Assembly: GCF_024138165.1 (NCBI RefSeq) | Contig: NZ_CP100000.1 | Location: forward strand, 3,286,001 to 3,350,000 | Source: Halorussus vallis | GTDB taxonomy: Archaea; Halobacteriota; Halobacteria; Halobacteriales; Haladaptataceae | Length of the DNA stretch: 64,000 nt | Reading direction: 5' to 3' | Part shown: positions 1 through 64,000 of the stretch, piece after piece | How positions within the stretch are numbered: position 1 is the first letter of the stretch | Layout: every line of letters starts with the position of its first letter | The notes under the pieces: generated by a model | Seen by the model: only the letters and a program-made list of their open reading frames with translations | Told to the model about the DNA's origin: nothing | Databases searched by the model: none | Program-made: the position numbers and the translations under genes

Positions 1-936
1 TCCCCGTTCGAGTCGCTCGCTCAGGATGCGGTTGAACGCGTACGACTGGGCGGCGTTGACGAACAGGCGCTGGAGGTTCGAGGGGACGGCCTCCAGGGCG
101 GTCCGGAAGTCTGCGGGGTCGTCGCCGCCGGTTTCGACCAACGAGGACAGCATCGCGCGCTCGAACCCCAGGCGGTTCGGCAGGGCGTCCAGCGCGGCCT
201 TCCAGTCCCGGTCGGCGAAGGCGTCCTCGACCTCCCGGCGGGCCCGCTGGGTCCCCTCGGGTTCGGAGTCGTAGGGGTTCCCGACGTAGGCCCGGACCGC
301 CTCCTCCCACTCCCCGTCGGCGACCCGCAGGCCGACCTCGTGGGTGACCGGCCGGCGACTCCCGAAGCGCTGCTGGCCGAAGAAGTTCGGGACGCCGACC
401 GTCGGCGGTTCGTCGCCGCTCGCCGGCGGTCCCGCGCCGGCGAACTCGGCCAACTCCTCGCGCACCCGCTGGGCGTTCTCTGGATGCTCGGCGTCCCGGA
501 CCGTGATCTCGAACTCGTTGCCCGCCAGGTCGCCGAACTCCAGTCCGCGACCCGCCCGGCCCAGCGCTTCGATTTCGGCGTTTCGAATCTCGACGCCGTC
601 GAGGGCCTCGGGGTCGACTTTCCGGAGGGTGAAGAGCTGAGTCGTCACTGCGTGCTTGTCCTTGGTGCCGGCCCACGAAACGCGCTCGCGGCTGATTCCC
701 AGCGCGTCCGAGAGTCGGCGCGCGAAGTCGTTGGTGTCCCAGCCCCGGAGCGTCGCCCGGAGCACGAGGTGGGCGTACGCCCCGGGGTCGGCGTCGAGCG
801 GTTCGGCGTCGAAGCGCTCTATCTCCCGGACCCGGAAGTCCTCGCTGTCGACCTTGATGCGGCCGCCGACGCCGTCGGCGTCGCTGACGAAGTGTTCGAT
901 GCCGACCGCCCGCTCGACTGGGTACGCCTCGCGCAT
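1..936 (-). CDS. truD: tRNA pseudouridine synthase TruD (partial, runs off left edge)
   Basis: Encodes the first 312 residues of a TruD-family enzyme, which converts U13 of tRNA to pseudouridine. The reading frame is open from the ATG at 936 to the window edge with no stop. Visible hallmarks are [11 protein letters not shown] at about residues 90-100, whose Asp93 is the expected catalytic aspartate, and [10 protein letters not shown] near residue 183, a TruD signature. The C-terminal part lies outside the window. The start [12 protein letters not shown] matches the usual haloarchaeal N-terminus. The upstream 640 bp carries repeat elements and no gene. Confidence 0.95.
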
Positions 937-1124
937 TCGTCTCCCGGTTGGTGGCGGGGTCGCTTGTATCTGACTTCCTGCGACCGGGGGTTGGTGGATG
1001 TTTGTGTGAATGGAGTCGGTCGAGATGTTGGCGGTACGAAAACGCAGGGGTAACTACGATGACCGCGACCGCTTCGAAAGCCACAGCACGCTCACCGTGG
1101 CACACAGCAACGACGATGACCGTA

Positions 1125-1216
1125 ACCGCCCCGAAAGCCCCCGACCGCTCGCGGTCGGCCCCTTTCAGTCCCGCCCTGCCAGTTGGTCAGCCGAGCGTTC
1201 CTCTGGATTGGTTCAC
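1125..1216 (-). repeat. structured repeat, miniature copy 1
   Basis: Read on the minus strand it has the shared 5' box (GCTCGGCTGACCAACTGG, then GGGACTGAAAGG) and the shared 3' box (GGGGGCTTTC). The whole interior is replaced by a simple hairpin, CCGACC-GCGAGC-GGTCGG. The hairpin with its GAAAG/CTTTC closing pair spans 1133-1166. It appears to be the outer helix of the family with the side hairpin and long arm deleted. It lies upstream of truD on the same strand. Confidence 0.75.
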
Positions 1217-1383
1217 AGGCGGTTTCGAAGGCTGAACGCCACACATGGCGCGCGCTGGCGCGGTCCCGCGGTTTGGGTCCGCGCCATCTTCGTGCGAGGG
1301 ATGAGCATCGCAGGCCGTCAGGCCGAGAAGCGCAGTCGGTTGGGGAGGGTGTGGCCTGCGGTTGCGGTGCTGTTTGGGTGGAT

Positions 1384-1503
1384 GAAAGGGGCCGGCCGGT
1401 CGCGTATACTTTAGTCGCCTCTGCAGGCCACTATTCTCGCCGAGCGCCGCAGGCGCGAGGCATGAATATCCTGCAGAGCGACCGCGAGCGGGCGGGGGCT
1501 TTC
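1384..1503 (+). repeat. structured repeat, full copy 2
   Basis: Begins GAAAGGGGCC and ends GGGGGCTTTC. The long arm pairs GTCGCCTCTGCAGG with CCTGCAGAGCGAC, leaving one unpaired C. The apex is GCC-GA-GCGCC-GCA-GGCGC-GA-GGC, flanked by the conserved CTATTC and GAATAT. The outer helix is damaged (GGCCGGTCGCG against CGCGAGCGGGC) and the 5' box is degenerate, so this may be a decaying copy. It lies on the opposite strand to its neighbours, head to head with copy 1. Confidence 0.75.
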
Positions 1504-1579
1504 GGAGTCATCACTGTCTTGGCTGTCTCGGAGGGTGCATGGCGAGCAGATGGAGCTTTTTGGCTGTTCTCGGTGTCCA

Positions 1580-2038
1580 TCACCGTGGTTGTCCGTGACG
1601 GCCCGCTACCCAGTACGAACCGTCTCCCCCTCGACACCGAACGTCCGAACGTTGCAGGAACGTCGGTTCCTCGGCCAACCCGTACTCGAAGAGGACGCGG
1701 AGACAGACCGTGCCGGTCGTCCTCCGGCCGACCGACAACTCCCCGCGGACGGTGTGGTCGTCGACCACGCCGTGCACCGCGACGGGGCCGAAGCTCTCGC
1801 CCGGGTCCCGGACGACGGTTTTGCTGGTCCCCGGGGCCACCTCACGCGACACCCACTCCCCGAGTCCGTCGCTCGTCTCGACGACGAAGTGGAACGCGTG
1901 CCGGGCGTCGGTCCCGTTCGCGAGTTCGACGTCGACTCGCCGGACTTCGGCCGTGCTCTCGCCGAAGCCCGCACACCCGGCGAGCAGTCCGACCGCGGTG
2001 CTACTTCCGAAGAGGAAGTGGCGTCTGGTGGAGGGCAT
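1580..2038 (-). CDS. putative Tat-exported lipoprotein, function unknown
   Basis: 152 residues. The N-terminus MPSTRRHFLFGSS followed by LLAGCAGF is a twin-arginine signal with a lipobox cysteine at about residue 21, so the mature protein is probably anchored to the outer face of the membrane. The rest is a small beta-rich-looking domain with two cysteines (about residues 111 and 134). I do not recognise a family. Similar small lipoproteins with an FxF binding-like core are common in haloarchaea. It is followed about 40 bp upstream (in + coordinates) by pth2 on the same strand, so the two may be co-transcribed. Confidence 0.75.
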   Translation of the reverse strand: MPSTRRHFLFGSSTAVGLLAGCAGFGESTAEVRRVDVELANGTDARHAFHFVVETSDGLGEWVSREVAPGTSKTVVRDPGESFGPVAVHGVVDDHTVRGELSVGRRTTGTVCLRVLFEYGLAEEPTFLQRSDVRCRGGDGSYWVAGRHGQPR

Positions 2039-2078
2039 CTCCCGGGAGGTCGCAGCGAGGCGACGAGAGTGTTCGCAT

Positions 2079-2417
2079 CTAGAACAGCGAGAGGTCCCCG
2101 GTGACGCGGTCGACGATTTCGTCGTCGCCCGGTCCCACGGCCAGGGCCGTCACGGTGCCGGGGTCGAGTTGGGTGTGGCCGGCGTCCCGGACGACTGCGT
2201 GGGGAAGCCCCTCCGCCCGGGCCTTCTCGGCGAGTTCGAACAGTTGGCTCTCGCCGCTGGCTTTCAGCACGACCTTCTTCTGGCCCTCGCCCTTCCAGGC
2301 TTTGCGGGCCTTGCTCCCGGTTTCCTCGTAGGCCGACAGCGAGGCGTGGGCGACCTGGGCCGCCAGTTTCCCCTGCCCCATGCCGATGTCGGTCCGCGCG
2401 ACGATGGCCTGCTTCAT
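2079..2417 (-). CDS. pth: peptidyl-tRNA hydrolase, archaeal Pth2 type
   Basis: 112 residues, the usual Pth2 length. The enzyme releases peptides from peptidyl-tRNA that has dropped off ribosomes. Motifs seen are [17 protein letters not shown] at the N-terminus, AAQVAHAS at about 19-26, and [16 protein letters not shown] near the C-terminus, all typical of Pth2. The ATG at 2417 is preceded on the minus strand by an AT-rich stretch suitable for a TATA box. It is divergent from the Yip1-like gene. Confidence 0.95.
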
Positions 2418-2498
2418 GGTCCGAATTCGACCGGCGGGGCGTATAGCTTTGATGATAAGCGGGGCGTACTTTTGTCACCTCGCGCGGTAGTTCCCGGC

Positions 2499-3122
2499 GT
2501 GAGGGGCACCGACGTCCCGGGATGGTTCGACGCGCTCGTCCGTCCGGACGCCTTCTTCGAGCGGCGGGTGCCGATACGGGACCTCGGCCCGGCGAAGGTC
2601 CTGTTCGCGGTCACGCTCGCGGGGACCGTCCCCGTCGCCGTCGCGACCGTCCTCGCCTCGCCCGCCTCGCCCGCTTCGCCCACCTCGAACCGGACCCCTG
2701 CGGCCGTCGTTTCCGCGATTGCCGCCGTCTTCGTCGGTATCGGCGGTGCGGTCCTCCTCGCCTGGCTCTTCGGGAGCGTCCTGTTCTGCGTCGGCGCGTG
2801 GCTCGTCGGCGGGTCGTTCGACCTCTCGGAGACGGGGTCGGTGATGGCGTACGCGATGGGGCCGCTCGGGGTTGAGTTCCTCCTCGTTGCGGCGCTGGTC
2901 GCGGCCACGGCCGGCGTCGGCGCCGTCGCCGAGTTCGACGCGTTCGTCGGCCACCTCGACGGGGGACCACCCCCGTTTCGGACGCTCGCGCTCGTCACGA
3001 GTTGCTGGCAGGCGTACGTCGCGACCTTCGGCCTGAAGCACGCCAACGACCTTCCCCCGCGGCGCGCCGCGCTCGTCTCGGCCGCGTTCGTCCTCCCGAC
3101 GGTCGTCGAAGCGCTGGCATGA
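2499..3122 (+). CDS. Yip1-like multi-pass membrane protein
   Basis: 207 residues if translation starts at the GTG at 2499, which gives VRGTDVPGWFDALVRPDAFF. An in-frame TTG at 2472 is the alternative. After a short cytosolic N-terminus (DALVRPDAFF) there are about four hydrophobic segments. The C-terminal motif CWQAYVATFGLKHANDL is shared with the next gene (CWQGYVWTFGLKHARDL), so the two are tandem paralogues of the Yip1/YIPF-like superfamily. The role in haloarchaea is unknown. Confidence 0.75.
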   Translation: MRGTDVPGWFDALVRPDAFFERRVPIRDLGPAKVLFAVTLAGTVPVAVATVLASPASPASPTSNRTPAAVVSAIAAVFVGIGGAVLLAWLFGSVLFCVGAWLVGGSFDLSETGSVMAYAMGPLGVEFLLVAALVAATAGVGAVAEFDAFVGHLDGGPPPFRTLALVTSCWQAYVATFGLKHANDLPPRRAALVSAAFVLPTVVEALA

Positions 3123-3194
3123 CCCGTCGCTCGCCGGGTAGTTTCACCGACGAAAGAGACAAAACTTTTACCGGAACGCCGAGCGGTCGGTCGT

Positions 3195-3914
3195 ATGGTC
3201 CTGCAAGCCCTCCTCCACCCGGACGACTACTTCGCCGGGCGGTCGCCCTCGCTCGGCCGTGCGTTCGCCGTCGTCCTCGTCGTCGCGCTGATTACGACGA
3301 CCGCCGTCGGCGCGTTCGGCTGGCTCCTGAGCGAACGCATCACCGCCACGACCGAGATTCCCAATCAGGAACGACCGCCGGACTGGGTCTGCGACGGCGA
3401 GTCCGACACCGAGGCCGAGTCGATGATGCGCGAGAACTGCGACGAACCGAAGACGAAGACGGTCCAGGTCGGCGACCTCATCTGGAAGGCGTTCGGCGAG
3501 AAACTGCCGCTGTTGTTCGTCGGGTCGCTGCTGGCGTGGCCGCTGTACGCAGCGGGCCTCCACGTCGCCTCCGCGGTCGTGGGTGGCCGGGGGAGCTTCC
3601 TCGACACTCTCGCGGTCACCGCGTGGGGAATCGCTCCGAACGCGCTCCAGGCGGTCGTCGGCCTCGGTCTGCTCGTCGTCTCGCTCGACGGCCTCGACCT
3701 CTCGGGGTCGAACCCCGAGATGCTCGCCTCGCAGGTCCAGTCGCTGACCGTCCGCGCGCGCGGCGGCACGACGGCGGTGAAGGTCGCGGGCGCGTGCTGG
3801 CAGGGCTACGTCTGGACGTTTGGATTGAAGCACGCCCGCGACCTCCGGACGGGAGAAGCCGCGATCGCCGGCGGTGGAATCGCGCTCGTCGCCCTCCTGT
3901 TCTCGTTCGCCTGA
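3195..3914 (+). CDS. Yip1-like multi-pass membrane protein
   Basis: 239 residues starting MVLQALLHPDDYFAGR. A transmembrane helix follows at about 23-45. An extracytoplasmic loop then carries two cysteines (WVCDGE and RENCDE), and three or four further helices end in the CWQGYVWTFGLKHARDL motif. It is paralogous to the preceding gene. Its own promoter is likely, since AAAACTTTTACC lies about 27 nt before the ATG. The pair of loop cysteines is absent from the upstream paralogue. Confidence 0.8.
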   Translation: MVLQALLHPDDYFAGRSPSLGRAFAVVLVVALITTTAVGAFGWLLSERITATTEIPNQERPPDWVCDGESDTEAESMMRENCDEPKTKTVQVGDLIWKAFGEKLPLLFVGSLLAWPLYAAGLHVASAVVGGRGSFLDTLAVTAWGIAPNALQAVVGLGLLVVSLDGLDLSGSNPEMLASQVQSLTVRARGGTTAVKVAGACWQGYVWTFGLKHARDLRTGEAAIAGGGIALVALLFSFA

Positions 3915-3993
3915 GCGACCGTCGCATTCGACGGCTGCGCGGCCTCGCTTCAGAGACCGTGTCCTTTACGCACCTCCGCGCTAACCCCCGAGT

Positions 3994-4632
3994 ATGATAC
4001 TGTCGGACGCCGACATCCTCCGCCGTCTGGAGGACGGCGACCTCGCGGTCGAACCCTTGGACGACCCCGACCTGCAGATTCAACCCGCCAGCATCGACCT
4101 TCGACTCGGACGCGAGTTCCTGGAGTTCCAGCACGCCAACATCCCCTGCATCCACCCGGACAGCGAGCAGGAGGTCTCGGAGTACGTCAGCGAGACCGTC
4201 ATCGACGACGGGAACGAGTTCATACTCCACCCCGGCGACTTCGTGCTCGGCACGACGAAAGAGCGCGTCGAGATTCCCGCCGACCTGCTGGCCCACGTCG
4301 AGGGCCGGTCGTCGTTCGGCCGCCTCGCGGTGGTCATCCACGCCACCGCCGGCGTGGTCGACCCGGGCTACTGCGGCCAGATTACCCTCGAACTGTCGAA
4401 CCTCGGCACCGCGCCCGTGGCGCTCAAACCCGGCACCCGCATCTCTCAGCTCATCTTCACGGAACTCAAATCGCCCGCCGAGCGCCCCTACGGCGAGGAC
4501 CGCGGCTCGAAGTACCAGGACCAGTCGGGTCCCCAGGCCTCCCGCATCGGCGGCGACCACGAGTTCGGCGGCGACCAGAAACGGACGTCGGGCGCCGACG
4601 GGAAGACCGGCGGAGGCTCCACCGAATCATGA
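3994..4632 (+). CDS. dcd: dCTP deaminase
   Basis: 212 residues. Deaminates dCTP to dUTP on the route to dTMP. Motifs are [10 protein letters not shown] at about 30-39, [17 protein letters not shown] at 104-120, and [14 protein letters not shown] at 123-136, with Glu133 at the position of the catalytic glutamate. A Gly/Asp-rich tail of roughly 35 residues follows the core, which is typical of haloarchaeal homologues. Its last codons overlap the ATG of thiR by 4 nt, so the two genes are probably translated from one message. Confidence 0.95.
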
Positions 4633-5528
4633 GGTTCGCCGAGGAGATCGTCGTCGAAGAGTTCCTCCCGACGGTCCGGTCGATGCTCGCCGAGGACCTC
4701 CGCGACCGGGGGCTGACCCAGAGCGAGGTCGCCGACCTCCTGGGAATCAGCCAGAGTGCGGTGTCGAAGTACGCCAACGGCGAGGTCGAGCGCAACGACC
4801 GGTTCCTCGACGACGACCGGGTGAAGAACCTCGTCGCCCGGGTCGGCGAGGGACTGGCGGAGGGGACGATGAGTCGGATCGAGGCGCTGGTCGAGATAGA
4901 GGTGCTGATTCGCCGCCTGGAGGACCGCGACCTCGTTTCAGAACTCCACGAACTCGAGATGCCCGAACTGTCGGGCCACGGCGGCGACTTCAACGTCCAC
5001 GACCCCGAGGGCGACCTCCGGACCACCGAGCGGGTTCGGTCGTCGCTCCGGCGCGGCGTCCGCATCATCGAGAGCGCCAGCGGGTTCGCCTCGCTCATCC
5101 CCGCCGTGGGGTCGAACCTCTGCGAGTGCACGCCCGACGCCGACGGCATCGACGACGTGGCGGCCATCCCGGGCCGCATCTTCGACGTAAAGGGGCAGGC
5201 GACCATCCCCGGCGACCCCGAGTTCGGGGTCAGCGAACACGTCGCCTCGCTCCTGCTGTCGGCCCGCCGGGCGGGGAGTCCGGCCCGCGCGGCGCTCAAC
5301 GTCCGCTACGACCCCGACATCGTCGCGGCCCTCGAAGAACTCGGCCACGAAACCGCCGAGTTCGACGCCGAGTACGACGACCTCGACGCGGCGGTCGGGG
5401 CGGTCATGCGCGACCACCCCGAGGCGACGGTCCTCTATCACACCGGCGGCTACGGCATCGAACCCATCGTCTACCTGCTCGGCGACGACGCCTCGGCGGT
5501 TGCGTCGATGGCCCGGAAGCTACTCTGA
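4629..5528 (+). CDS. thiR: ThiR-type regulator: XRE helix-turn-helix fused to ThiN-like domain
   Basis: 299 residues. The N-terminal part has an XRE-type helix-turn-helix ([23 protein letters not shown], about 29-51). The C-terminal 170 residues resemble the ThiN thiamine-phosphate synthase domain ([32 protein letters not shown]). In archaea this fusion is known as ThiR, a thiamine-responsive repressor of thiamine genes. That is family knowledge and cannot be shown here. Its coupling to dcd through an ATGA overlap gives no functional clue. It could retain enzyme activity, but the regulator fusion argues otherwise. Confidence 0.85.
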
Positions 5529-5624
5529 ATCGCCGGCGCTCCTTTTCCCGGAACTCCGGAGCGGCGTGACATGTCGCTCGAAACGCTTATGCTACCGGAG
5601 ACGAACTCGGCCAGGAAGACGAAG

Positions 5625-6230
5625 ATGGACGAATCAGACGCGCCGACCGTGCTCGTCATCGAGGACGAACCGGACCTGGGTCGGCTCTACGAACTCTGGC
5701 TCGAAGACGACTACGACGTCAAACACGTCGAAACCGGCGAGCAAGCGCTCTCGGCGCTCGACGATAGCGTCGACGTCGTCCTGCTCGACCGCAGGCTCCC
5801 CGGGATGTCCGGACGGGCCGTCCTCGAAGAGATACGCGAACGCGACGTCGACTGCCGGGTGGCGATGGTGACCGCCGTCGACCCGAGTTTCGACGTCGTC
5901 GAGATGGGCTTCGACACGTACGTCACGAAGCCGCCGGACCGCGAGCAGTTGCGCGACGTCGTCGCGCAACTGCTCGACCGGGCGACGCTGGACGAGCAGA
6001 TGCAGGAGTACTACTCGCTGGTTTCGCGCCGGGCGGCGCTGGAGACCGAATTCTCGTCGGCCGAACTCGCCGACAGCGAGGCGTACGCCGTCCTCGTCGA
6101 GCGAATCGAGCGCAAGCGAGCGGCGGTCGACGAGTCGCTCGGCGACGTCGGTTCCCACGACGTGTTCGTCGATTCGGTCCGCGAAGTGCTGGGGCCGGGG
6201 GACGGCGACGCCGTCTGCGACACCGACTGA
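5625..6230 (+). CDS. response regulator with HalX domain
   Basis: 201 residues from the ATG at 5625. A longer frame from 5571 adds 18 residues that do not look conserved, and CGAAACGCTTATG near 5578-5590 would be the TATA box for the shorter start. The receiver domain has the acidic pair VIEDEPD, the phosphoacceptor in LLDRRLPGMSG (Asp55), and the lysine in YVTKPP. The C-terminal HalX domain (LDEQMQEYYSLVSRRAALE) is a coiled helical unit found in haloarchaeal regulators. The gene converges on a histidine kinase, a possible partner. Confidence 0.9.
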   Translation: MDESDAPTVLVIEDEPDLGRLYELWLEDDYDVKHVETGEQALSALDDSVDVVLLDRRLPGMSGRAVLEEIRERDVDCRVAMVTAVDPSFDVVEMGFDTYVTKPPDREQLRDVVAQLLDRATLDEQMQEYYSLVSRRAALETEFSSAELADSEAYAVLVERIERKRAAVDESLGDVGSHDVFVDSVREVLGPGDGDAVCDTD

Positions 6231-6266
6231 GCGTCTCGTGATTTCTCGTTCGTCGGACGGTGACTC

Positions 6267-6298
6267 CGCGACGGACGAGACGCGTCTCGTCCGTCGCG
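6267..6298. terminator. 32-bp perfect palindrome between convergent genes
   Basis: Left half CGCGACGGACGAGACG is followed directly by its exact reverse complement, with no spacer. It sits 36 bp after the stop of the response regulator and 13 bp before the end of the kinase. It could act as a bidirectional transcription end signal or as a protein-binding site. It carries no T-run. Confidence 0.55.
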
Positions 6299-6311
6299 AA
6301 GCCACTTTTGC

Positions 6312-7607
6312 CTACCGCTCCGCCGCACGCGGGCCGGGGCGCGCAGTATCGGGTCGAACCTCGGACGCCGAGTCGTCGCTCTCCGATGGCGAGGCGACGC
6401 CGGGCGCCGGCACGCGCGGAAGTTCCACGACGAACGTGGTTCCCTCGGGGCCGGTATCGCGCAGTTCGATGGACCCCTCGTAGCGGTCGACTAGGGTCTT
6501 CACGAGGTAGAGGCCGAGTCCGTGGTCGTCGCTCGTGTCGCTCCGCTCGAACAGCGTGGCGAGTTCGTCCTCCGGAATCCCCGGGCCGTCGTCCGAGACG
6601 CGGACGACCACGGTGTCGGGTGTCGTTTCGACGGTGACGTCGAGACGGACCGTCGCGCCGTCGCGTTCGGCGGCGTCTTCGCGAGCCCGCGAGCGAGGGC
6701 TCGTCGAACCGTGTTCCACGGCGTCTTCGCGAGCCTGCGAGCGAAGGTTCGTCGAACCGTGTTCGACGGCATTCGAAAAGAGGTTCGAGAACACGCGGTG
6801 GAGGAGGTCGTCCGCCGCCGCGTACGCGTCCTCGGCCACGGACGACTCGACGTCCCCGGAGGCGTCCCGGAGGTTCTCGAGTTCCTCGGTTACCACGTCG
6901 CCGACGTTCGTCGGTTCGCGTCGGGCGTCGTCGCCGGTCGCCTTCAGGAGCACCCGCACGTCCCTGATGACCGAGGTCATGCTTCGGCTCTGGCGTCGAA
7001 TCGTCGCGAGGTACTCGACCGCCTGTGGGTCGGCGGCGTACTCCTCTTCGAGCACCGCCGCGTAGCCCTCGATGACCGTCGCGGTGTTCAGCAACTCGTG
7101 GCGGAGCAGGCTGTTCATGTAGTCGAGCCACTCCTGTCTCGCTTCGGCCTCCTCGGCCCGGACGGCGGCGCGCTCGGCCGCGCGCTCGCGCTCTATCGCG
7201 CGGGCCTCGACGATGCCGATGAAGAGGCCGAAGTTGGCACCGACGCTCGCGGCCCACCGAGTCCACCCGACGAGGAAACTGCTGTCGGTCGGCCCCCACA
7301 TGACCATGATCGGCACGTTGACCGCGAGGAAGCCGAGCAGTCCGGCCGAGAGCCACTTGCCCACCCGCGGATACCGGTCGGCGTCGAGCGCGCCGCGTTC
7401 GAGCGCGTACCCGCCGTACATCAGGCCGGCGCAGAACGGCACGGTAATCGCGAAGGAGACGGCGAAGTCGGCCGACAGAAAGCGGTCGAGCGGCCCGGTG
7501 AAGATGAACAGCCACTCGCCGGCGAACGTGAACAGGAAGGCGACACCGAGGCCGACGAACAGCCGAGGAATCAGCTCCGGGTTGCGCCGGAACGCTGCGT
7601 CAGTCAT
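6312..7607 (-). CDS. membrane sensor histidine kinase
   Basis: 431 residues. Four hydrophobic segments occupy about 10-135, followed by a helical linker (EARAIERERAAERAAV). The H-box SLLRHELLNTATVIEGY contains the phosphorylated His. The ATPase domain has the N-box (FSNLFSNAVEHG), the G1 box (DDGPGIP) and the G2 box (GLGLYLVK). Between the N-box and G1 the protein carries about 30 extra residues made of a tandem duplication (RSQAREDAVEHGST then RSRAREDAAE). The TATA-like GCGTTAAGTGG lies about 28 nt upstream of the ATG. It probably signals to the convergent HalX regulator. Confidence 0.9.
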   Translation of the reverse strand: MTDAAFRRNPELIPRLFVGLGVAFLFTFAGEWLFIFTGPLDRFLSADFAVSFAITVPFCAGLMYGGYALERGALDADRYPRVGKWLSAGLLGFLAVNVPIMVMWGPTDSSFLVGWTRWAASVGANFGLFIGIVEARAIERERAAERAAVRAEEAEARQEWLDYMNSLLRHELLNTATVIEGYAAVLEEEYAADPQAVEYLATIRRQSRSMTSVIRDVRVLLKATGDDARREPTNVGDVVTEELENLRDASGDVESSVAEDAYAAADDLLHRVFSNLFSNAVEHGSTNLRSQAREDAVEHGSTSPRSRAREDAAERDGATVRLDVTVETTPDTVVVRVSDDGPGIPEDELATLFERSDTSDDHGLGLYLVKTLVDRYEGSIELRDTGPEGTTFVVELPRVPAPGVASPSESDDSASEVRPDTARPGPRAAER

Positions 7608-8213
7608 CGGGCAGAGGAATCCGACGATTCCACTTAACGCTTTCTTCGAATATGAAATCTGATAACCGATTCGCGATTCTCAGAGAGACGCGCCGGTTTC
7701 GACCCCGGTTTCCGAATCGGGGTCGCGCGATTCGCTTCCGGCGCGGTGGAACCGGTGAAGTCAACCTTCGGGCGCGTGTCCGTCGTGACCGGTGGTGCGA
7801 TTCCGGACGTTCGTCCGGGACGCGACCACCGTTTGTGGCGGTCGTGTCTGTTGAAATCGCGTCCGGAACGACGACATTCTCAGCGATGACATACGTGCCA
7901 CTCGAGGCACGCGTCTCTCGGACGAACGGAATTCCGCGCTTCCACGGTCAGCGGTCGTAGAGCCGGCGCTCTTGCCGATAGTGGACCGTTCTTCCTCGAA
8001 CTGAAGATTACCGAACGGTCGAAGGAACTCTCCGCTCGGAAACACGCTGGTACTCACCGCCGGCCGGTCGGTGATGTGCGAATAACAAAGTCCGATACGA
8101 CCCGTTGAAACCCACGATGGGTCGAGCGCCACCACGTAGGAGAACGACGGGACAGACAGCCGTTGAACGCCGACGTTCGTCCAGCGACCGACCGAGGCCC
8201 CTCTCCGGCGACC
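7608..8213. other. 606-bp intergenic region without recognised gene
   Basis: Contains the promoter of the kinase (minus) at its left end. A 102-codon arginine-rich frame (7652-7960) looks unlike local proteins and is rejected. A weak inverted pair CGACCC/GGGTCG lies near 8098-8124. AATAACAAAG at about 8082-8091 is locally AT-rich. I see no RNA gene. Confidence 0.5.
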
Positions 8214-8822
8214 ATGAGTAGTCGCGAGCGGGTCGGGTCGGACGCTTCGGACGGCGCCGCCGTGATCTCGACGGATACGATCGTCGAAGCGATACAGAAC
8301 CCTCGACGGCGGTACGCGCTCTACTATCTGCACAAGCACAGCGGTTGGGTCGACCTCGAAGACGTGGTCCTGCAGGTCGCCGCGTGGGAGCGGTGCCGGA
8401 CGCCGGAGGAGGTGACCGCTTCCCAGCGGCGGTCGGTCTACACGTCGCTGTACCAGACCCACCTGCCCTCGCTCGCCGGCGACCGTCTCGTCGAGTTCGA
8501 CAAGCGACGGAACAGGGTTCGGGGGCTCCTCGACAGCGAGAACTTCGACCTGGTGCTCGCCAACGACTCGCGCACCTCGACGGCCACGGACGGCGTCTGT
8601 CTCCTCACGACCGTGGCCAGCGTCGCGCTGGTCGCACTCGCCTGGCACGACCTCACGACCGTCGGACGACTGCCGGCGCTGTTCGTCGCGGGGACGGTCG
8701 TCCTGCTGTTCTCGCTGTCCAGCCTGGTCCACTGGTACGACTGGTATCGGTGGCAGTTGCGAACTCGGGAGATGCCGCCGGACTTCTCGGTCGCCAGGAC
8801 GGACGACGCGGGCCGGAACTGA
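8214..8822 (+). CDS. DUF7344-like helix-turn-helix protein with two membrane helices
   Basis: 202 residues from the ATG at 8214. A longer frame begins with TTG at 8163. The first 110 residues resemble the haloarchaeal winged-helix family often called DUF7344: AIQNPRRRYALYYLHKHSG, WVDLEDVVLQVAAWE, then SLYQTHLPSLAGDRLVEFDKR. Two transmembrane segments follow at about 130-175, then a short basic-acidic tail. It is presumably a membrane-tethered transcription regulator. Target unknown. Confidence 0.8.
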   Translation: MSSRERVGSDASDGAAVISTDTIVEAIQNPRRRYALYYLHKHSGWVDLEDVVLQVAAWERCRTPEEVTASQRRSVYTSLYQTHLPSLAGDRLVEFDKRRNRVRGLLDSENFDLVLANDSRTSTATDGVCLLTTVASVALVALAWHDLTTVGRLPALFVAGTVVLLFSLSSLVHWYDWYRWQLRTREMPPDFSVARTDDAGRN

Positions 8823-8851
8823 CGGCAGAAACCGACGCCGCGGTCGCGAAG

Positions 8852-9127
8852 CTACGTCTCCGGCCGGGTCCGCAGCAGAATCTCGTCGTCATCGACCACG
8901 TCCACCCAGCCCTCCCGGAGCGCGAAGGCGTCCTCGTCGGGTTCGGCGTCGCCCCACCCGAGTTTCGCCTTGACCTCCGCGGCGAGGCTCGGTTCGGGTT
9001 CGACGTAGGCGGTCCCGTCGCGCACGTCGACCACGACGCCGATCTTCTCGTCGTCGGCGTTGATAACCGTCTTGCCCTCGTCGGTTTCGTCGAACTCCAT
9101 GCGGTCGATTTCGACGGCCGCGCCCAT
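8852..9127 (-). CDS. PRC-barrel-like small protein
   Basis: 91 acidic residues: GKTVINADDEKIGVVVDVRDGTAYVEPEP reads like the beta strands of a PRC-barrel, followed by a short helix and a C-terminal strand pair (VDVVDDDEILLRT). It shares the GKTV-DxEGxxxGxV layout with the next gene on the same strand, so these are likely neighbouring paralogues. The function of free-standing PRC-barrel proteins in haloarchaea is unknown; RNA or protein binding has been suggested for the fold. Confidence 0.7.
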   Translation of the reverse strand: MGAAVEIDRMEFDETDEGKTVINADDEKIGVVVDVRDGTAYVEPEPSLAAEVKAKLGWGDAEPDEDAFALREGWVDVVDDDEILLRTRPET

Positions 9128-9262
9128 TACGGCTGTGGCCCTCGGGTCGTCGTCGCTCGTCCCTGGCGGTCGCCGCGGGCGAAGAAAAACGAGTCGAACT
9201 CGTGCGTCACCCGCGCGTTTGCGCCGACGGCGTCGGCGCGAACGCGCGGCCTCGACCGGAGT

Positions 9263-9505
9263 TCAGTAGTCCTCGGCCAACACGACCTCGTCGTCGGTTA
9301 TCTCGGCGATGCTCTCGTCGTCGAGCGCGTAGGTTTCGGACTCGGTGCCGCCGGACCCGAGTTCGGTCCGCATCTTCTCGACTGTCGACTCGTCGGCGCT
9401 GACCTGGGCGCGTCCGTGGGTCACCTCCGCCACCGTTCCGAGGCGCGTTCCCTCGCTGTCGACGACGGTCTTGCCCGTCTCGTCCTCGGTGAGTGCGACT
9501 GTCAT
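9263..9505 (-). CDS. PRC-barrel-like small protein
   Basis: 80 residues starting MTVALTEDETGKTVVDSEG. The frame runs further upstream, but only this ATG gives the conserved N-terminus seen in the paralogue at 8852-9127. Recognisable pattern: GKTVVDSEGTRLGTVAEV, GRAQVSAD, then SIAEITDDEVVLAEDY. CAAAATAG upstream could be its TATA box. Spacing of about 135 bp to the paralogue suggests separate transcription. Function unknown. Confidence 0.7.
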   Translation of the reverse strand: MTVALTEDETGKTVVDSEGTRLGTVAEVTHGRAQVSADESTVEKMRTELGSGGTESETYALDDESIAEITDDEVVLAEDY

Positions 9506-9620
9506 TGCGCCGCAAAATAGGGTGTCCCAACTCATTACGTCACCGGCCGGCGTCGCGGACGACCGGCGTCCGGCCCGTCTCGGCCGCACCCATTTAGTCG
9601 CGGGCGTCGTAGGCCGGAGC

Positions 9621-10355
9621 ATGTCAGCCGACGCGACGGCCGCCGCTCAGCGGTTCTACGGCCGGTGGTCCGACTTCTACGACCTGCTCGCGCGCTCGAC
9701 GCCCGGACTCGGCCGCCTGCGCGAGCGCGCCGCCGACGCGCTCGCGCTCGAACCGGGCGACACCGTGGTCGAGATGGGCTGTGGCACCGGCGCGAACTTC
9801 CCGCACCTCCGCCGACGCGTCGGCCCGGCGGGTCGCGTCGTCGGCGTCGACTTCACCCGCGGGATGCTCGAACGCGCCCGCTCGCGTTCCGAGGCGGCTT
9901 CGCCGCCTCGGAACGCGAGCGGGGAGCGAACCGACCCGCGAGCAGTCGACCGCGAGGGCTGGGAGAACGTCCACGTCGTGCAGGGGGACGCGACCGACGT
10001 CGAGTTCTGCGAGCCGCCGGACGCGATACTGGCCACCTTCGTCGTCGGGATGCTCGCCGACCCCGCGCGAGAGGTGCACCGCTGGGCCGACATGCTCGGG
10101 CCGGGCGGTAGTCTGGCGCTGTTGGACGCCGCACAGACGACTCGCTGGTTCGGCTGGCCCGTCAACCAGGCGTTCCGTGGGCTGGTCGTGGCCTCGGCGC
10201 CGGGCGACAGGAAGGACTACGCGGAGGCGCCGTGGACGATGCTCGACCGCCGGGTCGCCGACGCGCGCGCCGCGCTCCGCGAGCGCGCGTCGGCGACGAC
10301 CCACACCGAACACGCGCTCGGCGTGGTGCGGGTGACGGGCGGGCGAATCGAGTAG
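9621..10355 (+). CDS. class I SAM-dependent methyltransferase
   Basis: 244 residues. The SAM-binding motif VVEMGCGTGANF lies at about 46-57, followed by VVGVDFTRGML (motif II), VVQGDATDVEF (motif III) and the post-motif GPGGSLALLD. The substrate cannot be told; the family includes ubiquinone/menaquinone-like and phospholipid methyltransferases. Residues about 86-101 (SRSEAASPPRNASGER) come from a perfect palindrome inserted between motifs II and III, in a loop where length varies in the family. The start is the ATG at 9621, since the frame upstream lacks methyltransferase character. Confidence 0.85.
   Translation: MSADATAAAQRFYGRWSDFYDLLARSTPGLGRLRERAADALALEPGDTVVEMGCGTGANFPHLRRRVGPAGRVVGVDFTRGMLERARSRSEAASPPRNASGERTDPRAVDREGWENVHVVQGDATDVEFCEPPDAILATFVVGMLADPAREVHRWADMLGPGGSLALLDAAQTTRWFGWPVNQAFRGLVVASAPGDRKDYAEAPWTMLDRRVADARAALRERASATTHTEHALGVVRVTGGRIE
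9877..9923. repeat. perfect palindrome inside the methyltransferase gene
   Basis: Arms of 22 bp (9877-9898 and 9902-9923) are exact reverse complements around the 3-nt loop TTC. The arm begins CCCGCTCGCG. It preserves the reading frame and encodes part of a loop. The TTC loop and the CCCGCTCGCG start recall hairpins elsewhere in the window. Confidence 0.9.
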
Positions 10356-10372
10356 CGACCCGGGGACCGTCC

Positions 10373-11122
10373 TCAGTCGAGGTCGCCGCCCCGAATCGCT
10401 CGTTCGGCCGCTTCGAGCGCCGCCTCGCGGTCGAACGACGCGACGATAGCCCGCAGTTCCTCGTCGCTCGCGTCCCGAAGGTCGCGGGCGTGTTCGGTCA
10501 TTCTCGGCACGGCGCGGATGACGTTGTCCACGATGGGAATCGTCGCGCTCCGGGCCGACCGCGACATCGGGTTCAGGTCGATCACGATTTCGGTCTTGCC
10601 CATCTCGGCCAGCGCCTCCGCCCGGTCGCCGTCCTCCAGGGGCACGACCACGACGTCGGCCTCGTAGATGCCCTCGGCGTCGACCTTCGCGCGCTCGTGC
10701 TCGATGCCCGGGATGCGGGCGTCGGCCGCCAGGCCGAGGACCTCCGCCGCGCCGTGGTCCCGGAGGTGGTCGGCGATAGCTCGCATCCGTTCTTCGGTCC
10801 GGTTGAACAGGTTCACCTCGATTGCCGCGCCGGTGGCCTCCGCGAGCGCGACCACCTCTTCCGGGACCAGCGCGGCGAGGTTGCCGTTGACCGAGAGCAC
10901 CGGCTTTTCGGCCAGCAGCAACTGGGCCGCGGCCGCGCGCTCGGCCTCGTCGGCGCTCTCGGTGGTTTCCTCGCCGAGGAGGTAGTCGAAGGCCTCGCCG
11001 CGGCCCTGCGCGATGAGTCCCTGCTTGCTCGTGATGCCCTTCTCGACGCCCTCCTCGATTCGGTGGCGCGTCAGCAGCGACTCGTAGCGCGGGTGGTCCT
11101 CCGGAATCTCCACGTCGCTCAT
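10373..11122 (-). CDS. 4-phosphopantoate--beta-alanine ligase
   Basis: 249 residues. Belongs to the archaeal family (formerly DUF137) that joins 4-phosphopantoate and beta-alanine to give 4'-phosphopantothenate in CoA synthesis. Seen: HPRYESLLTRHRIEEG near the N-terminus, LSVNGNLAAL, VNLFNRTEERM, and IVIDLNPMSRSA with TIPIVDNVIRA near the C-terminus. The preceding gene in the pathway, pantoate kinase, lies upstream on the same strand. A 434-bp gap holding a structured repeat separates the two. The gene ends 18 bp from the convergent methyltransferase. Confidence 0.9.
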   Translation of the reverse strand: MSDVEIPEDHPRYESLLTRHRIEEGVEKGITSKQGLIAQGRGEAFDYLLGEETTESADEAERAAAAQLLLAEKPVLSVNGNLAALVPEEVVALAEATGAAIEVNLFNRTEERMRAIADHLRDHGAAEVLGLAADARIPGIEHERAKVDAEGIYEADVVVVPLEDGDRAEALAEMGKTEIVIDLNPMSRSARSATIPIVDNVIRAVPRMTEHARDLRDASDEELRAIVASFDREAALEAAERAIRGGDLD

Positions 11123-11265
11123 ACTCGGGTCTCCGCAGGGACGCGGGAAAAATCAGTCCATCTCCAGCGCAAGCGCGCACCTTCGAGTGTCGGCGTAACC
11201 GCGAAGGAGAACGTTTCCGACCGCTCGTTACGGAATACGACTACGACCGCGAACGAGAACGCTTC

Positions 11266-11510
11266 GAAAGCCCCCACCCGCTCGCGGTCGCTGGCCGGGA
11301 TATCCGGGTCGGGCCTCGCTCTGCGGCTTCGCCGCTCTGCCTCGCGGTTGCCCTCGCTGTCGCTCGGACAACCGCGCGTGCGGCCCTCCCCGAATAGTGG
11401 CCCGCCCAGGCGACCACGTCCTTCGGACGCGAGCGGGCGGCCCCTTTCAGTCCCACCTGCCGGCTGGTTAGTGGAGCGCTTCCGGTGGATTGTGTCACCG
11501 AGCGCCTTCC
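11266..11510 (-). repeat. structured repeat, full copy 3 (expanded apex)
   Basis: The core runs 11448 down to 11266 (183 nt), with the 5' box to about 11510. On the minus strand: 5' box GGTGGGACTGAAAGG, outer helix GCCCGCTCGCG/CGCGAGCGGG, side hairpin CGTCC-GAA-GGACG, and long arm GGTCGCCTGGGCGGG paired with CCCGGCCAGCGACC. The apex is enlarged by about 60 nt and still ends in GCGGC-GAA-GCCGC. Conserved CTATTC and GGATAT are present. It starts 109 nt after the pantoate kinase stop on the same strand. Confidence 0.85.
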
Positions 11511-11556
11511 GTGGACTGTCCGACCGAGTACTCATCGTCCGACGCTTCGCGCCGAC

Positions 11557-12393
11557 CTACTCCGTCATCAGGGTCGCGCCTGTCGGATGTATCTCGCAGG
11601 TCTCGGCGTCGTAGCCCGCGTCGGTCAGTCCCGTTCCGAGCGCGAAGACCGTCTCGCCGAGCATCGCCATCGCGGCCTCGCCGCCCTCGTCGTGCACGTC
11701 TTCGAGGACCGCGCGCACGTCGTCGGTGAGCAGGCCCGCCTCCTGGGCGAACTCCTGAGAGGCGTCGACGAACGTCTGGAGCGTCGGCTCTTCGACCAAC
11801 CGAACCAGCATGTCGACGCCGACACGCGAGAGCCGGGAAGTGTCGCCCGAGAGCACCGACTCCGTCGAGCGCTCGCCGAGGGTGAGATACTCCACGCGCG
11901 ACCGAGCGGGCACGCCGTCGAGTCGGCCGTAATCGGGCGCGCCGGGGTCGAGTCGGACCGGGACGCCGCCGCGGGCCTGGGCGACCACGTCGCCGAGTCC
12001 GGTGCCGGCCTCGACCTCCGCGGCGTGGGCGACCGCGACCAGTTCGTTCTCCGAGCGCCGGCAGTCGAAGGCGGCGTTGGCGGCCAGCGCGGTGCCGAGC
12101 GCGGCCGCGCCCGAGACGCCGAAGCCCGCGCCGACCGGGAGGTCCGTGCTGGCGGTCACCCGGGCCTCGACGTCGAGGTCGTCCAGCACGCGGGTCACCG
12201 CCTCGAAGGCGGCGGGTTCGTCGTTCAGTTGCATCGCCGTCTCCTCGGCCGCCTCGACCGTCACCGTCACGCCGTCCGAGAGGGCCACCCCCGCGCCGCG
12301 CGACCCCGCTTGCTCGGGGTCGTCGTCCTCGTGGACGCTGAAGAAGCCGGTAACGTGGCCCGGCACGAACGCCCGCGCCGACTCGTCGTTCAT
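11557..12393 (-). CDS. pantoate kinase (GHMP family)
   Basis: 278 residues from the ATG at 12393, where GTTAAAAGC upstream gives a TATA box at about -27. Phosphorylates pantoate with ATP in archaeal CoA synthesis. The GHMP kinase ATP loop is seen as DLPVGAGFGVSGAAALGTAL (about 90-109). The N-terminus ARAFVPGHVTGFFSVHE is typical of archaeal pantoate kinases. The C-terminus has EIHPTGATLM. The following pathway gene lies downstream on the same strand beyond a structured repeat. Confidence 0.9.
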   Translation of the reverse strand: MNDESARAFVPGHVTGFFSVHEDDDPEQAGSRGAGVALSDGVTVTVEAAEETAMQLNDEPAAFEAVTRVLDDLDVEARVTASTDLPVGAGFGVSGAAALGTALAANAAFDCRRSENELVAVAHAAEVEAGTGLGDVVAQARGGVPVRLDPGAPDYGRLDGVPARSRVEYLTLGERSTESVLSGDTSRLSRVGVDMLVRLVEEPTLQTFVDASQEFAQEAGLLTDDVRAVLEDVHDEGGEAAMAMLGETVFALGTGLTDAGYDAETCEIHPTGATLMTE

Positions 12394-12580
12394 GAGTCGG
12401 GGTGGGCACCGCTCGCTTTTAACGGTTACATATCGCGACGCGTATCGTAACGGTGGGGCGTCGTCGCACGGTACCGCGGTCGCGTCGGAGCGCGGTCCCG
12501 CCACATCCGATTTCGCCGTGGCCGCCAGTCTCTTGGGGCAATTCCACCTAGCTAGGCCACTCGATGGAAGGTTGGTATCC

Positions 12581-13438
12581 GTGAGCTCCGGACCGAGTGG
12601 AAACGATTCGTCGCCGACCTCGTACCGCGAGATACTGATACTCGAAATCGAGGAGGGGTTGAGCCAACTCCAACGGCCGACGTCCGGGCTGTTTCTCTCG
12701 GGGCTGTCGGCGGGGCTGGACATCGGTTTCGGGCCGTTCCTGATGGCGGTGGTGCTGACGATGAGCCAGGGCGCGTTCTCCGAACCGCTGACCGGTATCC
12801 TGCTTGCGAACGCCTACGCGGTCGGTTTCATCTTCGTGGTCGTGGGTCGGTCCGAGCTGTTCACCGAGCACACCACACTCGCGGTCGTTCCGGTGCTCAA
12901 CGGCCAGGCCTCGCTCCGGAGCCTCGCGAGGCTCTGGACCGTCATCTACGTCTCGAACCTCATCGGCGGCGCGCTGTTCGCCGCGCTGGCGGTCTACGTC
13001 GGTCCCGGACTCGAGACGGTCCACCGGGGGGCGTTCGTGGAACTGTCCCGCGACCTCGTGAAGTACTCGTGGTCCATCACGCTCCTCGCGGGCATCTTGG
13101 CCGGGTGGATGATGGGGCTGATGACGTGGCTGGTCGCCGCCGGCCAGAACACCATCAGCCAGGCCGCGTTCGTCTGGCTGGTCGCGGTCGCCATCGGCAT
13201 CAGCCACCTGCCCCACTCCATCGCGGGGAGCGTGGAGGTCCTCATGGGGATGTTCGTCAGCGACAGCATCTCGGTCTGGGACTTCTTCGACTTCCTGCTG
13301 TGGAGCACCATCGGCAACGCCGTCGGCGGCACCATCTTCGTCGGCCTGTTGAAGTACGGCCACGGCGTCCGCTCCGGCACGACGAAGGAGGAGATCGAGG
13401 TGTCGGTGGACGGCGAGGAGCGGGAACAGCGGATGTGA
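12581..13438 (+). CDS. formate/nitrite transporter family channel
   Basis: 285 residues from the GTG at 12581; a TTG at 12572 is also possible. After a polar N-terminus of about 35 residues it has six hydrophobic helices. FNT features include LSGLSAGLDIGFGP in helix 1, the FVVVGRSELFTEHT segment after helix 2, and AAGQNTISQ and GISHLPHSIAGSVE in the later half. The family passes formate, nitrite or hydrosulfide as anions or with protons; the substrate is not decidable here. Short palindrome CCTAGCTAGG (12547-12556) lies 25 bp upstream, a possible operator. Confidence 0.9.
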   Translation: MSSGPSGNDSSPTSYREILILEIEEGLSQLQRPTSGLFLSGLSAGLDIGFGPFLMAVVLTMSQGAFSEPLTGILLANAYAVGFIFVVVGRSELFTEHTTLAVVPVLNGQASLRSLARLWTVIYVSNLIGGALFAALAVYVGPGLETVHRGAFVELSRDLVKYSWSITLLAGILAGWMMGLMTWLVAAGQNTISQAAFVWLVAVAIGISHLPHSIAGSVEVLMGMFVSDSISVWDFFDFLLWSTIGNAVGGTIFVGLLKYGHGVRSGTTKEEIEVSVDGEEREQRM

Positions 13439-13575
13439 GCCTCGTTCGTCTTCCGTTTCGTGGCTCGGTCGAAACGCGCTAAACCGCCGGTTCGCACGGC
13501 GAGGATTTGGCCGCAGAAGCCCCAGTAAGCGAGAGTAGAGATAGAAACGAGAGTGGTGAGTCGTGAGTCGCCAGC

Positions 13576-14877
13576 CTACGGGCTCAGGCGCTGGCGGTCC
13601 CGCGGGAAGAGGACGGCTTCGCGGATGTTCTCCAGGCCGAGCATCGTCATGACGAGGCGCTCGCCGCCGAGCCCCCAGCCGGCGTGGGGCGGCATGCCGT
13701 ACTTGAACATCTTGGTGTAGTAGTCGAACGCCTCGGGGTCGAGGCCCTGCTGTTCGAAGCCCTCCACCAGCTTCTCGTAGCGGTGTTCACGCTGGCCACC
13801 CGAGACGAGTTCCATCGTCGGGTGCATCATGTCGAAGCCGGTCGACAGTTCGGGGTCGTCGTCGTGGTCCTTGATGTAGAACGGCTTGATTTCGCTGGGC
13901 CAGTCGGTGATGAAGTAGTGCTCGCCGACGTCGTCGCCCAGCGCCTTCTCGCCCTCGGTGGGCAGGTCGTCGCCCCAGACCAACTGCTCGTCGAGTTCGC
14001 CGGTGGCGTTGATGCGCTCGATGGCCTCCTCGTAGGTGAGTCGCGGGAAGTCGCCCGACGGCGCCTCGAAGTCCTCGTAGCCGAGCGCTTCGAGTTCGCG
14101 CTGGCAGTTCTCGGCGACGCCCTCGTAGGCCGCCTTCACGACCGTCTCGCAGGCGTCCATCGCGTCGGTGTGGTCGAAGAAGGCGCTCTCGAAGTCGATG
14201 GAGGTCGCCTCGTTCAGGTGCCGGGGCGTGTTGTGCTCCTCGGCGCGGAAGATGGGGCCGACCTCGAAGACGCGTTCGAGTCCGGAGCCGACCATCAGCT
14301 GCTTGAACAGTTGGGGCGACTGGTTCATGAACGCTTCCTGGCCGAAGTAGGTGATGGGGAACAGTTCGGTGCCGCCCTCGGTGCCGGTCGCGACGATCTT
14401 CGGCGTGTTGATCTCGGTTGCACCGAGGTCGCGGAAGGCGTCTCGAACGGAGCGCAGGACCTCGGCGCGAATCTCGAAGATGGCCTGCTCTTCCTCCTTG
14501 CGGAGGTCGAGCGTGCGGTTGTCGAGTCGGGTCGAGAGGTCGGCGTCGACCTTGCCCGAGGGGTCGAGGGGCAGTTCGGGGTCGGCGGGCGCGACGACCT
14601 CCAGGCTCTCGGGGACGATCTCGACGTCGGTCGGCGCGCGGGGTTCCTCCTCGACGTCGCCGGTGACCTTCACGACGCTCTCGCGGGAGACGTTCAGGCC
14701 CGTCTCCACGAGGTCGTCGTCCATCTCGTCTTTCTCGAACTTCACCTGAATCTTGCCGGTGGTGTCCCGGACGATGAGGAAGGCGATGCCGCCGAGGTCT
14801 CGAATCTCGTGCGCCCAACCCGCGACCGTGACCGCGTCGCCGGGTTCGGCGTCCGCTGTGTAGGTTCGGTCTTCCAT
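13576..14877 (-). CDS. aspS: aspartyl-tRNA synthetase
   Basis: 433 residues from the ATG at 14877; the frame opens 13 codons earlier, but TTTAAGA lies 27 nt before this ATG. Charges tRNA with aspartate. The OB-fold anticodon domain occupies about 1-105 ([21 protein letters not shown]). The class II catalytic core has motif 2 [14 protein letters not shown] and motif 3 [11 protein letters not shown]. The length and short archaeal form are typical. A gatB gene in the window would fit a non-discriminating enzyme making Asp-tRNA(Asn), but that is inference. Confidence 0.95.
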
Positions 14878-15040
14878 GAGTACTGATTTCTGCGGCGTTC
14901 TCTTAAACGCCGTCATTTCGTCGGAAGGAAATCGCGCCGTTAGCCACGTAGCTGTTGCGGAGGCGTGGGAACGCGTAGCGCACGATGCGCCACGCGTTCG
15001 CCATCGTCGCGGCCGGTTCCCCGTCGAACTGTCCGACGCC

Positions 15041-15652
15041 CTACTCCGCGGCGTCCCGGACCATCCCGGCCGCGAGCGTCGCGATGAACTCCTCGCGGAC
15101 GGCCTCGTAGTACTCGTCGTCGTGGAAGTCCTCGCGGTGGTACGGCAGGAACTTCGCGACGCCGAGGACCCCGGCGAGCACGTCGACGTCCGCCTCGCGG
15201 ATTCGGCCCTCCTCGCGCCACCGTTCGAGGTACGGCGCGAGGAACGCCACCGACTGCTCGCGCCGACCCCGCATCTCGGCGTCGGTGAACTGCTCGGTGA
15301 GTCGCCGGAGGTCGTCGTCGACCACGAGGCGGTGGACCAGCGGGTTCGTCTCCATCGAGTCGCACAGCAGGGTGAGGAAGGCGACGATGGCCTCCTCGGG
15401 GTCGTCCTCGGCCTCGAACGACTCGGCGATGATATCCTCGGCGAGTCGCTCGCCCTCCTCCTGCATGATCTCGAAGTAGAGACGCTCCTTCGAGTCGTAG
15501 AACTGGTAAAAGGTGCTGTTGGCGATGTCGACCGGGTCGGTGAGGTCGGCGATGGTTGTCTTCTCCAGTCCGTAACGGGTGAAGAGGTCGCGGCCGGTTT
15601 CGCGTAATTGTTCGCGTATCCGCTCGCGCTCGTCGTCGCCGAATCCCCTCAT
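15041..15652 (-). CDS. TetR family transcription regulator
   Basis: 203 residues. The N-terminal helix-turn-helix reads [36 protein letters not shown], with the canonical FYxFYxSKExL ending. The remainder is a helical ligand-binding domain with [15 protein letters not shown] near the C-terminus. It is the last gene of an ABC exporter operon on the minus strand and likely represses it. The stop codon of a low-complexity frame upstream overlaps its ATG as ATGA. Confidence 0.9.
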
Positions 15653-15659
15653 CGTCGTC

Positions 15660-15812
15660 CCCCGGGTGCGCTCGGCGTCTCGACGTCGGTCGTCTCGTCC
15701 TTCGTCGTCGCGTCTCTCGGTTTTGCGTCGTTCGATGTTGCGTCCTTCACGTTCCCGTCCTTCGGTTTCGTTCCCTTCGCTTTCGCGTCCTTCGCCTTCA
15801 CGTCGTTCACTC
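15660..15812 (-). repeat. low-complexity tandem repeats (Lys/Asp/Ala-rich open frame)
   Basis: About ten imperfect copies of a roughly 15-nt unit (plus strand GCGTCCTTCGCNTTC) fill the gap between the permease and tetR genes. On the minus strand they stay in frame for about 53 codons from a GTG near 15810. They read VNDVKAKDAKAKGTKPKD and onward, and the frame stops in the ATGA that starts tetR. It may be a real small protein or a coupling leader, or just expanded DNA. Lysine-rich composition is unlike the local proteome. Confidence 0.55.
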
Positions 15813-15847
15813 TCCGGTCGTCGGATTTCGGTGGCTCGGTTCGGACC

Positions 15848-16648
15848 TCACGCGATGTCCACCCGGCGGAACCACCACGCGCTGACCGCGACGAGCGCGG
15901 CCGTACCGACGAGCAGGACCGCCGCGCCCGCCCAGTCGTACTCACCGCTTACCAGTACCGTGGTCGGGTCGTAGTACCGCATGGGGCTGATGGCACCCAG
16001 CCACGCCAGGTCGGCGGCCGAACTGATGGATTCCAGCAGGAACAGCGCGAACACCGCGCCCAGACCGCCCCGCTTGGCGACGTCGGCCTCGTCGAAGAGC
16101 ACCGACAGTAGCAGGCCGATGCCCCCGCAGGCCAGCAGGTACGGCACCGACAGCAGGTGGACCATCACCAGGTCGGCGACCGCCACGGACTCGCCGATGG
16201 CGGCCACGCCGACGTACACCGCCGCGCCCACGATCAGGTTGAGCGCGAGCACGCCCGGCACCAGCGAGAGGAACTTGCCGACGACGACCGACCGCCGGGA
16301 AACCGGCGCGGCCAGCAGGACGTCCATCCGGTCGCGCTCGACGTCGCCGGCGATGAGGCCGCCGGCCTGGTAGGCGACGTAGATGCCGAGCATCAGCAGC
16401 CAGAAGAACTGGTAGAGTTCGACGGCCAGGAACCCCTCGATGGTCGAGAGCGGAATCGCGCCGGTCGCGCCGAACGCCGCCTTCATCGCGGGCGGCAGGC
16501 TCTCCCAGTAGGCGTCGAGGTCGACGCCCGACGACGCCATCGACGGGAACAGCGCGACGAACAGCAGCGACATCACCGCGAGCAGTCCCGCGACGACGAG
16601 CACACCCTTCAGCTTTCGCTCGGCCTCGTATTGGGCGATTTCACGCAT
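15848..16648 (-). CDS. ABC-2 type transporter permease
   Basis: 266 residues from the ATG at 16648, chosen because a perfect Shine-Dalgarno GGAGGTGA lies 5 nt upstream. A GTG at 16657 would bury that site. Six hydrophobic segments are visible: GVLVVAGLLAVMSLLFVAL at about 15-35, FFWLLMLGIYVAYQ, VLALNLIVGAAVYVG, LLACGGIGLLLSVLF, and others. Its start lies inside the end of the ATPase gene (8-nt overlap), so the two are translationally coupled. Together they form a two-gene exporter or a membrane-remodelling ABC system of unknown substrate. Confidence 0.9.
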   Translation of the reverse strand: MREIAQYEAERKLKGVLVVAGLLAVMSLLFVALFPSMASSGVDLDAYWESLPPAMKAAFGATGAIPLSTIEGFLAVELYQFFWLLMLGIYVAYQAGGLIAGDVERDRMDVLLAAPVSRRSVVVGKFLSLVPGVLALNLIVGAAVYVGVAAIGESVAVADLVMVHLLSVPYLLACGGIGLLLSVLFDEADVAKRGGLGAVFALFLLESISSAADLAWLGAISPMRYYDPTTVLVSGEYDWAGAAVLLVGTAALVAVSAWWFRRVDIA

Positions 16649-17663
16649 CGTCGTCACCTCCGTTAGACGCAGTCTGACGCGCTTCGGACTCGTCTTCCGA
16701 ACCGCCGGTAGTCGAGACGGCGGGCGACGCGGTCGGCGAGTCGTCGGTCGGCAGGTCCGTCGCCGCCTCCGCGGCGTCGCCGACGTCTCCGTCGTCGTAG
16801 AACCGCATGAACACGTCCTCCAGCGGCGCTTCGTCTATTTCGAGGTCCCGAACGCTGTAGCCCCGGAGGTGGTCCAGGAGGGTGTCGAACTCGCCGGTGA
16901 ACATGAACGCGGCCTCGCCGTCGCTCGCCTCGAGGTCGTGGACGCCCGCGAGGTCGAAGTCCGCGGGGTCGAGCGCCCCCTCGACGCTGACCTCGACGCG
17001 CTTGCCGCTCCGGTGGAGCAGGGTTTCGATCTCTTCGAGCGCGACGAGTTCGCCCCGGCGGATGATGCCCACGCGGTCGCAGACCCGCCGCACCTCGCTC
17101 AGGATGTGGCTCGAGAAGAAGAACGTCGTGCCGCGCTCCTTCTCGGCCTCGATGAACTCGTAGAAGCGGTCCTGCATCAGCGGGTCCAGCCCCGAGGTCG
17201 GTTCGTCCATGATGACGAGGTCGGGGTCGTGCATGAACGCCAGCACGATGGCGAGTTTCTGGACGTTCCCGCGGGAGTACTCGCCGACCTCGCGGTCGAC
17301 CGGCGCGTCGAACGTCTCCAGCAGTTCGGCGCTCCGCTCGTCGCCCTTGAGTTCGGCGTGGTACTCCACGATGCGGCGGCCGGTGACCCCCTCGTCGAGT
17401 CCGGGGTCGCTCGGCAGGTAGCCGATGCGGCGCTTGGCCTCGATGAGGTCGGCCTCGTCGGTCACGTCTCGGCCGAGCACGGTGGCCTCGCCCGCGGTGG
17501 GCGCGATGAACCCCAGCAGGGTTCGGATGGTCGTCGTCTTTCCCGCGCCGTTCGGCCCGAGGTAGCCGAACACCTCGCCCTCCTCCACCTCGAAGGAGAG
17601 GTCCTCGATGCCCCGCGTGTCGCCGTAGAACTTCGTCAGGCCGTCGGCCGCTATCGCAGTCAT
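16641..17663 (-). CDS. ABC transporter ATP-binding protein
   Basis: 340 residues. Walker A GPNGAGKTTT (about 37-46), Q-loop region near RRIGYLPSD, signature EYSRGNVQKL in place of LSGGQ, Walker B LVIMDEPTSGLDP, and the switch histidine in FFFSSHILSE. The C-terminal 100 residues add a DUF4162-like region (LHRSGKRVEVSVEG) and then an acidic Ser/Thr/Asp tail of about 40 residues. It is paired with the downstream permease and a TetR regulator. The promoter is the CATATATTC box about 33 nt upstream. Confidence 0.9.
   Translation of the reverse strand: MTAIAADGLTKFYGDTRGIEDLSFEVEEGEVFGYLGPNGAGKTTTIRTLLGFIAPTAGEATVLGRDVTDEADLIEAKRRIGYLPSDPGLDEGVTGRRIVEYHAELKGDERSAELLETFDAPVDREVGEYSRGNVQKLAIVLAFMHDPDLVIMDEPTSGLDPLMQDRFYEFIEAEKERGTTFFFSSHILSEVRRVCDRVGIIRRGELVALEEIETLLHRSGKRVEVSVEGALDPADFDLAGVHDLEASDGEAAFMFTGEFDTLLDHLRGYSVRDLEIDEAPLEDVFMRFYDDGDVGDAAEAATDLPTDDSPTASPAVSTTGGSEDESEARQTASNGGDDDA
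16654..16661 (-). promoter_or_regulatory. strong Shine-Dalgarno of the permease gene
   Basis: Minus-strand GGAGGTGA is fully complementary to the haloarchaeal 16S rRNA 3' end and sits inside the last codons of the ATPase gene. It fixes the permease start at 16648. Such sites are expected for internal operon genes. Confidence 0.85.
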
Positions 17664-17667
17664 AGTT

Positions 17668-17719
17668 CTCTCGACTGAGAGTTAGGGGCGAGAATATATG
17701 AATGAATCGTTTTTTCATT
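17668..17719 (-). promoter_or_regulatory. promoter of the ABC operon with candidate TetR operators
   Basis: On the minus strand the TATA box is CATATATTC (17693-17700). Two inverted repeats flank it. AATGAA-N7-TTCATT (17701-17719) lies just upstream, and CTCTC-N4-GAGAG (17668-17681) lies near the expected start of transcription. Either could bind the TetR protein encoded at the end of the operon. The choice is inference. Confidence 0.55.
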
Positions 17720-17926
17720 TTTGAAGCCGCGAGAGGCGTCTTTCCGGCGGTTTCAGCGGACGGCGGAGGAATTCGGAACTCGAACCGACGGTGTCCGAAC
17801 TCGGACACCTCGGGGCTTATCGCGAGTCGAAGACGGACAGACGGACCGCGGTCGCCACGGCTGGCGGTTCGCGGTATTCAGCAAGAGAGAAACGGAAAAC
17901 GACGGGCCGTCGGCGGACGCCCCGAC

Positions 17927-18649
17927 TCAGACCGACTCGACCTGCGCGGAGTCGGCGTCCTTCGCGCCCTCGACGGTCTCGCGGACCGCCTCGACGCCCT
18001 CGTCGTGGACCAGGTCGCCGACGACCACCACGTCGGCGTGTTCGGCCATCGTGTGCGCGGAGTCGTAGTCGCGGACGCCGCCGCCGTAGAAGAGGGTCGA
18101 CTCCTCCAGTGCGTCGGCGGCGGCCGCGACGACTTCGGGGTCGCCGAAGGTGCCCGAGTACTCGACGTAGACGATCTCCTGGCCGTACATCCGCTCGGCG
18201 ATTTCGGCGTAGGCCGCGACGTCCTCGGGCGTCTGGTCGCAGTCTGCGGCCGTGAGGTCGGCGACGCTCGCGTCGGGGTTCATCACGATGTACGCCTCGG
18301 TGGTCGTGCGCTCCCAGTCGACGTCGTCGATGCGCGCCCACTCCTTGTGTGCGCCGGTGACCCACGAGACGTCGCCGGCGTTGAGCACGATGGGCACGAG
18401 GTAGCCCGAGAGGGCGTCGTCGTCGACCACGACCGCCGGATTGCTCGGCTCCTGGTAGATAGGCACGTCGTACTTCGCGCAGGCGTCGATGACGCGCTGC
18501 ATCTTCTCGGTCGTCATGTCCAGCGTCCCCCCGATTTCGAGGGCGTCGGTGCCGGTTTCGCACACGTCCTCGAAGGTCTCGCCCTCCACCAGCGTCTTGT
18601 CCGGGTCCAGCTTCACGATGTGGTCCCACTCGTCCCACGGCGCAGTCAT
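17927..18649 (-). CDS. geranylgeranylglyceryl phosphate synthase
   Basis: 240 residues from the ATG at 18649; GTTTTAGC about 27 nt upstream is the TATA box. Joins geranylgeranyl diphosphate to glycerol-1-phosphate, the first committed step of archaeal ether lipids. It is a TIM-barrel PcrB-like protein. Seen: HIVKLDPDK near the N-terminus (phosphate/metal site), [34 protein letters not shown], and [13 protein letters not shown] with [10 protein letters not shown] forming the phosphate-binding loops. Essential in the family. Confidence 0.95.
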
Positions 18650-18784
18650 TACCAGTGTAATCAAAACTGCCGGCTAAAACCCCTTCGGAACGGCCACCGG
18701 TCGGCGGACCTGACCGCCGACGCGTTCGGCGTGAGCCGAAAGACCGCCCGGGCGTCGACGGTCACGCCCCGAAGCGGTGTCGGG

Positions 18785-19510
18785 TCAGTATCGCGGGGAC
18801 TGCGCCTCGATGATTCGGCTCACGTTCTCGAACTCCTCCGTCAGCAACACGGTGATGTCGTCGAGCGACACGATACCCCGAAGCGTGCCTTGGTCGTCGA
18901 CGACCGGAGCGCGTCGGACGCCCCGGTCGCCGAGATTTCTGGTCACCTCGAAGATGTTCTCGTCCTCCCGGACCGTAAAGAGGTCCTCGCTCATGACGTC
19001 GCCGGCCCGTAACCGGGAGACGTCCGGGTTGTCTTCGAGTTTGAGCGCGATACTGCGGTCCGTGACGATGCCGACCGGTCTGTTCTGCTGGACGATTACG
19101 ATCGACCCGACGCTCTCGCGGGCCATCTTGCCGACCAGTTCGGTGACGGGCGTGTCGGGCCGGGCGGTGACGACGTCCGTCGCCGCGATTTCGCCGATCG
19201 TCACCGGCCGGAGCGCCTCCCACTGCGGTTGCTGGGGCGGTTGTAGCTGTTGGCCGCCGCCCGTTCGCCCGGTCTGTGAGCCCTGCTGTTGGGCCATCCG
19301 CTGTCCCGTTCGTCCGGTCGATTGCTGGTACTGCCACCCCGACTGCGAGCTGCCCTGCTCCGAGGATCGCTGGTTCGGCCGCTGGCCGGATTGGAACTCC
19401 GTCGCCTGGCCGGACTGACGCGACGACGACTCTCTGCGCTGGCCGTACCGCCGCTGGACGTCTCGCTGTTGGCGTTGCTGGTCTGTCGGTTCGTATCTCC
19501 GTTCGGTCAT
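18785..19510 (-). CDS. CBS-domain protein with Gln/Arg-rich disordered N-terminus
   Basis: 241 residues. Residues 1 to about 95 are strikingly rich in Gln, Arg, Ser and Gly (for example QQRQQRDVQRRYGQRRESSSR) and basic, unlike the acidic local proteome. Two CBS motifs follow: IGEIAATDVVTARPDTPV to GIVTDRSIAL, and AGDVMSEDLFTVREDENI to RGIVSLDDITVLL. Such pairs bind adenosine ligands in the family. The tail could bind nucleic acid or form condensates; that is speculation. It is a single gene with no clear partner. Confidence 0.85.
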   Translation of the reverse strand: MTERRYEPTDQQRQQRDVQRRYGQRRESSSRQSGQATEFQSGQRPNQRSSEQGSSQSGWQYQQSTGRTGQRMAQQQGSQTGRTGGGQQLQPPQQPQWEALRPVTIGEIAATDVVTARPDTPVTELVGKMARESVGSIVIVQQNRPVGIVTDRSIALKLEDNPDVSRLRAGDVMSEDLFTVREDENIFEVTRNLGDRGVRRAPVVDDQGTLRGIVSLDDITVLLTEEFENVSRIIEAQSPRY

Positions 19511-19786
19511 GGAAAGTCACCGCCGGACGGCGTCGCGGTCGTCCGGCGCGAGGACCGACGCGACGCGCGAGAATAAAGCGGCGGCACGGTTCACGCCGAC
19601 GCTTCACGTCGGTTCAGTTCGTCCGCGGCGGAAATCGAGACGCGTTCGATACAAGCATCGGTTTCGAGAGGCGTCGGTCCGTCTGCCCGTGATTTCCGAA
19701 ACCGTTCAGCGGCGGTTCGCGCGGTATTCGTCAGATAACGTCGCCAGAAGGTGCGTCTCCGTTCGGGAACGTCGTCCGGCCGAGGG

Positions 19787-22306
19787 TCAGTCGGCCTTCA
19801 CCTGCCAGCCGCGGAGTCGGTCCTCGCTCACGCCCTGGACCTGCGAGGCGACCGTCTCGACTTCCGCGGACTTGAGGTCCTCGATGCTCTCGATGCCGGC
19901 CTCCGCGAGCTTCTCGGCGGTCTTCGCGCCGAGGCCGTCGAGGGTTTCGAGGTCGCTCCCCGAGTCGCTCTCGCGGGCCTTGAACTCCCGGTAGTTGCAG
20001 ATGGGACAGCCAAGTTCCCACGGTTCGTCGCCGGAGTGGACGACCAGTTCGGGCAGGTCGTGTTCCTCGCAGCGCTCGTCGGTGACCTCGATGTCACCCC
20101 GGCGCGGGAGCGGCAGCGAGTAGTCGCAGTCCGGATACCGGGTACAGCCGACGAGCCGCGAGCCGTTCTGGAGGCGCTTGATGGCGAGTTCGCCGTCGTC
20201 GTGTTCCTCGCCGCACTCGGGGCACTCGCCGATGACCTCGTCTTCCTGCTCGTCGGCCTCCTCGGCCTTGCAGAGCGGGCAACCGTGGACGAACGTCTGG
20301 CGACCCGCGAGCATCTTGACGTGGTGGAGGCCGTGGTCCTCGCACTCCTCCTCGAGCAGGAGCGGCTTACCGGTGTTGGGCAGCGGCAGGGTGTAGGTGC
20401 AGTCGGGGTAGCCGTCGCAGCCCACGAAGTACGAGCCGTTTCGGCTCTGGCGGATGAGCAGGTCGTGGCCCGACTCCGGGCACGGGCCGAGCGTCTTGTC
20501 GGCCTTCATCGACTTCTGGAGCAGGTCGCCGACCTCCTCGCGGGACTCGTGGAGGCTGTCGAACACCTGCTGGAGGTACTCGCGGGACTCGTCGGCCACG
20601 TCCTCCAGGTCCTGTTCGCCCTCCGCGATGGCGGTCATGTCGCGTTCGAGTTCGCTGGTCATCTCCTCGCTGACGACGAGTTCCGCGAACTCCTCGGCGG
20701 CCTCGACGACCGCCTTCGCGAGCTGGGTCGGCCGGGGCGGGTCGCTCTCGACGTAGCCGCGGTCGTAGAGCTTCTGGATGGTTTCGTGGCGGGTCGCCTT
20801 CGTCCCGATTCCCATCTTCTCCATCGTCTCGATGAGCCGCGACTGGCCGTACCGGCGGGGCGGCTGGGTCTGCTTGTCCTCGATGCGGGCCTCGGTGACG
20901 CCGAGCGTCTCGCCCTCGGTCACGTCCGGCACGTAGTTCTCGGTGGTGTTGAAGTAGGGGTAGACTGCGTGGTAGCCCTCCTCGACCAGGCGCTTGCCGT
21001 TGGACTTGAGCCTGTGGTCGCCGATGGTCGCGACCACCTTGAGGTGCTCCCACTTCGCCGGGTCGGCCACCGTGGCGAAGAAGCGCCGGACGACCAGTTC
21101 GTAGACGTCCCACTCGGCGTCCGAGAGGTCGCTCTTGGTCGGGATGTCCTCGGTCGGGTGAATCGGCGGGTGGTCGGTGGTCTCCTCGTCGCCCTCCGTC
21201 GGGGTTATCTCGTCGGCCTCCAGCAGCGCCTCGGCGTCGTCCTTGAAGTGGTAGTTCGCCGAGAACGTGTCGAGCAGCTCCTCGGGGTCGAGGTCGTCGG
21301 GGTAGACCGTGTTGTCGGTCCGCGGGTAGGTCATGTAGCCCGCGGTGTAGAGATCCTCGGCGATGCTCATCGCGCGCTGGGCCGAGTAGCCGAGACTGCC
21401 GGCCGCCCGGATGAATTGCGTGGTGTTGAACGGCGCGGGCGGGTCGTCGGTGCGGGTCCGCCGGGAGACGCGGTCGACGGTCGCCTCGCTCGCGGTTTCC
21501 AGGTCGGCGAAGACCGCCTCGGCGGTTTCCTCGTCCCAGACGCGCTCGGCCTCGTTGTCGTCCTCGTCGAGGTAGAAGTACTGGGCCTCGAAGGGCAGTT
21601 CCTCCTCGTCGGTGTCGGCCTCCGCCGCGCGCTTCTGGAGGTCGGCGAACATCTCCCAGTAGTCTTCGGGTTCGAACGCCTCGATCTCGCGCTCGCGGTC
21701 GACGATGAGCTTCAGCGTCGGCGACTGGACCCGGCCGACCGAGATGAAGTCGTCGCCGAGTTGCCGCGCGGAGAGCGAGAGGAACCGGGTCAGCGCCGCG
21801 CCCCAGATGAGGTCGATCTCCTGGCGGGCCTCGCCCGCGGCCGCCAGGTCGAAGTCGAGGTCGTCGGGGTCGGCGAACGCGTCGGTGACCTCGTTCTTCG
21901 TGATGGAGGAGAAGCGCACCCGCTGGATGGGCACGTCCTCGTTGACCTCCCGGACCAGTTCCCAGGCCTCCTTGCCGATGAGTTCGCCCTCCCGGTCGTA
22001 GTCGGTCGCTATCGTCACCGTGTCGGCCTTCCGCGCGAGGATGCGCAGGGTGGCGACGATGTTCTCCTTCGTCGCCTTCTTCTCGATGGGCGCCTCGATG
22101 AGTTCGACCGGTTCGACGTCGCGCCAGTCGTTGTACTCGTCGGGGAAGTCGACGCCCACCACGTGGCCCGACAGTCCGATACAGCGCTTGCCGCCCCACT
22201 TGTAGACGTTGACGCCGTTCTTGCGCTCGGCCTCCGCCGACTCGCCGCTCAGGATGTCGGCGATGCGCCGGGCGGCGTTGTCTTTCTCCGTGATTATCAG
22301 CTCCAT
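19787..22306 (-). CDS. topA: DNA topoisomerase I
   Basis: 839 residues, type IA enzyme relaxing negative supercoils. Toprim domain at the N-terminus with TIATDYDREGE (98-108). The catalytic tyrosine lies in GYMTYPRTDNT (Tyr327). At about 600-780 there are several CxxC-type zinc ribbons (CPESGHDLL, CDGYPDC, CPECGEEHDDGE, CTRYPDC, CPICNYREF). The last 55 residues (LDGLGAKTAEKLAEAGIESI) are a helix-hairpin-helix unit fused at the C-terminus. The complete length is normal for haloarchaea. Confidence 0.97.
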   Translation of the reverse strand: MELIITEKDNAARRIADILSGESAEAERKNGVNVYKWGGKRCIGLSGHVVGVDFPDEYNDWRDVEPVELIEAPIEKKATKENIVATLRILARKADTVTIATDYDREGELIGKEAWELVREVNEDVPIQRVRFSSITKNEVTDAFADPDDLDFDLAAAGEARQEIDLIWGAALTRFLSLSARQLGDDFISVGRVQSPTLKLIVDREREIEAFEPEDYWEMFADLQKRAAEADTDEEELPFEAQYFYLDEDDNEAERVWDEETAEAVFADLETASEATVDRVSRRTRTDDPPAPFNTTQFIRAAGSLGYSAQRAMSIAEDLYTAGYMTYPRTDNTVYPDDLDPEELLDTFSANYHFKDDAEALLEADEITPTEGDEETTDHPPIHPTEDIPTKSDLSDAEWDVYELVVRRFFATVADPAKWEHLKVVATIGDHRLKSNGKRLVEEGYHAVYPYFNTTENYVPDVTEGETLGVTEARIEDKQTQPPRRYGQSRLIETMEKMGIGTKATRHETIQKLYDRGYVESDPPRPTQLAKAVVEAAEEFAELVVSEEMTSELERDMTAIAEGEQDLEDVADESREYLQQVFDSLHESREEVGDLLQKSMKADKTLGPCPESGHDLLIRQSRNGSYFVGCDGYPDCTYTLPLPNTGKPLLLEEECEDHGLHHVKMLAGRQTFVHGCPLCKAEEADEQEDEVIGECPECGEEHDDGELAIKRLQNGSRLVGCTRYPDCDYSLPLPRRGDIEVTDERCEEHDLPELVVHSGDEPWELGCPICNYREFKARESDSGSDLETLDGLGAKTAEKLAEAGIESIEDLKSAEVETVASQVQGVSEDRLRGWQVKAD

Positions 22307-22523
22307 GTTCCACCTCCGGCTAACCGATGTCGTTCGTCAGTCATTGTATCTGGCTAAGCAAACTGAACTGGTAAAGGTTTCGCCGAGGAGAAATCGCAAG
22401 CGGGCGGCGGGACAAGGCGGGCGTGCGCGGGCGGATGCATACCCGTGTACGAGGGGACGTGCGAGGTTCGGGGACGAGCGTCGTGGGAGCCAGGTTTATG
22501 TAACAGAATTGAACACTTCGCGT

Positions 22524-23105
22524 ATGGCCTTCCCGACCGGACTCGTCCCCATAACGGCGTTCGTACCGACCGTCGGCGTCGCGGTTCCGGTCACCATCGG
22601 CGCACAGCTGTCCTACCGCCGCGGAAGTTCGTTCGGCGGGGCGCTCCGCGCCGCGCTCGCGGAAGCCGGCCTACTCTACCTCGTCGGCGTCCTCGTCGTC
22701 TGGGCGATGGCGCGAGGACTCACTCTGGGGAAGGCCGCGGCGATACTCGTCACCGGCGGCATCGCCGCGTTCGTCTTCCTGACCGCCCTTCCGCTGTTCG
22801 TCGGGCGACTGTTCGTCGAGCGCGTCGGCGGCGTCGATTCCGAAACCGCGTTGCGGTACGCGACCTACGGCTGGCCGGTCGCAACGGTCGTCGCGTTCGG
22901 TATCTTCGTCGCTCCCGGCGGACTCGCCACGAACGCCTTCTTCGACCTCGGCGGCGAGCGAATCTGTCTCGGCGGTCACTGTGGTATCGACGCCCGGTTC
23001 GCCGGAGCGGTCGTCCTCGAACTGCTCGTCGTTCTCGGTCCCGGAGTCGTCGGGACGACGCTTTGCTCGTCGATTTCGGCGTCCGGTGGCCCGAGGCGAC
23101 TGTAG
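22524..23105 (+). CDS. multi-pass membrane protein, unknown
   Basis: 193 residues starting MAFPTGLVPITAFVP. TTTATGTA at 22495-22502 is a good TATA box 26 nt upstream, favouring this ATG over longer frames. About five hydrophobic helices are visible. One external-looking loop has two cysteines (GERICLGGHCGID). The C-terminus is short and polar. I do not recognise a family. It is followed 68 bp later by the MATE gene on the same strand, but the GTG of that gene may have its own promoter. Confidence 0.75.
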   Translation: MAFPTGLVPITAFVPTVGVAVPVTIGAQLSYRRGSSFGGALRAALAEAGLLYLVGVLVVWAMARGLTLGKAAAILVTGGIAAFVFLTALPLFVGRLFVERVGGVDSETALRYATYGWPVATVVAFGIFVAPGGLATNAFFDLGGERICLGGHCGIDARFAGAVVLELLVVLGPGVVGTTLCSSISASGGPRRL

Positions 23106-23173
23106 CGGAATCCGGCAGAGCCAACGGGAACCCCCGCGCTTAAGAGCGGTTCGCACGACGTTCCGGCGAGAGC

Positions 23174-24598
23174 GTGACGAAGCGAACCGAGAGCCGCGTG
23201 GACATGACGACCGGCGCGGTAACGCCGAAACTCGCCAGCCTGGCGTGGCCGCTGGTCGCCGGCAATCTGCTCCAGACGGTCTACAACCTCGCGGACATGT
23301 TCTGGGTGGGTCGAGTCGGCGCGACGGCCGTCGCGGCCGTCTCGCTGATGTTCCCGACCGCGTGGCTGTTCGTCTCCATCGCGATGGGCCTGACCGCGGC
23401 GTCGGTCGCGCTCGTCTCCCAGCACGTCGGCGCGGGCGAGGACCGCGCCGCCGACAACGTGGTCGCCCAGACGACCCTCCTCACTGTCGTCGTGGCGCTC
23501 GCGCTGTCGGCGTTCGGCTACGCCTTCCGGCGACCACTCGTCTCGCTGGTCGGCGCGGAGGGGCAGGTGTACGCCTACGCGCTCCAGTACATCGAAGTGC
23601 TGTTCGTCTCGATTCCGTTCACGTTCCTCTTCTTCGTCTTCCGGGCGGTGTTGCGCGGCGCGGGCGACACGCGGACCGCGATGTGGCTGATGGTGTTCTC
23701 CGCGGGGATGAACGTCGTGCTCGACCCGCTGTTCATCCTCAGCTACGGGCCGTTCCCGGCCTGGGAGGTCCGGGGCGCCGCGGTGGCGACGCTCATCTCG
23801 CGGGTGTTCGCCGCCATCGTCGGCGTGTACATCCTCCTGCGGGGCGACTGGGGCGTGAAACTGTACGTCTCGGACCTGCGGCCCGACTGGCCGGTCTTGA
23901 AGAAACTCGTCGACGTGGGCTACCCCGCGACCATCGACGGTGCGGCCCGGAGCTTCGCGGCGGTCGCCATGGCGGCGCTGGTCGCGCGGTTCGGCCCGAT
24001 TCCGACCGCGGCCTACGGCGTCGGCGTCAGGCTGATGTCCGTCTCCTGGACCGTCTCAGGCGCCGTCGGACAGGCGGCCGCTACGGGCGTCGGCCAGAAC
24101 CTCGGCGCCGACACCCCCGACCGCGCCGCGGAGGTGACCTGGAAGGCCACCGCGGGGACGATGGTGGTCCTGTTCGGGGCGGGCGCGCTCATATTCGCGT
24201 TCCCCGACGAGGCGATTCGACTCTTCGTCGACGACCCCGACGTGGTCGCGGAGGGCGTCGACTTCCTCCAAGTCATCGCGCCGTTCCTTGCCTTCTTCGG
24301 CGGCCTGATGGTGATACAGGGCGGCTTCCGCGGGGCGGGCAACACCCGGGCGGCGATGGCCCTCTCCTTCCTCTCGCGCTGGCTGATGCGGATTCCGGCC
24401 GCGCTCCTGTTCGCCTACGGCTGGACGCTCCCCGTGGGGTCGGTCACCCTCGCCGGACTCGCGTGGGGCGTCGACGGCCTCTGGTGGGCCTGGTCGTTCT
24501 CCGCGTTCGGGTCGTTCCTGCTCGGCGTCGCGTGGTTCAGCCTCGGGCGCTGGCGGGAGGGCGTCGTGGAGAAACAGCGACCCGCGCCTGGCGACTGA
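23174..24598 (+). CDS. MATE family efflux transporter
   Basis: 474 residues from the GTG at 23174 (an ATG at 23204 is possible). Two related halves of six helices each, typical of MATE proteins that export cationic drugs with Na+ or H+. Recognisable: LAWPLVAGNLLQTVYNLADMFWVGR in helix 1, FRAVLRGAGDTRTAM after helix 5, ALVARFGPIPTAAYGVG in the second half and GGFRGAGNTRAAM as the matching second-half motif. The stop is followed 108 nt later by a structured repeat in the same orientation. Confidence 0.93.
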   Translation: MTKRTESRVDMTTGAVTPKLASLAWPLVAGNLLQTVYNLADMFWVGRVGATAVAAVSLMFPTAWLFVSIAMGLTAASVALVSQHVGAGEDRAADNVVAQTTLLTVVVALALSAFGYAFRRPLVSLVGAEGQVYAYALQYIEVLFVSIPFTFLFFVFRAVLRGAGDTRTAMWLMVFSAGMNVVLDPLFILSYGPFPAWEVRGAAVATLISRVFAAIVGVYILLRGDWGVKLYVSDLRPDWPVLKKLVDVGYPATIDGAARSFAAVAMAALVARFGPIPTAAYGVGVRLMSVSWTVSGAVGQAAATGVGQNLGADTPDRAAEVTWKATAGTMVVLFGAGALIFAFPDEAIRLFVDDPDVVAEGVDFLQVIAPFLAFFGGLMVIQGGFRGAGNTRAAMALSFLSRWLMRIPAALLFAYGWTLPVGSVTLAGLAWGVDGLWWAWSFSAFGSFLLGVAWFSLGRWREGVVEKQRPAPGD

Positions 24599-24644
24599 GG
24601 CACGAATTCCCGAAGTTCGAACGCGAGACGGCGGGCCGGTCGTC

Positions 24645-24850
24645 GGCGACGCTCGGTGATTCGGGCCACGGGACGCGCTCGGCGAATCAACCGGCGGGTA
24701 GGACTGAAAGGGGCCGCCCGCTCGCGTTCACGTGGTCGTCTCAGCAACCCCTATTCGGTGAGCGCCGGCAGGCGCGAACCGGATATGTTGCTGAGCGACC
24801 GCGAGCGGGCGGGGGCTTTCGAGGCAGTCAGGGTTGCTATTGTTGCCGCA
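24645..24850 (+). repeat. structured repeat, full copy 4
   Basis: The core is 24706-24820. 5' box GCTCGGCGAATCAACCGG then GACTGAAAGGGGCC; outer helix GCCCGCTCGCG/CGCGAGCGGGC; a very short side loop; long arm GGTCGTCTCAGCAAC paired with GTTGCTGAGCGACC. The apex is CGGT-GA-GCGCC-GGCA-GGCGC-GA-ACCG with conserved CTATTC and GGATAT. The 3' box is GGGGGCTTTCGAGGCAGTC. It lies downstream of the MATE gene and convergent to gatB. The remaining 200 bp to gatB shows nothing recognisable. Confidence 0.9.
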
Positions 24851-25044
24851 GTCACGCCGTACTGATTCTTAGCAGTCATACTTCCTGTCGCACGAACGCT
24901 TAAATCGGAAACCGCGACCAAAACTCGACGTGACCTGAGAACGGCCGCGAGGGAGCCTCGGCGGGAGCGCGGCGCACCCCTCGCGAGTCGGACGCCTACA
25001 ATTCGGAAAAGCGCCGCCTGTTCGCAACGAACGACGAGAGTCGC

Positions 25045-26541
25045 TCAGTCGTCGGCTTCGTCCAGTCGCTCGCGGAGCAACTGGTTCACCGACCCGGGGT
25101 CGGCGCTTCCGCCGGTCTTCTGCATGACCTGCCCGACGAGGAAGTTGAGCGCGCCGCCCTCGCCGTCGTAGTAGTCCTCGACGGCGTCGGGGTTCTCCTC
25201 GATGGCCTCGGTGACCGCGCCTTCGACCTGGCCCTCGTCGGCCTTGCCGAGTCCCTCGCGGTCGATGATGGTTTCGGGGTCATCGCCCCCGTCGAGCATC
25301 TCGCGGAGCACGACCTCCTCGGCGTTCTTGGTGGTAATCTCGTCCTCGGCGACCAGTTCCACGAGGTGCGTGAACTCGTCGAGTCGGTCGTCGACGTCGG
25401 TGATCTCCATGTCGCGGTAGTTGAGTTCGCCCAGCAGGTTGTCGGCGACCCAGGTCGCCGCGAGGTCCGGGTCGTACTCGCTGGCGACGTCCTCGTAGAA
25501 GTCGGCGACCTGTTTGGTGGAGGTGAGCTTGCTCGCGGCCTCCCGGCTCAGGCCGTACTCCTCGCGGAATCGCTCGCGGCGGGCGTCGGGGAGTTCTGGA
25601 ATTTCGAGCTTCTGCTTCCAGTCGCTGACTTGCAACGGCGGCAGGTCGGCCTCCCGGAAGTAGCGGTAGTCCTTCTCCTCCTCCTTCGAGCGCATCGAGA
25701 CGGTGATGCCTCGGGACTCGTCCCAGTGGCGCGTCTCCTGTTCGACCTCGCGGCCCCGCTGGACCGCGTTCTTCTGGCGAGTCGCCTCGTAGGCCAGCGC
25801 CTTCTCGGCGCCCTTGTGGCTGGAGATGTTCTTGACCTCGGTTCGGTTGGCCGACGCGAGCGTCTCCTCGCCGATGGCGCCGTCCTCGCCGACCTCGTCG
25901 CCGGGCACGACGCTGAGGTTGGCGTCGATGCGGAGCGAGCCGTCGCGCTGGCTGTCGAAGACGCCGAGATACTCGAGCACCTCCTCCAACTTCGCGAGGA
26001 ACGCCCGGACCTCGCTCGCGCCGCGGAAGTCGGGTTCGGTGACGATCTCCATCAGCGGGACGCCGGCGCGGTTGTAGTCGACCAGCGTGTAGTCGGCGGT
26101 GTCGATGTTGCCGCCCTGGTGCTGCAGGCTGCCGGGGTCCTCTTCGAGGTGCGCGCGCTCGATGCCGACGGTGCGGCGCTCGCCCTCGACTTCGATCTCG
26201 AGTTCGCCGTCCTGGCAGACCGGCGCGTCGTACTGGGTGATCTGGAAACCCTTCGGGAGGTCGGGGTAGAAGTAGTTCTTCCGGTGGAAGGTCGTCTCCT
26301 CGGGGATGTCGGCGTCGATGGCCTTGCCGACCTTGACGGCCGACTCGACGGCGGCCTCGTTGAGCACCGGGAGCGCGCCCGGCAGGCCGAGACACACCGG
26401 ACAGGTGTGGGTGTTCGGCTCGTCGTCGGCCACGTCGGTCGAACACCCGCAGAAGATCTTCGTGTCCGTCTCCAGCTGGACGTGGACCTCGAGTCCGATG
26501 ACGACCGCGAGGTCCGATTGCTGGACAGCCTGAGCAGTCAT
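25045..26541 (-). CDS. gatB: Asp-tRNA(Asn)/Glu-tRNA(Gln) amidotransferase subunit B
   Basis: 498 residues. GatB carries the kinase-like site that activates misacylated Asp- or Glu-tRNA for amidation with ammonia from GatA. Seen: VIGLEVHVQLETDTKIFCGC at the N-terminus, CPVCLGLPGALPVLN with CxC and CxxC zinc ligands, FHRKNYFYPDLPKGFQITQ, and HLEEDPGSL. The C-terminal YqeY-like helical tail binds tRNA (LNFLVGQVMQKTGG). CCTTTTAACG sits 28 nt upstream of the ATG. gatA and gatC are not in this window. Confidence 0.97.
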   Translation of the reverse strand: MTAQAVQQSDLAVVIGLEVHVQLETDTKIFCGCSTDVADDEPNTHTCPVCLGLPGALPVLNEAAVESAVKVGKAIDADIPEETTFHRKNYFYPDLPKGFQITQYDAPVCQDGELEIEVEGERRTVGIERAHLEEDPGSLQHQGGNIDTADYTLVDYNRAGVPLMEIVTEPDFRGASEVRAFLAKLEEVLEYLGVFDSQRDGSLRIDANLSVVPGDEVGEDGAIGEETLASANRTEVKNISSHKGAEKALAYEATRQKNAVQRGREVEQETRHWDESRGITVSMRSKEEEKDYRYFREADLPPLQVSDWKQKLEIPELPDARRERFREEYGLSREAASKLTSTKQVADFYEDVASEYDPDLAATWVADNLLGELNYRDMEITDVDDRLDEFTHLVELVAEDEITTKNAEEVVLREMLDGGDDPETIIDREGLGKADEGQVEGAVTEAIEENPDAVEDYYDGEGGALNFLVGQVMQKTGGSADPGSVNQLLRERLDEADD

Positions 26542-26676
26542 TGCAGGTCGGTTCGGGGCGTGAGCGTTAAAAGGCTGCGGGACGCCGCGACGGCCGGAGT
26601 CGGTTTCCGACCGCCACCGCTCGCGGTTTCCCCGCCCGGCGTAATGGCCAACATTCTGATATTCGTCTGACGTACG

Positions 26677-26684
26677 TTTATGTA
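26677..26684 (+). promoter_or_regulatory. TATA box of the coiled-coil/smc/scpA cluster
   Basis: TTTATGTA centred 27 nt before the ATG at 26708, followed by a short leader. No comparable box is seen just before smc or scpA, so the three genes probably share this promoter. Confidence 0.75.
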
Positions 26685-26707
26685 TCTACCGTCGGGGTAC
26701 ACAGGTA

Positions 26708-26977
26708 ATGAGCGACGCCGAGGAGCGAGTCGACGAACTCGAAACGAAGGTCGGACGACTCGAGGCGACGGTGCAGGGGTTGACCGAGGAACTCGTGGAG
26801 GTCCACGACCGACTCGAAACGCTGGAATCGGAGCGGAGCGAGTCGACCGAGACGACGAACGCCGGCCGCACGCGCACACGAAACGATAAAAGCGACGAAT
26901 CTAAAAGCACAGAGTCCCAGGAAGAAGACGAGACGGGGGGAGATTCGGAGTTAGGCGACGACATCATCGTCGCGTAG
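26708..26977 (+). CDS. small coiled-coil protein upstream of smc
   Basis: 89 residues, very acidic. Residues 1-45 form a heptad coiled coil (VDELETKVGRLEATVQGL); the rest is a Ser/Thr/Glu/Asp tail with a short basic patch (GRTRTRNDK) and ends DDIIVA. It lies 21 bp upstream of smc under one promoter, so it may act with the SMC complex, for example as an assembly or stability factor. No name known to me beyond a haloarchaeal conserved hypothetical. Confidence 0.8.
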   Translation: MSDAEERVDELETKVGRLEATVQGLTEELVEVHDRLETLESERSESTETTNAGRTRTRNDKSDESKSTESQEEDETGGDSELGDDIIVA

Positions 26978-26998
26978 CGGCCCCCGCTACGAGCAACC

Positions 26999-29900
26999 AT
27001 GCACATCAAAAAGCTCGTCTTGGACAACTTCAAGAGCTTCGGACGTACCACCGAAATCCCGTTCTACGAGGATTTTACCACGGTCAGCGGTCCGAACGGT
27101 TCAGGCAAGAGCAACATCATCGACAGCGTCCTGTTCGCGCTCGGACTCGCCCGTACCCGCGGTATCCGTGCGGAGAAACTGACCGACCTCATCTACAACC
27201 CCGGTCACGCCGACGACGGCGGGGCCGATCACGGGACCCGTGAGGCAAGCGTCGAAGTGGTCCTGGACAACAGCGACGGGAAGGTCGACCGGGCGCAGGT
27301 CGTCAACGCCGCCGGTTCGGACAACGTCGGTGACGTCGAGGAGATCACCATCAAACGCCGGGTCAAACAGACCGACGACAACTACTACTCCTACTACTAC
27401 CTCAACGGTCGGTCGGTGAACCTCTCGGACATCCAGGACCTGCTGGCGCAGGCCGGGGTGACCCCCGAAGGGTACAACGTCGTCATGCAGGGCGACGTGA
27501 CCGAGATCATCAACATGACGCCGTACGAGCGGCGCCAAATCATCGACGAGATCGCGGGCGTCGCCGAGTTCGATGCGAAGAAGGAGGACGCCTTCGAGGA
27601 ACTCGAAGTCGTCAAAGAGCGGGTGAGCGAGGCCGAACTCCGCATCGGGGAGAAACAGGAGCGCCTCGAGCAGCTCTCCGACGAGCGCGAAACCGCCCTC
27701 GAATACAGGGGCCTCCGCGAGGAGAAGGAGGAGTACGAGGGCTACGTCAAAGCCGCGGAACTCGAAGAGAAGCGGACCGACCTCCGCCACACGCGCGAGG
27801 ACATCGAAGAGCGCGAGGAGGAACTCGCCGAGTTACAGGCCGAGTTGGACGAGCGGCAGGGGAAGGTCATCCGCCTCGAAGACGAACTCGAGGAACTCAA
27901 CGCCGAGATCGAGCGGAAGGGCGAAGACGAACAGCTCGAGATCAAGAGCGAGATAGAGGCCGTCAAGGGCGAGATCGGCCGACTCGAAGACCAGATCGAG
28001 TCGGCCGAGGAGAAGATCCAGGACGCGGAGAACACCCGCCGACAGGCGTTCGTCGAGATCGACCGCAAGCAGGAAACCGTCGACGAACTCGCCGACGACG
28101 TCCGGAGCGTCAAGATCGAGAAGTCCTCGCTGAAGGCCGACGTCCAGCAGAAGGAGGCCGACCTCGCGGAGGTCGAGAAGCAGATCGAGGAGGTCGACAC
28201 CGAGTACGACGAGGTGAAGGCCGACCTCGCCGAGAAGAAGTCGACGCTCGAGGAGTACAAGAGCGAGAAGAACGACCTCCAGCGCGAGAAGGATCGCCTG
28301 CTCGACGAGGCCCGGCGGCGGTCGAACGAAGAGAGCGAGAAGGAAGCCGAGTTGGAGCAGGCCCGCGAGTCGATTCCCGAACTCGAATCGAAACTGGACG
28401 ACCTCTCGGCCGAACTCTCGAAGGCCGAGAAGAACCGCGCCCAGATAGACGAGGTGGTCGGCGACCTCAAACAGCAGAAGCGGGAACTCCAGGGCGACCT
28501 GGACGACGTGGAGGACAGCCTCCAGGCCAAACAGCAGGAGTACGCCCAACTCGAAGCCAACGCGAGCGAGAGCGGCGACTCGTCGTTCGGCCGGGCGGTT
28601 TCGACCGTGCTGAACGCCGGTCTACAGGGCGTCCACGGCGCGGTGGCCCAACTCGGTAGCGTCGCCGAGAAGTACGCCACGGCCTGCGAGACGGCCGCGG
28701 GCGGCCGTCTCGCGAACGTCGTGGTCGACGACGACGGCGTCGGCCAGCGGTGCATCGAGCACCTGAAGTCGCGGAACGCCGGGCGGGCGACGTTCCTGCC
28801 GATGACGGAGATGCACCGGCGCAACCTCCCGTCGGCCCCGAACGCGCCCGGCGTGGTCGACTTCGCGTACAACCTCGTCGACTTCGACTCCCAGTACGCG
28901 GGCGTGTTCGCCTACGTGCTCGGCGACACGCTGGTGGTCGACGATCTCGACACCGCTCGCGACCTGATGGGCGACTACCGCCTCGTGACGCTATCGGGCG
29001 AACTGGTCGAGAAGAGCGGCGCGATGACCGGCGGTTCGAAGGGCGGGTCCCGCTACTCGTTCTCGAAGTCCGGCAAGGGCCAACTCGAACGGGTCGCCAA
29101 GCAGATCAACGACCTCGAAGACGAGCGGCGGTCCATCCGCGAGGACATCCGGAGCGTCGAGGACCGACTCGACGACGCCCGGGACCGCAAGACCGACGCC
29201 GGAGATCAGGTGCGCTCCATCGAGTCGAACGTCGAGCGCACCGAGGAGAAGCTCGGTTCGGCGAAGTCGCGCATCGACGCCATCGAGGCGGAACTCGAGG
29301 AGATGGCCGAAGAGCGCGAGGCGGTCAACGAGCAGATGGCCGACATCGAGTCGGAAATCGAGGCCCGGAACGCCGACATCGAGGAGGTCGAGGAGGCCAT
29401 CGCCGAACTCGAAGCGGAACTCGCCGACTCCCAGATTCCGGAACTCACGGCCGAGGCCGACGAGATCGAGGCCGACATCGACGACCTCGAAGACCGGATG
29501 GACGACCTCGACGGCCGGCTCAACGAACTCCAACTCGAGAAGCAGTACGCCGAGGACGCCATCGAGGACCTCCACGACGACATCGAGACGGCTCAGAACC
29601 GCAAGGCCGAACAGGAGGAGAAGATCGCGGAACTCGAAGACGAGATCGAGGACCGCGAGGAGGTCTTGGAGGAGAAGCGCGAGGCGGTCGCCGACCTCGA
29701 AGACGAACTCGCGGAACTCAAAGACGAGCGCAAGGACCTCAAGGAGGACCTCCGTGCCGCCGAGAAGGAGCGCGACGGAAAGCAGTCGGAGGTCGAGTCG
29801 GTCCAGAACCGCCTCGACAGCCTGCGCCGGAGCGCCGAGCGCCTCCAGGAGGAGGTTTCGGAACTCGAAGGCACCGTCGAGGAGTACGACGCCGACGAGA

Positions 29901-30577
29901 TTCCCGACCTGAACGAGGTCAAACGGAACATCTCGCGGCTCGAACGCGAGATGGAGGCCTTAGAGCCGGTGAACATGCTGGCCATCGACGAGTACGACGA
30001 CGTCAAATCCGACCTGGAGGACCTCGAAGAGCGCAAGTCCATCCTGGTCGAGGAGCGCGAGGGCATCCGCGAGCGCATCGACTCCTACGAGGCCCAGAAG
30101 AAGGAGACGTTCATGGAGGCCTACGAGGCCATCGCCGAGCAGTTCACCGACATCTTCGAGCGACTGTCGGCCGGGACGGGCGAACTCCACCTCGAGAACC
30201 CCGAGGACCCCTTCGAGGACGGCCTGACGATGAAGGCTCAGCCGGGCGACAAGCCCATCCAGCGGCTCAACGCGATGTCGGGCGGCGAGAAGAGCCTGAC
30301 CGCGCTCGCGTTCATCTTCGCCATCCAGCGATTCAACCCCGCGCCGTTCTACGCGCTCGACGAGGTCGACGCCTTCCTCGACGCCGCGAACGCCGAGCGG
30401 GTCGGCGAGATGGTCGACGAACTCGCGGGCGACGCCCAGTTCATCGTCGTGAGCCACCGGTCGGCGATGATGGAGCGCTCCGAGCGCGCCATCGGCGTCA
30501 CGATGCAGGGCGACAACGTCAGCACCGTCACCGGTATCCAACTCGGCGATAGCGGGGAGGTGCCGGCCGATGACTAG
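26999..30577 (+). CDS. smc: chromosome segregation protein SMC
   Basis: 1192 residues. ATPase of the condensin-like complex that organises the chromosome. Walker A GPNGSGKS at 31-38 and the N-terminal head end near 170. Long coiled coils run about 170-510 and 685-1025. The hinge is near 520-680 (LQGVHGAVAQLGSVAEKYATA and GAMTGGSKGG). The C-terminal head has signature MSGGEKSLTAL at 1093 and Walker B FYALDEVDAFLD. It overlaps scpA by 8 nt. Length and order match the family. Confidence 0.97.
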   Translation: MHIKKLVLDNFKSFGRTTEIPFYEDFTTVSGPNGSGKSNIIDSVLFALGLARTRGIRAEKLTDLIYNPGHADDGGADHGTREASVEVVLDNSDGKVDRAQVVNAAGSDNVGDVEEITIKRRVKQTDDNYYSYYYLNGRSVNLSDIQDLLAQAGVTPEGYNVVMQGDVTEIINMTPYERRQIIDEIAGVAEFDAKKEDAFEELEVVKERVSEAELRIGEKQERLEQLSDERETALEYRGLREEKEEYEGYVKAAELEEKRTDLRHTREDIEEREEELAELQAELDERQGKVIRLEDELEELNAEIERKGEDEQLEIKSEIEAVKGEIGRLEDQIESAEEKIQDAENTRRQAFVEIDRKQETVDELADDVRSVKIEKSSLKADVQQKEADLAEVEKQIEEVDTEYDEVKADLAEKKSTLEEYKSEKNDLQREKDRLLDEARRRSNEESEKEAELEQARESIPELESKLDDLSAELSKAEKNRAQIDEVVGDLKQQKRELQGDLDDVEDSLQAKQQEYAQLEANASESGDSSFGRAVSTVLNAGLQGVHGAVAQLGSVAEKYATACETAAGGRLANVVVDDDGVGQRCIEHLKSRNAGRATFLPMTEMHRRNLPSAPNAPGVVDFAYNLVDFDSQYAGVFAYVLGDTLVVDDLDTARDLMGDYRLVTLSGELVEKSGAMTGGSKGGSRYSFSKSGKGQLERVAKQINDLEDERRSIREDIRSVEDRLDDARDRKTDAGDQVRSIESNVERTEEKLGSAKSRIDAIEAELEEMAEEREAVNEQMADIESEIEARNADIEEVEEAIAELEAELADSQIPELTAEADEIEADIDDLEDRMDDLDGRLNELQLEKQYAEDAIEDLHDDIETAQNRKAEQEEKIAELEDEIEDREEVLEEKREAVADLEDELAELKDERKDLKEDLRAAEKERDGKQSEVESVQNRLDSLRRSAERLQEEVSELEGTVEEYDADEIPDLNEVKRNISRLEREMEALEPVNMLAIDEYDDVKSDLEDLEERKSILVEEREGIRERIDSYEAQKKETFMEAYEAIAEQFTDIFERLSAGTGELHLENPEDPFEDGLTMKAQPGDKPIQRLNAMSGGEKSLTALAFIFAIQRFNPAPFYALDEVDAFLDAANAERVGEMVDELAGDAQFIVVSHRSAMMERSERAIGVTMQGDNVSTVTGIQLGDSGEVPADD

Positions 30578-31898
30578 GGAGACTCCGGAGGAGTCTCCGA
30601 AAGGCGAGCGGGGAGGAGCGGAGCGACGACCCGCGAGTAGCGAGACGCGCGAGTCGAGCGAGACTCCGAAGGAGTCTCGGAAGAACGGCGAAGCCGTGAG
30701 CAAGGAATCGCCGGACGCCTCCCGGGACCCCGATGCCGAACCGCGAGCCGACGGCGTCTCGACGAGCGAAGCGAGTCGAGGCTCGTCAGAGCTGCGCTCT
30801 GACGGCGGCGAGCGCGAGCGAAGCGAGCGCGAGGCTCGTCGGGGAGCGAAGCGGACCGACGGCGGCATCCCGCTCAACATCGCGGGCCACGAGGAGGAGA
30901 AGCGAAAGCGCGAGCGGGAGGGCGAGGAATCGGACCTCCCCGGCGGGAACGCGCCTGAGTCGCCGGCGGTCGGCGGCGACTCGGGTGCGGACGGGTCGGA
31001 CGACGGCGGTTCCACCTCCGAGGACGGCGACGCCATCCTCGACGAGGTGGCCGCCGACGTGCCCGATTCGGACGACGACGAGGGCGAACCGGTCGAACTG
31101 CTGGTCCAGTTGGCCGAGGAGGGCGAAATCGAGCCGTGGGACATCGACATCGTGACGGTCACCGACAAGTTCCTCGACCGCCTCGACGGCTCGGACCTCC
31201 GGACCTCGGGCCGGGCGCTGTTCTACGCCAGCGTCCTCCTGCGGATGAAGAGCGACGCCCTGCTGGCCGACGACGAGGAAGAGGAGGAACCCGAGGACCC
31301 GTGGGCGGAGTGGGGGCCGGACGCCGAGATGCCGATGGAGGGCGAGGACGGCGACTTCCCCGCCTACGACCCCGTCAACCAGCTCGAAGCCGAGATGGAA
31401 CGCCGCCTCGACCGCAAGAGCGCCCGCGGGTCGCCCGAGACGCTCGACGAACTCGTCCGGGAACTCCGCGAGCGCGAGCGCGGGTCGTGGTGGAAGGAGT
31501 CCCGGAGCTACGACACCTCGAAGTCGCCCCACGGGTTCAGCCGCGGGACCCAGACCCTCGACTACCACACGGGCGACGACATGCGGATGGACGACGAGCC
31601 CTCGGAGGACGAGGCGCTCGGGACCGCCCACGACGAGCACATCGAGGTGGTCATCGACGACGTGCAGGTCGAACTGGAGCGCCAGTACGACGCGGGCCGC
31701 GAGGAGGTGCTGTACGCCGAGATCGACACCGTCGGCGGCACGCGCATCGAGACGTTCCTCGCGCTGCTCTTTCTCTCCCACCGCGGCGTCGTGACGCTGG
31801 AGCAGGACGACCTGTTCGGCGACCTCTGGGTCATCGACGCCGCGACCGCCGACGCAGAAACCGACGACTCCGACGAGGCGGAAGCGATAGCCGACTAG
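30570..31898 (+). CDS. scpA: segregation and condensation protein ScpA (kleisin) with long disordered N-terminus
   Basis: 442 residues, against about 250-300 for a normal ScpA. The kleisin core starts near residue 170 (PVELLVQLAEEGEIEPWDIDIVTVTDKFLDRL), and a C-terminal winged helix ends the protein (IETFLALLFLSHRGVVTLEQDDLFGDLW). The first 140 residues are Glu/Ser/Arg-rich and built from short palindromes in the DNA (30578-30598, 30659-30679, 30785-30803). It is coupled to smc by overlap and bridges the SMC heads. The start at 30570 could be late; internal ATGs are scarce. Confidence 0.93.
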   Translation: MTRETPEESPKGERGGAERRPASSETRESSETPKESRKNGEAVSKESPDASRDPDAEPRADGVSTSEASRGSSELRSDGGERERSEREARRGAKRTDGGIPLNIAGHEEEKRKREREGEESDLPGGNAPESPAVGGDSGADGSDDGGSTSEDGDAILDEVAADVPDSDDDEGEPVELLVQLAEEGEIEPWDIDIVTVTDKFLDRLDGSDLRTSGRALFYASVLLRMKSDALLADDEEEEEPEDPWAEWGPDAEMPMEGEDGDFPAYDPVNQLEAEMERRLDRKSARGSPETLDELVRELRERERGSWWKESRSYDTSKSPHGFSRGTQTLDYHTGDDMRMDDEPSEDEALGTAHDEHIEVVIDDVQVELERQYDAGREEVLYAEIDTVGGTRIETFLALLFLSHRGVVTLEQDDLFGDLWVIDAATADAETDDSDEAEAIAD

Positions 31899-32022
31899 CT
31901 CGGTGCCGACTCGTTCGAAACCCTTTCTCCGGCGTGTCAGTACTTGCGAGGAGCGGTGCGCGACGCGCGGCGCGAATCGACAGCGAAACCGCTCGCCGGA
32001 GACGGTCGGTATCGTCGGGAGG

Positions 32023-32784
32023 CTATTCGGCGGGAGAAACGAACCGCTCGGTGCCCTTCTCGACCAGGGAGGGCAAGCGCCGGGAGAGGTACAGTCCGAG
32101 CTTTGTCTGCCAGTCGGCGGCAATCACCCGGTCGGTCGACTCTATCTTCCCCGCCAGTTTCCGGCCGACGTCGGCGGGGTCGCGCAGGAGCGACGCCGGA
32201 TAGCCGAGTTGACTCGCCGAACGGGTGTTCGTCAGCGGCGGATGCATCAGCGTGCACGCCACGTTCTCGTGTCGCAGTTCCAATCGCAGCGAGCGGACGA
32301 GCGCCTCGATAGCTCCCTTGGTCGAAGCGTATCCGGAGAGTCCGGGATGGCCGACCAGTCCGGCCCCGGAACTCACGTTGTGGATGATACCCTCGTTCCG
32401 TTCTCGCATGGAGGGTAAGACGGCGCGAATCGCCCGGACGTACCCGAAGTAGTTCACCTCGAACTCGCGTTTCGTGTCGGCGAGCGTCTGGTCCTCGAAG
32501 GAGGCGAAGTTGAATATCGAGGCGTTGTTGACGAGGATGTCGATTTCGCCCCACCGGTTTCTCACCTCCGCGACGGCCGCCTCGACGTCGTCGTCCACCG
32601 TGACGTCACACTCCAAGAAGCGGACCCGCTCCGGGTACGATTCCTGTAGGGGTTGGACGCGTCCGCCGTCGATATCGAGTCCGGCGACCTGGTAGCCGTC
32701 TTCGACCAAGGAGGTGAGCAGGTGATAGCCGATTCCCTCGTTCGCGCCCGTGACGACGACTCGTCTCCCCTCGGTCGGGTGCAT
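32023..32784 (-). CDS. short-chain dehydrogenase/reductase
   Basis: 253 residues. Rossmann motif VVVTGANEGIGYHL (about 9-22), then DVTVDDDV, ILVNNAS (NNAS motif), and the catalytic Ser with YASTK (YxxxK) near residues 139-157. The cofactor preference cannot be fixed, though LDIDGG after strand 2 suggests NAD. The substrate is unknown. It is convergent with scpA and has no clear partner genes. Confidence 0.9.
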   Translation of the reverse strand: MHPTEGRRVVVTGANEGIGYHLLTSLVEDGYQVAGLDIDGGRVQPLQESYPERVRFLECDVTVDDDVEAAVAEVRNRWGEIDILVNNASIFNFASFEDQTLADTKREFEVNYFGYVRAIRAVLPSMRERNEGIIHNVSSGAGLVGHPGLSGYASTKGAIEALVRSLRLELRHENVACTLMHPPLTNTRSASQLGYPASLLRDPADVGRKLAGKIESTDRVIAADWQTKLGLYLSRRLPSLVEKGTERFVSPAE

Positions 32785-32901
32785 TACCTACCTGTTACGT
32801 CAGAGATAGCTATCAGCGTGGCGGTGAACCGCCCCGAAATCGCTCCCGATGTGTCTCTCGGCGCGACTCTCAACTCGGAGAAGCCCCCACTCTGCGGTCG
32901 T

Positions 32902-33756
32902 CTACTCCAGGTACTCGCCGACGAACGCGTCGACGCGCTCGCGGGTTTCGTCGGGAATCGCCTCGGTGGGCGTGTTGATGGTCCCCTCCAGCGCCGACCC
33001 GCAGTCGCAGTCGCGCTCGTCGGGCAGCTGGCGGATGGCGCGCTCGACGACCTCCTTGATGGCGTCTTCGTTCTCGGCGGCGTTCTCGAGCACCTCCTGG
33101 AGGGTCACCTCGCTGTCCTCCTTCCAGACGTCGTAGTCGGTGACGCCCGCCACCGTCGCGTAGCACATCTCGGCCTCGCGGGCCAACTTGGCCTCCGGGA
33201 TGGTCGTCATGCCGATGACGTCCCAGCCCTGCGCCCGGTAGAACTCGCTCTCGGCGCGGGTCGAGTACTGCGGCCCCTCGATGCAGACGTAGGTGCCGCC
33301 CTTCTGGTAGTCGGCGTCGGTCGCGGCGTCGCAGGAGTCGGCGAGGTGGTCGACCATGTGGGGGCAGTACGGCTCCGCGAAGGGCATGTGGACGACGATG
33401 CCGTCGCCGAAGAACGTCGAGTCGCGGTGCTTCGTCCGGTCGAACGTCTGGTCGGGAACCACGAGCGTCTGGGGCGCCAGTTCCTCGCGGAGGCTCCCGA
33501 CCGCGTTGCTCGACAGCACGCGCTCGACGCCCATCTGCTTCAGGGCGTAGATGTTCGCCTTGTACGGCGCGTTCGTCGGCGTGTGCTGGTGGTCCGGGCC
33601 GTGGCGGGGCAGGAACGCGACCTCTTCGCCGGCCATCTCGCCGACCGTGACGGGCGAACTCGGCTCGCCGAACGGCGTCGTCAGTTCGACCTCGCGGGTG
33701 TTCTCCAGAGGCAGGGCGTCGTAGATGCCGCTGCCGCCGATGAAACCGATGGTCAT
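32902..33756 (-). CDS. mtnP: S-methyl-5'-thioadenosine phosphorylase
   Basis: 284 residues. Cleaves methylthioadenosine with phosphate for methionine and adenine salvage. Motifs: MTIGFIGGSGIYDAL at the N-terminus, PRHGPDHQHTPTNAPYKANIYAL at about 51-72, SSNAVGSLREELAP, CIEGPQYSTRAES and VIGMTTIPEAKLAREAEMCY in the purine-binding half. Two adjacent cysteines (RDCDCG) near residue 250 are a feature of archaeal homologues. It is a single gene. Confidence 0.95.
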   Translation of the reverse strand: MTIGFIGGSGIYDALPLENTREVELTTPFGEPSSPVTVGEMAGEEVAFLPRHGPDHQHTPTNAPYKANIYALKQMGVERVLSSNAVGSLREELAPQTLVVPDQTFDRTKHRDSTFFGDGIVVHMPFAEPYCPHMVDHLADSCDAATDADYQKGGTYVCIEGPQYSTRAESEFYRAQGWDVIGMTTIPEAKLAREAEMCYATVAGVTDYDVWKEDSEVTLQEVLENAAENEDAIKEVVERAIRQLPDERDCDCGSALEGTINTPTEAIPDETRERVDAFVGEYLE

Positions 33757-33810
33757 GAACTACAGTCGGGCGGGCGACCACTAAATGGCTACTCATTGGG
33801 TCGCGGTCTG

Positions 33811-33917
33811 CGTGCGAGCGGTCGACGGTCGGTGGGCGGGCGCGTAGGCGTCCGACAGTCAATGGGCGGGCGTGCGAGCGGTCGACGTCAATGGGCGGGC
33901 GCGTAAGCGTCCGAGAG
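33811..33917. repeat. tandem duplication covering the end of the SMR gene
   Basis: A unit of about 47 nt (CGTGCGAGCGGTCGAC, then TGGGCGGGCGCGTA and GCGTCCGA) occurs twice, at 33811-33870 with a small insertion and at 33871-33917. The second copy contains the last codons and stop of the SMR transporter, so the first copy is a duplicated gene tail. Confidence 0.75.
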
Positions 33918-34226
33918 GACGTTGAGGACGACGACGCCGGCGACGATGAGCGCCATCCCGACGAGGCCCGCGACGTCCACGGTCTCGTCGAACAGGAGGA
34001 CGCCGATCAGCGCCGCGGCCACGATGCCGACCGCCGACCACGTCGCGTACACCAGCCCTATCGGCAACTCCTGGAGGGTGAGGCTGAGGAGGTAGAACGA
34101 ACCGACGTACCCGACCACGACGACGAGCGACGGGACGACGTTCGTGAACCCGTCCGAGAACTTCAGCGCCGCGGTGCCGCTCACCTCGGCGGCGATGGCG
34201 CCTGCCAGGTAGAGGTACTCGCGCAT
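33888..34226 (-). CDS. small multidrug resistance (SMR) family transporter
   Basis: 112 residues, four transmembrane helices, the standard SMR size. Residues MREYLYLAGAIAAEVSGTAALK carry the conserved membrane-embedded glutamate (Glu14), then SLTLQELPIGLVYATWSAVG and GMALIVAGVVVLN. Such proteins export cationic drugs or small guanidinium-like compounds. AAATTTTAAG lies about 29 nt before the ATG. The 3' end lies in a duplicated segment. Confidence 0.92.
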   Translation of the reverse strand: MREYLYLAGAIAAEVSGTAALKFSDGFTNVVPSLVVVVGYVGSFYLLSLTLQELPIGLVYATWSAVGIVAAALIGVLLFDETVDVAGLVGMALIVAGVVVLNVLSDAYAPAH

Positions 34227-34350
34227 GCGTTCGGCTCTGCGCCCACTCACCTTAAAATTTCGAGATGTTGCCGCTCGCGAACGAGGTCGCGCCCGGCGCG
34301 ACCTCGTTCGCCGACCGCACGTCCGGCGTCGTCGCCGGGAGAACCCGCGG

Positions 34351-36216
34351 TCAGTTCCCGCGACCGGGGTCGTACACCCAGAGCATGTTCGGGCGGTGGA
34401 GGTCGCTGTCCTCGCCGATTATCACCCGACCGTCGGGCATCACGACGAGGTTGTCGGGGTTGGCTACGGCGTTCTCCGGGTCCACGGTCGAGGAGGCGTC
34501 GGTGAGTTTCGCCATCCCCTCGCCGGCGAGGCTCGTCGCCGCTTTCGCGGCCTTCTGGACGCCCTTGGCGTTCGAGTCTCCGCCCGAGTCACCCGGCGCG
34601 TCGCCGTGGTCGTGACCGCGGCCGCGCTCCTCGGCCGGGTTGAACGCGCAGTCCCGACAGACGTTCTCCTTCGAGTTCGGGTGGGCGTCGTAGGGGCACC
34701 CGCCGCAGACGTTGGCGTTCGGCCCGCCGACCACGACCGGTTCCATCCGGTGGACGTCGTAGTTTCCGTCGAGGCGCATCCGGTAGACCGCGCCGTAGTC
34801 GTTGCCTTCGAGTCGAATCCGGTCCTGGGAGTCGTCGCCCTCGCCCGTGGCCTCGTTCGGGCGCATCGTCTCGTTGACCTCGGACATCGCCATGTAGAGG
34901 AAGTCGCCCGGCTTGGCGCCCGGTCGGACGTTGACGCCCTCCATCTTGCGGAACTCGTCGGTCGCGCCGACCGCCGCCGCGGCCTTCCGCGATTCGAGGA
35001 ACGCCGCCCGGTCGTCGTCGGCCTCGCCCCTCGCCCACGCCTCGATTTCGGCGTCGGTGACGTAGTCCGGGTCGGTCGAGGGCTTCTGGTCGTACTCGGC
35101 GATCCACGACTCGACCTGGTCGTCGGTCGCGTGGCCGAGTTCCACCCACCGGAGGCCGAAGCTCACGTCGGCGGGGTCGTCGACGCCGCCCTGCTGGCGG
35201 GCCCGCGCGGCGTAGAGGGTGCCCGACGAGAGGTCGCCCGCCTCGTCGGCGACGAACTTGAAGAAGACCGTTCCGGTGCCGTCGTCGCTCATGTAGACCG
35301 TCTTCCGGTCGGGCATCACGACCGCGTTCTCGTGGGAGAACCGCCCCATCGCGTAGTGCTTGGTCGGCGTCGGGTCGTCACCGGTCGGGTCGGCTATCTC
35401 GACGATGTAGCCGTACCGGTAGGCGTTTCCGAACTCGCCGAGGTACTCCTCGACGGCCGCCTCGCCATTGCCGTAGGTCTGCTCCTCGGAACTGAACCAC
35501 GCCGCGGCGTCGGGTTCGTACTCCTCGGAAGTCAGCGGCGTCCCCCACGGCGAGACGGTGCCGAAGCAGTTGTTCCAGGTGCCCTCGACCGGTCGGAAGT
35601 CGAGGTTGCGCTTCTCCTCGACGGTCCAGGCGCCGGTGTCGCCCTTCTGGGAGAGCGTCATTCGGCTGACCATCCCGGGCTGTGTCTCCCAGTTGGTGAA
35701 GAGGTAGCCGGCGTCGCTACCGTCGTCGGCGGGCACGAACCCGTTGAAGTCGGGGCTCGCGCCGTCGGTCATCGGTTCGCCGTCGGCGGAGTACGGAATC
35801 CCGAGTTTCCGGCCGTCGACGGTCTCGTCGCCGCCCTCGGCGAGCACCTGGTACTCGCCTTCCGCAGTCTTGACCCGCGTCGCGGTCGACTTCGGGGGCT
35901 GGACGCTCTCGAAGTCGCTCGGCAGTCGGGTCACGTCGACGCCCGCGACCGCGCCGACCGCGCCCGGCCGGTACTCCTCCTCGGCCGCCTTCGCGGGGTG
36001 CTGGACGTTGAAGAACAACTGGCCGTCGTCGGTGAGGAAGATGCCGGTGAACTCCGCGCCGGCGACGGTGGTCGCGAACCGGTTCAGCGTCGGCTCGTTC
36101 GGTCCGTGACCGCCGCGTCCGGACCGCGCGCCCACGATGCCCGACCCCGCGTTCAGTCCGACCGACAGCGCGATGAGCGATTCGAGCGTCTCCCGTCGCG
36201 TTATATGTTCCCGCAT
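34351..36216 (-). CDS. PhoX-like (DUF839) exported protein
   Basis: 621 residues. An N-terminal twin-arginine sequence (ITRRETLESLIALSVGL) suggests Tat export. The body matches the PhoX family of Ca/Fe alkaline phosphatases: GIFLTDDGQLFFNVQHP, NCFGTVSPWGTPLTSEE, YGYIVEIADP, GRFSHENAVVMPDRKTVYMSDD, and a late NPDNLVVMPDGRVIIGED. Family members release phosphate from esters outside the cell. An unusual CGGCPYDAHPN with CRDCAFNP near residue 500 could bind a metal. An AT-rich palindrome overlaps the probable promoter. Confidence 0.85.
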   Translation of the reverse strand: MREHITRRETLESLIALSVGLNAGSGIVGARSGRGGHGPNEPTLNRFATTVAGAEFTGIFLTDDGQLFFNVQHPAKAAEEEYRPGAVGAVAGVDVTRLPSDFESVQPPKSTATRVKTAEGEYQVLAEGGDETVDGRKLGIPYSADGEPMTDGASPDFNGFVPADDGSDAGYLFTNWETQPGMVSRMTLSQKGDTGAWTVEEKRNLDFRPVEGTWNNCFGTVSPWGTPLTSEEYEPDAAAWFSSEEQTYGNGEAAVEEYLGEFGNAYRYGYIVEIADPTGDDPTPTKHYAMGRFSHENAVVMPDRKTVYMSDDGTGTVFFKFVADEAGDLSSGTLYAARARQQGGVDDPADVSFGLRWVELGHATDDQVESWIAEYDQKPSTDPDYVTDAEIEAWARGEADDDRAAFLESRKAAAAVGATDEFRKMEGVNVRPGAKPGDFLYMAMSEVNETMRPNEATGEGDDSQDRIRLEGNDYGAVYRMRLDGNYDVHRMEPVVVGGPNANVCGGCPYDAHPNSKENVCRDCAFNPAEERGRGHDHGDAPGDSGGDSNAKGVQKAAKAATSLAGEGMAKLTDASSTVDPENAVANPDNLVVMPDGRVIIGEDSDLHRPNMLWVYDPGRGN

Positions 36217-36259
36217 GGACGGATAGAGGAACGCATTCGCCCACCTTCATTCTTCTGTA

Positions 36260-36277
36260 AGATTAATAAATTAATCT
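36260..36277 (-). promoter_or_regulatory. AT-rich palindromic operator/TATA of the PhoX-like gene
   Basis: AGATTAAT-AA-ATTAATCT, a perfect 8-bp inverted repeat, stands out in GC-rich DNA and lies 44-61 bp before the start codon. TTTATTAATC inside it can act as the TATA box, so a protein bound here would compete with TBP. Regulation by phosphate is an inference from the gene. Confidence 0.6.
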
Positions 36278-36436
36278 ACCGTACTCTCTGTTCGCTCCGT
36301 ACCGCTACCTATCCGTTTCGTTTACCAATCCGATTTACGACATCTCCGACTCGGCGGTCGAATCGCAGGTCGGTTCGCGAACGTGCGCGCCTCGAAGTGG
36401 CGACCCAAATCGGCGTGTTCGCCGGTACGTTCGAGG

Positions 36437-36694
36437 TCACGCCGCGCGACGTCGACCGCGAAGCCGCGTGTAGGCGACGGTGGAAAACGCCCCGAGACAG
36501 ACGACCAGTCCCGCGACGCTGACGCCGAGAACGAGCAGGTGCGGAACCGACGGGAGGTTCGTCACGACGAACGCGGCGGCGAGGCCGACGATACCGGCGG
36601 TGAGCGCAAGTCGGTCGGACCGCGTCCGTGACCTCGGAACGAGCGTTCCCAGTACTGCTATCGAGACGAGCAAGTGGAGGTTGTCGATGGGCAT
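36437..36694 (-). CDS. small membrane protein
   Basis: 85 residues from the ATG at 36694, giving MPIDNLHLLVSIAVLGTL; the longer frame upstream is arginine/proline-rich and not convincing. Three hydrophobic segments (about 4-18, 28-46, 52-76) and a basic C-terminus (RLRGRRRAA). Function unknown. It lies between the phosphoribosyltransferase and the PhoX-like gene, all on the minus strand but with gaps of over 140 bp. Confidence 0.65.
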   Translation of the reverse strand: MPIDNLHLLVSIAVLGTLVPRSRTRSDRLALTAGIVGLAAAFVVTNLPSVPHLLVLGVSVAGLVVCLGAFSTVAYTRLRGRRRAA

Positions 36695-36834
36695 CGTCGA
36701 GGGGCGTCCCTGGCCCTCGCTTTGCGGCGTATCGTCATCAATCTGGGGTTTCGTCTCCGATGCGAGGGCCGGTCGCGCGGTGCCCGGCGAAACTCGCCGG
36801 GGCGCTCCGGCAGGGAGTCGCCACAGCGTAACTC

Positions 36835-37542
36835 CTACACGCCGCCCACGTTCTCGATCAATCGCCACTCCTCGCCGTCGGATTCGATCGCGTCGCGGCG
36901 CTCCATCTCCGAGAGCACCTCGTCCATCCGGTCGGGTTGGGCGATCTCCATCTCGATGCGCTCGACGTCGTGGAACTCGCTCAGCAGGCGGCGGAGTTCC
37001 TCGGTCGTGAACGTCTCACCGTCGGCCTTGTCCATCACGCCCGCGGTGATGTCTATCATGTCCTCAATGAAGTTCCACGGGTAGACGATCCAGGCCCACT
37101 CCTCGAGTTGCTCGCCGACGTAGTCGGGGTCGAACTCGCTGGTCTGGAGCAACTGGAGCGTGGCGGTCCGGACCTCGCCGGCGTCGCGGTCGGTGACGTA
37201 CTCGTAGGCGCGCTCGATGGACCCGCCGGTGTCGGCGATGTCGTCGATGATGAGTACGTCCTTGCCCTCGACGCTCCCCTCCGGCATCGGGTAGCGGACC
37301 TCCGGGTCGCCGGACTTCTGGGCGGTGCCGACGTAGTGTTCCATCTTCAGACTGGTCAGGTCGTCGAGGCCGAGGAAGTCACAGATACAGCGTCCCGCGA
37401 ACCACCCGCCGCGGGCCAGCGCGACCACCACGTCCGGTTCGAAGGAGTCCCGCTTGACCTGGTCGCTCACGTCGCGGCAGAGACCGTAGATGTACTCCCA
37501 ATTTGTAATCGTACACTTGAACTCGTCCGGGAGATCGCTCAT
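36835..37542 (-). CDS. phosphoribosyltransferase family protein
   Basis: 235 residues from the ATG at 37542, with AAGGTGGT just upstream acting as ribosome-binding site. The PRPP-binding loop is VLIIDDIADTGGS (about 97-109), and the N-terminal hood contains VVALARGGWFAG. The C-terminal 60 residues (TTEELRRLLSEFHDVERIEMEI and DRMDEVLSEMERRDAIESD) look like a small winged helix. Haloarchaeal homologues are labelled hypoxanthine- or xanthine-type enzymes; the base is not decidable here. Confidence 0.85.
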   Translation of the reverse strand: MSDLPDEFKCTITNWEYIYGLCRDVSDQVKRDSFEPDVVVALARGGWFAGRCICDFLGLDDLTSLKMEHYVGTAQKSGDPEVRYPMPEGSVEGKDVLIIDDIADTGGSIERAYEYVTDRDAGEVRTATLQLLQTSEFDPDYVGEQLEEWAWIVYPWNFIEDMIDITAGVMDKADGETFTTEELRRLLSEFHDVERIEMEIAQPDRMDEVLSEMERRDAIESDGEEWRLIENVGGV

Positions 37543-37736
37543 ACCACCTTGCGGGTCGCACCGCGGCACACTTAACGGTTTACAGGCGGCGCTCGCGGGC
37601 GCTGTCCCGGCGTTCGCGGCTCCGCCGCGGTACTTTTCGACCGCCGAGGAGATACGACCACCGAATCGGGCCGGTACTACTATTGTCGGCGGCGACCTAA
37701 AATTACTCTCTCGGGGTCGAAACCCCGTGGTGTGCC

Positions 37737-39116
37737 ATGCCCAGTTCCGAGGACTTCGAACACTTGCTCGACTGTCGAAACGTACTGGCCGTCGATTACG
37801 ACGAGGAGACCGACACCGTCACGGTGTTCGTCTCGCAGAAACTCGACCCGGACGACTTAGACGAGGCCGACGACGTGACCAAGCAGGTCCCCGACCGGAA
37901 CGTCGAGGTCGTCGACGCGGGCTACGGCGAGGAGCGCGACGGCTTCGACGCCCTGGGGGTCGTCGAGATTCCGGACGCCCAGCACGACCGCAAGGACCGC
38001 CATCGGCCGGTGGTCGCGGGCGTCAGTGAGATCAACGCCGACTCGACCGCCGCGACCGCCGGGCCGTATCCCGCGCGCGTCACCGACCCCGACGCCCCGA
38101 GCGCGACGTGGGCTGAGGGTGTCGCCGCGGACGAGACGGTCCGGCTGTCGAACAACCACGTCTACGCCCGGGTCAACGCCGCGGAGTTCGGCGACGCCAT
38201 CGTCCAACCGTCGCCCCGCGACGGCGGGAGCCTGCCCGACGATAAGGTGGGCGAACTCCGCGGCTACGTCCCCATCGAGGAGGGCGCGGTCGTCGACGTG
38301 GCCGCACGGTCGGCCGACCCCGAACGCGAGTCGCCGGAATACCACGAACTGCCCGTCGAGTGGCCGACCGCGATTCGCCGCGAGGGCTACCGCGAACTGC
38401 GGGGCGAGACGGTGACCAAAACCGGCCGAACCACCGGCGTCTCCTCGGCCTCGGTCCAGGCGGTCGGCGCGAGCGTCCGGGTGAACTTCGGGCCGGAACA
38501 CGGCACACTGACCGTGCGCGACCAGCTCATCGCCGGCCCGATGTCGAAGGGCGGCGACAGCGGTTCGCCGGTCTTCCGGGACGAGAACGGCGAACTCGTC
38601 GGCCTGCTGTTTGCGGGCTCGGCCAACCAGACCATCTTCAACAAGGTCGCGAACGTCGAACGCGAGTTGGGCGTCGAACTGCTGACGAGCGAGGAGGGCG
38701 GCGGTGGTGGAACCGGCGGTGGCGACGGTGAGGGCGGTTCGGGAGGCGGAGACGGGACAGGTGGAAACGGCGGTTCCGCTCCCGGAGAGGGTGACGGTGC
38801 GGACCCGCCGACCTACCGCCGGACGTTCGAGGAGACGGTGACCCTCTCGATGTCGGTGCCCGAACTCGTCCTCGAATCGTTGACGGTCACCGCGCCGCCC
38901 CGGCCCGGCGGGACGGTCGAGGCGACGGCGACGGTGGCCGGCACCGCGCCCGGAACCTGCTGGCTCGAAGTCGAAGGGACTCGACTGGAGTTCGACCTGA
39001 CCGCCGACGACGAGCGCGACGGCCGGTACGTCCGGCAGGTGTCGGTCGGGGTCGAAGCGCCCGACTCGGCGGGCGAGACGTTCGACGTGAGCGTCACCGG
39101 CGGCTACGTCGTCTGA
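37737..39116 (+). CDS. cytoplasmic trypsin-fold protein with Gly-rich linker and beta-sandwich C-terminus
   Basis: 459 residues, no signal peptide. Residues 1-80 are a conserved N-terminal domain (CRNVLAVDYDEETDTVTVFVS). The middle part is a chymotrypsin-like fold: LSNNHVYA carries the histidine, and GPMSKGGDSGSPVF the serine of the usual GDSG motif; the acid is not certain. A linker of about 35 Gly/Ser residues (from about 323) follows. The last 90 residues alternate like an immunoglobulin-type sandwich. It resembles Nal1-like plant/bacterial proteases. The promoter CTAAAATTA lies near 37694. Confidence 0.75.
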   Translation: MPSSEDFEHLLDCRNVLAVDYDEETDTVTVFVSQKLDPDDLDEADDVTKQVPDRNVEVVDAGYGEERDGFDALGVVEIPDAQHDRKDRHRPVVAGVSEINADSTAATAGPYPARVTDPDAPSATWAEGVAADETVRLSNNHVYARVNAAEFGDAIVQPSPRDGGSLPDDKVGELRGYVPIEEGAVVDVAARSADPERESPEYHELPVEWPTAIRREGYRELRGETVTKTGRTTGVSSASVQAVGASVRVNFGPEHGTLTVRDQLIAGPMSKGGDSGSPVFRDENGELVGLLFAGSANQTIFNKVANVERELGVELLTSEEGGGGGTGGGDGEGGSGGGDGTGGNGGSAPGEGDGADPPTYRRTFEETVTLSMSVPELVLESLTVTAPPRPGGTVEATATVAGTAPGTCWLEVEGTRLEFDLTADDERDGRYVRQVSVGVEAPDSAGETFDVSVTGGYVV

Positions 39117-39164
39117 GCGCGACCCCGGGTGACGATGTTCGCCGGGCTCTCCCGCGTTCTCCCT

Positions 39165-39203
39165 CGACCCGGCCCCGGCCGCGCTGCGGCCGGGGTCGGG
39201 TCG
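39165..39203. terminator. hairpin between convergent genes
   Basis: Arms of 18 bp (39165-39182 and 39186-39203) pair around GCT with a single G-T mismatch. It is between the ends of the trypsin-fold gene (plus) and the next gene (minus), so it can serve both. It has no T-run. Confidence 0.6.
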
Positions 39204-39210
39204 CGGACGT

Positions 39211-39744
39211 TCACCGAACGCTCGGGTAGCGCCGCACGCCCAGGTACGCCTCCTGGGGGACGTACTCGCCGTCGCGCAGCAGCCGAACCGCCCGGGCGGT
39301 GGTGTAGTGGTTGCCGTCGGCGACGTACGGCGTCGCCGACCCGCGGCGGAAGAGGACGGGTCGCTCGGTCGGCGGGTCGCCCGACGCCAGCCGGCGCACG
39401 TGGTCGACGTCGATGTCCTCGAAGGTGCCCCGGAGGTCCGAGTCGAGGATTCGCCGGGCCGCCCCGAGGATGGTGCCGTCGGGCGAGAGTTCTCGCCAGG
39501 ACTCGTGGGGCGGCCCTTCGATGACCCGGAGTCGGCGGAACGCCGACTCCGAGAGGGTCGTCCGGTACCACGCCACCGGCGAGCGCCAGACGAACGCCGC
39601 CTGGAACGGCTGGAGCGCGAACAACTTCCCCATCAGTTCCCAGTCGGACTCCCGGCCGGTGAGTCGGTGTTCGGCCTCCTGCTTGCGTAGTTCGCGGGCG
39701 AGCCAGTTTCGGACGACTTCGTTCTGCGAGACGCGCTCTCTCAC
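39211..39744 (-). CDS. conserved hypothetical with ParB-like DGN motif
   Basis: 177 residues. Starts MRERVSQNEVVRNWLARELRKQ. The C-terminal third, RPVLFRRGSATPYVADGNHYTTARAVRLLRDGEYVP, resembles the ParB/sulfiredoxin-like strand-helix unit where DGxHR binds nucleotide, but the arginine after the histidine is missing. I do not recognise the family with confidence. It is transcribed in the same direction as the HTH-10 gene, 81 bp downstream of it. Confidence 0.65.
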   Translation of the reverse strand: MRERVSQNEVVRNWLARELRKQEAEHRLTGRESDWELMGKLFALQPFQAAFVWRSPVAWYRTTLSESAFRRLRVIEGPPHESWRELSPDGTILGAARRILDSDLRGTFEDIDVDHVRRLASGDPPTERPVLFRRGSATPYVADGNHYTTARAVRLLRDGEYVPQEAYLGVRRYPSVR

Positions 39745-39825
39745 TGGGCGACCGTTACACCGTCGGTCGTGAAAAGCGAACCGTCACGGGGCTGCCGGAA
39801 CCGGGGTTTCGACCGCTCCGCCCGT

Positions 39826-40494
39826 TCACTCGCGCCCGAGGTCCCGCGCCGAGCGCGTCAGCAACACCTTCTTCAGCACCTTGTCGGCGCCCCGGCGCAC
39901 CCGCTCCGAAATCGCCTGCTCGGAGACGCCGAGTTCGTCGGCGAGGTCGCCGAGCGTGACCCCGCGAGGGACCTCGAAGTACCCTTCCTCGACCGCGCGG
40001 GTGAGCGCCACGCGCTGGGGGTCGGTGAGGTCGAAGACGTAGCCGCCCTCCTGCTCGTCGGCGAGGGTGTACACCCGGTCGAGGTGGAAGCTGATGTCGT
40101 GGTCGGTGCAGTAGTTGTGGAACGCCGCGAGCCCCGAGTGGTCGTCGAAGCGGATGCGGAACTTCCACTCGTCGTCGCCGTAGGCTTCGAGGATGGTCGC
40201 ATCGGTTTCGGCGATGCCGTGGATGAGGCTCTCGACGTTCTCGTCCCACGCGACCCGGTAGAGCGCGCTGTCGTCGAGTCGGTCCAGCGCGGTGAGTTCG
40301 GTCACGTAGGGACTCGACCGGACGGCCGCCTCGAACTCCTCGAAGCGGTTCCCGCGGACCCAGATGTACGGCATCACCTGCCGGGAGGCCGGGACCACGC
40401 GCTCGAGTTCGACGACCGTGTCCGGCCCCTGCGCGAGCACCCGACCCAGCAGGAATTCGTCGGCGGAAATGGTGAACTCGGCGACGACGCTCAT
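39826..40494 (-). CDS. HTH-10 (Bat-like) transcription regulator
   Basis: 222 residues from the ATG at 40494. The N-terminal half is a haloarchaeal sensor-like domain (MSVVAEFTISADEFLLG, DETDATILEA-like pattern, WKFRIRFDDHSGLAAFHNYC). The C-terminal HTH-10 reads LTRAVEEGYFEVPRG, then TLGDLADELGVSEQAISER and RRGADKVL. Target genes are unknown; the divergent PhzF-like gene with which it shares a promoter is the natural candidate. Confidence 0.9.
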   Translation of the reverse strand: MSVVAEFTISADEFLLGRVLAQGPDTVVELERVVPASRQVMPYIWVRGNRFEEFEAAVRSSPYVTELTALDRLDDSALYRVAWDENVESLIHGIAETDATILEAYGDDEWKFRIRFDDHSGLAAFHNYCTDHDISFHLDRVYTLADEQEGGYVFDLTDPQRVALTRAVEEGYFEVPRGVTLGDLADELGVSEQAISERVRRGADKVLKKVLLTRSARDLGRE

Positions 40495-40514
40495 CGACGG
40501 AGATAGTTCACCAA

Positions 40515-40526
40515 GCAATAATACTC
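40515..40526. promoter_or_regulatory. shared bidirectional TATA element
   Basis: GCAATAATACTC lies in the exact middle of the 52-bp gap between two divergent starts (40494 and 40547). Read rightwards AATAATACT is 27 nt before the PhzF ATG; read leftwards AGTATTATT is 26 nt before the regulator ATG. One TATA region appears to serve both genes. Confidence 0.7.
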
Positions 40527-40546
40527 CTCCGTCCGTTCGACCGCGT

Positions 40547-41452
40547 ATGCGAACACTCCGCGCCCTCCAAGTCGACGCCTTCGCCGCCGAACCGCTCGCC
40601 GGGAACGCCGCCGGGGTCGTCCCCGACGCCGACGACCTCACCGAAACCGAGATGCAGGCCATCGCCGCCGAACTCGCGGTGAGCGAAACCGCGTTCTTCC
40701 GCGAGAGCGACGCGGCCGAACGACGCGTCCGGTACTTCACGCCCACCACGGAGGTCGACCTCTGCGGCCACGCGACGATTGCTTCTCACGTCCATCTACA
40801 CGAAGACGGCCGCGTCGACCCCGGCACCCACACCCTCGAAACCAACGTCGGCGTGCTCGAGATCGAAATCGAGGACGACGGCACGGTCTGGATGACCCAG
40901 GACGACCCCGAGATTCGCGAGGTCGACCTCGACTACGAGCGAGTGGCCGACGCGCTCGGCATCGACCACGCCGCGCTCGAAGACGTGGGCGCCGACCTCC
41001 CGCTGGCGGTGGCCTCGACCGGCCTGCCGTTCCTCGTGGTGCCCGTGAACTTCCTCGAACACGTGAGTGCGATGGACCCCGACCTCGGCGCGATAGAGGC
41101 CGTCAGCGAGGACGTCGACGCGACGGGAATCTACGCCTTCACCTTCGACGCCCTCGAACCCGACTCGACGCTCCACGGCCGGATGTTCGCGCCGGGGGCC
41201 GGCGTCCCCGAGGACCCCGTGACCGGAACCGCGAGCGGTGCGACGGGGGCGTACCTCCGGGAGTTCGAGGCCTTCGATTCGGAGTTCCCCGAGGAGATGA
41301 CCTTCGAACAGGGCCACTTCGTCGACCGCCCCGGATACGTGCGGGTTCGAATCGAGGACGAGGTCCGGATCGGGGGCCGGGCGGCGACGGCGCTCGACGG
41401 CGAACTTCGAGTGCCGGAGATGGAAGACGACGACGGCATCATCGAGGCGTAG
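40547..41452 (+). CDS. PhzF family isomerase-like protein
   Basis: 301 residues from the ATG at 40547. Two-domain diaminopimelate-epimerase fold. Seen: QVDAFAAEPLAGNAAGVV (with the GNxAGV loop), ELAVSETAFF whose Glu is the family's catalytic acid, RYFTPTTEVDLCGHATIAS, and MFAPGAGVPEDPVTGTASG in the second domain. Substrates of most PhzF proteins are unknown. It is divergent from an HTH-10 regulator which may control it. Confidence 0.92.
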   Translation: MRTLRALQVDAFAAEPLAGNAAGVVPDADDLTETEMQAIAAELAVSETAFFRESDAAERRVRYFTPTTEVDLCGHATIASHVHLHEDGRVDPGTHTLETNVGVLEIEIEDDGTVWMTQDDPEIREVDLDYERVADALGIDHAALEDVGADLPLAVASTGLPFLVVPVNFLEHVSAMDPDLGAIEAVSEDVDATGIYAFTFDALEPDSTLHGRMFAPGAGVPEDPVTGTASGATGAYLREFEAFDSEFPEEMTFEQGHFVDRPGYVRVRIEDEVRIGGRAATALDGELRVPEMEDDDGIIEA

Positions 41453-41487
41453 ACCGGAGTCGAACGCGAACCGAGAGTCCGCGGCTC

Positions 41488-41640
41488 CTACCGCACTCTG
41501 TCGAAGACCGTCCCGTCACACCGCTTGCACGTCCGGCGGTTGAACCGGTAGGTCGTCCCGCAGGCGTGGCACCGCCAGGTCGGCCGGAACACGTCCAACT
41601 GCGAGTCTAGCTTCGATTTCAGCGATTCCAGCGCGTTCAT
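41488..41640 (-). CDS. 50-residue zinc ribbon protein
   Basis: Found by reading the minus strand; ATG at 41640, stop at 41488-41490. The protein starts MNALESLKSKLDSQLDVF and has two CxxC pairs, CHACG at about 24-28 and CKRCDG at about 38-43, spaced like a rubredoxin-type zinc ribbon, and ends VFDRVR. Such micro-proteins are common in haloarchaea and several affect motility or biofilm formation, but the role of this one is unknown. It is divergent from the HypE-like gene. Confidence 0.8.
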   Translation of the reverse strand: MNALESLKSKLDSQLDVFRPTWRCHACGTTYRFNRRTCKRCDGTVFDRVR

Positions 41641-41795
41641 GCGTCGTCTACGCGCCGACAGAATATCGGTCTATCGCCAGCGACGCCGACTGGCGGACCG
41701 GGCGTCACCGAAACGTCTCTGGGCGTCGGCCGACGCCCCGGCGGCCCGAACGCCGTGTCGCCGAAATTACGTACCCTCCGCGCGAACGTCCCGGC

Positions 41796-42767
41796 ATGCT
41801 GGGAAAACTCGACCCCGAGGACCTCGCGAACTTCGTCTTCTCGCGCACGGGCGCGAGCGACGAGGACGTGGTGATGGGACCGCAGTACGGCGAGGATGCC
41901 GCGGCGATTCGGTTCGGCGACCGCCTGCTGGTTGCCAGTTCCGACCCGCTCTCGCTGGCGGAGGAGCGTCTGGGAACGCTCGCGGTCAACGTCGCGTGCA
42001 ACGACGTGGCGACCTGCGGGGCCGACCCGCGGTGGCTGACCAACGTCGTCTTCCTCCCCGACGACGACCCCGACACCCTGGACGTGCTGACGAGCCAGAT
42101 CGACGCCGAGGCAGAGCGTCTCGGCGTGGCCATCGTCGGCGGCCACTCCGAGTACGTCCCTGCGCTGGAGCGCCCGATGGTGTCGATGACCGCGCTCGGG
42201 GTCGCCGACGAGTACGTCCCGACCGGCGGGGCCGAACCCGGCGACCGAATTCTGCTGACCAAGGGCGCGTCCGTCGAGGGCACCGCGATTCTGGCCACCG
42301 ACTTCCGCGACGAAATCGACCTCCCCGCAGACGTCTTCGAGCGCGCCGAGTCGTTCTTCGGCGATATCAGCGTCGTGCCCGAGTCGGCGGTGCTCGCTCC
42401 GCGCGCGACCGCGATGCACGACCCGACGGAGGGCGGCGTCCTCAACGGTCTGGTGGAGATGGCGACCGCCTCGGGGGTCGAGATTGCGGTCGAGCGGAGC
42501 GCCGTCCCCGTCCGCGAGGAGACGGCGGCGCTCTGCGAGGCGATGGGCGTCGACCCGCTCCGCATCTTCGGGTCGGGCGCGCTCCTGGCGGCGGTCCCCG
42601 AGGCAGCCAGCGACGACGCGCTGGCCGCGCTCGACGACGAGGGCATCGAAGCCGCCGAAATCGGCAGGGTGCGGGAACCGGGAGACGATGGCGGCCCCGG
42701 CGTCCGACTCGACGGCGAACTCTACCGGGACGGCGTGCGCGACGACCTCTACGAACTCTGGGAGTGA
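41796..42767 (+). CDS. AIR synthase-related / HypE-like protein
   Basis: 323 residues. The fold of the PurM/HypE/SelD/ThiL superfamily: MGPQYGEDAAAIRFGDRLLVASSDPLS at the N-terminus (phosphate and Mg site), NDVATCGADPRWL, VGGHSEYV, then DPTEGGVLNGLVEMA in the second domain and FGSGALLAAV. No hydrogenase genes are near, so the HypE role (carbamoyl dehydration) is not supported, and the true substrate is open. GAAATTACG about 30 nt before the start is a likely TATA box. A perfect hairpin follows the stop. Confidence 0.85.
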   Translation: MLGKLDPEDLANFVFSRTGASDEDVVMGPQYGEDAAAIRFGDRLLVASSDPLSLAEERLGTLAVNVACNDVATCGADPRWLTNVVFLPDDDPDTLDVLTSQIDAEAERLGVAIVGGHSEYVPALERPMVSMTALGVADEYVPTGGAEPGDRILLTKGASVEGTAILATDFRDEIDLPADVFERAESFFGDISVVPESAVLAPRATAMHDPTEGGVLNGLVEMATASGVEIAVERSAVPVREETAALCEAMGVDPLRIFGSGALLAAVPEAASDDALAALDDEGIEAAEIGRVREPGDDGGPGVRLDGELYRDGVRDDLYELWE

Positions 42768-42784
42768 TGGCAGTCCGAATCCGG

Positions 42785-42831
42785 CGCTCGCCCGGTTACG
42801 GCCGACGATGTCGGCCGTAACCGGGCGAGCG
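42785..42831 (+). terminator. 22-bp perfect hairpin after the HypE-like gene
   Basis: Arms 42785-42806 and 42810-42831 are exact reverse complements around GAT; the left arm starts CGCTCGCCCGG. It lies 17 bp after the stop. No T-run follows directly, so it may act as an mRNA end stabiliser or a pause site. The gdh promoter begins about 45 bp further on. Confidence 0.65.
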
Positions 42832-42878
42832 TCGACCGTCGGACGACCTTCTCGTCGACGGTCCGAATCTTTACTCAG

Positions 42879-42892
42879 TATAGAATAAATCT
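42879..42892 (+). promoter_or_regulatory. promoter of gdh-gfcR
   Basis: TATAGAATAAATC ends about 30 nt before the gdh ATG. It is an unusually AT-rich box for this chromosome, followed by a T-run. The gfcR product is expected to act here by analogy with Haloferax, but I see no motif I can name. Confidence 0.7.
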
Positions 42893-42921
42893 TTTTGACC
42901 TCCGGGGTCCAAGCGCCGGGT

Positions 42922-43989
42922 ATGCAAGCAGTCGTCATCCGCCGCGGCGAAACCTCGCCCGCGGTCGAGGAACTACCCCGACCCGACCCCGAACCCGGCG
43001 AAGCGCTGGTCAGGACGCTCCGGGTGGGCGTCGACGGCACCGACCACGAGGTCATCGGCGGGAGCCACGGCGGCTACCCCGGCGGCGAGGACCACCTCGT
43101 GCTGGGCCACGAGGCGGTCGGCGTGGTCGAGGACCCCCACGACACCGACTTCGAGGTCGGCGACGTGGTCGCTCCCACGGTCCGCCGCCCGCCTGCGACG
43201 GGCGCCAACGAGTACTTCGAGCGCGGCGAACCCGACATGGCACCGCCGGAGGCCTGCGTCGAGCGGGGCATCGACCGCGCCCACGGCTTCATGGCCGAGT
43301 ACTTCACTAGTCCCGAGGAGGCGCTGGTCCCAGTCCCCGAGGAACTCGCCGAGTGGGGCTTCCTGGTCGAACCGGTCAGCATCTCCGAGAAGGCCATCGA
43401 GCACGCCGTCGCCTCCCGGTCGGCGTTCGACTGGAACCCCGAGTCGGGGCTAGTGCTCGGAAACGGGAGCCTGGGCCTACTCACGCTCGCGATGCTCGAC
43501 CTGCGGGGATTCGAGCGCACGTACTGTCTCGGACGCCGGGACCGCCCCGACCCGACCATCGACATCATCGAGGAACTCGGCGGCATCTACGTCGACTCGC
43601 GCGTCACGCCCGTCGACCGGATTCCCGACGTCCACAAGCCGATGGACTTCGTCTACGAGGCGACCGGCTACGCCAAGCACGCCTTCGAAACCATCGACGC
43701 GCTCGCGCCCAACGGCGTCGGCGCGCTGCTCGGCGTGCCCGAACCGTGGGAGTTCGAGATAGACGGCGGGCGACTCCACAAGGAGTTCGTGATGAAGAAC
43801 AAGGCGCTGGTCGGGAGCGTCAACTCCAACCGCCACCACTTCGCGGCCGCCGTCGAGACGCTCGGCGACCTCCCCAAGTGGCTTCTGGAAGATCTGGTGA
43901 CGGGCGTCCACGGGTTGGACGACTACGAGGCAGCATTCCGGAACGACGAAAGGACAATTAAGACTGCGGTACAATTCTCCCAGATATGA
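42922..43989 (+). CDS. gdh: glucose 1-dehydrogenase
   Basis: 355 residues, matching the 357 of the Haloferax mediterranei enzyme. Oxidises glucose with NAD(P)+ to gluconolactone, the first step of the semi-phosphorylative Entner-Doudoroff route. Zinc ligands at the expected places are Asp38, His63 (in LGHEAVG) with Glu64, and Glu150 (LVEPVS). The nucleotide site is LVLGNGSLGLLTL, followed by LGRRDRPDP. The ATG at 42922 is chosen since MQAVVI is the conserved start. It overlaps gfcR by 4 nt. Confidence 0.95.
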   Translation: MQAVVIRRGETSPAVEELPRPDPEPGEALVRTLRVGVDGTDHEVIGGSHGGYPGGEDHLVLGHEAVGVVEDPHDTDFEVGDVVAPTVRRPPATGANEYFERGEPDMAPPEACVERGIDRAHGFMAEYFTSPEEALVPVPEELAEWGFLVEPVSISEKAIEHAVASRSAFDWNPESGLVLGNGSLGLLTLAMLDLRGFERTYCLGRRDRPDPTIDIIEELGGIYVDSRVTPVDRIPDVHKPMDFVYEATGYAKHAFETIDALAPNGVGALLGVPEPWEFEIDGGRLHKEFVMKNKALVGSVNSNRHHFAAAVETLGDLPKWLLEDLVTGVHGLDDYEAAFRNDERTIKTAVQFSQI

Positions 43990-44633
43990 AGAACATAGAC
44001 GACCTCATCGAGAGCGCGGCCGAGTTGGCCGAGCAGGGGCTGTCGAAGGGCGAAATCGCCGACGAACTCAACGTCTCGCGCGAAACCGCGAGTTGGCTGG
44101 TCGAACGCAGCGGCGCGGGCGACCCCGTGGCCCGGACCGCCCCCACCGGGACGGACGCCGGCGGCCCCCACGATATCCACGTCGACTGGTCGGCGCTCGG
44201 CCGCGACAGCAACCGGCTCTACCACGCCGGGGCCGCGATGGCCGACCTGCTCGCGAAGCAGGGCGAGGAGATAGACCTCACCATCGGCATCGAGAAGGCG
44301 GGCGCGCCGCTGGCGACCACCGTCGCGCGCGAACTCGACACCGACCTGGGCACCTACGCCCCCAGCAAGCACCAGTGGGAGGAGGGCGACATCGAGGACC
44401 TCGGCGGCACCTTCTCGCGCAACTTCGCCCAGATTCGCGACCGCGAGTGCTACGTCGTCGACGACACCATCACCAGCGGGACCACGATGACCGAAACCGT
44501 CGAAGCCATCCGCGAGGCCGGCGGCACGCCGGTCGCCTGCTGCGTCCTCGTCGACAAACAGGGCGTCGAGGAGGTCAGCGACGTGCCGGTCCACTCGCTC
44601 ATCAACGTCGTGCGCGTCGGCAACGACGAATAA
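43986..44633 (+). CDS. gfcR: GfcR: orotate phosphoribosyltransferase-like regulator of sugar catabolism
   Basis: 215 residues. A helix-turn-helix (GLSKGEIADELNVSRETASWLVE, about 19-41) is fused to a PyrE-like phosphoribosyltransferase domain with loop CYVVDDTITSGTTMTE (about 156-171). In Haloferax GfcR activates genes of glucose and fructose catabolism; the PRTase domain likely senses a ligand. Its ATGA overlap with gdh, a pathway gene, supports the same role. A true orotate enzyme is the alternative, but the HTH and context argue against it. Confidence 0.92.
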   Translation: MKNIDDLIESAAELAEQGLSKGEIADELNVSRETASWLVERSGAGDPVARTAPTGTDAGGPHDIHVDWSALGRDSNRLYHAGAAMADLLAKQGEEIDLTIGIEKAGAPLATTVARELDTDLGTYAPSKHQWEEGDIEDLGGTFSRNFAQIRDRECYVVDDTITSGTTMTETVEAIREAGGTPVACCVLVDKQGVEEVSDVPVHSLINVVRVGNDE

Positions 44634-44689
44634 CGACGGGGCGAACCGGGAACCGCGAGAGCCGACCACCCGTCCGCCGGCGAAAGTCG

Positions 44690-44760
44690 ACCAATCAACC
44701 GCCGACGAGAGCTACCCCGGCCAAACCACCGGGGGGCTTTCGAGACATCGTTCATCGCGG
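44690..44760 (+). repeat. structured repeat, degenerate copy 7
   Basis: Retains pieces of the 5' box (CAATCAACCGCCG) and the 3' box (GGGGGGCTTTCGAGACATCG, then GCGGTAACGGTCGTTCC). The centre is reduced to CCCCGG-N8-CCGGGG. The outer and long helices are lost. It starts about 60 nt after the gfcR stop on the same strand, the same position as the intact copies. The rest of the 283-bp gap shows nothing recognisable. Confidence 0.6.
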
Positions 44761-44916
44761 TAACGGTCGTTCCTGAAGTGCGTCGAGGATTTTCGAGGCT
44801 GTCGCAGTTACTTTGTCCTCCCTCGCCATTCACGAACGGCTCGTCACGCACGCGACCACACTCTCCCGCGAATCGCCAACGCAACTTCTTTGCGCGCCGG
44901 GCGCCTATCGGTGAGT

Positions 44917-45258
44917 ATGACTTTCCAACCCGAGAGCGAACTCACCGAGGAGGAGGCCAGCGAGGCGGTCGAATCGGCCATCGCCGACAACGACGTCGTC
45001 CTGTTCATGAAGGGCAACGAACTGATGCCCCAGTGCGGCTACTCCCAGCGCGCGCTCGAACTGATCTCGAAGTACCGCGACGACTACGAAACCGTCGACG
45101 TGCTCCCGGCGTTGCCGGAGTACCGCGCGGCCCTCGACGACCACAGCGGGTGGGAAACCATCCCCCAGACGTTCGTCGACGGCGAGTTCGTCGGCGGGAG
45201 CGACGTGTTGGCCGAACTCGACGAACGGGGCGAACTCGAAGCGACGCTGTCGTCGTAG
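44917..45258 (+). CDS. monothiol glutaredoxin-like protein
   Basis: 113 residues from the ATG at 44917. It has the fold of monothiol (Grx4/GrxD) proteins that hold or deliver Fe-S clusters. Seen: VVLFMKGNELMPQCGYSQRALELI, where CGYS (Cys40) replaces the usual CGFS, and WETIPQTFVDGEFVGGSDVLAEL with the TVP-like and GGxD glutathione-binding motifs (here TIPQ and GGSD). The leading 20 residues are acidic. Probably a single-gene transcript; ACCCTC/GAGGGT pairs after the stop. Confidence 0.9.
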   Translation: MTFQPESELTEEEASEAVESAIADNDVVLFMKGNELMPQCGYSQRALELISKYRDDYETVDVLPALPEYRAALDDHSGWETIPQTFVDGEFVGGSDVLAELDERGELEATLSS

Positions 45259-45374
45259 GACCCTCGCAAGCCGTACCGAAAGGAGAGGGTCTATTTGTCT
45301 GCTCCTCGTACTGGAACACAACCGAAACATGACCCGAAAACTCGTTTCCGCGTTCCTGACGACTGAGCGAAACA

Positions 45375-45402
45375 GTAGGTCATATATGTTCGGACGACCT
45401 AC
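45375..45402 (+). promoter_or_regulatory. TATA box framed by a 7-bp inverted repeat
   Basis: GTAGGTC and GACCTAC are 14 bp apart, with ATATATG between them. The arrangement looks like an operator overlapping the promoter of the downstream gene, with transcription expected to start near 45410. Confidence 0.55.
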
Positions 45403-45450
45403 ATACCCGTGTATCGTGCCGCCAGCCGGGAACCTGCAGGTCAGCTACAA

Positions 45451-46026
45451 ATGACGGGGCAAGTGTACCGACTCCACTCGACGCTCGAACTGCCGCTAGA
45501 AACCGTTTACGACTACTTCGAAGAGGACCCCGATCTTCCGCCGGAGATCGCCAGCGTCGACATCACTCGCCGCAAGAACACGCTCATCATCAGCGCGGTC
45601 GCTAACGACGAAACCATCAGCAAGTATACGCCGACCGCGCAGTTGAAGGCCAGCATCTCGGAGACGCGGGTGTTCACCGAGGAGGAACAGGAGAAGCGCA
45701 ACGGACCGCGGTGGGCCGACGACGACGAGGAGGAGGACGAAGAGCCGCTCGGCGAACTGATCGAGATGGCCGCGTTCAAGGGCGACCGCGAAACCGTCCT
45801 CCAGAACACCGCCGTTCAGTATCCGATGTTCCTGGTGCTCTGTGACCTCGCGCGCCTCGCCGAGAAGGGGACGCTGACCGCCATCACCGAGGTCGACGGC
45901 GAACTCCAGGCGACCCGCATCGTCGAGGGCGAGGACCGCCCCGCGACCATCGAAGTGGTCGAGGGTCCGAGCAAGAACGAAAACGCCTCTAGCGGCGTCA
46001 ACTGGCGGGACAACGAGTTCATCTAG
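45451..46026 (+). CDS. conserved haloarchaeal protein, DUF7110-like
   Basis: 191 residues from the ATG at 45451 (MTGQVYRLHSTLELPLETVYDYFEED). A GTG at 45409 lies exactly where transcription should begin and would add 14 residues, so a leaderless longer form is possible. The N-terminal half looks like an alpha-beta domain, then comes an acidic linker (WADDDEEEDEE), then a helical part. I believe this matches a DUF widespread in Halobacteria (DUF7110); function unknown. A T-run follows the stop. Confidence 0.75.
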   Translation: MTGQVYRLHSTLELPLETVYDYFEEDPDLPPEIASVDITRRKNTLIISAVANDETISKYTPTAQLKASISETRVFTEEEQEKRNGPRWADDDEEEDEEPLGELIEMAAFKGDRETVLQNTAVQYPMFLVLCDLARLAEKGTLTAITEVDGELQATRIVEGEDRPATIEVVEGPSKNENASSGVNWRDNEFI

Positions 46027-46029
46027 ACC

Positions 46030-46080
46030 ACCTTTTTTCTTCGTCGGGTGGCCACGCGGCGCGGTGCGCCGCGTGGCCAC
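46030..46080 (+). terminator. T-run and perfect hairpin
   Basis: CCTTTTTTCTTC begins 5 nt after the stop codon and is a typical archaeal U-rich end signal. It is followed at 46048-46080 by a perfect 15-bp hairpin (GTGGCCACGCGGCGC around GGT). Confidence 0.75.
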
Positions 46081-46567
46081 CGCTCTCTACTCGCGGCACC
46101 GTCGGACCTTCCGGTCCGACGAGCCCTCGGTCACTTCGTTCCCGAGAACTTCGCCGCTCGCACGGCTCGTGGGAGCTTCGCTCCCACGGTGCTCGAAAAA
46201 AGCTGGACCAAAAAAGGACACGCGGCCGAGATCAGTCGCTTCGCGACTCGTCTCGGCCGCATCTTCTACTGCTGGCGCGCAGACTGCGCGCCCGCGCCCG
46301 AGCTCGTTTGTCTCGCCTATCGTTACAACGTCCCGAGCCCCACCGGCCGTCGCGCCCTCGCGTCGTTCGGACGCTCGCGGTTGGGTTTGCCTGGCGTTCC
46401 GTTTGCCCCTCCCTTTCGAGATTCGTTCGCACGCCGGCCACCAGATTCTTGTAAGGTCCGTGCGTCAGAGCCTCCCAACAGAGACTGCCTGAAACGCCCG
46501 TAAGCGGCGCGTACGGCGGAGTTCTTATCCCCTGCCGCGTCGAACAGCCGAAAAGCACTTTACCGTG
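46081..46567. other. gene-free hairpin field
   Basis: About 490 bp without a plausible gene. Hairpins with TTC-type loops follow one another: CGGACC-TTCC-GGTCCG (about 46106), GTGGGAGC-TTC-GCTCCCAC (46169-46187), and a two-step stem GCGGCCGAGA...TCTCGGCCGC holding GTCGC-TTC-GCGAC (46222-46260). Two A-runs lie between. The right half from 46300 is plain GC-rich sequence. It might be a non-coding RNA or accumulated palindromic insertions. Confidence 0.6.
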
Positions 46568-46585
46568 GTAATTATATCTAATTAC
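46568..46585 (+). promoter_or_regulatory. palindrome just before the PP-loop gene
   Basis: GTAATTA-TATC-TAATTAC is a perfect 7-bp inverted repeat ending 5 nt before the ATG. The TATA box itself is probably CTTTACC at about 46557-46563, so the palindrome covers the transcription start and could be a repressor site. Confidence 0.55.
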
Positions 46586-46590
46586 GTACG

Positions 46591-47562
46591 ATGCCGGAAG
46601 ACTTCCCGAACTACGTCGACGTCGACTACAGTGACGGCGAAGGCGAAGAGCCCGAAGACTACGCTTCGATGGAGCACAAGATCGAGAAGGCCATCGATGT
46701 CACGCGCCAGGGCCTCGAAGAGTACGAGAACCCCGCCGTCATGTGGACCGGCGGCAAGGACTCGACGCTCACGCTCTACTTCATCAAGGAGGTCGCCGAG
46801 AAGTACGACCTCGAGACGCCGCCCGCCGTCTTCATCGACCACTACCAGCACTTCGACGACATCCACGACTTCGTCGACAAGTGGGCCGACGAGTGGGACC
46901 TCGAAGTCATCTACGCGCGCAACGAGGACGTCGGCGAGTACGCCGAGGACAACGACCTCGAACCCGGCGACGACATCCCCATCGACGCGCTCAACGAGCA
47001 CAACCAGCACCACGTGCGCGACATCCTCGAGTACGAGGAGGACGAGTTCCCGTTCCTGCTGGACACCTACGTCGGCAACCACCTGCTGAAGACGGTCGCG
47101 CTCAACAACGCCCTCGAAGAGTACGACATCGACGGCGTCATCTCCGGCGTCCGCTGGGACGAACAGGAGGCCCGCGCCGACGAGACGTTCTTCAGCCCGC
47201 GCCACGACCCCGAAATCTACCCGCCCCACGACCGCATTCAGCCAATCCTCCAGTTCGACGAGCGCGCGGTCTGGGACACCTTCTGGCACTACGTCGTGCC
47301 GGACACCGTCGAGGAGTACCCCGACGACGGCCACGTCCCGCAGTCCTACGACGACCTGCCGAACGACCTCACCCAGGACGACATCCCGGTCAGTCCGAAG
47401 TACTTCGCCGGATTCCGCTCGCTGGGTAGCGAAGTCAGCACCGAGAAGTCCGACGAGGAGCCGGCGTGGCTCCAGGACCTCGACAGCACGACCGAGCGCG
47501 CGGGCCGCGCCCAGGACAAGGAGGACCTGATGGAGCGCCTGCGCGACCTCGGCTACATGTAA
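46591..47562 (+). CDS. phosphoadenosine phosphosulfate reductase-like PP-loop protein
   Basis: 323 residues. N-type ATP pyrophosphatase: WTGGKDSTLTLYF (about 51-63) is the PP-loop. Further family features are VFIDHYQHFDDIHDF, GVRWDEQEARADETFFSPRHD (like the RRDE-type motif of PAPS reductases and CysD) and IQPILQFDERAVWDTFW. The 26-residue acidic N-terminus is haloarchaeal. Sulfate assimilation is the default guess, but such proteins also act as unknown thiolation enzymes. No other sulfur genes are nearby. Confidence 0.85.
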   Translation: MPEDFPNYVDVDYSDGEGEEPEDYASMEHKIEKAIDVTRQGLEEYENPAVMWTGGKDSTLTLYFIKEVAEKYDLETPPAVFIDHYQHFDDIHDFVDKWADEWDLEVIYARNEDVGEYAEDNDLEPGDDIPIDALNEHNQHHVRDILEYEEDEFPFLLDTYVGNHLLKTVALNNALEEYDIDGVISGVRWDEQEARADETFFSPRHDPEIYPPHDRIQPILQFDERAVWDTFWHYVVPDTVEEYPDDGHVPQSYDDLPNDLTQDDIPVSPKYFAGFRSLGSEVSTEKSDEEPAWLQDLDSTTERAGRAQDKEDLMERLRDLGYM

Positions 47563-47582
47563 CACGACCTTTTGCTGCGCTC

Positions 47583-47607
47583 GGAGGTTCGCCTTCGGCG
47601 AACCTCC
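47583..47607 (+). terminator. hairpin after the PP-loop gene
   Basis: GGAGGTTCGCC-TTC-GGCGAACCTCC, a perfect 11-bp stem, 21 bp after the stop; CCTTTTGC precedes it. A second hairpin, GGAGACGGC-TTC-GCCGTCTCC, lies near 47662. Confidence 0.65.
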
Positions 47608-47808
47608 TCGCTGGCAAAACGTCGGTGAAAAGCACGGCGTCACCACCTACCGTCGCAGGAGAGACGGCTTCGCCGTCTCCCTGCTCCGTCGGTGGTTCCT
47701 TGGCCCGCTCGCTCACTGCGTTCGCTCGCGGTAGAGTAGATGCGGGTCGACCGCACCGCAGTCGGAAGGTCGGTCGAGCGACGTTTTCTCGTTTCTTTCG
47801 ATTCTCGC

Positions 47809-48003
47809 TCAGCGGTGGGTGGCGCGGTACTCGCCGTGTTTGACGCCGAGGAAGAGCGCTATCAGGCCGAACACCAGCATCGAGGGAGCCACCATCATCA
47901 GCACCGTACTCGTCGCCATTACTCCCATGGCGATGAGGCCCGCCGTACCGACGGCGACGATCGCTAATAGTGCCGCGGCGGTCACAGGTACGTTAAACTC
48001 CAT
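47809..48003 (-). CDS. small two-helix membrane protein (DUF7333-like)
   Basis: 64 residues from the ATG at 48003 (MEFNVPVTAAALLAIVAVG). Two hydrophobic helices separated by a short turn, then a polar end (VKHGEYRATHR). It matches in size and pattern a family of small haloarchaeal membrane proteins of unknown function. An upstream extension to 48072 is present but unconvincing. Confidence 0.7.
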   Translation of the reverse strand: MEFNVPVTAAALLAIVAVGTAGLIAMGVMATSTVLMMVAPSMLVFGLIALFLGVKHGEYRATHR

Positions 48004-48090
48004 GTGCGGAGCGTTCGGACGAGAGGTGCAAAAGCGTTGGTCCGGTTCTCGGAATCCGAGAATCCCGGTCACGGACCTTCCAGGTGGTGT

Positions 48091-48831
48091 CTACGACTTC
48101 TTGGGCCGAATCACGTTCGCCAGCGAAACCACCAGTCCGAGGAGCCAGCCCACCGGCACCGCCAGCGCGAACCACATCCCCACGTAGCCCAGCCCTTCGA
48201 GGGCGAACCGCTCGCGGAGGACGGTGTTGATGCCCCAGACGTTGAGGGGGTTCTCGAGGAGCCAGACCGCCAGCGTGTAGCTCTTGGGGAAGATGACCGA
48301 CGACAGCGACGGCGAGTAGAGCGCCGCCACCACCGGCGGGAGGAAGATGGCGGTCATCGCGAACGGGTAGGCGAACAGCACCGTGCTGGCCCGGCCGCCG
48401 TAGGTGCCGGTGAGATACGCCAGCGCGGCCGCGACGGTGGCGACCCCGCCGGCGGCCGCCACCGCCAGGAAGCCCGCCTCAGAGAAGCGGAGCTTCGCCA
48501 GCGCGGTCAGCGCGCCCCACGCCAGAAGCGACAGCAGGACGACGCCGACCACGCCGAGTCGGGTCGCGGTGCCGTCTATCTTGCGCGTGTAGTACCGGGT
48601 CGCGAAGCCGAACAGCGCCAGCGGGTAGAGCACCCCCACCACGGGCGTCCCGACGACGCTCCACAGCCGATAGGCCACCCGGCCCGACGTCGAGGAGGGC
48701 TCCCACTTGCCGAGGACGCCGCTGTCGCCGCCGCGTTGGCGCGGGAAGAACAGCGCCATCCAACTCTCGTGCAGTCGCTTCAGGTCGTACCGGACCGCCC
48801 CCACGAATCCGGTGTTCGTTCCGCCGTGCAT
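48091..48831 (-). CDS. multi-pass membrane protein, unknown
   Basis: 246 residues. The first 45 residues are cytosolic (YDLKRLHESWMALFFPRQRGG). About six helices follow, among them VVGTPVVGVLYPLALFGF, LGVVGVVLLSLLAWGALTAL and AFAM-containing segments, ending in WFALAVPVGWLLGLVVSLANV and RPKKS. I do not recognise it. TTGATAGTATCC near 48860 can be its TATA box. It is divergent from the hybrid kinase. Confidence 0.75.
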   Translation of the reverse strand: MHGGTNTGFVGAVRYDLKRLHESWMALFFPRQRGGDSGVLGKWEPSSTSGRVAYRLWSVVGTPVVGVLYPLALFGFATRYYTRKIDGTATRLGVVGVVLLSLLAWGALTALAKLRFSEAGFLAVAAAGGVATVAAALAYLTGTYGGRASTVLFAYPFAMTAIFLPPVVAALYSPSLSSVIFPKSYTLAVWLLENPLNVWGINTVLRERFALEGLGYVGMWFALAVPVGWLLGLVVSLANVIRPKKS

Positions 48832-48977
48832 CTACGGTTTTGTACGACGCGGATACTATCAAGTTTCTGGGTTGCACGTCGCCGGAACTGACCGTTCCGA
48901 GCGGTGGTCCTCGAAACGGTCGGTCGAAGCGACCTGGTCGGACCGATGCCAGGAGGGGCCGCCCGCCGACGCGAACC

Positions 48978-48985
48978 TTTATAAG
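48978..48985 (+). promoter_or_regulatory. TATA box of the hybrid sensor kinase
   Basis: TTTATAAG preceded by the purine-rich CGAACC (BRE-like), about 32 nt before the ATG at 49014. One of the best matches to the haloarchaeal consensus in the window. Confidence 0.8.
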
Positions 48986-49013
48986 TCCGGTTTATGTATC
49001 CGCCGAGAGACAA

Positions 49014-51326
49014 ATGGCCGACCGCATTCGTGCGCTACTGGTCGACGACGACGCCGCGGTGTCGGAGTTGACCGCGACCTACCTCCGGCGGGTGGGCGAC
49101 TCCATCTCGCCGACCGTCGAAACCGACCCCGGGGCGGCGCTGGACCGCCTCGAACGCGAGGAGTTCGACTGCGTGGTGAGCGACTACGACATGCCCCGGA
49201 TGAACGGCCTCGAGTTTCTCGACGCGGTGCGGGACGTCGAACCCGACCTCCCGTTCGTGCTGTTCACGGGGAAAGGGAGCGAGGAGATCGCCAGCGAGGC
49301 TATCTCCGCCGGCGTCACCGACTACCTCCAGAAGGGTACCGGCACCGACCAGTACGAGGTGCTCGCGAACCGCATCGAGAACGCGGTCGCCCAGCACCGC
49401 GCCGAGCGTCGCGCCGCCGAGGCCGACCGGCAGGTTCGGCGCACGTTCGAACGCATCACCGACGGCTTCTTCTCGCTCGACGACGACTGGCGGTTCCGCT
49501 ACGTCAACGAGCGCGCCGAGCAGTTGCTCGACCGGACCGAGGCGGAACTGCTCGGTGAGCGCGTCTGGGAGGCGTTCCCCAAAGCGGTCGGGACGCCGTT
49601 CCAGACGGAGTACGAGTGCGCGATGGAGACCCAGGAGGCGACCACCTTCGAGGAGTACTACGCGCCGCTGGACACCTGGTTCGAGGTGCGGGCCTACCCC
49701 GCCGAGGACGGCCTGTCGGCGTACTTTCGGGACGTGACCGAGCGCAGGCGGATGGGTGCCGAACTTCGGGAAACCAGGCGCAAGATCGAGGCGCTGTACG
49801 ACGTGGCCGCCCGCGCCGTCTCGTCGACGACGCCCGACGAGATATACGACCTCGCGGTCGAGGCGGCCGAGAACATCCTCGAGTTCGACCTCTGTACGGT
49901 CGACGCCGAGGCCGACGGCGTCCTCGTCTCGCGGTCGGTTTCGAAGGTGGTCTCCACCGACGGCTACTACGCCGAAACCGACGTCGACGCCGAGCGCAAC
50001 CTCGCGGCCCGGGCGTACCGCGAGGGCGAGACGATCATGGTCGGCGACCTCCACGAGGCCGACGCGGTGCCCGCGGAGAGCGAGTACCGGTCGGCGATGA
50101 CCGTGCCGCTCGGCGAGTTCGGCGTGTTCCAGGCGGTGTCGAAGGAGTTCGACGGTTTCGACGACGACGACCGCGAACTGACCGAGTTGCTCGCCACGCA
50201 CCTCACCGAGGCGCTCCGGCGAATCGAGTCCGAGCGGGAGGTCCGCGCCGAGCGCGACCGGTTCGCCGCGCTGTTCGAGAACGTCCCCAACGCAGTCGTG
50301 ACGTGCGTCTACGAGGACGGCCGCCCCGTCGTCCAGGCGGTCAACCCGGCGTTCGAGGAGACGTTCGGCTGGGGTGCGGACGAGATCGTCGACGAGAGTC
50401 TGGACGAGTACGTCGTCCCGTCCGACCGGCGGAGCGAGGCCGACGAACTGAACGCGCAGGCCCAGCGCGGCACGTACGTCGACGGTCTGGAAGTCAGGCG
50501 CGAGACGACCGACGGGGTCCGGGACTTCCTGCTCCACACGGGACCGGCCCGCAGCGACCCGGACGAGCCGACGACCGAGGACGTGAGCGTCTACACCGAG
50601 ATCACCGCCCAGAAGGAGCGCGAGCGGACGCTGGCGCGCCAGAACGAACGCCTCGACGAGTTCGCCAGCGTGGTCTCCCACGACCTGCGCAACCCGCTGA
50701 ACGTCGCCCAGGGTCGCTTCGAGATGCTCGCCGAGGAGACGGAGAGCCCGCACCTCGACCCGCTGGGTCGGGCGCTCGACCGGATGGACGCGCTGGTCGC
50801 CGATATGCTGGCGCTGACGAAGGGCGGCGAACCTGTCGAGAACGCTGCCGCGGTGGAACTCTCGGCCGTGGCCGCCGACGCGTGGGCGACCGCCGACACC
50901 GCCGACGCGCGCCTCCGAGTCGCGGACGAGGTCACGCTCTCGGCCGCCGCCGGCCGGTTACGACAGCTACTGGAGAACCTGTTTCGGAACGCGGTCGAAC
51001 ACGGCGGCGCCGACGCGACCGTCACCGTCGGGGCGCTCGGCGACGCGTCGGGAGGTAGGTGCGGCGGCGAGTCCGGAAACGGGCGCACCGGGCCACCTGG
51101 CGGCGACTCCTCCGAGTCGCCGCCAGAGGGCTTCTACGTCGAAGACGACGGGCCGGGCGTGCCCGAAGGCGAACGCGGACGCATCTTCGACCACGGCTAC
51201 TCCACCGCGAAGAACGGGACGGGCTTCGGCCTCGCCATCGTCGCCGACATCGCCGAAGCCCACGGCTGGACGGTCGAAGTCGGCGAGAGCGAGTCGGGCG
51301 GTGCGCGCTTCGAAATCAGGACGTGA
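49014..51326 (+). CDS. REC-PAS-GAF-PAS sensor histidine kinase
   Basis: 770 residues from the ATG at 49014. The receiver domain (1-120) has VDDDAAV, the phosphoacceptor in VVSDYDMPRMNG, and the lysine in YLQKG. PAS domains lie at about 140-245 and 420-530, with a GAF-like domain at about 250-410 (IYDLAVEAAENILEFDLCTV). HisKA has FASVVSHDLRNPLNVAQG; the ATPase domain has LENLFRNAVEHG, DDGPGVP and GTGFGLAIV. An in-frame palindrome (51097-51126) lengthens the loop between the N-box and the DDGPG box. Cytosolic, no membrane helices. The signal is unknown. Confidence 0.92.
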   Translation: MADRIRALLVDDDAAVSELTATYLRRVGDSISPTVETDPGAALDRLEREEFDCVVSDYDMPRMNGLEFLDAVRDVEPDLPFVLFTGKGSEEIASEAISAGVTDYLQKGTGTDQYEVLANRIENAVAQHRAERRAAEADRQVRRTFERITDGFFSLDDDWRFRYVNERAEQLLDRTEAELLGERVWEAFPKAVGTPFQTEYECAMETQEATTFEEYYAPLDTWFEVRAYPAEDGLSAYFRDVTERRRMGAELRETRRKIEALYDVAARAVSSTTPDEIYDLAVEAAENILEFDLCTVDAEADGVLVSRSVSKVVSTDGYYAETDVDAERNLAARAYREGETIMVGDLHEADAVPAESEYRSAMTVPLGEFGVFQAVSKEFDGFDDDDRELTELLATHLTEALRRIESEREVRAERDRFAALFENVPNAVVTCVYEDGRPVVQAVNPAFEETFGWGADEIVDESLDEYVVPSDRRSEADELNAQAQRGTYVDGLEVRRETTDGVRDFLLHTGPARSDPDEPTTEDVSVYTEITAQKERERTLARQNERLDEFASVVSHDLRNPLNVAQGRFEMLAEETESPHLDPLGRALDRMDALVADMLALTKGGEPVENAAAVELSAVAADAWATADTADARLRVADEVTLSAAAGRLRQLLENLFRNAVEHGGADATVTVGALGDASGGRCGGESGNGRTGPPGGDSSESPPEGFYVEDDGPGVPEGERGRIFDHGYSTAKNGTGFGLAIVADIAEAHGWTVEVGESESGGARFEIRT

Positions 51327-51371
51327 GTCGTTTTCGAGAATCGACGGCCCGGGAGCGCGTCGACGCGACGT

Positions 51372-51881
51372 TCACCGGTTCCGGGGACGCTCGAAGCGCG
51401 CCATCTCGTCGGCGGTGCTCGACCGCCGGTTCTCGGTCGCCGCCGGTTCGGACCGCCGCGCGCCGGTCCCCATCACGGCGTCGAGTCGGCGCTCGAACTC
51501 GTCGCGGGTGAGTTCGCCGGCGGCGTACCGGCGCTTCAGCACGTCTTCGGCGTCCTGGCGGTTCGCCCGCGGCGTCGCCGCACCCTCGGGGTACGCCGAC
51601 GGCGATTCGACGTTGCCGATGAGCGAGAGGTACACCGGCCAGAGGGTGACGACGCCGAGCAGGAACGCCGGAGGGCCGACGACGGTCCCGAACAGTCCCG
51701 TCACGAAGGCGGTGAACGTGGCCGCGGGGCTCAGCATCTCGATGCCGCCGAAGAACAAGATGGGCGCGAGGACGAGGGCCGTGCCGCCCAGCAAGGTCCG
51801 CCCGAGCGTGCCGTCGGGCGTGTAGTGTTCGACGAGTCGGTGGAGGGCGCGCAGGGTGGATTCGTCGGCGGACTCGGTCAT
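51372..51881 (-). CDS. membrane protein with C-terminal SHOCT domain
   Basis: 169 residues from the ATG at 51881. Two hydrophobic helices (about 30-50 and 55-85) follow a polar N-terminus. DAEDVLKRRYAAGELTRDEFERRLDAV near 108-135 is a SHOCT motif, a short unit attached to many membrane proteins and thought to mediate oligomerisation. The tail is Arg/Ser/Glu-rich. Function unknown. It ends 45 bp from the convergent kinase. Confidence 0.85.
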   Translation of the reverse strand: MTESADESTLRALHRLVEHYTPDGTLGRTLLGGTALVLAPILFFGGIEMLSPAATFTAFVTGLFGTVVGPPAFLLGVVTLWPVYLSLIGNVESPSAYPEGAATPRANRQDAEDVLKRRYAAGELTRDEFERRLDAVMGTGARRSEPAATENRRSSTADEMARFERPRNR

Positions 51882-51944
51882 CGCCCCACACGTCGCACAC
51901 CTCTCAAAAAAGTGTTTTGTTCCGCGAACGAACACAAAATACGG

Positions 51945-52778
51945 TCAGTTCCACGGCGCGAATCCCGGGTCGACCTGCCGGGAACGCTCGTCGATACCGT
52001 CTATCGTCGCCACGTCCTCGTCGTCGAGTTCGAGGTCGAGCGCGCCGAAGTTGTCGCGGATGTGCTCCTCGCCGGTCGCCTTCGGGATGGTGGCGACGCC
52101 GTCGCGCTGGAGGAGCCACGCCAGGCTGACCTGCGCGGGCGAGGCGTCGTGCTTCTCGGCGACCTCGACGATTTCGGGCACGTCGAAGACCTTCCCGCGG
52201 GCCAGCGGCGAGTAGGCGACGACGTTCACGTCGCGCTCGCGGCAGTGAGCCAGCAGGTCGTTCCGGGGCAACAGCGGGTGCATCTCGACCTGGTTGGCGA
52301 ACAGCGGCGCGTCGAGCGCGTCGAGCGCCGCGTCGACGTCCTCCGGTCGGAAGTTGCTCACGCCGACGTGGCGAATCAGCCCGTCGTCGCGGAGTTGGTC
52401 GAACGCCGCGAGGGTGTCCTCGGGGTCGTACTCGTCGGCGGGCCAGTGGACGTACAGCAGGTCGAGGTGGTCCACCCCGAGTTTGTCGAGGCTCTCCTTC
52501 GTCGAGTGAATCACGTCGTCGTACGAGAGGTTCGCGTTCCAGACCTTGGTGGCGAGGAAGTAGTCCTCGCGGCCGACGTCGGCCCGCGAGAGACCCTCGC
52601 CGACGTACTCCTCGTTGTCGTATATCTGGGCGGTGTCGACGTGGCGGTAGCCCATCTCCAGGGCAGTTTCGACGCTCTCGGCGCACTCTTCGGGGTCGGT
52701 GTTCTGCCAGGTGCCGAGGCCGAGGCGCGCCGTTCCGTCCAGCGTCGGCTCGTCGGTGGTCTCCGTGGACTGAGCCAT
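51945..52778 (-). CDS. aldo/keto reductase
   Basis: 277 residues. NADPH-dependent TIM-barrel reductase. Catalytic tetrad visible as GYRHVDTAQIYDNE (Asp and Tyr), FLATKVWN (Lys) and LLYVHWP (His). The cofactor end has IPKATGEEHIRDNFGALDLEL. The protein closes with the FAPWN ending common to its neighbour. Substrate unknown; family members reduce methylglyoxal, sugars or other aldehydes. It forms a tandem pair with the paralogue at 52884-53690. Confidence 0.92.
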   Translation of the reverse strand: MAQSTETTDEPTLDGTARLGLGTWQNTDPEECAESVETALEMGYRHVDTAQIYDNEEYVGEGLSRADVGREDYFLATKVWNANLSYDDVIHSTKESLDKLGVDHLDLLYVHWPADEYDPEDTLAAFDQLRDDGLIRHVGVSNFRPEDVDAALDALDAPLFANQVEMHPLLPRNDLLAHCRERDVNVVAYSPLARGKVFDVPEIVEVAEKHDASPAQVSLAWLLQRDGVATIPKATGEEHIRDNFGALDLELDDEDVATIDGIDERSRQVDPGFAPWN

Positions 52779-52883
52779 AGTACTTCCTGTTGGGCGAGCG
52801 CGCCGATAGGGGTTACGGCGTCGGAAATTCGCGCTCGTTTCGGCGCCGAGTCGACGACTCGACTCGGCATAGCGAGATTCTCG

Positions 52884-53690
52884 CTAGTTCCACGGCGCGA
52901 ACTCGGGATCGCCGAGTCGCTCGCGCCGGTCGATACCGTCGATCGTCGCGAGGTCCTCGTCGTCGAGTTCGAGGTCGAGCGCGCCGAAGTTGTCCCGGAT
53001 GTGCTCCCCGCTGGTCGCCTTCGGGACGGCCGCGACGCCCTTCTCGAACAGCCACGCGAGACAGACTCGCGCCTCGCTGACGCCGTGCTTCTCGGCGACC
53101 GTTTGCACCTCCGGAACCTCGAATATCCGGCCGTGCAGCAGCGGACAGTACGCGACGAGGGCGATGCCGCGGCGCTCGCAGTACTCCCGGAGTTCCGTCT
53201 GCGGGAGCAGGGGGTGGCACTCGACCTGGTTGGCGACAATCGGAGCGTCGCAGACCTCCCGGGCCTCCTCCAGCAGGTCGGGCGTGAAGTTCGACACGCC
53301 GACGTGGCGAACCAGCCCGTCGTCGCGCAGGTCGGCGAACGCGCCCAGCGTGCCCTCGGGGTTGTAGGTGTCCGTCGGCCAGTGGACGTACAACAGGTCG
53401 ACGTACTTGAGGCCGAGGCGGTCGAGGCTCTCGCGGGCGCGCGCCGGCACGTCCTCGGCCGCGAGGTCGTCGTGCCAGAGCTTCGTGGCGACGAACACGT
53501 CCTCGCGGGGCACGTCGGCCCGGGCGACGCCCGCGCCGACCGCCGCCTCGTTGTCGTAGTACCGTGCGGTGTCGACGTGGCGGTAGCCCGCCTCCAGTGC
53601 GGTTTCGACGCTCTCGGCGCATTCCTCGGAATTGGTGTTCTGCCAGGTACCGAGGCCGAGGCGAGGGACGACCGAACCGTCGTCTGTCAT
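52884..53690 (-). CDS. aldo/keto reductase
   Basis: 268 residues from the ATG at 53690, which has AATATG about 28 nt upstream; an ATG at 53720 would bury that box. Tetrad seen as GYRHVDTARYYDNE, FVATKLWH and LLYVHWP. Cofactor motif VPKATSGEHIRDNFGALDLEL. It is about half identical by eye to the adjacent aldo/keto reductase, which starts 106 bp downstream on the same strand, so a tandem duplication. It is divergent from an HTH-10 regulator that may control one or both. Confidence 0.9.
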   Translation of the reverse strand: MTDDGSVVPRLGLGTWQNTNSEECAESVETALEAGYRHVDTARYYDNEAAVGAGVARADVPREDVFVATKLWHDDLAAEDVPARARESLDRLGLKYVDLLYVHWPTDTYNPEGTLGAFADLRDDGLVRHVGVSNFTPDLLEEAREVCDAPIVANQVECHPLLPQTELREYCERRGIALVAYCPLLHGRIFEVPEVQTVAEKHGVSEARVCLAWLFEKGVAAVPKATSGEHIRDNFGALDLELDDEDLATIDGIDRRERLGDPEFAPWN

Positions 53691-53805
53691 GTCACTCGGT
53701 TCGAGGAACGACCGCGGCATATTCGTTTCGCCGAAATCTGACCGGTACGGAGGGAAACACTTTTGCTCTCGCTGTCGTACGAGACAGGATAACAAGGTCA
53801 GACCG

Positions 53806-54510
53806 ATGATCGACATCACGATGGACATGGAGCAGTACGACTGCCCGTTCATCGACACGACCGACGACCACGCGGTCGGCTTCTCGGCCATCCAGTGGGA
53901 CTTCGACCGAGTCGCCGACCAACTGGAGACTCGAATGGTCGTGGAGGGTGAGGACCGCGACTCGCTCGACGCCGGCCTCGCCGCCTTGCGCGACCACGAC
54001 AATATGCGCGACTACGCTCTGCTGACCCGCCGGGACAACGTCGCGCACATCCGGACCGTCATCGGCGAAACCGAGGCGATGGGCGCGATTCGGGACAACG
54101 GCGGCTACATCACCGGCCCGTTCTACATCGAGGAGGGGAGCGAAGTCTGGCACGTCGGCTTCGACACCGTCGAGGGCGAGGACACCACCCTGGCCGAACT
54201 CGAACGTAACAACGAGTTCGACGTGCTCGACCGCAAGAACACCGAACTCCCCGAGATGCAGGGGTTCGTCCAGAACGCCGGGGCGGCGATGACGCTCATC
54301 CAGGGCTGTCGGGACCTCTCGGACGTCGAGCGCGAGACCCTCGAAACCGCGGTGTCGGACGGCTACTTCGAGAACCCCCGCGGGGCGACGCTCGGCCACC
54401 TCGCCGACGAGTTCGACGTCTCGAAGCCGGCGGTGTCGAAGAACCTCCGGCGGGGCCAGCAGAAGATGATCCAGCGCGTGGTGGACGCGTTGGAGGAACT
54501 CGAGGAGTGA
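53806..54510 (+). CDS. HTH-10 (Bat-like) transcription regulator
   Basis: 234 residues from the ATG at 53806. The N-terminal domain (DCPFIDTTDDHAVGFSAIQWDF, MRDYALLTRRDNVAHIRTVI) is a haloarchaeal sensor-like unit. The C-terminal HTH-10 is LSDVERETLETAVSDGYF, then GATLGHLADEFDVSKPAVSK and LRRGQQKMI. It is divergent from the aldo/keto reductase pair with a 115-bp gap. Its mRNA runs toward a structured repeat on the other strand. Confidence 0.9.
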   Translation: MIDITMDMEQYDCPFIDTTDDHAVGFSAIQWDFDRVADQLETRMVVEGEDRDSLDAGLAALRDHDNMRDYALLTRRDNVAHIRTVIGETEAMGAIRDNGGYITGPFYIEEGSEVWHVGFDTVEGEDTTLAELERNNEFDVLDRKNTELPEMQGFVQNAGAAMTLIQGCRDLSDVERETLETAVSDGYFENPRGATLGHLADEFDVSKPAVSKNLRRGQQKMIQRVVDALEELEE

Positions 54511-54566
54511 TTTTGTTCGGGTTGGTGTTCGAGAACTGAGGGGGTAGTCGTTACGGCGACCACCTC

Positions 54567-54780
54567 GAAAGCCCCCGCTCGCTGGCGGTCGTTCCGCGGG
54601 ATATTCGGCTCGCGGCTTCGCCGCTCGCCGAATAGTGGCCCGTCGGAAGCGACCAAGGGCCTGCGGCCCGCCAGCGAGCGGCCCCTTTCAGTCCCACCCT
54701 TCCGGTTGACCGGCCGAGCACGCTCCGGTGGTTGGTGTCACCGCGCGCGACCGGACCGAAACCGGTCGCGCGCAACTCTC
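54567..54780 (-). repeat. structured repeat, full copy 5 (best-paired copy)
   Basis: The core is 54689 down to 54567; the 5' box extends to about 54750. On minus: GGTGGGACTGAAAGGGG; outer helix CCGCTCGCTGGCGG paired with CCGCCAGCGAGCGG; side hairpin GGGCC-GCA-GGCCC; long arm GGTCGCTTCCGACGGG with CCCGCGGAACGACC; apex ATTCGGC-GA-GCGGC-GAA-GCCGC-GA-GCCGAAT. Each helix differs in sequence from other copies yet pairs. It starts 110 nt after the SDR stop on the same strand. Confidence 0.92.
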
Positions 54781-54798
54781 CGAAATCGCGCTCCGACG

Positions 54799-55641
54799 CT
54801 ACTCGTAGGTCAGCGTCATCCCGTCGTCGAACCGCAGGTCGCCGCCGTTGAGGTGGCTGGCGTGCTTCGAGAAGCCGAAGACGAACAGGTTCGCGACCTC
54901 TGCGGGCGTCATCATCTCGGTGGTGCGCGACTGGCCGAGCATCACGTCCTCGACGACCTCCTGAACCGAGATGCCGCGCTGTTCTGCGGTGTCGGGAATC
55001 TGGTCGGTGACTAGCGGCGTCTTCACGTAGCCCGTGCTGACCGAGAACGACCGGACGACGCCCTCGCCCTCCGCGGCGATGGACTGGGTCAACCCCCGGA
55101 GGCCGAACTTCGCGACGTTGTAGGCCACCTTGTCGGCGGTGACGTAGTGGCCGTGGACCGACGCCATGTTGCCGATACAGCCGAACCCCGCCTCGCGCAT
55201 CAGCGGCAGGCAGTGCTTGGTGAGTTCGACCGGTGCGCGGACCATTACGTCCTGCATCGCGTCGTAGGCGTCCATCGGGAACTCCTCGATGGGGTCGATG
55301 TGCTGCATTCCCGCGACGTTGGCGAGGTAGGCGACGTCGCCGTACTCGGCGGCCGCCTCGACGATTTCGGGCACGTCCTCGCGCAGGTCGCCGGCGACGG
55401 TTTCGACGCGACCCTCGACGCCGAGTTCGTCGGCCCGCTCGGCGGTTTCGGCGAGTCCCTCCTCGTCGACGTCGGTGCTAACGACGGTCAGGCCGTTCAT
55501 CGCGGCCGCCAGCGCGGTGGCCCGCCCGATGCCGGACGCGGCGCCCGTGACGAGACAGACGTTCTCGAACGCGAATCGGTCGTCGTCGACGACGAGCACG
55601 TCGTCCGCGGTCAGTTCCGGGGCGGCGATCTCCTCTGACAT
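54799..55641 (-). CDS. short-chain dehydrogenase (3-hydroxybutyrate dehydrogenase-like)
   Basis: 280 residues from the ATG at 55641. After 27 polar residues: CLVTGAASGIGRATAL (Rossmann), STDVDEEGLA (NAD-type acidic residue), LANVAGMQH (in place of NNAG), the catalytic Ser in NMASVHGHYVTADKVAYNVAK with YxxxK. SDRs of this kind include 3-hydroxybutyrate dehydrogenases. It is divergent from the branched-chain-type ABC operon (118-bp gap), so it may act on the imported compound or its product. Confidence 0.88.
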   Translation of the reverse strand: MSEEIAAPELTADDVLVVDDDRFAFENVCLVTGAASGIGRATALAAAMNGLTVVSTDVDEEGLAETAERADELGVEGRVETVAGDLREDVPEIVEAAAEYGDVAYLANVAGMQHIDPIEEFPMDAYDAMQDVMVRAPVELTKHCLPLMREAGFGCIGNMASVHGHYVTADKVAYNVAKFGLRGLTQSIAAEGEGVVRSFSVSTGYVKTPLVTDQIPDTAEQRGISVQEVVEDVMLGQSRTTEMMTPAEVANLFVFGFSKHASHLNGGDLRFDDGMTLTYE

Positions 55642-55759
55642 GGGCGAGGGGACGGTGGGGACCACCGAAAAACGCCGGGTTAACGCGTGAGCGGTCGGCG
55701 GCTGTTCACATGTTAACCCCCCAGTATTTGCCGAAGAGGAGACACTGTTCCAATCTGTT

Positions 55760-57187
55760 ATGGTGGATGACAGCGTTTCACGGCGGCGATGGCTCACTGC
55801 GCTCGGCGCGACCGGTGCGGCCGGTCTGGCCGGTTGTATGGGCAGTGACGAGAGCGGACAGAACACGACGACCGACGGCGGCACGACCGGTGACGACTCA
55901 GGCATGACGGAAACGACGGCGAAGACGAGCAAGCAGTCGAACGTCTCGGGCAAAGTGAAGATCGGCGTGCTCCAGCCGACCTCCGGCGACCTCAAGTACT
56001 ACGGCCAGCAGGCGTTGTGGGGCTTCTACTCCGGGCTGGCGTACAAGAACGGCGGCGACCCCATCAAGAAGGCGACCACGGGCACCCACACCGCGACGGT
56101 CGGCGACGTCGAGTACGAACTCGTCGTCCGGGACACCAAGTTCAAGGCCGACACGGCCCAGTCGCTGGCGACCGACCTCGTCCAGAACGAGGAGGTCGAC
56201 CTGCTGTTCGGCTGTACCTCCTCGGGGTCGGCCAACCGCGTCATCAAGACGGTCGTCAAGCAGGCCCAGGTCCCGATCATGGTCGGACCTGCGGCGTCGG
56301 CCGACATCACGTCGAGTTCCGAGACGTGCGGCAACCTCGTGTTCCGCGCGAGCGAGAACACCGCGATGGACGCCCGGTCGGGCGGCAAGTACGTCGCTAG
56401 GGAGTCCGACGTGAGCAAAGTGTACCTGTTCGGCGCCGACTACTCGTTCGGCAAGGCGGTCGTCAACAACTACGAGCAGGTGCTCAAAGACGAGGGCGTC
56501 GAAATCGTCGGCAAGAAGTTCGTCCCGCAGGGCTACTCGGAGTGGAAGGGCCTGCTCGACAACGCTCAGAAGGCGGGCGCGGAGGGCATCGTCGGCGGGT
56601 TCACCGTGGCGACGCTCCCGAAACTGTTCACCTCGTACCTCAACGGGAACTACGACTACCGCGTGTTCGGCGGCTTCGCCACCCGAATCACCAACGCCAT
56701 CGTGGGCCAGACGCTCCAGAAGGCGCTCGGCAAGCCGCTGACCAAGGAGAAGCTCCGGAACTCGAAGCTCGGACCGTTCACGACGCGCTACCACTGGAAC
56801 CAGTACGACAACGAGATCAACAGCGCGTTCGTCGACAGCTACACCAAGACCTACGGCACCGTCCCCGATCTGTTCACGTCCGGGACGTTCACCGCCGCCT
56901 CGGCCATCGTCCAGGCGGTCCAGCAGAGCGGTTCGACGAAGGGCGCGGACATCGCCGAGGCGCTCCGCGGGATGACCGTCGCGGACACGCCCAAGGGGAA
57001 GAACGGCTACACCTTCCAGAAGTACAACAACCAGGCCCGGTCGGCGATGACCGTCGCGAACCCGGTCCCGACCACCGACCAGTGGGCCGATAGCTGGAAG
57101 GCCGCCATCATGCCCAGCAAGCCGCTCTCGACCATCCCGGCCGACCAGGCGACCATCCCGAAGAGCGGCGTCAACTGCTCGCTGTAG
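55760..57187 (+). CDS. ABC transporter substrate-binding lipoprotein (branched-chain amino acid type)
   Basis: 475 residues. Tat-type lipoprotein signal SRRRWLTALGATGAAGLAGC with the lipobox Cys near 27, then a Thr/Ser/Gly tether. The periplasmic-binding fold type I is seen in KIGVLQPTSGDLKYYGQQALWG, VQNEEVDLLFGCTSSGSANR, VGPAASADIT, KVYLFGADYSFGKAVVNNYE and GGFTVATLPKLF. The ligand could be an amino acid, amide, urea or aromatic/carboxylic acid. First gene of an operon with ATPases and permeases downstream, spaced 3 bp from livG. Confidence 0.92.
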   Translation: MVDDSVSRRRWLTALGATGAAGLAGCMGSDESGQNTTTDGGTTGDDSGMTETTAKTSKQSNVSGKVKIGVLQPTSGDLKYYGQQALWGFYSGLAYKNGGDPIKKATTGTHTATVGDVEYELVVRDTKFKADTAQSLATDLVQNEEVDLLFGCTSSGSANRVIKTVVKQAQVPIMVGPAASADITSSSETCGNLVFRASENTAMDARSGGKYVARESDVSKVYLFGADYSFGKAVVNNYEQVLKDEGVEIVGKKFVPQGYSEWKGLLDNAQKAGAEGIVGGFTVATLPKLFTSYLNGNYDYRVFGGFATRITNAIVGQTLQKALGKPLTKEKLRNSKLGPFTTRYHWNQYDNEINSAFVDSYTKTYGTVPDLFTSGTFTAASAIVQAVQQSGSTKGADIAEALRGMTVADTPKGKNGYTFQKYNNQARSAMTVANPVPTTDQWADSWKAAIMPSKPLSTIPADQATIPKSGVNCSL

Positions 57188-57190
57188 GCC

Positions 57191-58024
57191 ATGTTACGAA
57201 CTTCGGGACTGACGAAGGAGTTCGGCGGCCTCACCGCCGTCGACGACGTCGACTTCGCGCTCGAAGCGAACGAACTCTGCTCGCTCATCGGGCCGAACGG
57301 CGCGGGCAAGACGACGTTCTTCAACCTGCTGACCGGGACGCTCTCCCCGACGCGCGGAACCATCGAACTGCGGTCGGGGGACGGCGACGGTGGCTGGCGC
57401 GACATCACGGACGAGGAGCCACACGAGACGGCGAGCCTCGGGGTCCACCGGTCGTACCAGATCACGAACGTCTTCCCGACGAACACGGTGCTGGAGAACG
57501 TCCGCGTCGCGGCGCAGGCCCACGGCGACGACGCCGCGAAGTTCTGGCGCAACGCCGGCGCCTTCGAGGACCACATCGAGGAGGCCTACCGCATCCTCGA
57601 CCGGGTCGGACTCGCCGAGGAGGCCGACACCCCGACAGAGAGCCTGAGCCACGGCGCCAAGCGCCAGTTGGAGGTCGGGGTCGCCCTCGCGGGCGACCCC
57701 GACGTGCTCCTGCTCGACGAACCGAACGCCGGCGTTTCCTCCGAGAGCGTCGACCGCATCATCGACCTCATCGAGGACGTGGCCAGCGACCACGCGGTCC
57801 TGCTGGTCGAGCACAATATGGACATCGTGATGAACGTCTCCGACCGCGTGGTCGTGCTCAACCAGGGCGCGGTCATCGCCGAGGGAACCCCGGAAGCGGT
57901 CCGGGGCGACCCGAAGGTCCAGGAGGCGTACCTTGGCGGCTACGAGGCCGGTAGTCTCAGCAGAGACGCGGAGTCGGACGCGGCGTCCGACTCCGCGTCG
58001 GACCCCGAGGAGGGAGCGGCGTGA
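57191..58024 (+). CDS. branched-chain-type ABC transporter ATPase (LivG-like)
   Basis: 277 residues. Walker A IGPNGAGKTT (about 35-44), signature SLSHGAKRQLEVG, where LSHGA replaces LSGGQ, Walker B DVLLLDEPNAGV, and the switch His in LLVEHNMDIVM. The signature change is typical of LivG-type subunits. The C-terminal 25 residues (SRDAESDAASDSASDPEE) come from a perfect palindrome (57967-57997) and are probably disordered. The next gene, livF, is 361 bp away, separated by a structured repeat. Confidence 0.92.
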   Translation: MLRTSGLTKEFGGLTAVDDVDFALEANELCSLIGPNGAGKTTFFNLLTGTLSPTRGTIELRSGDGDGGWRDITDEEPHETASLGVHRSYQITNVFPTNTVLENVRVAAQAHGDDAAKFWRNAGAFEDHIEEAYRILDRVGLAEEADTPTESLSHGAKRQLEVGVALAGDPDVLLLDEPNAGVSSESVDRIIDLIEDVASDHAVLLVEHNMDIVMNVSDRVVVLNQGAVIAEGTPEAVRGDPKVQEAYLGGYEAGSLSRDAESDAASDSASDPEEGAA

Positions 58025-58029
58025 CGCGA

Positions 58030-58290
58030 GCTTTCGGGGTTCGAATCGGGACGCGCTCGGAGGGACAACTGCCGGGTGGGACTGAAAGGGGCCGCCCGCT
58101 CGCGGCCGAAGGCCGTGGTCGTCTCAGCGACCCCTATCGGGCGAGCGGCGGAGCCGCGAGGCGTGAATATCCTGCAGAGCGACCGCGAGCGGGCGGGGGC
58201 TTTCGAGACGTTTGTCGCATCGGATACAGTCGTTCACGGCGAGCGGGCGGTGGCTTTCGAGGCGGTCACTGCCTCGGTTGCCGTGGTGCT
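58030..58290 (+). repeat. structured repeat, full copy 6, inside the transporter operon
   Basis: The core is 58084-58204. 5' box GCTCGGAGGGACAACTG then GGTGGGACTGAAAGG; outer helix GCCCGCTCGCG/CGCGAGCGGGC; side hairpin CGGCC-GAA-GGCCG; long arm GGTCGTCTC...GAGCGACC; apex GC-GA-GCGGC-GGA-GCCGC-GA-GGC. The 3' box GAGCGGGCGGTGGCTTTCGA is repeated at about 58241-58270, showing local duplication. It lies between livG and livF in the coding direction. No gene in the 361-bp gap. Confidence 0.9.
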
Positions 58291-58374
58291 TTGCGGCGAG
58301 CGACCGGAAAGTCTCCAGCTAGCGGTCACTCGGCCAACACAGGCCGTGACACGACCGAATCCATTTCGATCAGA

Positions 58375-58382
58375 GAGGTGAT
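58375..58382 (+). promoter_or_regulatory. ribosome-binding site of livF
   Basis: GAGGTGAT close to the GTG start at 58386. A strong Shine-Dalgarno supports translation of livF from a leadered message, i.e. from an operon transcript that crosses the structured repeat. Confidence 0.75.
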
Positions 58383-58385
58383 TTC

Positions 58386-59084
58386 GTGAGTTTACTCGAA
58401 GTCGAAGACGCACACACCTACTACGGCGAGAGCCACATCCTCGAAGGCGTCTCGCTCGAAGTCGAGGAGGGCGAAGTCGTCGCGCTCGTCGGGCGCAACG
58501 GCGTCGGCAAGACAACCACGCTCAGGACCATCCTCCAGTTGACCCCGCCGCGGGAGGGCGCGGTGCGCTACCGCGGCGAGGACGTGACCGGCGACGACAC
58601 CCACGAGGTGGCCTCGCGGGGCGTCGGCTGGATTCCGGAGGGCCGGCGCATCTTCACCCAGCTCTCGGTCGAGGAGAACGTCCGCGTGGCGGTGCCCGAC
58701 GGCGAGAACGTCGACGAGGGCGTCGAACTCGCCTTCGAGACGTTCCCCGACCTGCGCGAGCACCGTGACCGGGACGCCGGCAACCTCTCGGGCGGCCAGC
58801 AGCAGATGCTCGCCATCTCGCGGGCGCTGGTCGGCGACAACGACCTGCTGTTGGTCGACGAACCCAGTGAGGGCCTCGCGCCGCTCATCGTCGAGCGCGT
58901 CGCCGAGGCGCTGGCGGACGCCGCCGCCGACACCACCATCCTGCTCGTCGAGCAGAACCTCCCGCTGGCGCTCGACCTGGCCGACCGCTTCTACGTCATC
59001 GACAACGGGCGCGTGGTCGAGGAGGGCGACGCCGCGAGCGCGTCGGCCGACGACGAGCGACTCAGGAGGTATCTGAGCGCATGA
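58386..59084 (+). CDS. branched-chain-type ABC transporter ATPase (LivF-like)
   Basis: 232 residues with a GTG start. Walker A LVGRNGVGKTT, Q-loop before GWIPEGRRIF (the PEGRRIF motif is typical of LivF), signature NLSGGQQQMLAI, Walker B LLLVDEPSEGLAP, and LVEQNLPLALDLADR with Gln in place of the switch His. Pairs with LivG to power the importer. Ends with a 4-nt overlap into livH. Confidence 0.94.
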   Translation: MSLLEVEDAHTYYGESHILEGVSLEVEEGEVVALVGRNGVGKTTTLRTILQLTPPREGAVRYRGEDVTGDDTHEVASRGVGWIPEGRRIFTQLSVEENVRVAVPDGENVDEGVELAFETFPDLREHRDRDAGNLSGGQQQMLAISRALVGDNDLLLVDEPSEGLAPLIVERVAEALADAAADTTILLVEQNLPLALDLADRFYVIDNGRVVEEGDAASASADDERLRRYLSA

Positions 59085-60151
59085 GCGGAATCGCACTCGC
59101 CGGTGCGAGCGCCGGCGCGAACTCGCTCGCGTTCGCACCCGCGAATCCGGTCGTGCTCGCCGGCTTCGTCGACGCGCTCGGCCAGTTCCTGCGACCCGGC
59201 AACCTCGCGTCGGTGTTCGTCGACGGCCTCTCGAAGGCCGCCATCTACGTGATGATCGCCGGCGGACTGACGCTCATCTTCGGGCTGATGGGCGTGCTCA
59301 ACTTCGCCCACGGCTCGCTGACGATGATCGGCGCGTATCTGGGCGGCCTGCTGATGGTGACGGCGGTCGGCGGCGGGTCGGGTCCGGTGACGCGACTCCT
59401 GCTGTTCTTCGTCGCGCTGGCGGCGACGTTCGCCGTCCTCGCCGGCCTCGGCGGGGCGATGGAGGTCGGCCTGATACGACGGCTGTACGACCGCCCGCCG
59501 ATTTACCAGATACTGCTGACCTTCGGGTTGACGCTGATACTCGACGAACTGGTCCGCATCGTCGTGTTGTTCTACGGACTTCAGCCGACCAGCGACTGGC
59601 AGGCCGCGCTCGGCACCAAGCCGGCGTTCCTCTCCCAATCGGTCGAGATCGGGGGGCTGTCGGTGGCGGGCCTCGACCTCTTCGAAATCGCGCTCGGCGC
59701 GCTCACCGTCGCGGCGCTGTGGGCGTTCCTCACCCGGACGCGGTACGGCCTGATAATCCGGGCCGGGAGCGAGGACGCCGAGATGACCGAGGCGCTCGGC
59801 ATCGACGTGCGGCGGGTGTTCACCGTCGTCTTCGCGCTCGGCGCGGGCGTCGCGGGCGCGGCCGGCATGCTGCTGATGTGGGACCCGGCGTGGGCCGCCA
59901 GCGTCCCGCTGGGCGCCGACACCCTGCTCCCGGCGTTCGTGGTCGTCATCGTCGGCGGCCTCGGCACGTTCCGGGGAACCGTGGTCGCGGCGCTGCTTGT
60001 CGGGATGGTCGACGCGGTGATGACCTGGTGGTTCGTCAACGAGATCGAGTTCGCCGGTCTGCCGGAGATGACCATCTTCCTCATCCTCGTGGTGATGCTG
60101 ATACTGCGGCCCCAGGGCCTGTTCGGCGTCGAGGAGGTGGGCGGCCATTAG
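59081..60151 (+). CDS. branched-chain-type ABC transporter permease (LivH-like)
   Basis: 356 residues, about eight helices. Hallmarks: GLTLIFGLMGVLNFAHGSLTMIGAY near residue 70, LLTFGLTLILDELV, AGSEDAEMTEALGIDVRRVFTVVFALGAGVAGAAGML (the cytosolic EAA-like loop), and VVVIVGGLGTFRGTVVAALLVG, ending LRPQGLFG. ATGA overlap with livF. The N-terminal 40 residues (AGASAGANSLAFAPAN) are longer than in bacterial LivH. Confidence 0.94.
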   Translation: MSGIALAGASAGANSLAFAPANPVVLAGFVDALGQFLRPGNLASVFVDGLSKAAIYVMIAGGLTLIFGLMGVLNFAHGSLTMIGAYLGGLLMVTAVGGGSGPVTRLLLFFVALAATFAVLAGLGGAMEVGLIRRLYDRPPIYQILLTFGLTLILDELVRIVVLFYGLQPTSDWQAALGTKPAFLSQSVEIGGLSVAGLDLFEIALGALTVAALWAFLTRTRYGLIIRAGSEDAEMTEALGIDVRRVFTVVFALGAGVAGAAGMLLMWDPAWAASVPLGADTLLPAFVVVIVGGLGTFRGTVVAALLVGMVDAVMTWWFVNEIEFAGLPEMTIFLILVVMLILRPQGLFGVEEVGGH

Positions 60152-60209
60152 CCCCGAGAACCCCGCGGCCCCGTCGGACGCCTCCGACCCCGATTCGGAC
60201 GCGGGCGCG

Positions 60210-61547
60210 GTGACGGGCGACGCCGACCCGGTCGACGACGTGGACGCTCCGACCGACGCGGCGGCGGAAACCGCGCCCGACGACTCCCGGACTGAGTCGG
60301 CGACGTCGTGGCCGGTCCGCTACGCGCGCGAACACCTCGCGCACCTCGCGGTCGTCGCGTTCCTCGCGGCGTACCCCGGCATCTACTCGGTGCTGGTGAC
60401 CTCGCCGCTGGGCGCGGAGATGACGACGGTGCTGCCCGACGTGGAGACGATGATAACCGTCTTCTACTTCGCGCTGTTCGCCATGTCGTTCGACTTCATC
60501 AGCGGCTACACGGGCTACCTGAGCTTCGGCCACGCGGCGTTCTACGGCACGGGCGCGTACTTCGTCGTGCTCGCGTCGAACGGGAAGATTCCGTTCGTCG
60601 CCGTCGACACGCCGTTCGTCGTCCTGCTGGTGCTGGCCGGCCTGGCCGCTGTGACGCTCTCGCTGCTCATCGGCGCGGTGTCGTTCCGGCTGACCGGCGT
60701 CTACTTCGCGATGATCACGCTGGGCTTCTCGCAGGTGCTGTACGTGTTCGTCCGCGGGTGGGACTACGCCGCGAGCAACCCGCGGGACGGCCCCGCGGTG
60801 CTCGAACGCACCGAACCGTTCAGCGTCGGCGTGCCCGGCGTTGACTCGCTGAACCTCGCCATCGGACAGCTCTCGGGCGACGAGATAGAGGGGCTGTTCG
60901 GCCTGCTCAACTTCAGCGCGACCGAAGTGTCCTACTACATGGTCGGACTGGTCGCGCTGGTCTGTTACTTCGCGATGCAGCGCATCATCCACTCCCCGTT
61001 CGGGAAGGTGATGGTCGCCATCCGCGAGAACGAGGAGCGCGCCGCGGCCATCGGCTACGACACCTTCTGGTACAAACTGGGCGCGTTCGCGGTGAGCGCG
61101 TTCTTCGCCGCGGTCGCCGGCGGCCTGCTCGCCGGCTTCCAGCGGTCGGTGTCGCCCGAGAACTCGTTCTACTTCCTCGTGACCGGCGACGCCCTGCTGG
61201 CGGCCATCATCGGCGGCTTCGGCACGCTCGCCGGGCCGCTGTACGGCTACCTCTTCGACGAGACGGTCACCGAGTTCCTCTCGAAGACCGGCGAGGGCGG
61301 CGGCCTGCTCCCCTACCTGCGGAGCCACCTCGGCGAAGGCACCCTCTCGACGGAGGTCTACAACGGCCTGACCGTCCAGCAGGGCATCGACACCTTCCTG
61401 AACGGTCACGCCGCCCTCTACGTCGGCGTGGTGTTCGTGCTGTTCGTCCTCTTCGTGCCGAACGGCCTGCTCGGGACCGTCCGGGACCGCCTCGGCGGCC
61501 CGGTCGGGAAGGAAATCGCCGAGCGACTGCGGAGTGACGAGAAGTGA
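60210..61547 (+). CDS. branched-chain-type ABC transporter permease (LivM-like)
   Basis: 445 residues from the GTG at 60210. The frame is open back to an ATT at 60147 which has GGAGGTGG at 60133-60140 with ideal spacing, so an earlier non-standard start is possible and would add 21 residues. About nine helices follow a polar, acidic N-terminus. LivM features: FDFISGYTGYLSFGHAAFYG, GVYFAMITLGFSQV, MVAIRENEERAAAIGYDTFWYKL, and ALLAAIIGGFGTLAGPLYG. It ends with an overlap into the KAS III-like gene. Confidence 0.92.
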   Translation: MTGDADPVDDVDAPTDAAAETAPDDSRTESATSWPVRYAREHLAHLAVVAFLAAYPGIYSVLVTSPLGAEMTTVLPDVETMITVFYFALFAMSFDFISGYTGYLSFGHAAFYGTGAYFVVLASNGKIPFVAVDTPFVVLLVLAGLAAVTLSLLIGAVSFRLTGVYFAMITLGFSQVLYVFVRGWDYAASNPRDGPAVLERTEPFSVGVPGVDSLNLAIGQLSGDEIEGLFGLLNFSATEVSYYMVGLVALVCYFAMQRIIHSPFGKVMVAIRENEERAAAIGYDTFWYKLGAFAVSAFFAAVAGGLLAGFQRSVSPENSFYFLVTGDALLAAIIGGFGTLAGPLYGYLFDETVTEFLSKTGEGGGLLPYLRSHLGEGTLSTEVYNGLTVQQGIDTFLNGHAALYVGVVFVLFVLFVPNGLLGTVRDRLGGPVGKEIAERLRSDEK

Positions 61548-62575
61548 ACAGGGAGAACGCCGACCCCGAAATCGCGCTCACGGGGTACGGAATCTACGTT
61601 CCCGAGGAAGTCGTCACGGGCGCAGAAATCGCGGCACGGAGCGGCATTCCCGAGGAGGTAGTGGTCGAGAAGATGGGCGTCGAAGAAAAGCGCGTGTGTC
61701 CGCCGGACGCCGACCACGTCACCGACATGTGCGTGAAGGCCGCCGAACGCGCGCTCGCCGACGCCGACCTCTCGGCCGAGGACCTCGATATGGTGCTGTA
61801 TCATGGCTCGGAGTTCAAGGACTTCGTGGTGTGGAGCGCCGCCGCCAACGTCGCCGAGCGCATCGGCGCCGACGAGGCGTTCGCCGCCGAGAGCTACGCG
61901 CTGTGCGCCGGTGCGCCGCTCGCGCTCCGCCAGGCCAAATCCCAACTGCTCGCCGACAGCCCGGAGAAAATCATGCTCGTCGCGGCGAGTCGCGAGGAAG
62001 ACCTCGTGAACTACGAGAACGAAGACTCGTCGTTCATGTTCAACTTCGGCAGCGGCGCTGGCGCCGCCGTCCTCGAAATCGACCCCGCGGACGGTCGCGC
62101 ACGCGCGACCGTCGGCGAGAGCGCCGCCGTCACCGACGGAAGCTTCTCCGAGGACGTGGTGATGCCCGCAGGCGGGTCCAGAAACCCACCGAGTCACGCC
62201 ACGGTCGACGCAGAACTCCACTCGCTGGACGTGCCCGACCCCGAGGGGATGAAAGAGCGCCTCGCGGAGGTGAGCCTGACGAACTTCGAGAAAGTCGCGG
62301 ACGAGGCGTTGACGCGGTCGGGCTACGACCGCTTGGACCTCGATTTCGTCGCGCTCACCCACATGAAGCGGTCGTTCCACGAGTACCTGACCGACCGCCT
62401 CGACGCCCGGAACTACTATCTGGACGAGTACGGTCACGTCCAGAGCGTCGACCAACTCCTCGCGCTCGACGAAGGCCTCTCGCGCGGCCTGGTCGAACCG
62501 GGCGACGTCGTGCTGTTCCTGGCCGCCGGCACCGGCTACACCTGGGCCGCCACCGTCGTCGAGTGGCGCGGCTGA
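61544..62575 (+). CDS. 3-oxoacyl-ACP synthase III (KAS III)-like enzyme
   Basis: 343 residues with a GTG that overlaps the livM stop. Thiolase fold of the FabH type: GYGIYVPEEVVT at the N-terminus, the nucleophile in SYALCAGAPLALRQ (Cys121), NFGSGAGAAVLEI, LTHMKRSFHEYL with the catalytic-type His, and YGHVQSVDQLLALDEG where Asn of the usual GN motif is replaced by His. Terminal gene of the importer operon, so it probably condenses or cleaves a CoA ester of the imported compound. Archaea lack fatty-acid synthesis of the bacterial type, so true FabH activity is unlikely. Confidence 0.82.
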   Translation: MNRENADPEIALTGYGIYVPEEVVTGAEIAARSGIPEEVVVEKMGVEEKRVCPPDADHVTDMCVKAAERALADADLSAEDLDMVLYHGSEFKDFVVWSAAANVAERIGADEAFAAESYALCAGAPLALRQAKSQLLADSPEKIMLVAASREEDLVNYENEDSSFMFNFGSGAGAAVLEIDPADGRARATVGESAAVTDGSFSEDVVMPAGGSRNPPSHATVDAELHSLDVPDPEGMKERLAEVSLTNFEKVADEALTRSGYDRLDLDFVALTHMKRSFHEYLTDRLDARNYYLDEYGHVQSVDQLLALDEGLSRGLVEPGDVVLFLAAGTGYTWAATVVEWRG

Positions 62576-62603
62576 CCGCGGGCGAGGCCGAACCGATGGC
62601 AGA

Positions 62604-62639
62604 CCGGCGGCACCGACGACGGGTCGTCGGTGCCGCCGG
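62604..62639 (+). terminator. 17-bp perfect hairpin ending the transporter operon
   Basis: CCGGCGGCACCGACGAC-GG-GTCGTCGGTGCCGCCGG, 28 bp after the stop codon and followed by GATTTTCTC. Likely operon end. Confidence 0.75.
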
Positions 62640-62812
62640 GATTTTCTCTGGCTCCGACCCCGTTGAATTGGCCGACAGCGCCCCCGAACCCGTCCAATGG
62701 CTTTACCGTCGGGGTCGGCGTGGCGTACTCACGTGACTCCGACGGAACTCGTCGAAGCGCACGCGGTCGAATCGCACGCCACCGTTCCCCCCGCTCGTCG
62801 TCCCGCCGCACC

Positions 62813-64000
62813 ATGACCGACGAGTCCGTCTCGCGCCGTGGACTGCTCGCGAGCGTCGGCGCCGGGTTGGTCGGGACGGTCGGGCGCGGCCGCGGCCGCG
62901 AGGCGTCCCGGACGGCGCGCTACGTCGTCGGGACCGACTCGCGGGCCGCGGCCCGGGTCGCCGAGTCGCACGCGGCGGCGGTGAACCACGCGCTCGACTT
63001 CGGCGACGTCGGGGGCGCCGTGACCGGCCAGTTCGATTCGGCGGCCGCCGACGCGCTTGCCGGCAGGGACGACGTCCGGTACGTCGAGGAGGGGACGACC
63101 TTCCGGCCGCTGGCCGGGGAACGGACCGCGGCCGACCGGGCGCGCGAGCAGACCGTCCCCTGGGGCGTCGACCGCATCGACGCCGACGTCGCCCACGAGG
63201 CGGGTCACCGCGGCGACGGCGTCGACGTCGCGATCGTCGACAGCGGCATCCTGCCCGGCCACCCGGACCTGCGGGAGAACCTGGGCGAAGGGAAGGCCTA
63301 CGTCGACTGCTGGGCCGACGCCAGACCGACGTGCCGGCTGAAACCCAGCGGTACGAGCTTCGAGTGCTTCATCGAGGTGACGCTGTGCGCGACCGACTGG
63401 GGCGACGACCTCCCCAACGGCCACGGCACGCACGTCGCGGGGACGGTCGGCGCGGTCGACAACGACGCGGGCGTGCTCGGGGTCGCTCCGGCGGCGTCGC
63501 TCCACGCGGTCAAGGTCATCAACGCCGGCGGAGTCGCCCGTGACGTCGACATCGCGCGGGCCGTCAAGTACGTCGCCGACCGGGGATGGGACGTCGCCAA
63601 CCTGAGCTTTGGCAACCTCGCCGCCAGTCGGTTGCTCGCCGACGCCTGCCGGTACGCCGACGAGCGCGGCGTGTTGCTGGTCGCGGCCGCCGGCAACGGC
63701 GGGCCGCGCGACCGGACCGTGGCCACGCCCGCGCGGTTCGGGACGGTGCTCGCCGTGAGCGCGACGACCCGGGCCGACCGCGTCGCCCCGTTCTCCTCGC
63801 GCGGGCCGGCCATCGACCTCGCGGCGCCCGGCGCGGACGTCTGCTCGACCGCCAAGGCCGGCCGGTACGTCGACTCGGGCACCTCGATGGCGGCGCCCCA
63901 CGTCAGCGGTGTCGGGGCGCTCCTGATGGCCGACGGGTACTCGCACGAGGAGGCCCGCGAGCGACTCCGCGAAACCGCGGAGGACCTCGACGCGCCGGCC
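62813..64000 (+). CDS. subtilisin-like serine protease (partial, runs off right edge)
   Basis: 396 codons with no stop before the window end. N-terminal twin-arginine signal (SRRGLLASVGAGLVG), an I9-like propeptide (about 35-110), then the S8 catalytic domain: Asp143 in AIVDSGILPGH, His204 in NGHGTHVAG, and Ser358 in DSGTSMAAPHVSG. Between Asp and His it carries four cysteines (about 166, 174, 185, 192) in an insert, a feature suggesting one or two disulfides in the exported enzyme. Halolysin-type role likely. The C-terminus is unseen. Confidence 0.93.
   Translation, partial: MTDESVSRRGLLASVGAGLVGTVGRGRGREASRTARYVVGTDSRAAARVAESHAAAVNHALDFGDVGGAVTGQFDSAAADALAGRDDVRYVEEGTTFRPLAGERTAADRAREQTVPWGVDRIDADVAHEAGHRGDGVDVAIVDSGILPGHPDLRENLGEGKAYVDCWADARPTCRLKPSGTSFECFIEVTLCATDWGDDLPNGHGTHVAGTVGAVDNDAGVLGVAPAASLHAVKVINAGGVARDVDIARAVKYVADRGWDVANLSFGNLAASRLLADACRYADERGVLLVAAAGNGGPRDRTVATPARFGTVLAVSATTRADRVAPFSSRGPAIDLAAPGADVCSTAKAGRYVDSGTSMAAPHVSGVGALLMADGYSHEEARERLRETAEDLDAPA

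Follow-up and report, generated by a model that had tools for sequence, protein, structure and literature searches.

Does a hairpin repeat that in a 64,000-nucleotide stretch of DNA (the window, part of a 5.05 Mb Halorussus genome, G000) repeatedly follows stop codons on the same strand belong to the 3′ untranslated regions of those genes, or was it inserted there? The initial annotation had placed five copies 60–110 nt past a stop codon; it considered that this regularity suggested transcription within, or processing from, a 3′ UTR, and that it argued against random insertion. The repeat has the ends ...GGGACTGAAAGGGG and GGGGCTTTCGAG..., and its parts and copies in the window are as follows.

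24599..24705, plus strand: 5′ tail of the copy between the MATE gene and gatB, degenerate units of ~26 nt running from the MATE stop codon (24596–24598) to the core, within inserted DNA
24706..24820, plus strand: core of the MATE-gatB copy, a type A hairpin (GAAAG ... CTTTC), fold z = -6.6
24821..24880, plus strand: 3′ flank of the MATE-gatB copy, mostly within the inserted stretch, its right boundary approximate
58084..58204, plus strand: type A core hairpin, 59 nt past the stop codon of a LivG-like ABC ATPase gene
54567..54689, minus strand: type A core hairpin with compensated stem changes, 109 nt past an SDR stop codon
11266..11448, minus strand: type A core hairpin with an extra nested hairpin in its loop, ~108 nt past a pantoate kinase stop codon
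1133..1166, minus strand: minimal core of 34 nt, the loop almost wholly deleted, the nearest same-strand stop codon 912 nt away
1384..1503, plus strand: core with a decayed left end (GGATGAAAGGGG), the upstream gene on the opposite strand
44730..44745, plus strand: right-end remnant only, the former "degenerate copy after gfcR" (gene call from the initial annotation)

Four of the five gaps between stop codon and GAAAG were recovered to within 1–2 nt and on the same strand, at about 107–109 nt (MATE, pantoate kinase and SDR) and 59 nt (LivG-like). The fifth copy, that after gfcR, is a right-end remnant with no recognisable left end, so that its distance is unmeasurable, and two copies which had not been counted (1133–1166 on the minus strand and 1384–1503 on the plus strand) break the pattern. 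The copy behind the LivG-like ATPase has an extra right-end unit at 58247–58262.

The exact 14-mer of the left end, ACTGAAAGGGGCCG, occurs 61 times in G000, with 28 hits in forward and 33 in reverse orientation; the reversed 14-mer, used as a control, is absent. All 61 loci were fetched and 59 copies could be scored, using gene calls from our own codon-usage model trained on the fetched loci. Distances to same-strand stop codons ranged from 59 to 967 nt with a median of 150. In a null model which gave each copy a random strand and a random position inside the same intergenic gaps (5000 trials, with minimum gaps that we chose), 10.3 copies were expected at 55–115 nt; the 13 observed are no significant excess (P = 0.21). 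A second Halorussus species (G176, 70 copies fetched) displays a mild excess in this range (18 vs 11.3 expected, P = 0.014). Fixed spacing past stop codons thus fails genome-wide, on both the distance tabulation and the gap randomisation: it is not real.

What near-constancy the window displays, some 60–110 nt, can be put down at least in part to a tandem-repeat tail belonging to the element itself. Degenerate units arrayed upstream of the core have a period of 26 nt in G000 and 26–27 nt in G176 (z about 19), and the 26-nt period of the tail at 24599..24705 holds across all copies. Downstream of the core the period is 54–57 nt, and units related to the flank at 24821..24880 recur 3′ of many copies. 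As read off the sequences, the 26-nt unit contains a self-complementary CACCG-GAAGCGCT-CGGTG which is able to pair. Between the MATE gene and gatB, all five relatives compared lack everything from the stop codon to past the core, the tail included. Since the tail array was inserted with the core, the stop-to-core distance is largely the length of the tail plus a few bases.

Other modules adjoin some cores. At six loci of G000 (L004, L010, L017, L021, L028 and L052) a second palindromic unit, TTCTCGTGAGCGGAGCGAACGAGAGCTCGTCGGACC..GGTCCGAC, stands just left of the core, inside the left flank's conserved GGGTGG; as GGTGG is repeated to either side of it, it resembles a nested insertion. At 1330–1352 of the window, and upstream of L003, L035, L155 and L156, there is another shared haloarchaeal module, like GAGTCGGTTGGGGAGGGTGTGG. 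In some copies it takes the place of the 26-nt tail, and it is predominant in G196, a genome from another family.

The MATE-gatB site is not alone in being empty elsewhere. Another site in Halorussus, L039, lacks the element in all four relatives compared. In the pantoate kinase gap G274 has an element of the same orientation and G172 has almost no gap. In Haloarcula we compared one orthologous gap, on the htpX side, across fifteen genomes. It is near-empty in G270, G083 and G055, holds end remnants in G102 and G051, a one-sided copy in G212 and a reduced form in G169, and carries full composites of two divergent hairpins in G115, G154 and G084, those of G084 differing from those of G115 and G154. 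Empty orthologous sites in close relatives, and a single site with empty, remnant, one-sided and full states, speak against the view that the placement argues against insertion, although the empty sites could partly be due to loss of copies. Intergenic divergence leaves the insert boundaries uncertain by tens of nucleotides, and for this reason no target-site duplication could be fixed.

Between the MATE-gatB insert and gatB lies a separate stretch (24898–25040, plus strand) which is conserved in six Halorussus genomes. It has a TTTAAAT box followed by CGTGACCTGAGAAC.GCCGCGA...GCGCCGCCTGTTCGC, finds no match in Rfam and is possibly an undescribed small RNA gene.

Altogether the repeat was found in 159 of 292 Halobacteria genomes and 52 of 77 genera. 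The distribution is patchy: seven congeners hold 0, 6, 26, 42, 54, 63 and 71 copies. The cores occur as singlets in Halorussus, and in the Haloarculaceae (G268; Haloarcula loci L150–L154 and L192–L221) as divergent pairs 41–49 nt apart, the composite having the inverted ends ACAGCCAGAAAGCCCC...GGGGCTTTCTGGCTCTGT. A scan of IMG/VR gave 69 stretches with the 14-mer, many of them probably chance occurrences. At least two plasmids of Haloarcula that were typed as MPF_T carriers (pNG500 and CBA1115 unnamed3; L146 and L147, 4001–4122) have a type A core at one and the same place upstream of an SSB-like gene.

Orientation fared better than spacing. Of the 59 G000 copies, 41 have an upstream gene of their own strand and 18 one of the opposite strand; the null model gave 28.6 on the same strand, and 41 was reached in none of the 5000 trials. 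The corresponding excess in G176 is 40/67 against 28.5 expected (P = 0.0004). By context, 37 of the G000 copies lie between tandem genes (31 co-oriented, 6 opposed), 10 between convergent and 12 between divergent genes; the tandem ratios of 31:6 in G000 and 33:10 in G176 (P = 4e-5 and 6e-4) bear out the claim of non-random orientation for Halorussus. The tabulation of both properties across the genome therefore upheld a strand bias in this genus but no fixed spacing. About 30% of the G000 copies have no same-strand gene upstream, and in G176 27 of 68 copies have an opposite-strand gene upstream, 17 copies lying between divergent genes. In G196, which belongs to another genus as well, 12 of 30 copies lie between convergent genes, and those in tandem contexts show no bias (6:8). 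Co-orientation is real in Halorussus, yet not a property of the repeat family. A dependence on replichore was rejected, runs of strand along the contig C1 being not below chance (26 vs 29.7, P = 0.20). Because orientation in Halorussus is non-random, many copies there probably sit on read-through transcripts.

The core forms a hairpin whose stems are hypervariable yet keep Watson-Crick pairing. It ranges in length from 20 to 263 nt and has the ends GAAAG... and ...CTTTC. Most single copies fold far better than shuffled sequences, with z-scores of -6.6, -5.7 and -3.6, and one copy is at -1.6. Among 18 copies from G268 standard pairs make up 96.4% of the paired cells (76.9% when shuffled), there are 102 double-change cells (30 shuffled), and covariation stands at 0.50 against 0.15 for shuffled and 0.04–0.08 for slid versions; as the tested structure was itself derived from this alignment, it has an advantage over the slid ones. 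No two of 25 cores in that genome share a left arm, while one stem position is almost always T-A. A GGG/GGG loop is found in every core, but since cores were chosen by those letters its invariance is not independent evidence; likewise the conservation of the ends is partly ascertainment, exact ends having been the criterion for picking copies. Letters deeper in the internal loop played no part in this choice and are conserved in type B cores. Minimal cores, GAAAGGGGCCGGGGGCTTTC, are present in G000, G176 and G268.

Whether such pairing is kept at the level of RNA was approached through G-U pairs: on the sense strand, selection for RNA should leave more of them than of A-C. With pairs taken from folding either strand, the cores gave a G-U:A-C ratio of 39:24 (P = 0.08), G-U making up 1.1% of cells; SRP RNA from 19 haloarchaeal genomes, treated alike, gave 44:12 and 3.3%. 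This weak test leans toward a constraint on DNA. A structured RNA of 3′ UTRs (a processed sRNA, a protector of mRNA 3′ ends or an RNase target), kept for its RNA fold, would fit the strong covariation, the conserved internal-loop letters of type B cores and the tendency of copies in two Halorussus genomes to run the same way as tandem genes. We nevertheless regard it as unlikely in view of the copies between divergent genes (12 in G000, 17 in G176), the absence of tandem bias in G196, the weak sense-strand signature relative to SRP RNA and the insertion polymorphism at orthologous sites. A conserved 3′-UTR RNA would always follow a same-strand gene; the repeat has an opposite-strand gene upstream in 18/59 (G000) and 27/68 (G176) copies. 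Rfam yielded no match at gathering thresholds and a lone chance-level one (E = 0.66), which disposes of a known RNA family, and a literature search by sequence returned nothing relevant. The observation from which we started is thus partly confirmed and its interpretation partly supported: the reading as 3′ UTR is not needed, and the element is not native 3′ UTR.

Recruitment as a transcription terminator or insulator would agree with the intergenic position of the hairpins and with their frequent occurrence between convergent genes in G196 (12/30). It is nonetheless improbable: there is no T-run 3′ of the core, G000 copies lie mostly in tandem-gene gaps (37/59) and only 10/59 at convergent ends, and the patchy distribution extends from 0 to 71 copies among congeners.

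The element is probably a mobile palindromic repeat without a transposase, comparable to small mobile repeats or to REP/BIME elements. The 5′ tail of ~26-nt units, the hairpin core of 90–120 nt and a short 3′ flank would insert as one block into intergenic DNA, and selection would presumably remove copies that fall in promoters or genes. The smallest gaps to a stop codon in G000 are 59 nt on the upstream and 52 nt on the downstream side, those to a start codon 120 and 103 nt, respectively; the minimum gaps to start codons, greater by ~50 nt than those to stop codons, are as expected if promoter-damaging insertions are lost. In G176 a few copies are closer to genes than these minima. An enzyme acting in trans probably recognises the constant ends together with the fold (GAAAG/CTTTC, GGG facing GGG and the fixed T-A stem pair), on single-stranded or cruciform DNA; recognition of shape would explain why stem letters are free to vary as long as they pair. 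The co-orientation in Halorussus may reflect selection against one orientation on transcripts or an orientation bias in insertion itself.

Recent transposition alone should have left near-identical copies, but the stems differ widely and are compensated, as if a constraint acted in situ. A further reading is that of a class-wide folded family whose stems compensate at each resident locus while the internal-loop letters (GGG/GGG, tandem GA) stay fixed. In such a family a mobile ssDNA or RNA structure would be recognised by a non-Y1 archaeal enzyme or a host protein, and each site might serve the host in some way; we consider this alternative rather unlikely.

As to the enzyme that would move our mobile repeat, REP elements are moved by RAYTs and PATEs by IS605 transposases. 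An IS200/IS605-type Y1 (HUH) enzyme would agree with the hairpin ends, with the lack of an obvious target duplication and with the BIME-like composite inverted pairs, 41–49 nt apart, of G268. It is, however, very improbable as the mobilising enzyme. Five genomes with 26–69 copies each (G147, G162, G026, G199 and G232) have no match to PF01797, and the only full-length Y1 gene of G000 sits in an IS605-type element with unrelated ends; Y1/IS605 mobilisation is thereby weakened. No autonomous parent or enzyme was found, a parent with matching ends having been sought among the Y1-type elements of G000.

REP, BIME and REPIN sequences of bacteria are imperfect intergenic palindromes with conserved mismatches, a GTAG/CGTC tag and RAYT enzymes. 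Our repeat shares with them the form of short, imperfect intergenic palindromes and the conserved mismatches, as singlets in Halorussus and inverted pairs in Haloarculaceae; it differs in its longer core, in that no GTAG/CGTC tag was seen and in the lack of a Y1/RAYT gene in several high-copy genomes. The ERIC repeats of enterobacteria are palindromes of ~127 bp which lie in transcribed intergenic gaps and harbour nested insertions, and are alike in these respects; no sequence relation is known, and neither the 26-nt tail nor the GGG/GGG loop is known from them. Integron attC sites are hairpins kept in shape rather than sequence, with an unpaired central spacer, placed 3′ of genes in the same orientation. 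The present hairpins resemble them in all of this, but it is a resemblance only: the element inserts alone, forms no array and has other end motifs. Gene cassettes of the attC type were rejected, as the elements insert without genes and the flanking genes are in place in relatives.

Among haloarchaeal elements, PATEs and MITEs are likewise non-coding with palindromic or inverted-repeat ends (PMC3119063). Our repeat lacks near-terminal palindromes around an IS605-type core, and no parent transposon sharing its ends was seen when the Y1-type elements in G000 were compared. The small mobile repeats (SMRs) of Haloquadratum walsbyi are ~110 bp long with inverted-repeat ends and no transposase, number tens of copies per genome, are mobilised in an unexplained manner, insert mainly into other mobile elements and are near-identical within a type (PMC3119063). 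Going by these descriptions, ours agrees in being haloarchaeal, of similar length and copy number, too short for a transposase, bounded by inverted ends and polymorphic in insertion, and is set apart by its targeting of ordinary intergenic gaps and its hypervariable stems. SMRs are the best described analogues, and the repeat is best filed, by analogy, as an element working like a small mobile repeat or a BIME.

Repeats of this kind can mimic conserved 3′ UTRs if a single window is read. They are abundant non-coding elements, present in more than half of the 292 sampled Halobacteria genomes without an Rfam family or a sequence match in the searchable literature. That the stems pair strictly although their letters are free points to shape as the thing recognised, and in this way the search for the enzyme becomes a well-defined one.

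Follow-up and report, generated by a model that had tools for sequence, protein, structure and literature searches.

We found that the structured stretch at positions 54566-54691 (minus strand) of the 64-kb window, the whole stretch of DNA that was analysed, is one copy of a non-coding intergenic element family that extends across the class Halobacteria and is without an Rfam model. The copies keep a constant hairpin fold under changing letters, and the folded strand therefore seems to matter. We give an even chance to the reading that the family is mobile but non-autonomous and that the fold of its sense strand is active, or tolerated, in read-through RNA.

Besides five full copies, the window contains a minimal copy and an orphaned 3' end. 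The preliminary description had listed five full copies with one common fold, and all five were located by the covariance model R2 with scores of 76-125 bits; the seed of R2 includes four of the five (not the 11265 copy), and thus the scores locate the copies and do not prove them. On the opposite strand, R2 gave 19-27 bits at four full copies, and the 11265 copy did not reach E=1. The strands had been mixed in the preliminary description, since the copies at 11265 and 54566 sit on the minus strand. Its count of five full copies was right, although it overlooked the minimal copy at 1132-1168 (-) and the orphan 3' box at 44732 (+). The exact 5' box GACTGAAAGGGGC had 5 matches in the window compared with 0.07 expected, and the 3' box, exact or with one mismatch, had 10 compared with 2.2.

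The focal copy (E6, 54566-54691, minus strand, class A) scored 96.6 bits with R2 and 19.2 bits on the reverse strand. Its core spans CTGAAAGGGGCC to GGGGGCTTTC and consists of an outer helix, a side hairpin, a long arm with CTAT/ATAT and an apex framed by GA. The box search placed its 5' box GGGTGGGACTGAAAGGGGC, composed of the G-rich lead and the conserved box, at 54681-54699 (-) and its 3' box GGGGGCTTTCG at 54566-54576 (-); the 3' tail at 54534-54566 (-) had 10 pyrimidine-centred triplets out of 10 in the tail phasing count. The other full copies are also of class A. E7 (58082-58205, plus strand, 93.7 bits) is flanked by two ABC-transporter ATPase genes, the upstream one of the branched-chain amino-acid type, and is apparently a recombinant, judging by its long arm, which is complementary only in part (CTCAGCGAC versus CCTGCAGAG). 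E4 (24704-24821, plus strand, 124.9 bits) lies where a MatE gene and gatB converge. E3 (11265-11450, minus strand, 75.9 bits), located between the genes for a GHMP (pantoate) kinase and phosphopantothenate synthetase, carries an additional hairpin nested within the apex. E2 (1382-1504, plus strand, 103.5 bits) has the ATGAAAG variant of the 5' box and mismatches in the outer helix, and it is arranged head-to-head with the minimal copy E1 (1132-1168, minus strand, 41.6 bits), in which a short stem alone lies between the two boxes. The orphan at 44732-44774 (+), detected by box search and tail count, comprises a 3' box and a tail (10 pyrimidine-centred triplets out of 10) and lacks a core. The earlier description of one common fold needs correction in two details, the partly paired long arm of E7 and the mismatched outer helix of E2.

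Several further features were noted. Repeat inspection and enriched words revealed 26-bp tandem units with CGGTG..CACCG hairpins at 11474-11528 (no strand assigned), upstream of E3. Upstream of E2, at 1247-1380 (+), there is a second repeat type, GGCGCGCGCTGGC..GCGAGGGATGAG..GTCGGTTGGGGAGGGTGTGGC..GCGGTGC. Resembling blocks are found between genes elsewhere in haloarchaea, for instance reversed in locus L209 and beside element copies in L072, L074 and L088; L204 and L210 have such blocks but no copy. Downstream of gatB, at about 24925-25045 (minus-strand reading), lies a GC-rich, folded-looking conserved stretch (GCGAGGGGCGCGCCGCGCTCCCGCCTCGACCCCTCGCGG..GATTTAAA), which is kept in most genomes of the family, has no Rfam match in the window and may represent a small RNA of its own. 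Additional hairpins, or another repeat such as AGTCGCAGCCCGCGCAGCGAAGCGAGCAGGACCGTC in L045, were nested inside the copies at L045, L046, L021 and window positions 11265-11450, as if the elements insert into one another. At position 4012 (-) of L038 the two boxes abut with nothing between them (GACTGAAAGGGGCCGGGGGCTTTCG), which represents either a deletion of the core or an empty acceptor site.

In the canonical reading each copy consists of a G-rich lead, GACTGAAAGGGGCC, a hairpin core and GGGGGCTTTC; in full, the order is the lead (mostly GGGYGGG), ACTGAAAGGGGCC, the core, GGGGGCTTTC and a tail of about 30 nt. The GGGNGGG lead was present in 138 of 223 copies (0.1% in the control). The cores are interchangeable between the boxes and belong to class A or class B, the latter being common outside Halorussus and having the conserved motif GACGYAAGCAC..GCGCAGCGAG. 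The GGGYGGG lead together with a GGG/GGG internal loop might fold into a quadruplex, to which the molar potassium of the cytoplasm would lend stability.

The window genome contains 62 exact 5' boxes (0 in the reversed-letter control), and the class A model matches it 71 times. Of the 28 genomes in this family, 20 have the gapped box pattern, and the class B model matched 221 of 292 Halobacteria genomes, representing 62 of 77 genera, many of these genomes with at least 13 matches. Plasmid copies occur in many genera, almost always without annotation. On plasmids of DL31, Halobacterium sp. DL1, Haloprofundus and Haloplanus (L302, L303, L304 and L305) about 470-560 bp separate a class B copy from the gene for a DNA-binding protein (with an OB-fold in DL31); no difference is apparent between the stretches of DL31 and DL1, which suggests a shared plasmid region. 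Viral contigs had no match to the gapped box pattern and phage records had none to the class B consensus. The preliminary description knew of no RNA family to which the copies belong, and this agrees with our searches: Rfam gave nothing at gathering score over the whole window, no element-overlapping match at E up to 10 in the surroundings of two copies, and none at E up to 1 at eight other loci. Among the papers searched for the box sequences, we found none that prints them.

The covariation supports a conserved fold. Among the 57 class A sequences 95.5% of the cells pair, and double changes were present in 199 cells compared with 61±11 in shuffled alignments and 13-39 when the partner was slid by 1-3 columns. 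The 60 class B sequences, which come from many genera, behaved in the same way, with 95.4% of cells pairing and 301 double-change cells compared with 88±9 (shuffled) and 27-55 (slid by 1-3 columns). As relatedness is controlled through the slid registers, it is controlled in part. The compensatory base changes described earlier thus exceed both kinds of control by far in classes A and B, and covariation at control level, which the preliminary description had named as the result that would count against it, did not occur. The constancy of the boxes beside changing stems was also supported. The class B helix GCACC/GGAGC, for example, swaps to GGACC/GGACC or GTAAC/GTAAC, mostly retaining the central A.A mismatch. 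Moreover, in copies presumed to occupy one site in two species the stems differ yet remain complementary.

The mismatches indicate which strand folds. In class A there were 49 G-U and 13 A-C mismatches (P = 5e-6), and because G-U outnumbers A-C, one particular strand is the one that folds; strand-specific folding is thus supported in this class. The class B counts were 32 and 19 (10 and 7 for clean pairs). Hence, the asymmetry is weak in class B and can be called firm in class A alone. In the first eight pairs of the outer stem, the register of which is alignment-free, the ratio of G-U to A-C was 35:13. The sense strand was also predicted to be more stable than the antisense strand by 4.1 (class A) and 2.5 (class B) kcal/mol, with P values that overstate independence because the family members share the difference. 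In single-stranded DNA, however, G-T is likewise better than A-C. The hairpin triloops (arms of at least 5) were of the c(GNA)g type in 65 cases compared with 5 for the complement, and the tetraloops included one GNRA and no UNCG. GNA loops form very stable mini-hairpins in DNA (PMC4686876). The loop and mismatch tests therefore cannot separate RNA from DNA, because both GNA loops and G-T pairs suit single-stranded DNA as well, and ViennaRNA calculations with RNA and DNA parameters did not separate the GNA loops by energy. The preliminary reading as a folded RNA is accordingly supported in part, for the fold and its strand more than for RNA as its material.

The position of the copies relative to genes was evaluated with our own simple gene caller, on which the following counts rest: of 216 copies, 2 fell within predicted genes, no position could be assigned to 13, and the others were intergenic, with medians of about 85-260 bp for the distance to the neighbouring genes; of 113 tandem copies, i.e. 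those between co-directional genes, 81 were in sense and 32 in antisense orientation. Judged from this arrangement in the genome, the orientation leans towards transcription of the folded strand. As 32 of the 113 are antisense, any RNA role would not be obligatory.

The element is not a fixed RNA gene, and the occupancy of the tested gaps varies by species. The gatB gap contains a copy in the window genome and in none of the 27 other genomes of the family, and the gap between the pantoate kinase and phosphopantothenate synthetase genes is occupied, among the relatives, only in the window genome and G016. The latter gap (L203-L227) holds other inserted repeats in several genomes from genus g2, which is probably Haladaptatus, and it looks like an insertion hot spot. 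Several window-genome copies have at least one neighbour in common with copies in the sampled relatives, and such sharing between species implies that some sites are either long-lived or targets of repeated insertion. Most copies are single; the close pairs of the window genome are head-to-head in 6 cases out of 6, as are those pairs of the class-wide class B list that were checked by eye.

Downstream of the 3' box, the positions +5, +8 and so on to +32 are occupied by a pyrimidine far more often than the neighbouring positions, which amounts to about ten triplets. The sign of this phasing was positive in 54 of 54 informative window-genome copies, 83 of 86 copies in the named records and 32 of 32 copies in the MITE lineage described below, and every copy in the window, the orphan included, had 8-10 pyrimidine-centred triplets out of 10. 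Beyond +33 there was no positive phasing signal, and in the MITE lineage it was negative. Translation of the tail was considered and rejected: the phasing persists in 20 copies in which the first codon is an in-frame stop (0.29 compared with 0.33), and codons 2-11 contained 39 stops compared with 44±5 expected. We know of no family with a triplet-phased pyrimidine tail and of no mechanism that predicts one.

One lineage carries the core within an IS6-type MITE. In the metagenome-assembled genome QS_9_67_17 and its relatives, the conserved unit has sharp borders, GGYRGTGTTCAGATA and TATCTGAACACTACC, at a distance of about 217 bp, and these inverted repeats frame the core of the element. The 8 bases flanking the copies were identical at 4.48 positions of 8, compared with 2.30 in shuffled pairs (maximum 3.56 in 2000), and 9 of 25 copies had flanks identical at six or more of the 8 bases (0.7 expected). 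An IS6-family element of Haloglomus, with an IS6 transposase, shares these ends and shows an 8-bp duplication (GTCTGCTG). Since IS6 elements are characterised by 8-bp duplications and GG..TGTT ends (PMC7986276), the matching ends and duplications identify the carrier. The window copies differ in this respect. The best TIR matches in the flanks of the window and other Halorussus copies were about at control level, the window genome had no match to PF13610 (IS6 transposase), and a de novo search for other inverted ends around its copies gave best scores close to chance. The IS6 MITE identity of the window copies was therefore dropped on the inverted-end test. The possibility raised in the preliminary description, that the copies are a known kind of MITE, is thus borne out in part, in the QS_9_67_17 lineage.

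If the element is a mobile one with a fold that acts or is tolerated in RNA, IS6-like transposases would mobilise it in some lineages and some mechanism, IS6-like or not, in Halorussus. Read-through from neighbouring genes in the sense orientation would then produce a transcript that folds into a compact domain, and the copies would persist because the host tolerates this domain or uses it, e.g. as an insulating or stabilising spacer. Transcription, the benefit or tolerance, and the mobility of the Halorussus copies are the steps that we infer. A more strictly RNA-centred version, in which a class-wide RNA element has two cores, a tail read by a triplet-spaced binding protein and varied mobile-element ends that carry it from one gene to another, appears doubtful to us. 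Alternatively, the fold could work as single-stranded DNA that is exposed during replication or transfer and bound by a host or transposition protein; by analogy with REPINs, the ends of IS200/IS605 and integron attC sites, selection would then act on a DNA hairpin of one strand. The strand bias (65:5) of the c(GNA)g triloops, which are ultra-stable loops in DNA (PMC4686876), is consistent with this, as are the REPIN-like head-to-head arrangement of all six close pairs in the window genome and the invariance of the boxes at the hairpin foot. However, the number of Y1 transposases did not correlate with the copy number over 28 genomes (rho 0.10, P = 0.63), a genome with 34 copies (G011) had zero Y1 matches, the Y1 genes of the window genome are not surrounded by boxes, and the copies are biased to the sense orientation relative to genes. 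We treat a DNA role as a serious alternative, though well short of an even chance.

The mechanics of DNA could also generate covariation with no selection on the fold, if template switching perfects the palindromes and gene conversion swaps the arms. Correction of quasi-palindromes is an established mutational process, and mosaic copies such as that at 58082-58205, arms common to L002 and L032, and the hairpins nested at the tips all point in this direction. Nevertheless, such a process predicts equal numbers of G-T and A-C mismatches, whereas the class A ratio was 49:13, and it leaves the central A.A mismatch of class B, the GGG/GGG internal loop and the phased tail unexplained. We consider it improbable as the whole explanation. 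The invariant boxes and the median gene distances of about 85-260 bp would suit a plain regulatory site in DNA (a bidirectional promoter, a terminator or a protein-binding palindrome) with incidental hairpins, but covariation extends across most of the core helices, copies lie between co-directional genes, e.g. the two ABC ATPase genes, and no conserved TATA-like sequence was found within 120 nt upstream of the window-genome copies. This makes a plain regulatory site very improbable.

In being small, non-coding, palindromic and dispersed, the element resembles MITEs, SMRs and REPINs. The IS6-family MITEs include MITEHarch3 and MITEBth2 of ISfinder (PMC6807381) and two elements of 227 and 336 bp (PMC7986276). 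Only the QS_9_67_17 lineage shares their form (about 217 bp, GG..TGTT inverted ends, 8-bp duplications), unlike the window copies, which lack IS6 ends and reside in a genome without a PF13610 match, and the papers on these MITEs (PMC6807381, PMC7986276) describe neither a covarying core nor a phased tail. MITEHarch3, likened here by description only, might be a relative, as its name hints at a halophilic archaeon (PMC6807381), and the halophilic archaeon DL31 has a class B copy on a plasmid. Part of the family may therefore already be catalogued as a transposon. The SMR-A repeats of Haloquadratum walsbyi, about 110 bp long with prominent inverted terminal repeats and up to 54 copies, are transposase-free, with unknown mobilisation, and have their insertion sites in the palindromes of PATEs and IS605 elements (PMC3119063); the likeness to our element in size and copy number is one of description, not of sequence. 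REPINs and BIMEs with RAYT (PMC3116915, PMC2817692) are likewise intergenic, palindromic and of high copy number, with some inverted pairs, but the branched fold described here is much longer and has no link to a Y1 transposase. REPIN/RAYT identity and Y1 mobilisation were rejected on the missing correlation over 28 genomes and the Y1 loci without boxes. Finally, the covarying, strand-specific fold is like that of the structured RNAs in Rfam, although it matches no Rfam model.

Judging by this survey, this non-coding element is very common in haloarchaea, despite having no Rfam model, and its hundreds of covarying copies are a natural set for probing a folded mobile repeat in an archaeon. If the RNA role is true, the family would be one more major class of archaeal RNA; if the DNA role is true, it would represent a counterpart of REPINs in archaea.

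Follow-up and report, generated by a model that had tools for sequence, protein, structure and literature searches.

A haloarchaeal family of dispersed hairpin elements with a long-resident, putatively cis-acting copy between livG and livF

Introduction

REP/BIME elements of enterobacteria lie, for example, between malE and malF, and the hallmark of a REP is a palindrome of 20–40 nt with a conserved tetranucleotide at the foot of its stem. The element described here, found in a liv operon of Halorussus vallis, is similar in that it is a dispersed intergenic hairpin with many copies per genome, occurs in head-to-head pairs and lies in some cases inside ABC importer operons. It differs in being archaeal, ~135 nt long and branched or bulged with covariation over 42 pairs, and its multi-helix core (127–137 nt) is not a REP-type palindrome.

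Among haloarchaea, the account of Haloquadratum repeats in PMC3119063 describes MITEs, PATEs and SMRs as short multi-copy repeats without a transposase, the SMRs being given there as ~110 bp long, having inverted ends and lacking a known mobiliser. Our element resembles MITEs in the terminal inverted repeats around the copies inspected in one distant genome (G298), though none were recognised around Halorussus copies, and in a site that is occupied in this genome and empty in relatives (24696), but differs from MITEs, PATEs and SMRs in a core that is structurally conserved across families, in interchangeable interiors and in old positional residence; the comparison with SMRs (HqIRS40-43, HqIRS55) is by description only. 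Its covariation pattern is RNA-like, as in Rfam families, though no Rfam family matches it, and like conserved cis-acting RNAs it combines a covarying structure with a fixed place and direction next to orthologous genes (livG–livF in 15 of 16 genomes).

Results

The livG–livF gap contains a structured element. The window, the whole stretch of 64,000 nucleotides that was analysed, carries a liv operon on the forward strand, beginning with a livK-like periplasmic binding protein gene (55760–57187; Pfam Peripla_BP_6, E = 1.8e-59) and continuing with the ABC ATPase gene livG (57191–58024; ABC_tran and BCA_ABC_TP_C), the ABC ATPase gene livF (58386–59084; ABC_tran, E = 1.3e-31) and the permease genes livH (59081–60151) and livM (60210–61547; both BPD_transp_2). 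Junctions along the operon measure, in order, +3, +361, -4, +58 and -4 bp. An earlier note made from the DNA letters had described every junction other than livG–livF as an overlap or a tiny gap, which holds for the +3 and -4 bp junctions but not for livH–livM with its 58 bp; it was right that the 361-bp gap (58025–58385) holds a full structured copy, as seen with a sequence pattern and with a covariance model that places the core at 58074–58208, and that livF has its own ribosome-binding site, a Shine-Dalgarno-like GAGGTGAT (58375–58382) ending 3 nt before the GTG start codon. By eye, neither a T-run 3′ of the hairpin in this copy nor a TATA-like box 5′ of livF was seen in the window. Two open frames, of 122 and of 101 codons, cross the element (58021–58389); these are probably a by-product of high G+C, and their translation is possible.

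The core is a 135-nt class I copy which begins 49 bp 3′ of livG in sense orientation and scores 100.7 bits (E = 5e-22) with the broader covariance model R2 and 118.4 bits with model R1. Its outer helix, P1, is made of GAAAG (P1a, 58084–58088) pairing with CTTTC (58200–58204), a conserved 3×3 internal loop formed by unpaired GGG columns (58089–58091 and 58197–58199), and P1b, whose 5′ strand CCGCCCGCTCGCG (58092–58104) pairs with 58184–58196 and shows changes on both sides in 8 of 13 pairs; the whole 3′ side, P1 strand, GGG loop and CTTTC together, spans 58184–58204 in the consensus structure and in the folds. Inside P1, the fold of this copy has an optional small side hairpin, P2 (58105–58114), which is missing in many copies, followed by P3 enclosing P4 (58117–58183, from alignment A1 and the fold).

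Degenerate repeats surround this core. A head unit (...GGGACGCGCTCGGAGGGACAACTGCC, 58046–58073), recognised in upstream alignments of 44 copies from this genome, belongs to a short motif found 5′ of many copies, tandem-repeated in some and repeated in the liv orthologs of genomes G001 and G008. The 3′ side holds two degraded repeats of the core's own 3′ arm: a tail unit (GGCGAGCGGGCGGTGGCTTTCGAGGCGGTCAC, 58238–58269), identified as a near-duplicate by a blastn self-match and by the tail alignment of the 44 copies, and a third, degenerate unit (58293–58316) read from the sequence. The tail unit at 58238–58269 could pair alternatively with the 5′ arm. The livG–livF copy is an imperfect example of its family, with mismatched P3 arms (~58117–58131 and ~58169–58183) that pair type CTCAGCGAC with type CCTGCAGAG, and a folding z-score of only -1.6, compared with -4.6 to -7.2 for four siblings folded alongside.

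A large family is present in this genome. The pattern TGAAAGGGGC-N75..105-GGGGCTTTC occurs four times in the window against zero expected from 100 shuffles, blastn with the livG–livF gap finds 48 places in the genome, and with a covariance model trained on 44 complete copies 60 places score ≥100 bits, a minimum for the number of strong copies. These counts refer to class I, as the models largely miss class II and minimal copies (see below). The 44-copy set excludes locus L043, which duplicates the start of the window, and matches without either core end, hence two window copies, 11262–11458 and 1129–1176, lie outside it. A simple ORF caller places the 44 copies in intergenic DNA, except for two overlapped by predicted ORFs. 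They occupy every gene context: 17 are codirectional with their neighbours, 13 lie between divergent genes, eight are antisense and six convergent, which does not point to a single role in operons. A shared promoter 5′ of the Halorussus copies was rejected, since their upstream A+T profile has no TATA-like peak.

Covariance models place four sibling class I copies in the window: 24696–24824 (+), lying between a MatE gene and gatB; 54563–54699 (-); 1374–1507 (+); and 11262–11458 (-), the longest at 197 nt. The copy at 1374–1507 stands head-to-head with a minimal copy (1129–1176, -), which consists of the P1 frame only. Such head-to-head pairs, ~40–290 nt apart, were seen at this site (1129–1507), at L024, L035, L039 and L041, and at L153, L155, L156, L161 and L162; in distant genomes the partner resembles class II. 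Elsewhere in the window, 51945–53741 (-) holds two adjoining paralogous genes, at least one an aldo/keto reductase, with DNA blocks 81–85% identical lying 936–939 bp apart.

The fold is conserved and its interiors are modular. The consensus comprises P1 (GAAAG/CTTTC, the GGG/GGG internal loop and ~13 GC-rich pairs), an optional P2, P3 and P4. In the covariation alignment (112 matches, 111 distinct rows, identical rows counted once), which was fitted to the model and thereby favours it, 97.2% of cells are paired and 27 of 42 pairs changed on both sides; rows of alignment A2 are not all independent, with loci L044–L075 and the G genomes coming partly from the same assemblies. None of 500 shuffles reached any of five covariation measures, and the real values were far above slid controls. 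When the 44 copies of this genome were aligned with MAFFT, without fitting to the model, 20 of 42 pairs likewise changed on both sides. With the apical helix excluded, G-U pairs exceed A-C mismatches by 63 to 19, which points to the sense strand as the one that folds, although a G-U excess alone cannot separate RNA from single-stranded DNA. The fold is kept by selection, with a bias to the sense strand.

All members have in common a frame made of the GAAAG/CTTTC helix, the 3×3 GGG/GGG internal loop and the GC-rich helix, within which lies the class I interior (P3/P4), a class II interior or none; in the L031 copy the GGG/GGG loop is closed. Class II, whose signature is the motif GAACCCCGGCGACGTAAGCACCGCAG or a variant of it, accounts for about ten copies in this genome by pattern search, and the third class is the bare frame, as at 1129–1176.

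The livG–livF copy is an old resident. Orthologs of livF (≥83% identity, range 83–100%) were found in 16 Halorussus genomes including this one; G007, with only a 53% paralog, and G016, a 62% complete assembly without a match, had none that qualified. The outer frame is present at the livG–livF junction in 15 of the 16, always in sense, in gaps of 199–478 bp. The interior is class I in 12 of these junctions, class II in G006, minimal in G011 and rearranged in G004, and the frame ends are kept in the latter three despite an interior lost, rearranged or replaced; RNA folds of the G006 and G011 copies retain the GAAAG/CTTTC helix and the 3×3 G loop. Because the frame is retained while the interior changes, the frame rather than the class I interior is suggested to be what matters at this site. 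The proposal in the earlier note that the element might be a recent insertion is contradicted by this retention, and comparison of the junction among relatives found the element missing from one genome only, G009, which is without the whole family.

In G009 the livG–livF gap is 40 bp, and its genome yields no covariance-model match and, with both strands searched, no match to the frame pattern; the same pattern matches 56 times in G001, 59 times in G013 and 64 times in this genome, with zero matches for a reversed control pattern. A tree of LivG and LivF (midpoint-rooted, two linked genes only) sets G009 beside G001 with 99/97 support, and the absence is most simply explained by loss of the whole family, liv copy included, in G009. 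The pair is a candidate case for loss of a trans-acting factor. Nearest-neighbour identities do not separate liv orthologs cleanly from paralogs: the best match is in some cases a liv ortholog, in some a paralog of the same genome and in some another copy, so that the liv copies may be orthologous or may have evolved in concert.

The family is widespread and some positions are shared. Matches occur in 17 of 18 genomes of the genus at E ≤ 1e-3 (from one to at least 149 each, with up to 150 candidates scored per genome) and in 26 of 28 genomes at family level at E ≤ 1e-6. In Halobacteriales, with R2 and nine candidates scored per genome, 138 of 342 genomes, belonging to 50 of 89 genera, match at E ≤ 1e-6, although a lone match close to this threshold may be due to chance. 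In six distant genomes, all 20 stretches inspected at strong matches had the same frame and interior. By comparison of neighbouring genes, a junction shared with one of the 44 copies of this genome was found for four of six copies in G010, five of ten in G002, three of ten in G017 and none of one in G007; with 44 junctions out of some thousands, chance is roughly estimated at ~1–2% per copy. In G006 (53 matches) only three of 30 tested copies lie at such junctions, so most copies turn over. One shared site is a junction recurring in several species between a FecCD permease gene and an ABC ATPase gene, which is a second ABC importer operon; the remaining shared neighbour genes are functionally unrelated.

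Rfam gave no match in the 64 kb at gathering score, a best E of 0.46 for a targeted 351-base stretch searched up to E = 10, and only chance-level matches at five plasmid loci searched up to E = 1. No description of the element was found in the literature, chiefly open-access, that was searched. What appears new is this family, with its exchangeable interiors in a common frame and its breadth among haloarchaea; dispersed intergenic hairpin repeats are known as a kind.

Copies disperse in the manner of a non-autonomous mobile repeat. The 24696 copy is a lineage-specific gain, its site being empty in six relatives that retain both neighbouring genes; target duplication there is ambiguous. In G298, a member of another family, class I cores at L146–L150 lie in units of 276–285 bp that end in inverted repeats of the GGTRGTGTTCAGATA type, present around five of five inspected copies (one degenerate), with an exact 8-bp target duplication at L147, seven of eight bases at L150 and none at the other three. 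The core can therefore travel in a MITE-like carrier. Around the Halorussus copies no terminal inverted repeats were recognised by eye and no clear target duplication was seen. Family dispersal of this type goes together with long residence at livG–livF.

The Y1 transposase (PF01797) has matches in ten of 18 genomes of the genus and is absent from G001, G003, G004, G005, G008 and G011, which have 33–108 element matches each. As PF01797 does not track copy number, dependence on a RAYT-type Y1 transposase was rejected, which sets the family apart from REP/RAYT systems; the same absence bears on PATEs, IS605-related elements with near-terminal palindromes as in IS605-type elements. Phage origin was likewise unsupported, with no match among 50,697 phage records. 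Fifteen predicted viral or proviral IMG/VR contigs (L166–L180) carry a frame-pattern match, which may lie in viral or in flanking host DNA.

Some copies lie on plasmids. On Haloarcula marismortui pNG500 (L134, 2507–3748) and in counterparts at L135, L137, L140–L145 and L269, a conserved unannotated region of ~1.2 kb is divergent from a SOSS-B/RPA-like gene and includes a class I core ~230–240 bp downstream of a TATA-like AGTATATAAA. This megaplasmid region has the appearance of a long non-coding RNA gene. Its interpretation as a group II intron was dropped after the Rfam scan gave no intron match. On a Haladaptatus salinisoli plasmid (L136, 1742–4547) the core has on one side a divergent gene for an OB-fold DNA-binding protein and on the other a gene for a metallophosphatase (‘DNA repair exonuclease’), after which comes an AAA ATPase gene.

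Discussion

Our results indicate that the livG–livF gap holds an old resident class I copy of an undescribed, haloarchaea-wide hairpin family, most likely acting in cis in the liv mRNA, a reading to which we assign a probability of roughly 55%. The hairpin would fold within the polycistronic liv transcript and might form a stability, processing or translation-decoupling barrier between livK–livG and livF–livH–livM, with translation of livF restarting from its own Shine-Dalgarno sequence, so that upstream and downstream output would be altered. Such a cis effect would probably be REP-like. The role suggested in the earlier note, in which processing or partial termination would set the ratio of upstream to downstream products, is compatible with these results. 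The cis role is favoured by the covariation, the G-U bias, sense retention at 15 of 16 liv junctions, the other shared junctions and the second ABC importer operon, and is weakened by the poor folding of the liv copy, the mixed nearest-neighbour identities, the turnover of most copies, their occurrence in every gene context and the existence of G009 without any copy.

Another plausible, though less probable, explanation is that the family is a selfish, non-autonomous MITE/REP-like element whose hairpin is selected for its own mobilisation, liv being a tolerated old landing site without a host role. Copy numbers from 0 to >100 within one genus, the gain at 24696, the 285-bp units with inverted repeats and target duplication in G298 and the complete absence from G009, sister of the element-rich G001, all fit this explanation, and a single-stranded DNA hairpin would be expected to show the same G-U bias. 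It accounts less well for a junction and orientation shared by 15 of 16 species at LivF protein divergences of 8–17%, for shared junctions retained in genomes with few copies, and for the missing PF01797 in six element-rich genomes. That each copy, liv included, is instead a small or long non-coding RNA gene acting in trans seems improbable: the Haloarcula region, with its upstream TATA-like sequence and divergent SOSS-B/RPA-like gene, is of the expected kind, but the 44 Halorussus copies have no TATA-like peak upstream and the liv element follows livG by 49 bp in sense. We similarly consider it unlikely that the element is a transcription attenuator or terminator, or hosts an internal promoter for livF. 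A strong GC hairpin between genes and A+T-rich stretches 5′ of livF in some orthologs could be read in this way; these stretches vary among orthologs, however, and the window copy has neither the T-run nor the TATA-like box.

A more tentative idea, doubtful on present evidence, is that a putative haloarchaeal RNA- or nucleic-acid-binding factor recognises the GAAAG-GGG/GGG-CTTTC frame, and that the family persists or vanishes with this factor. If so, genomes such as G009 would have lost the factor and every copy together, liv included, dozens of transcripts would be handled at once and the interiors would be interchangeable modules; the element-free G009 and its element-rich sister G001 are a natural pair in which to seek such a factor.

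Multi-copy structured intergenic elements are well known in bacteria and poorly described in archaea. The family reported here joins the dispersal of a mobile element with old fixed positions inside operons, across many haloarchaeal genera, and allows a direct genetic test of whether REP-like hairpins set the ratio of subunits within an archaeal operon.
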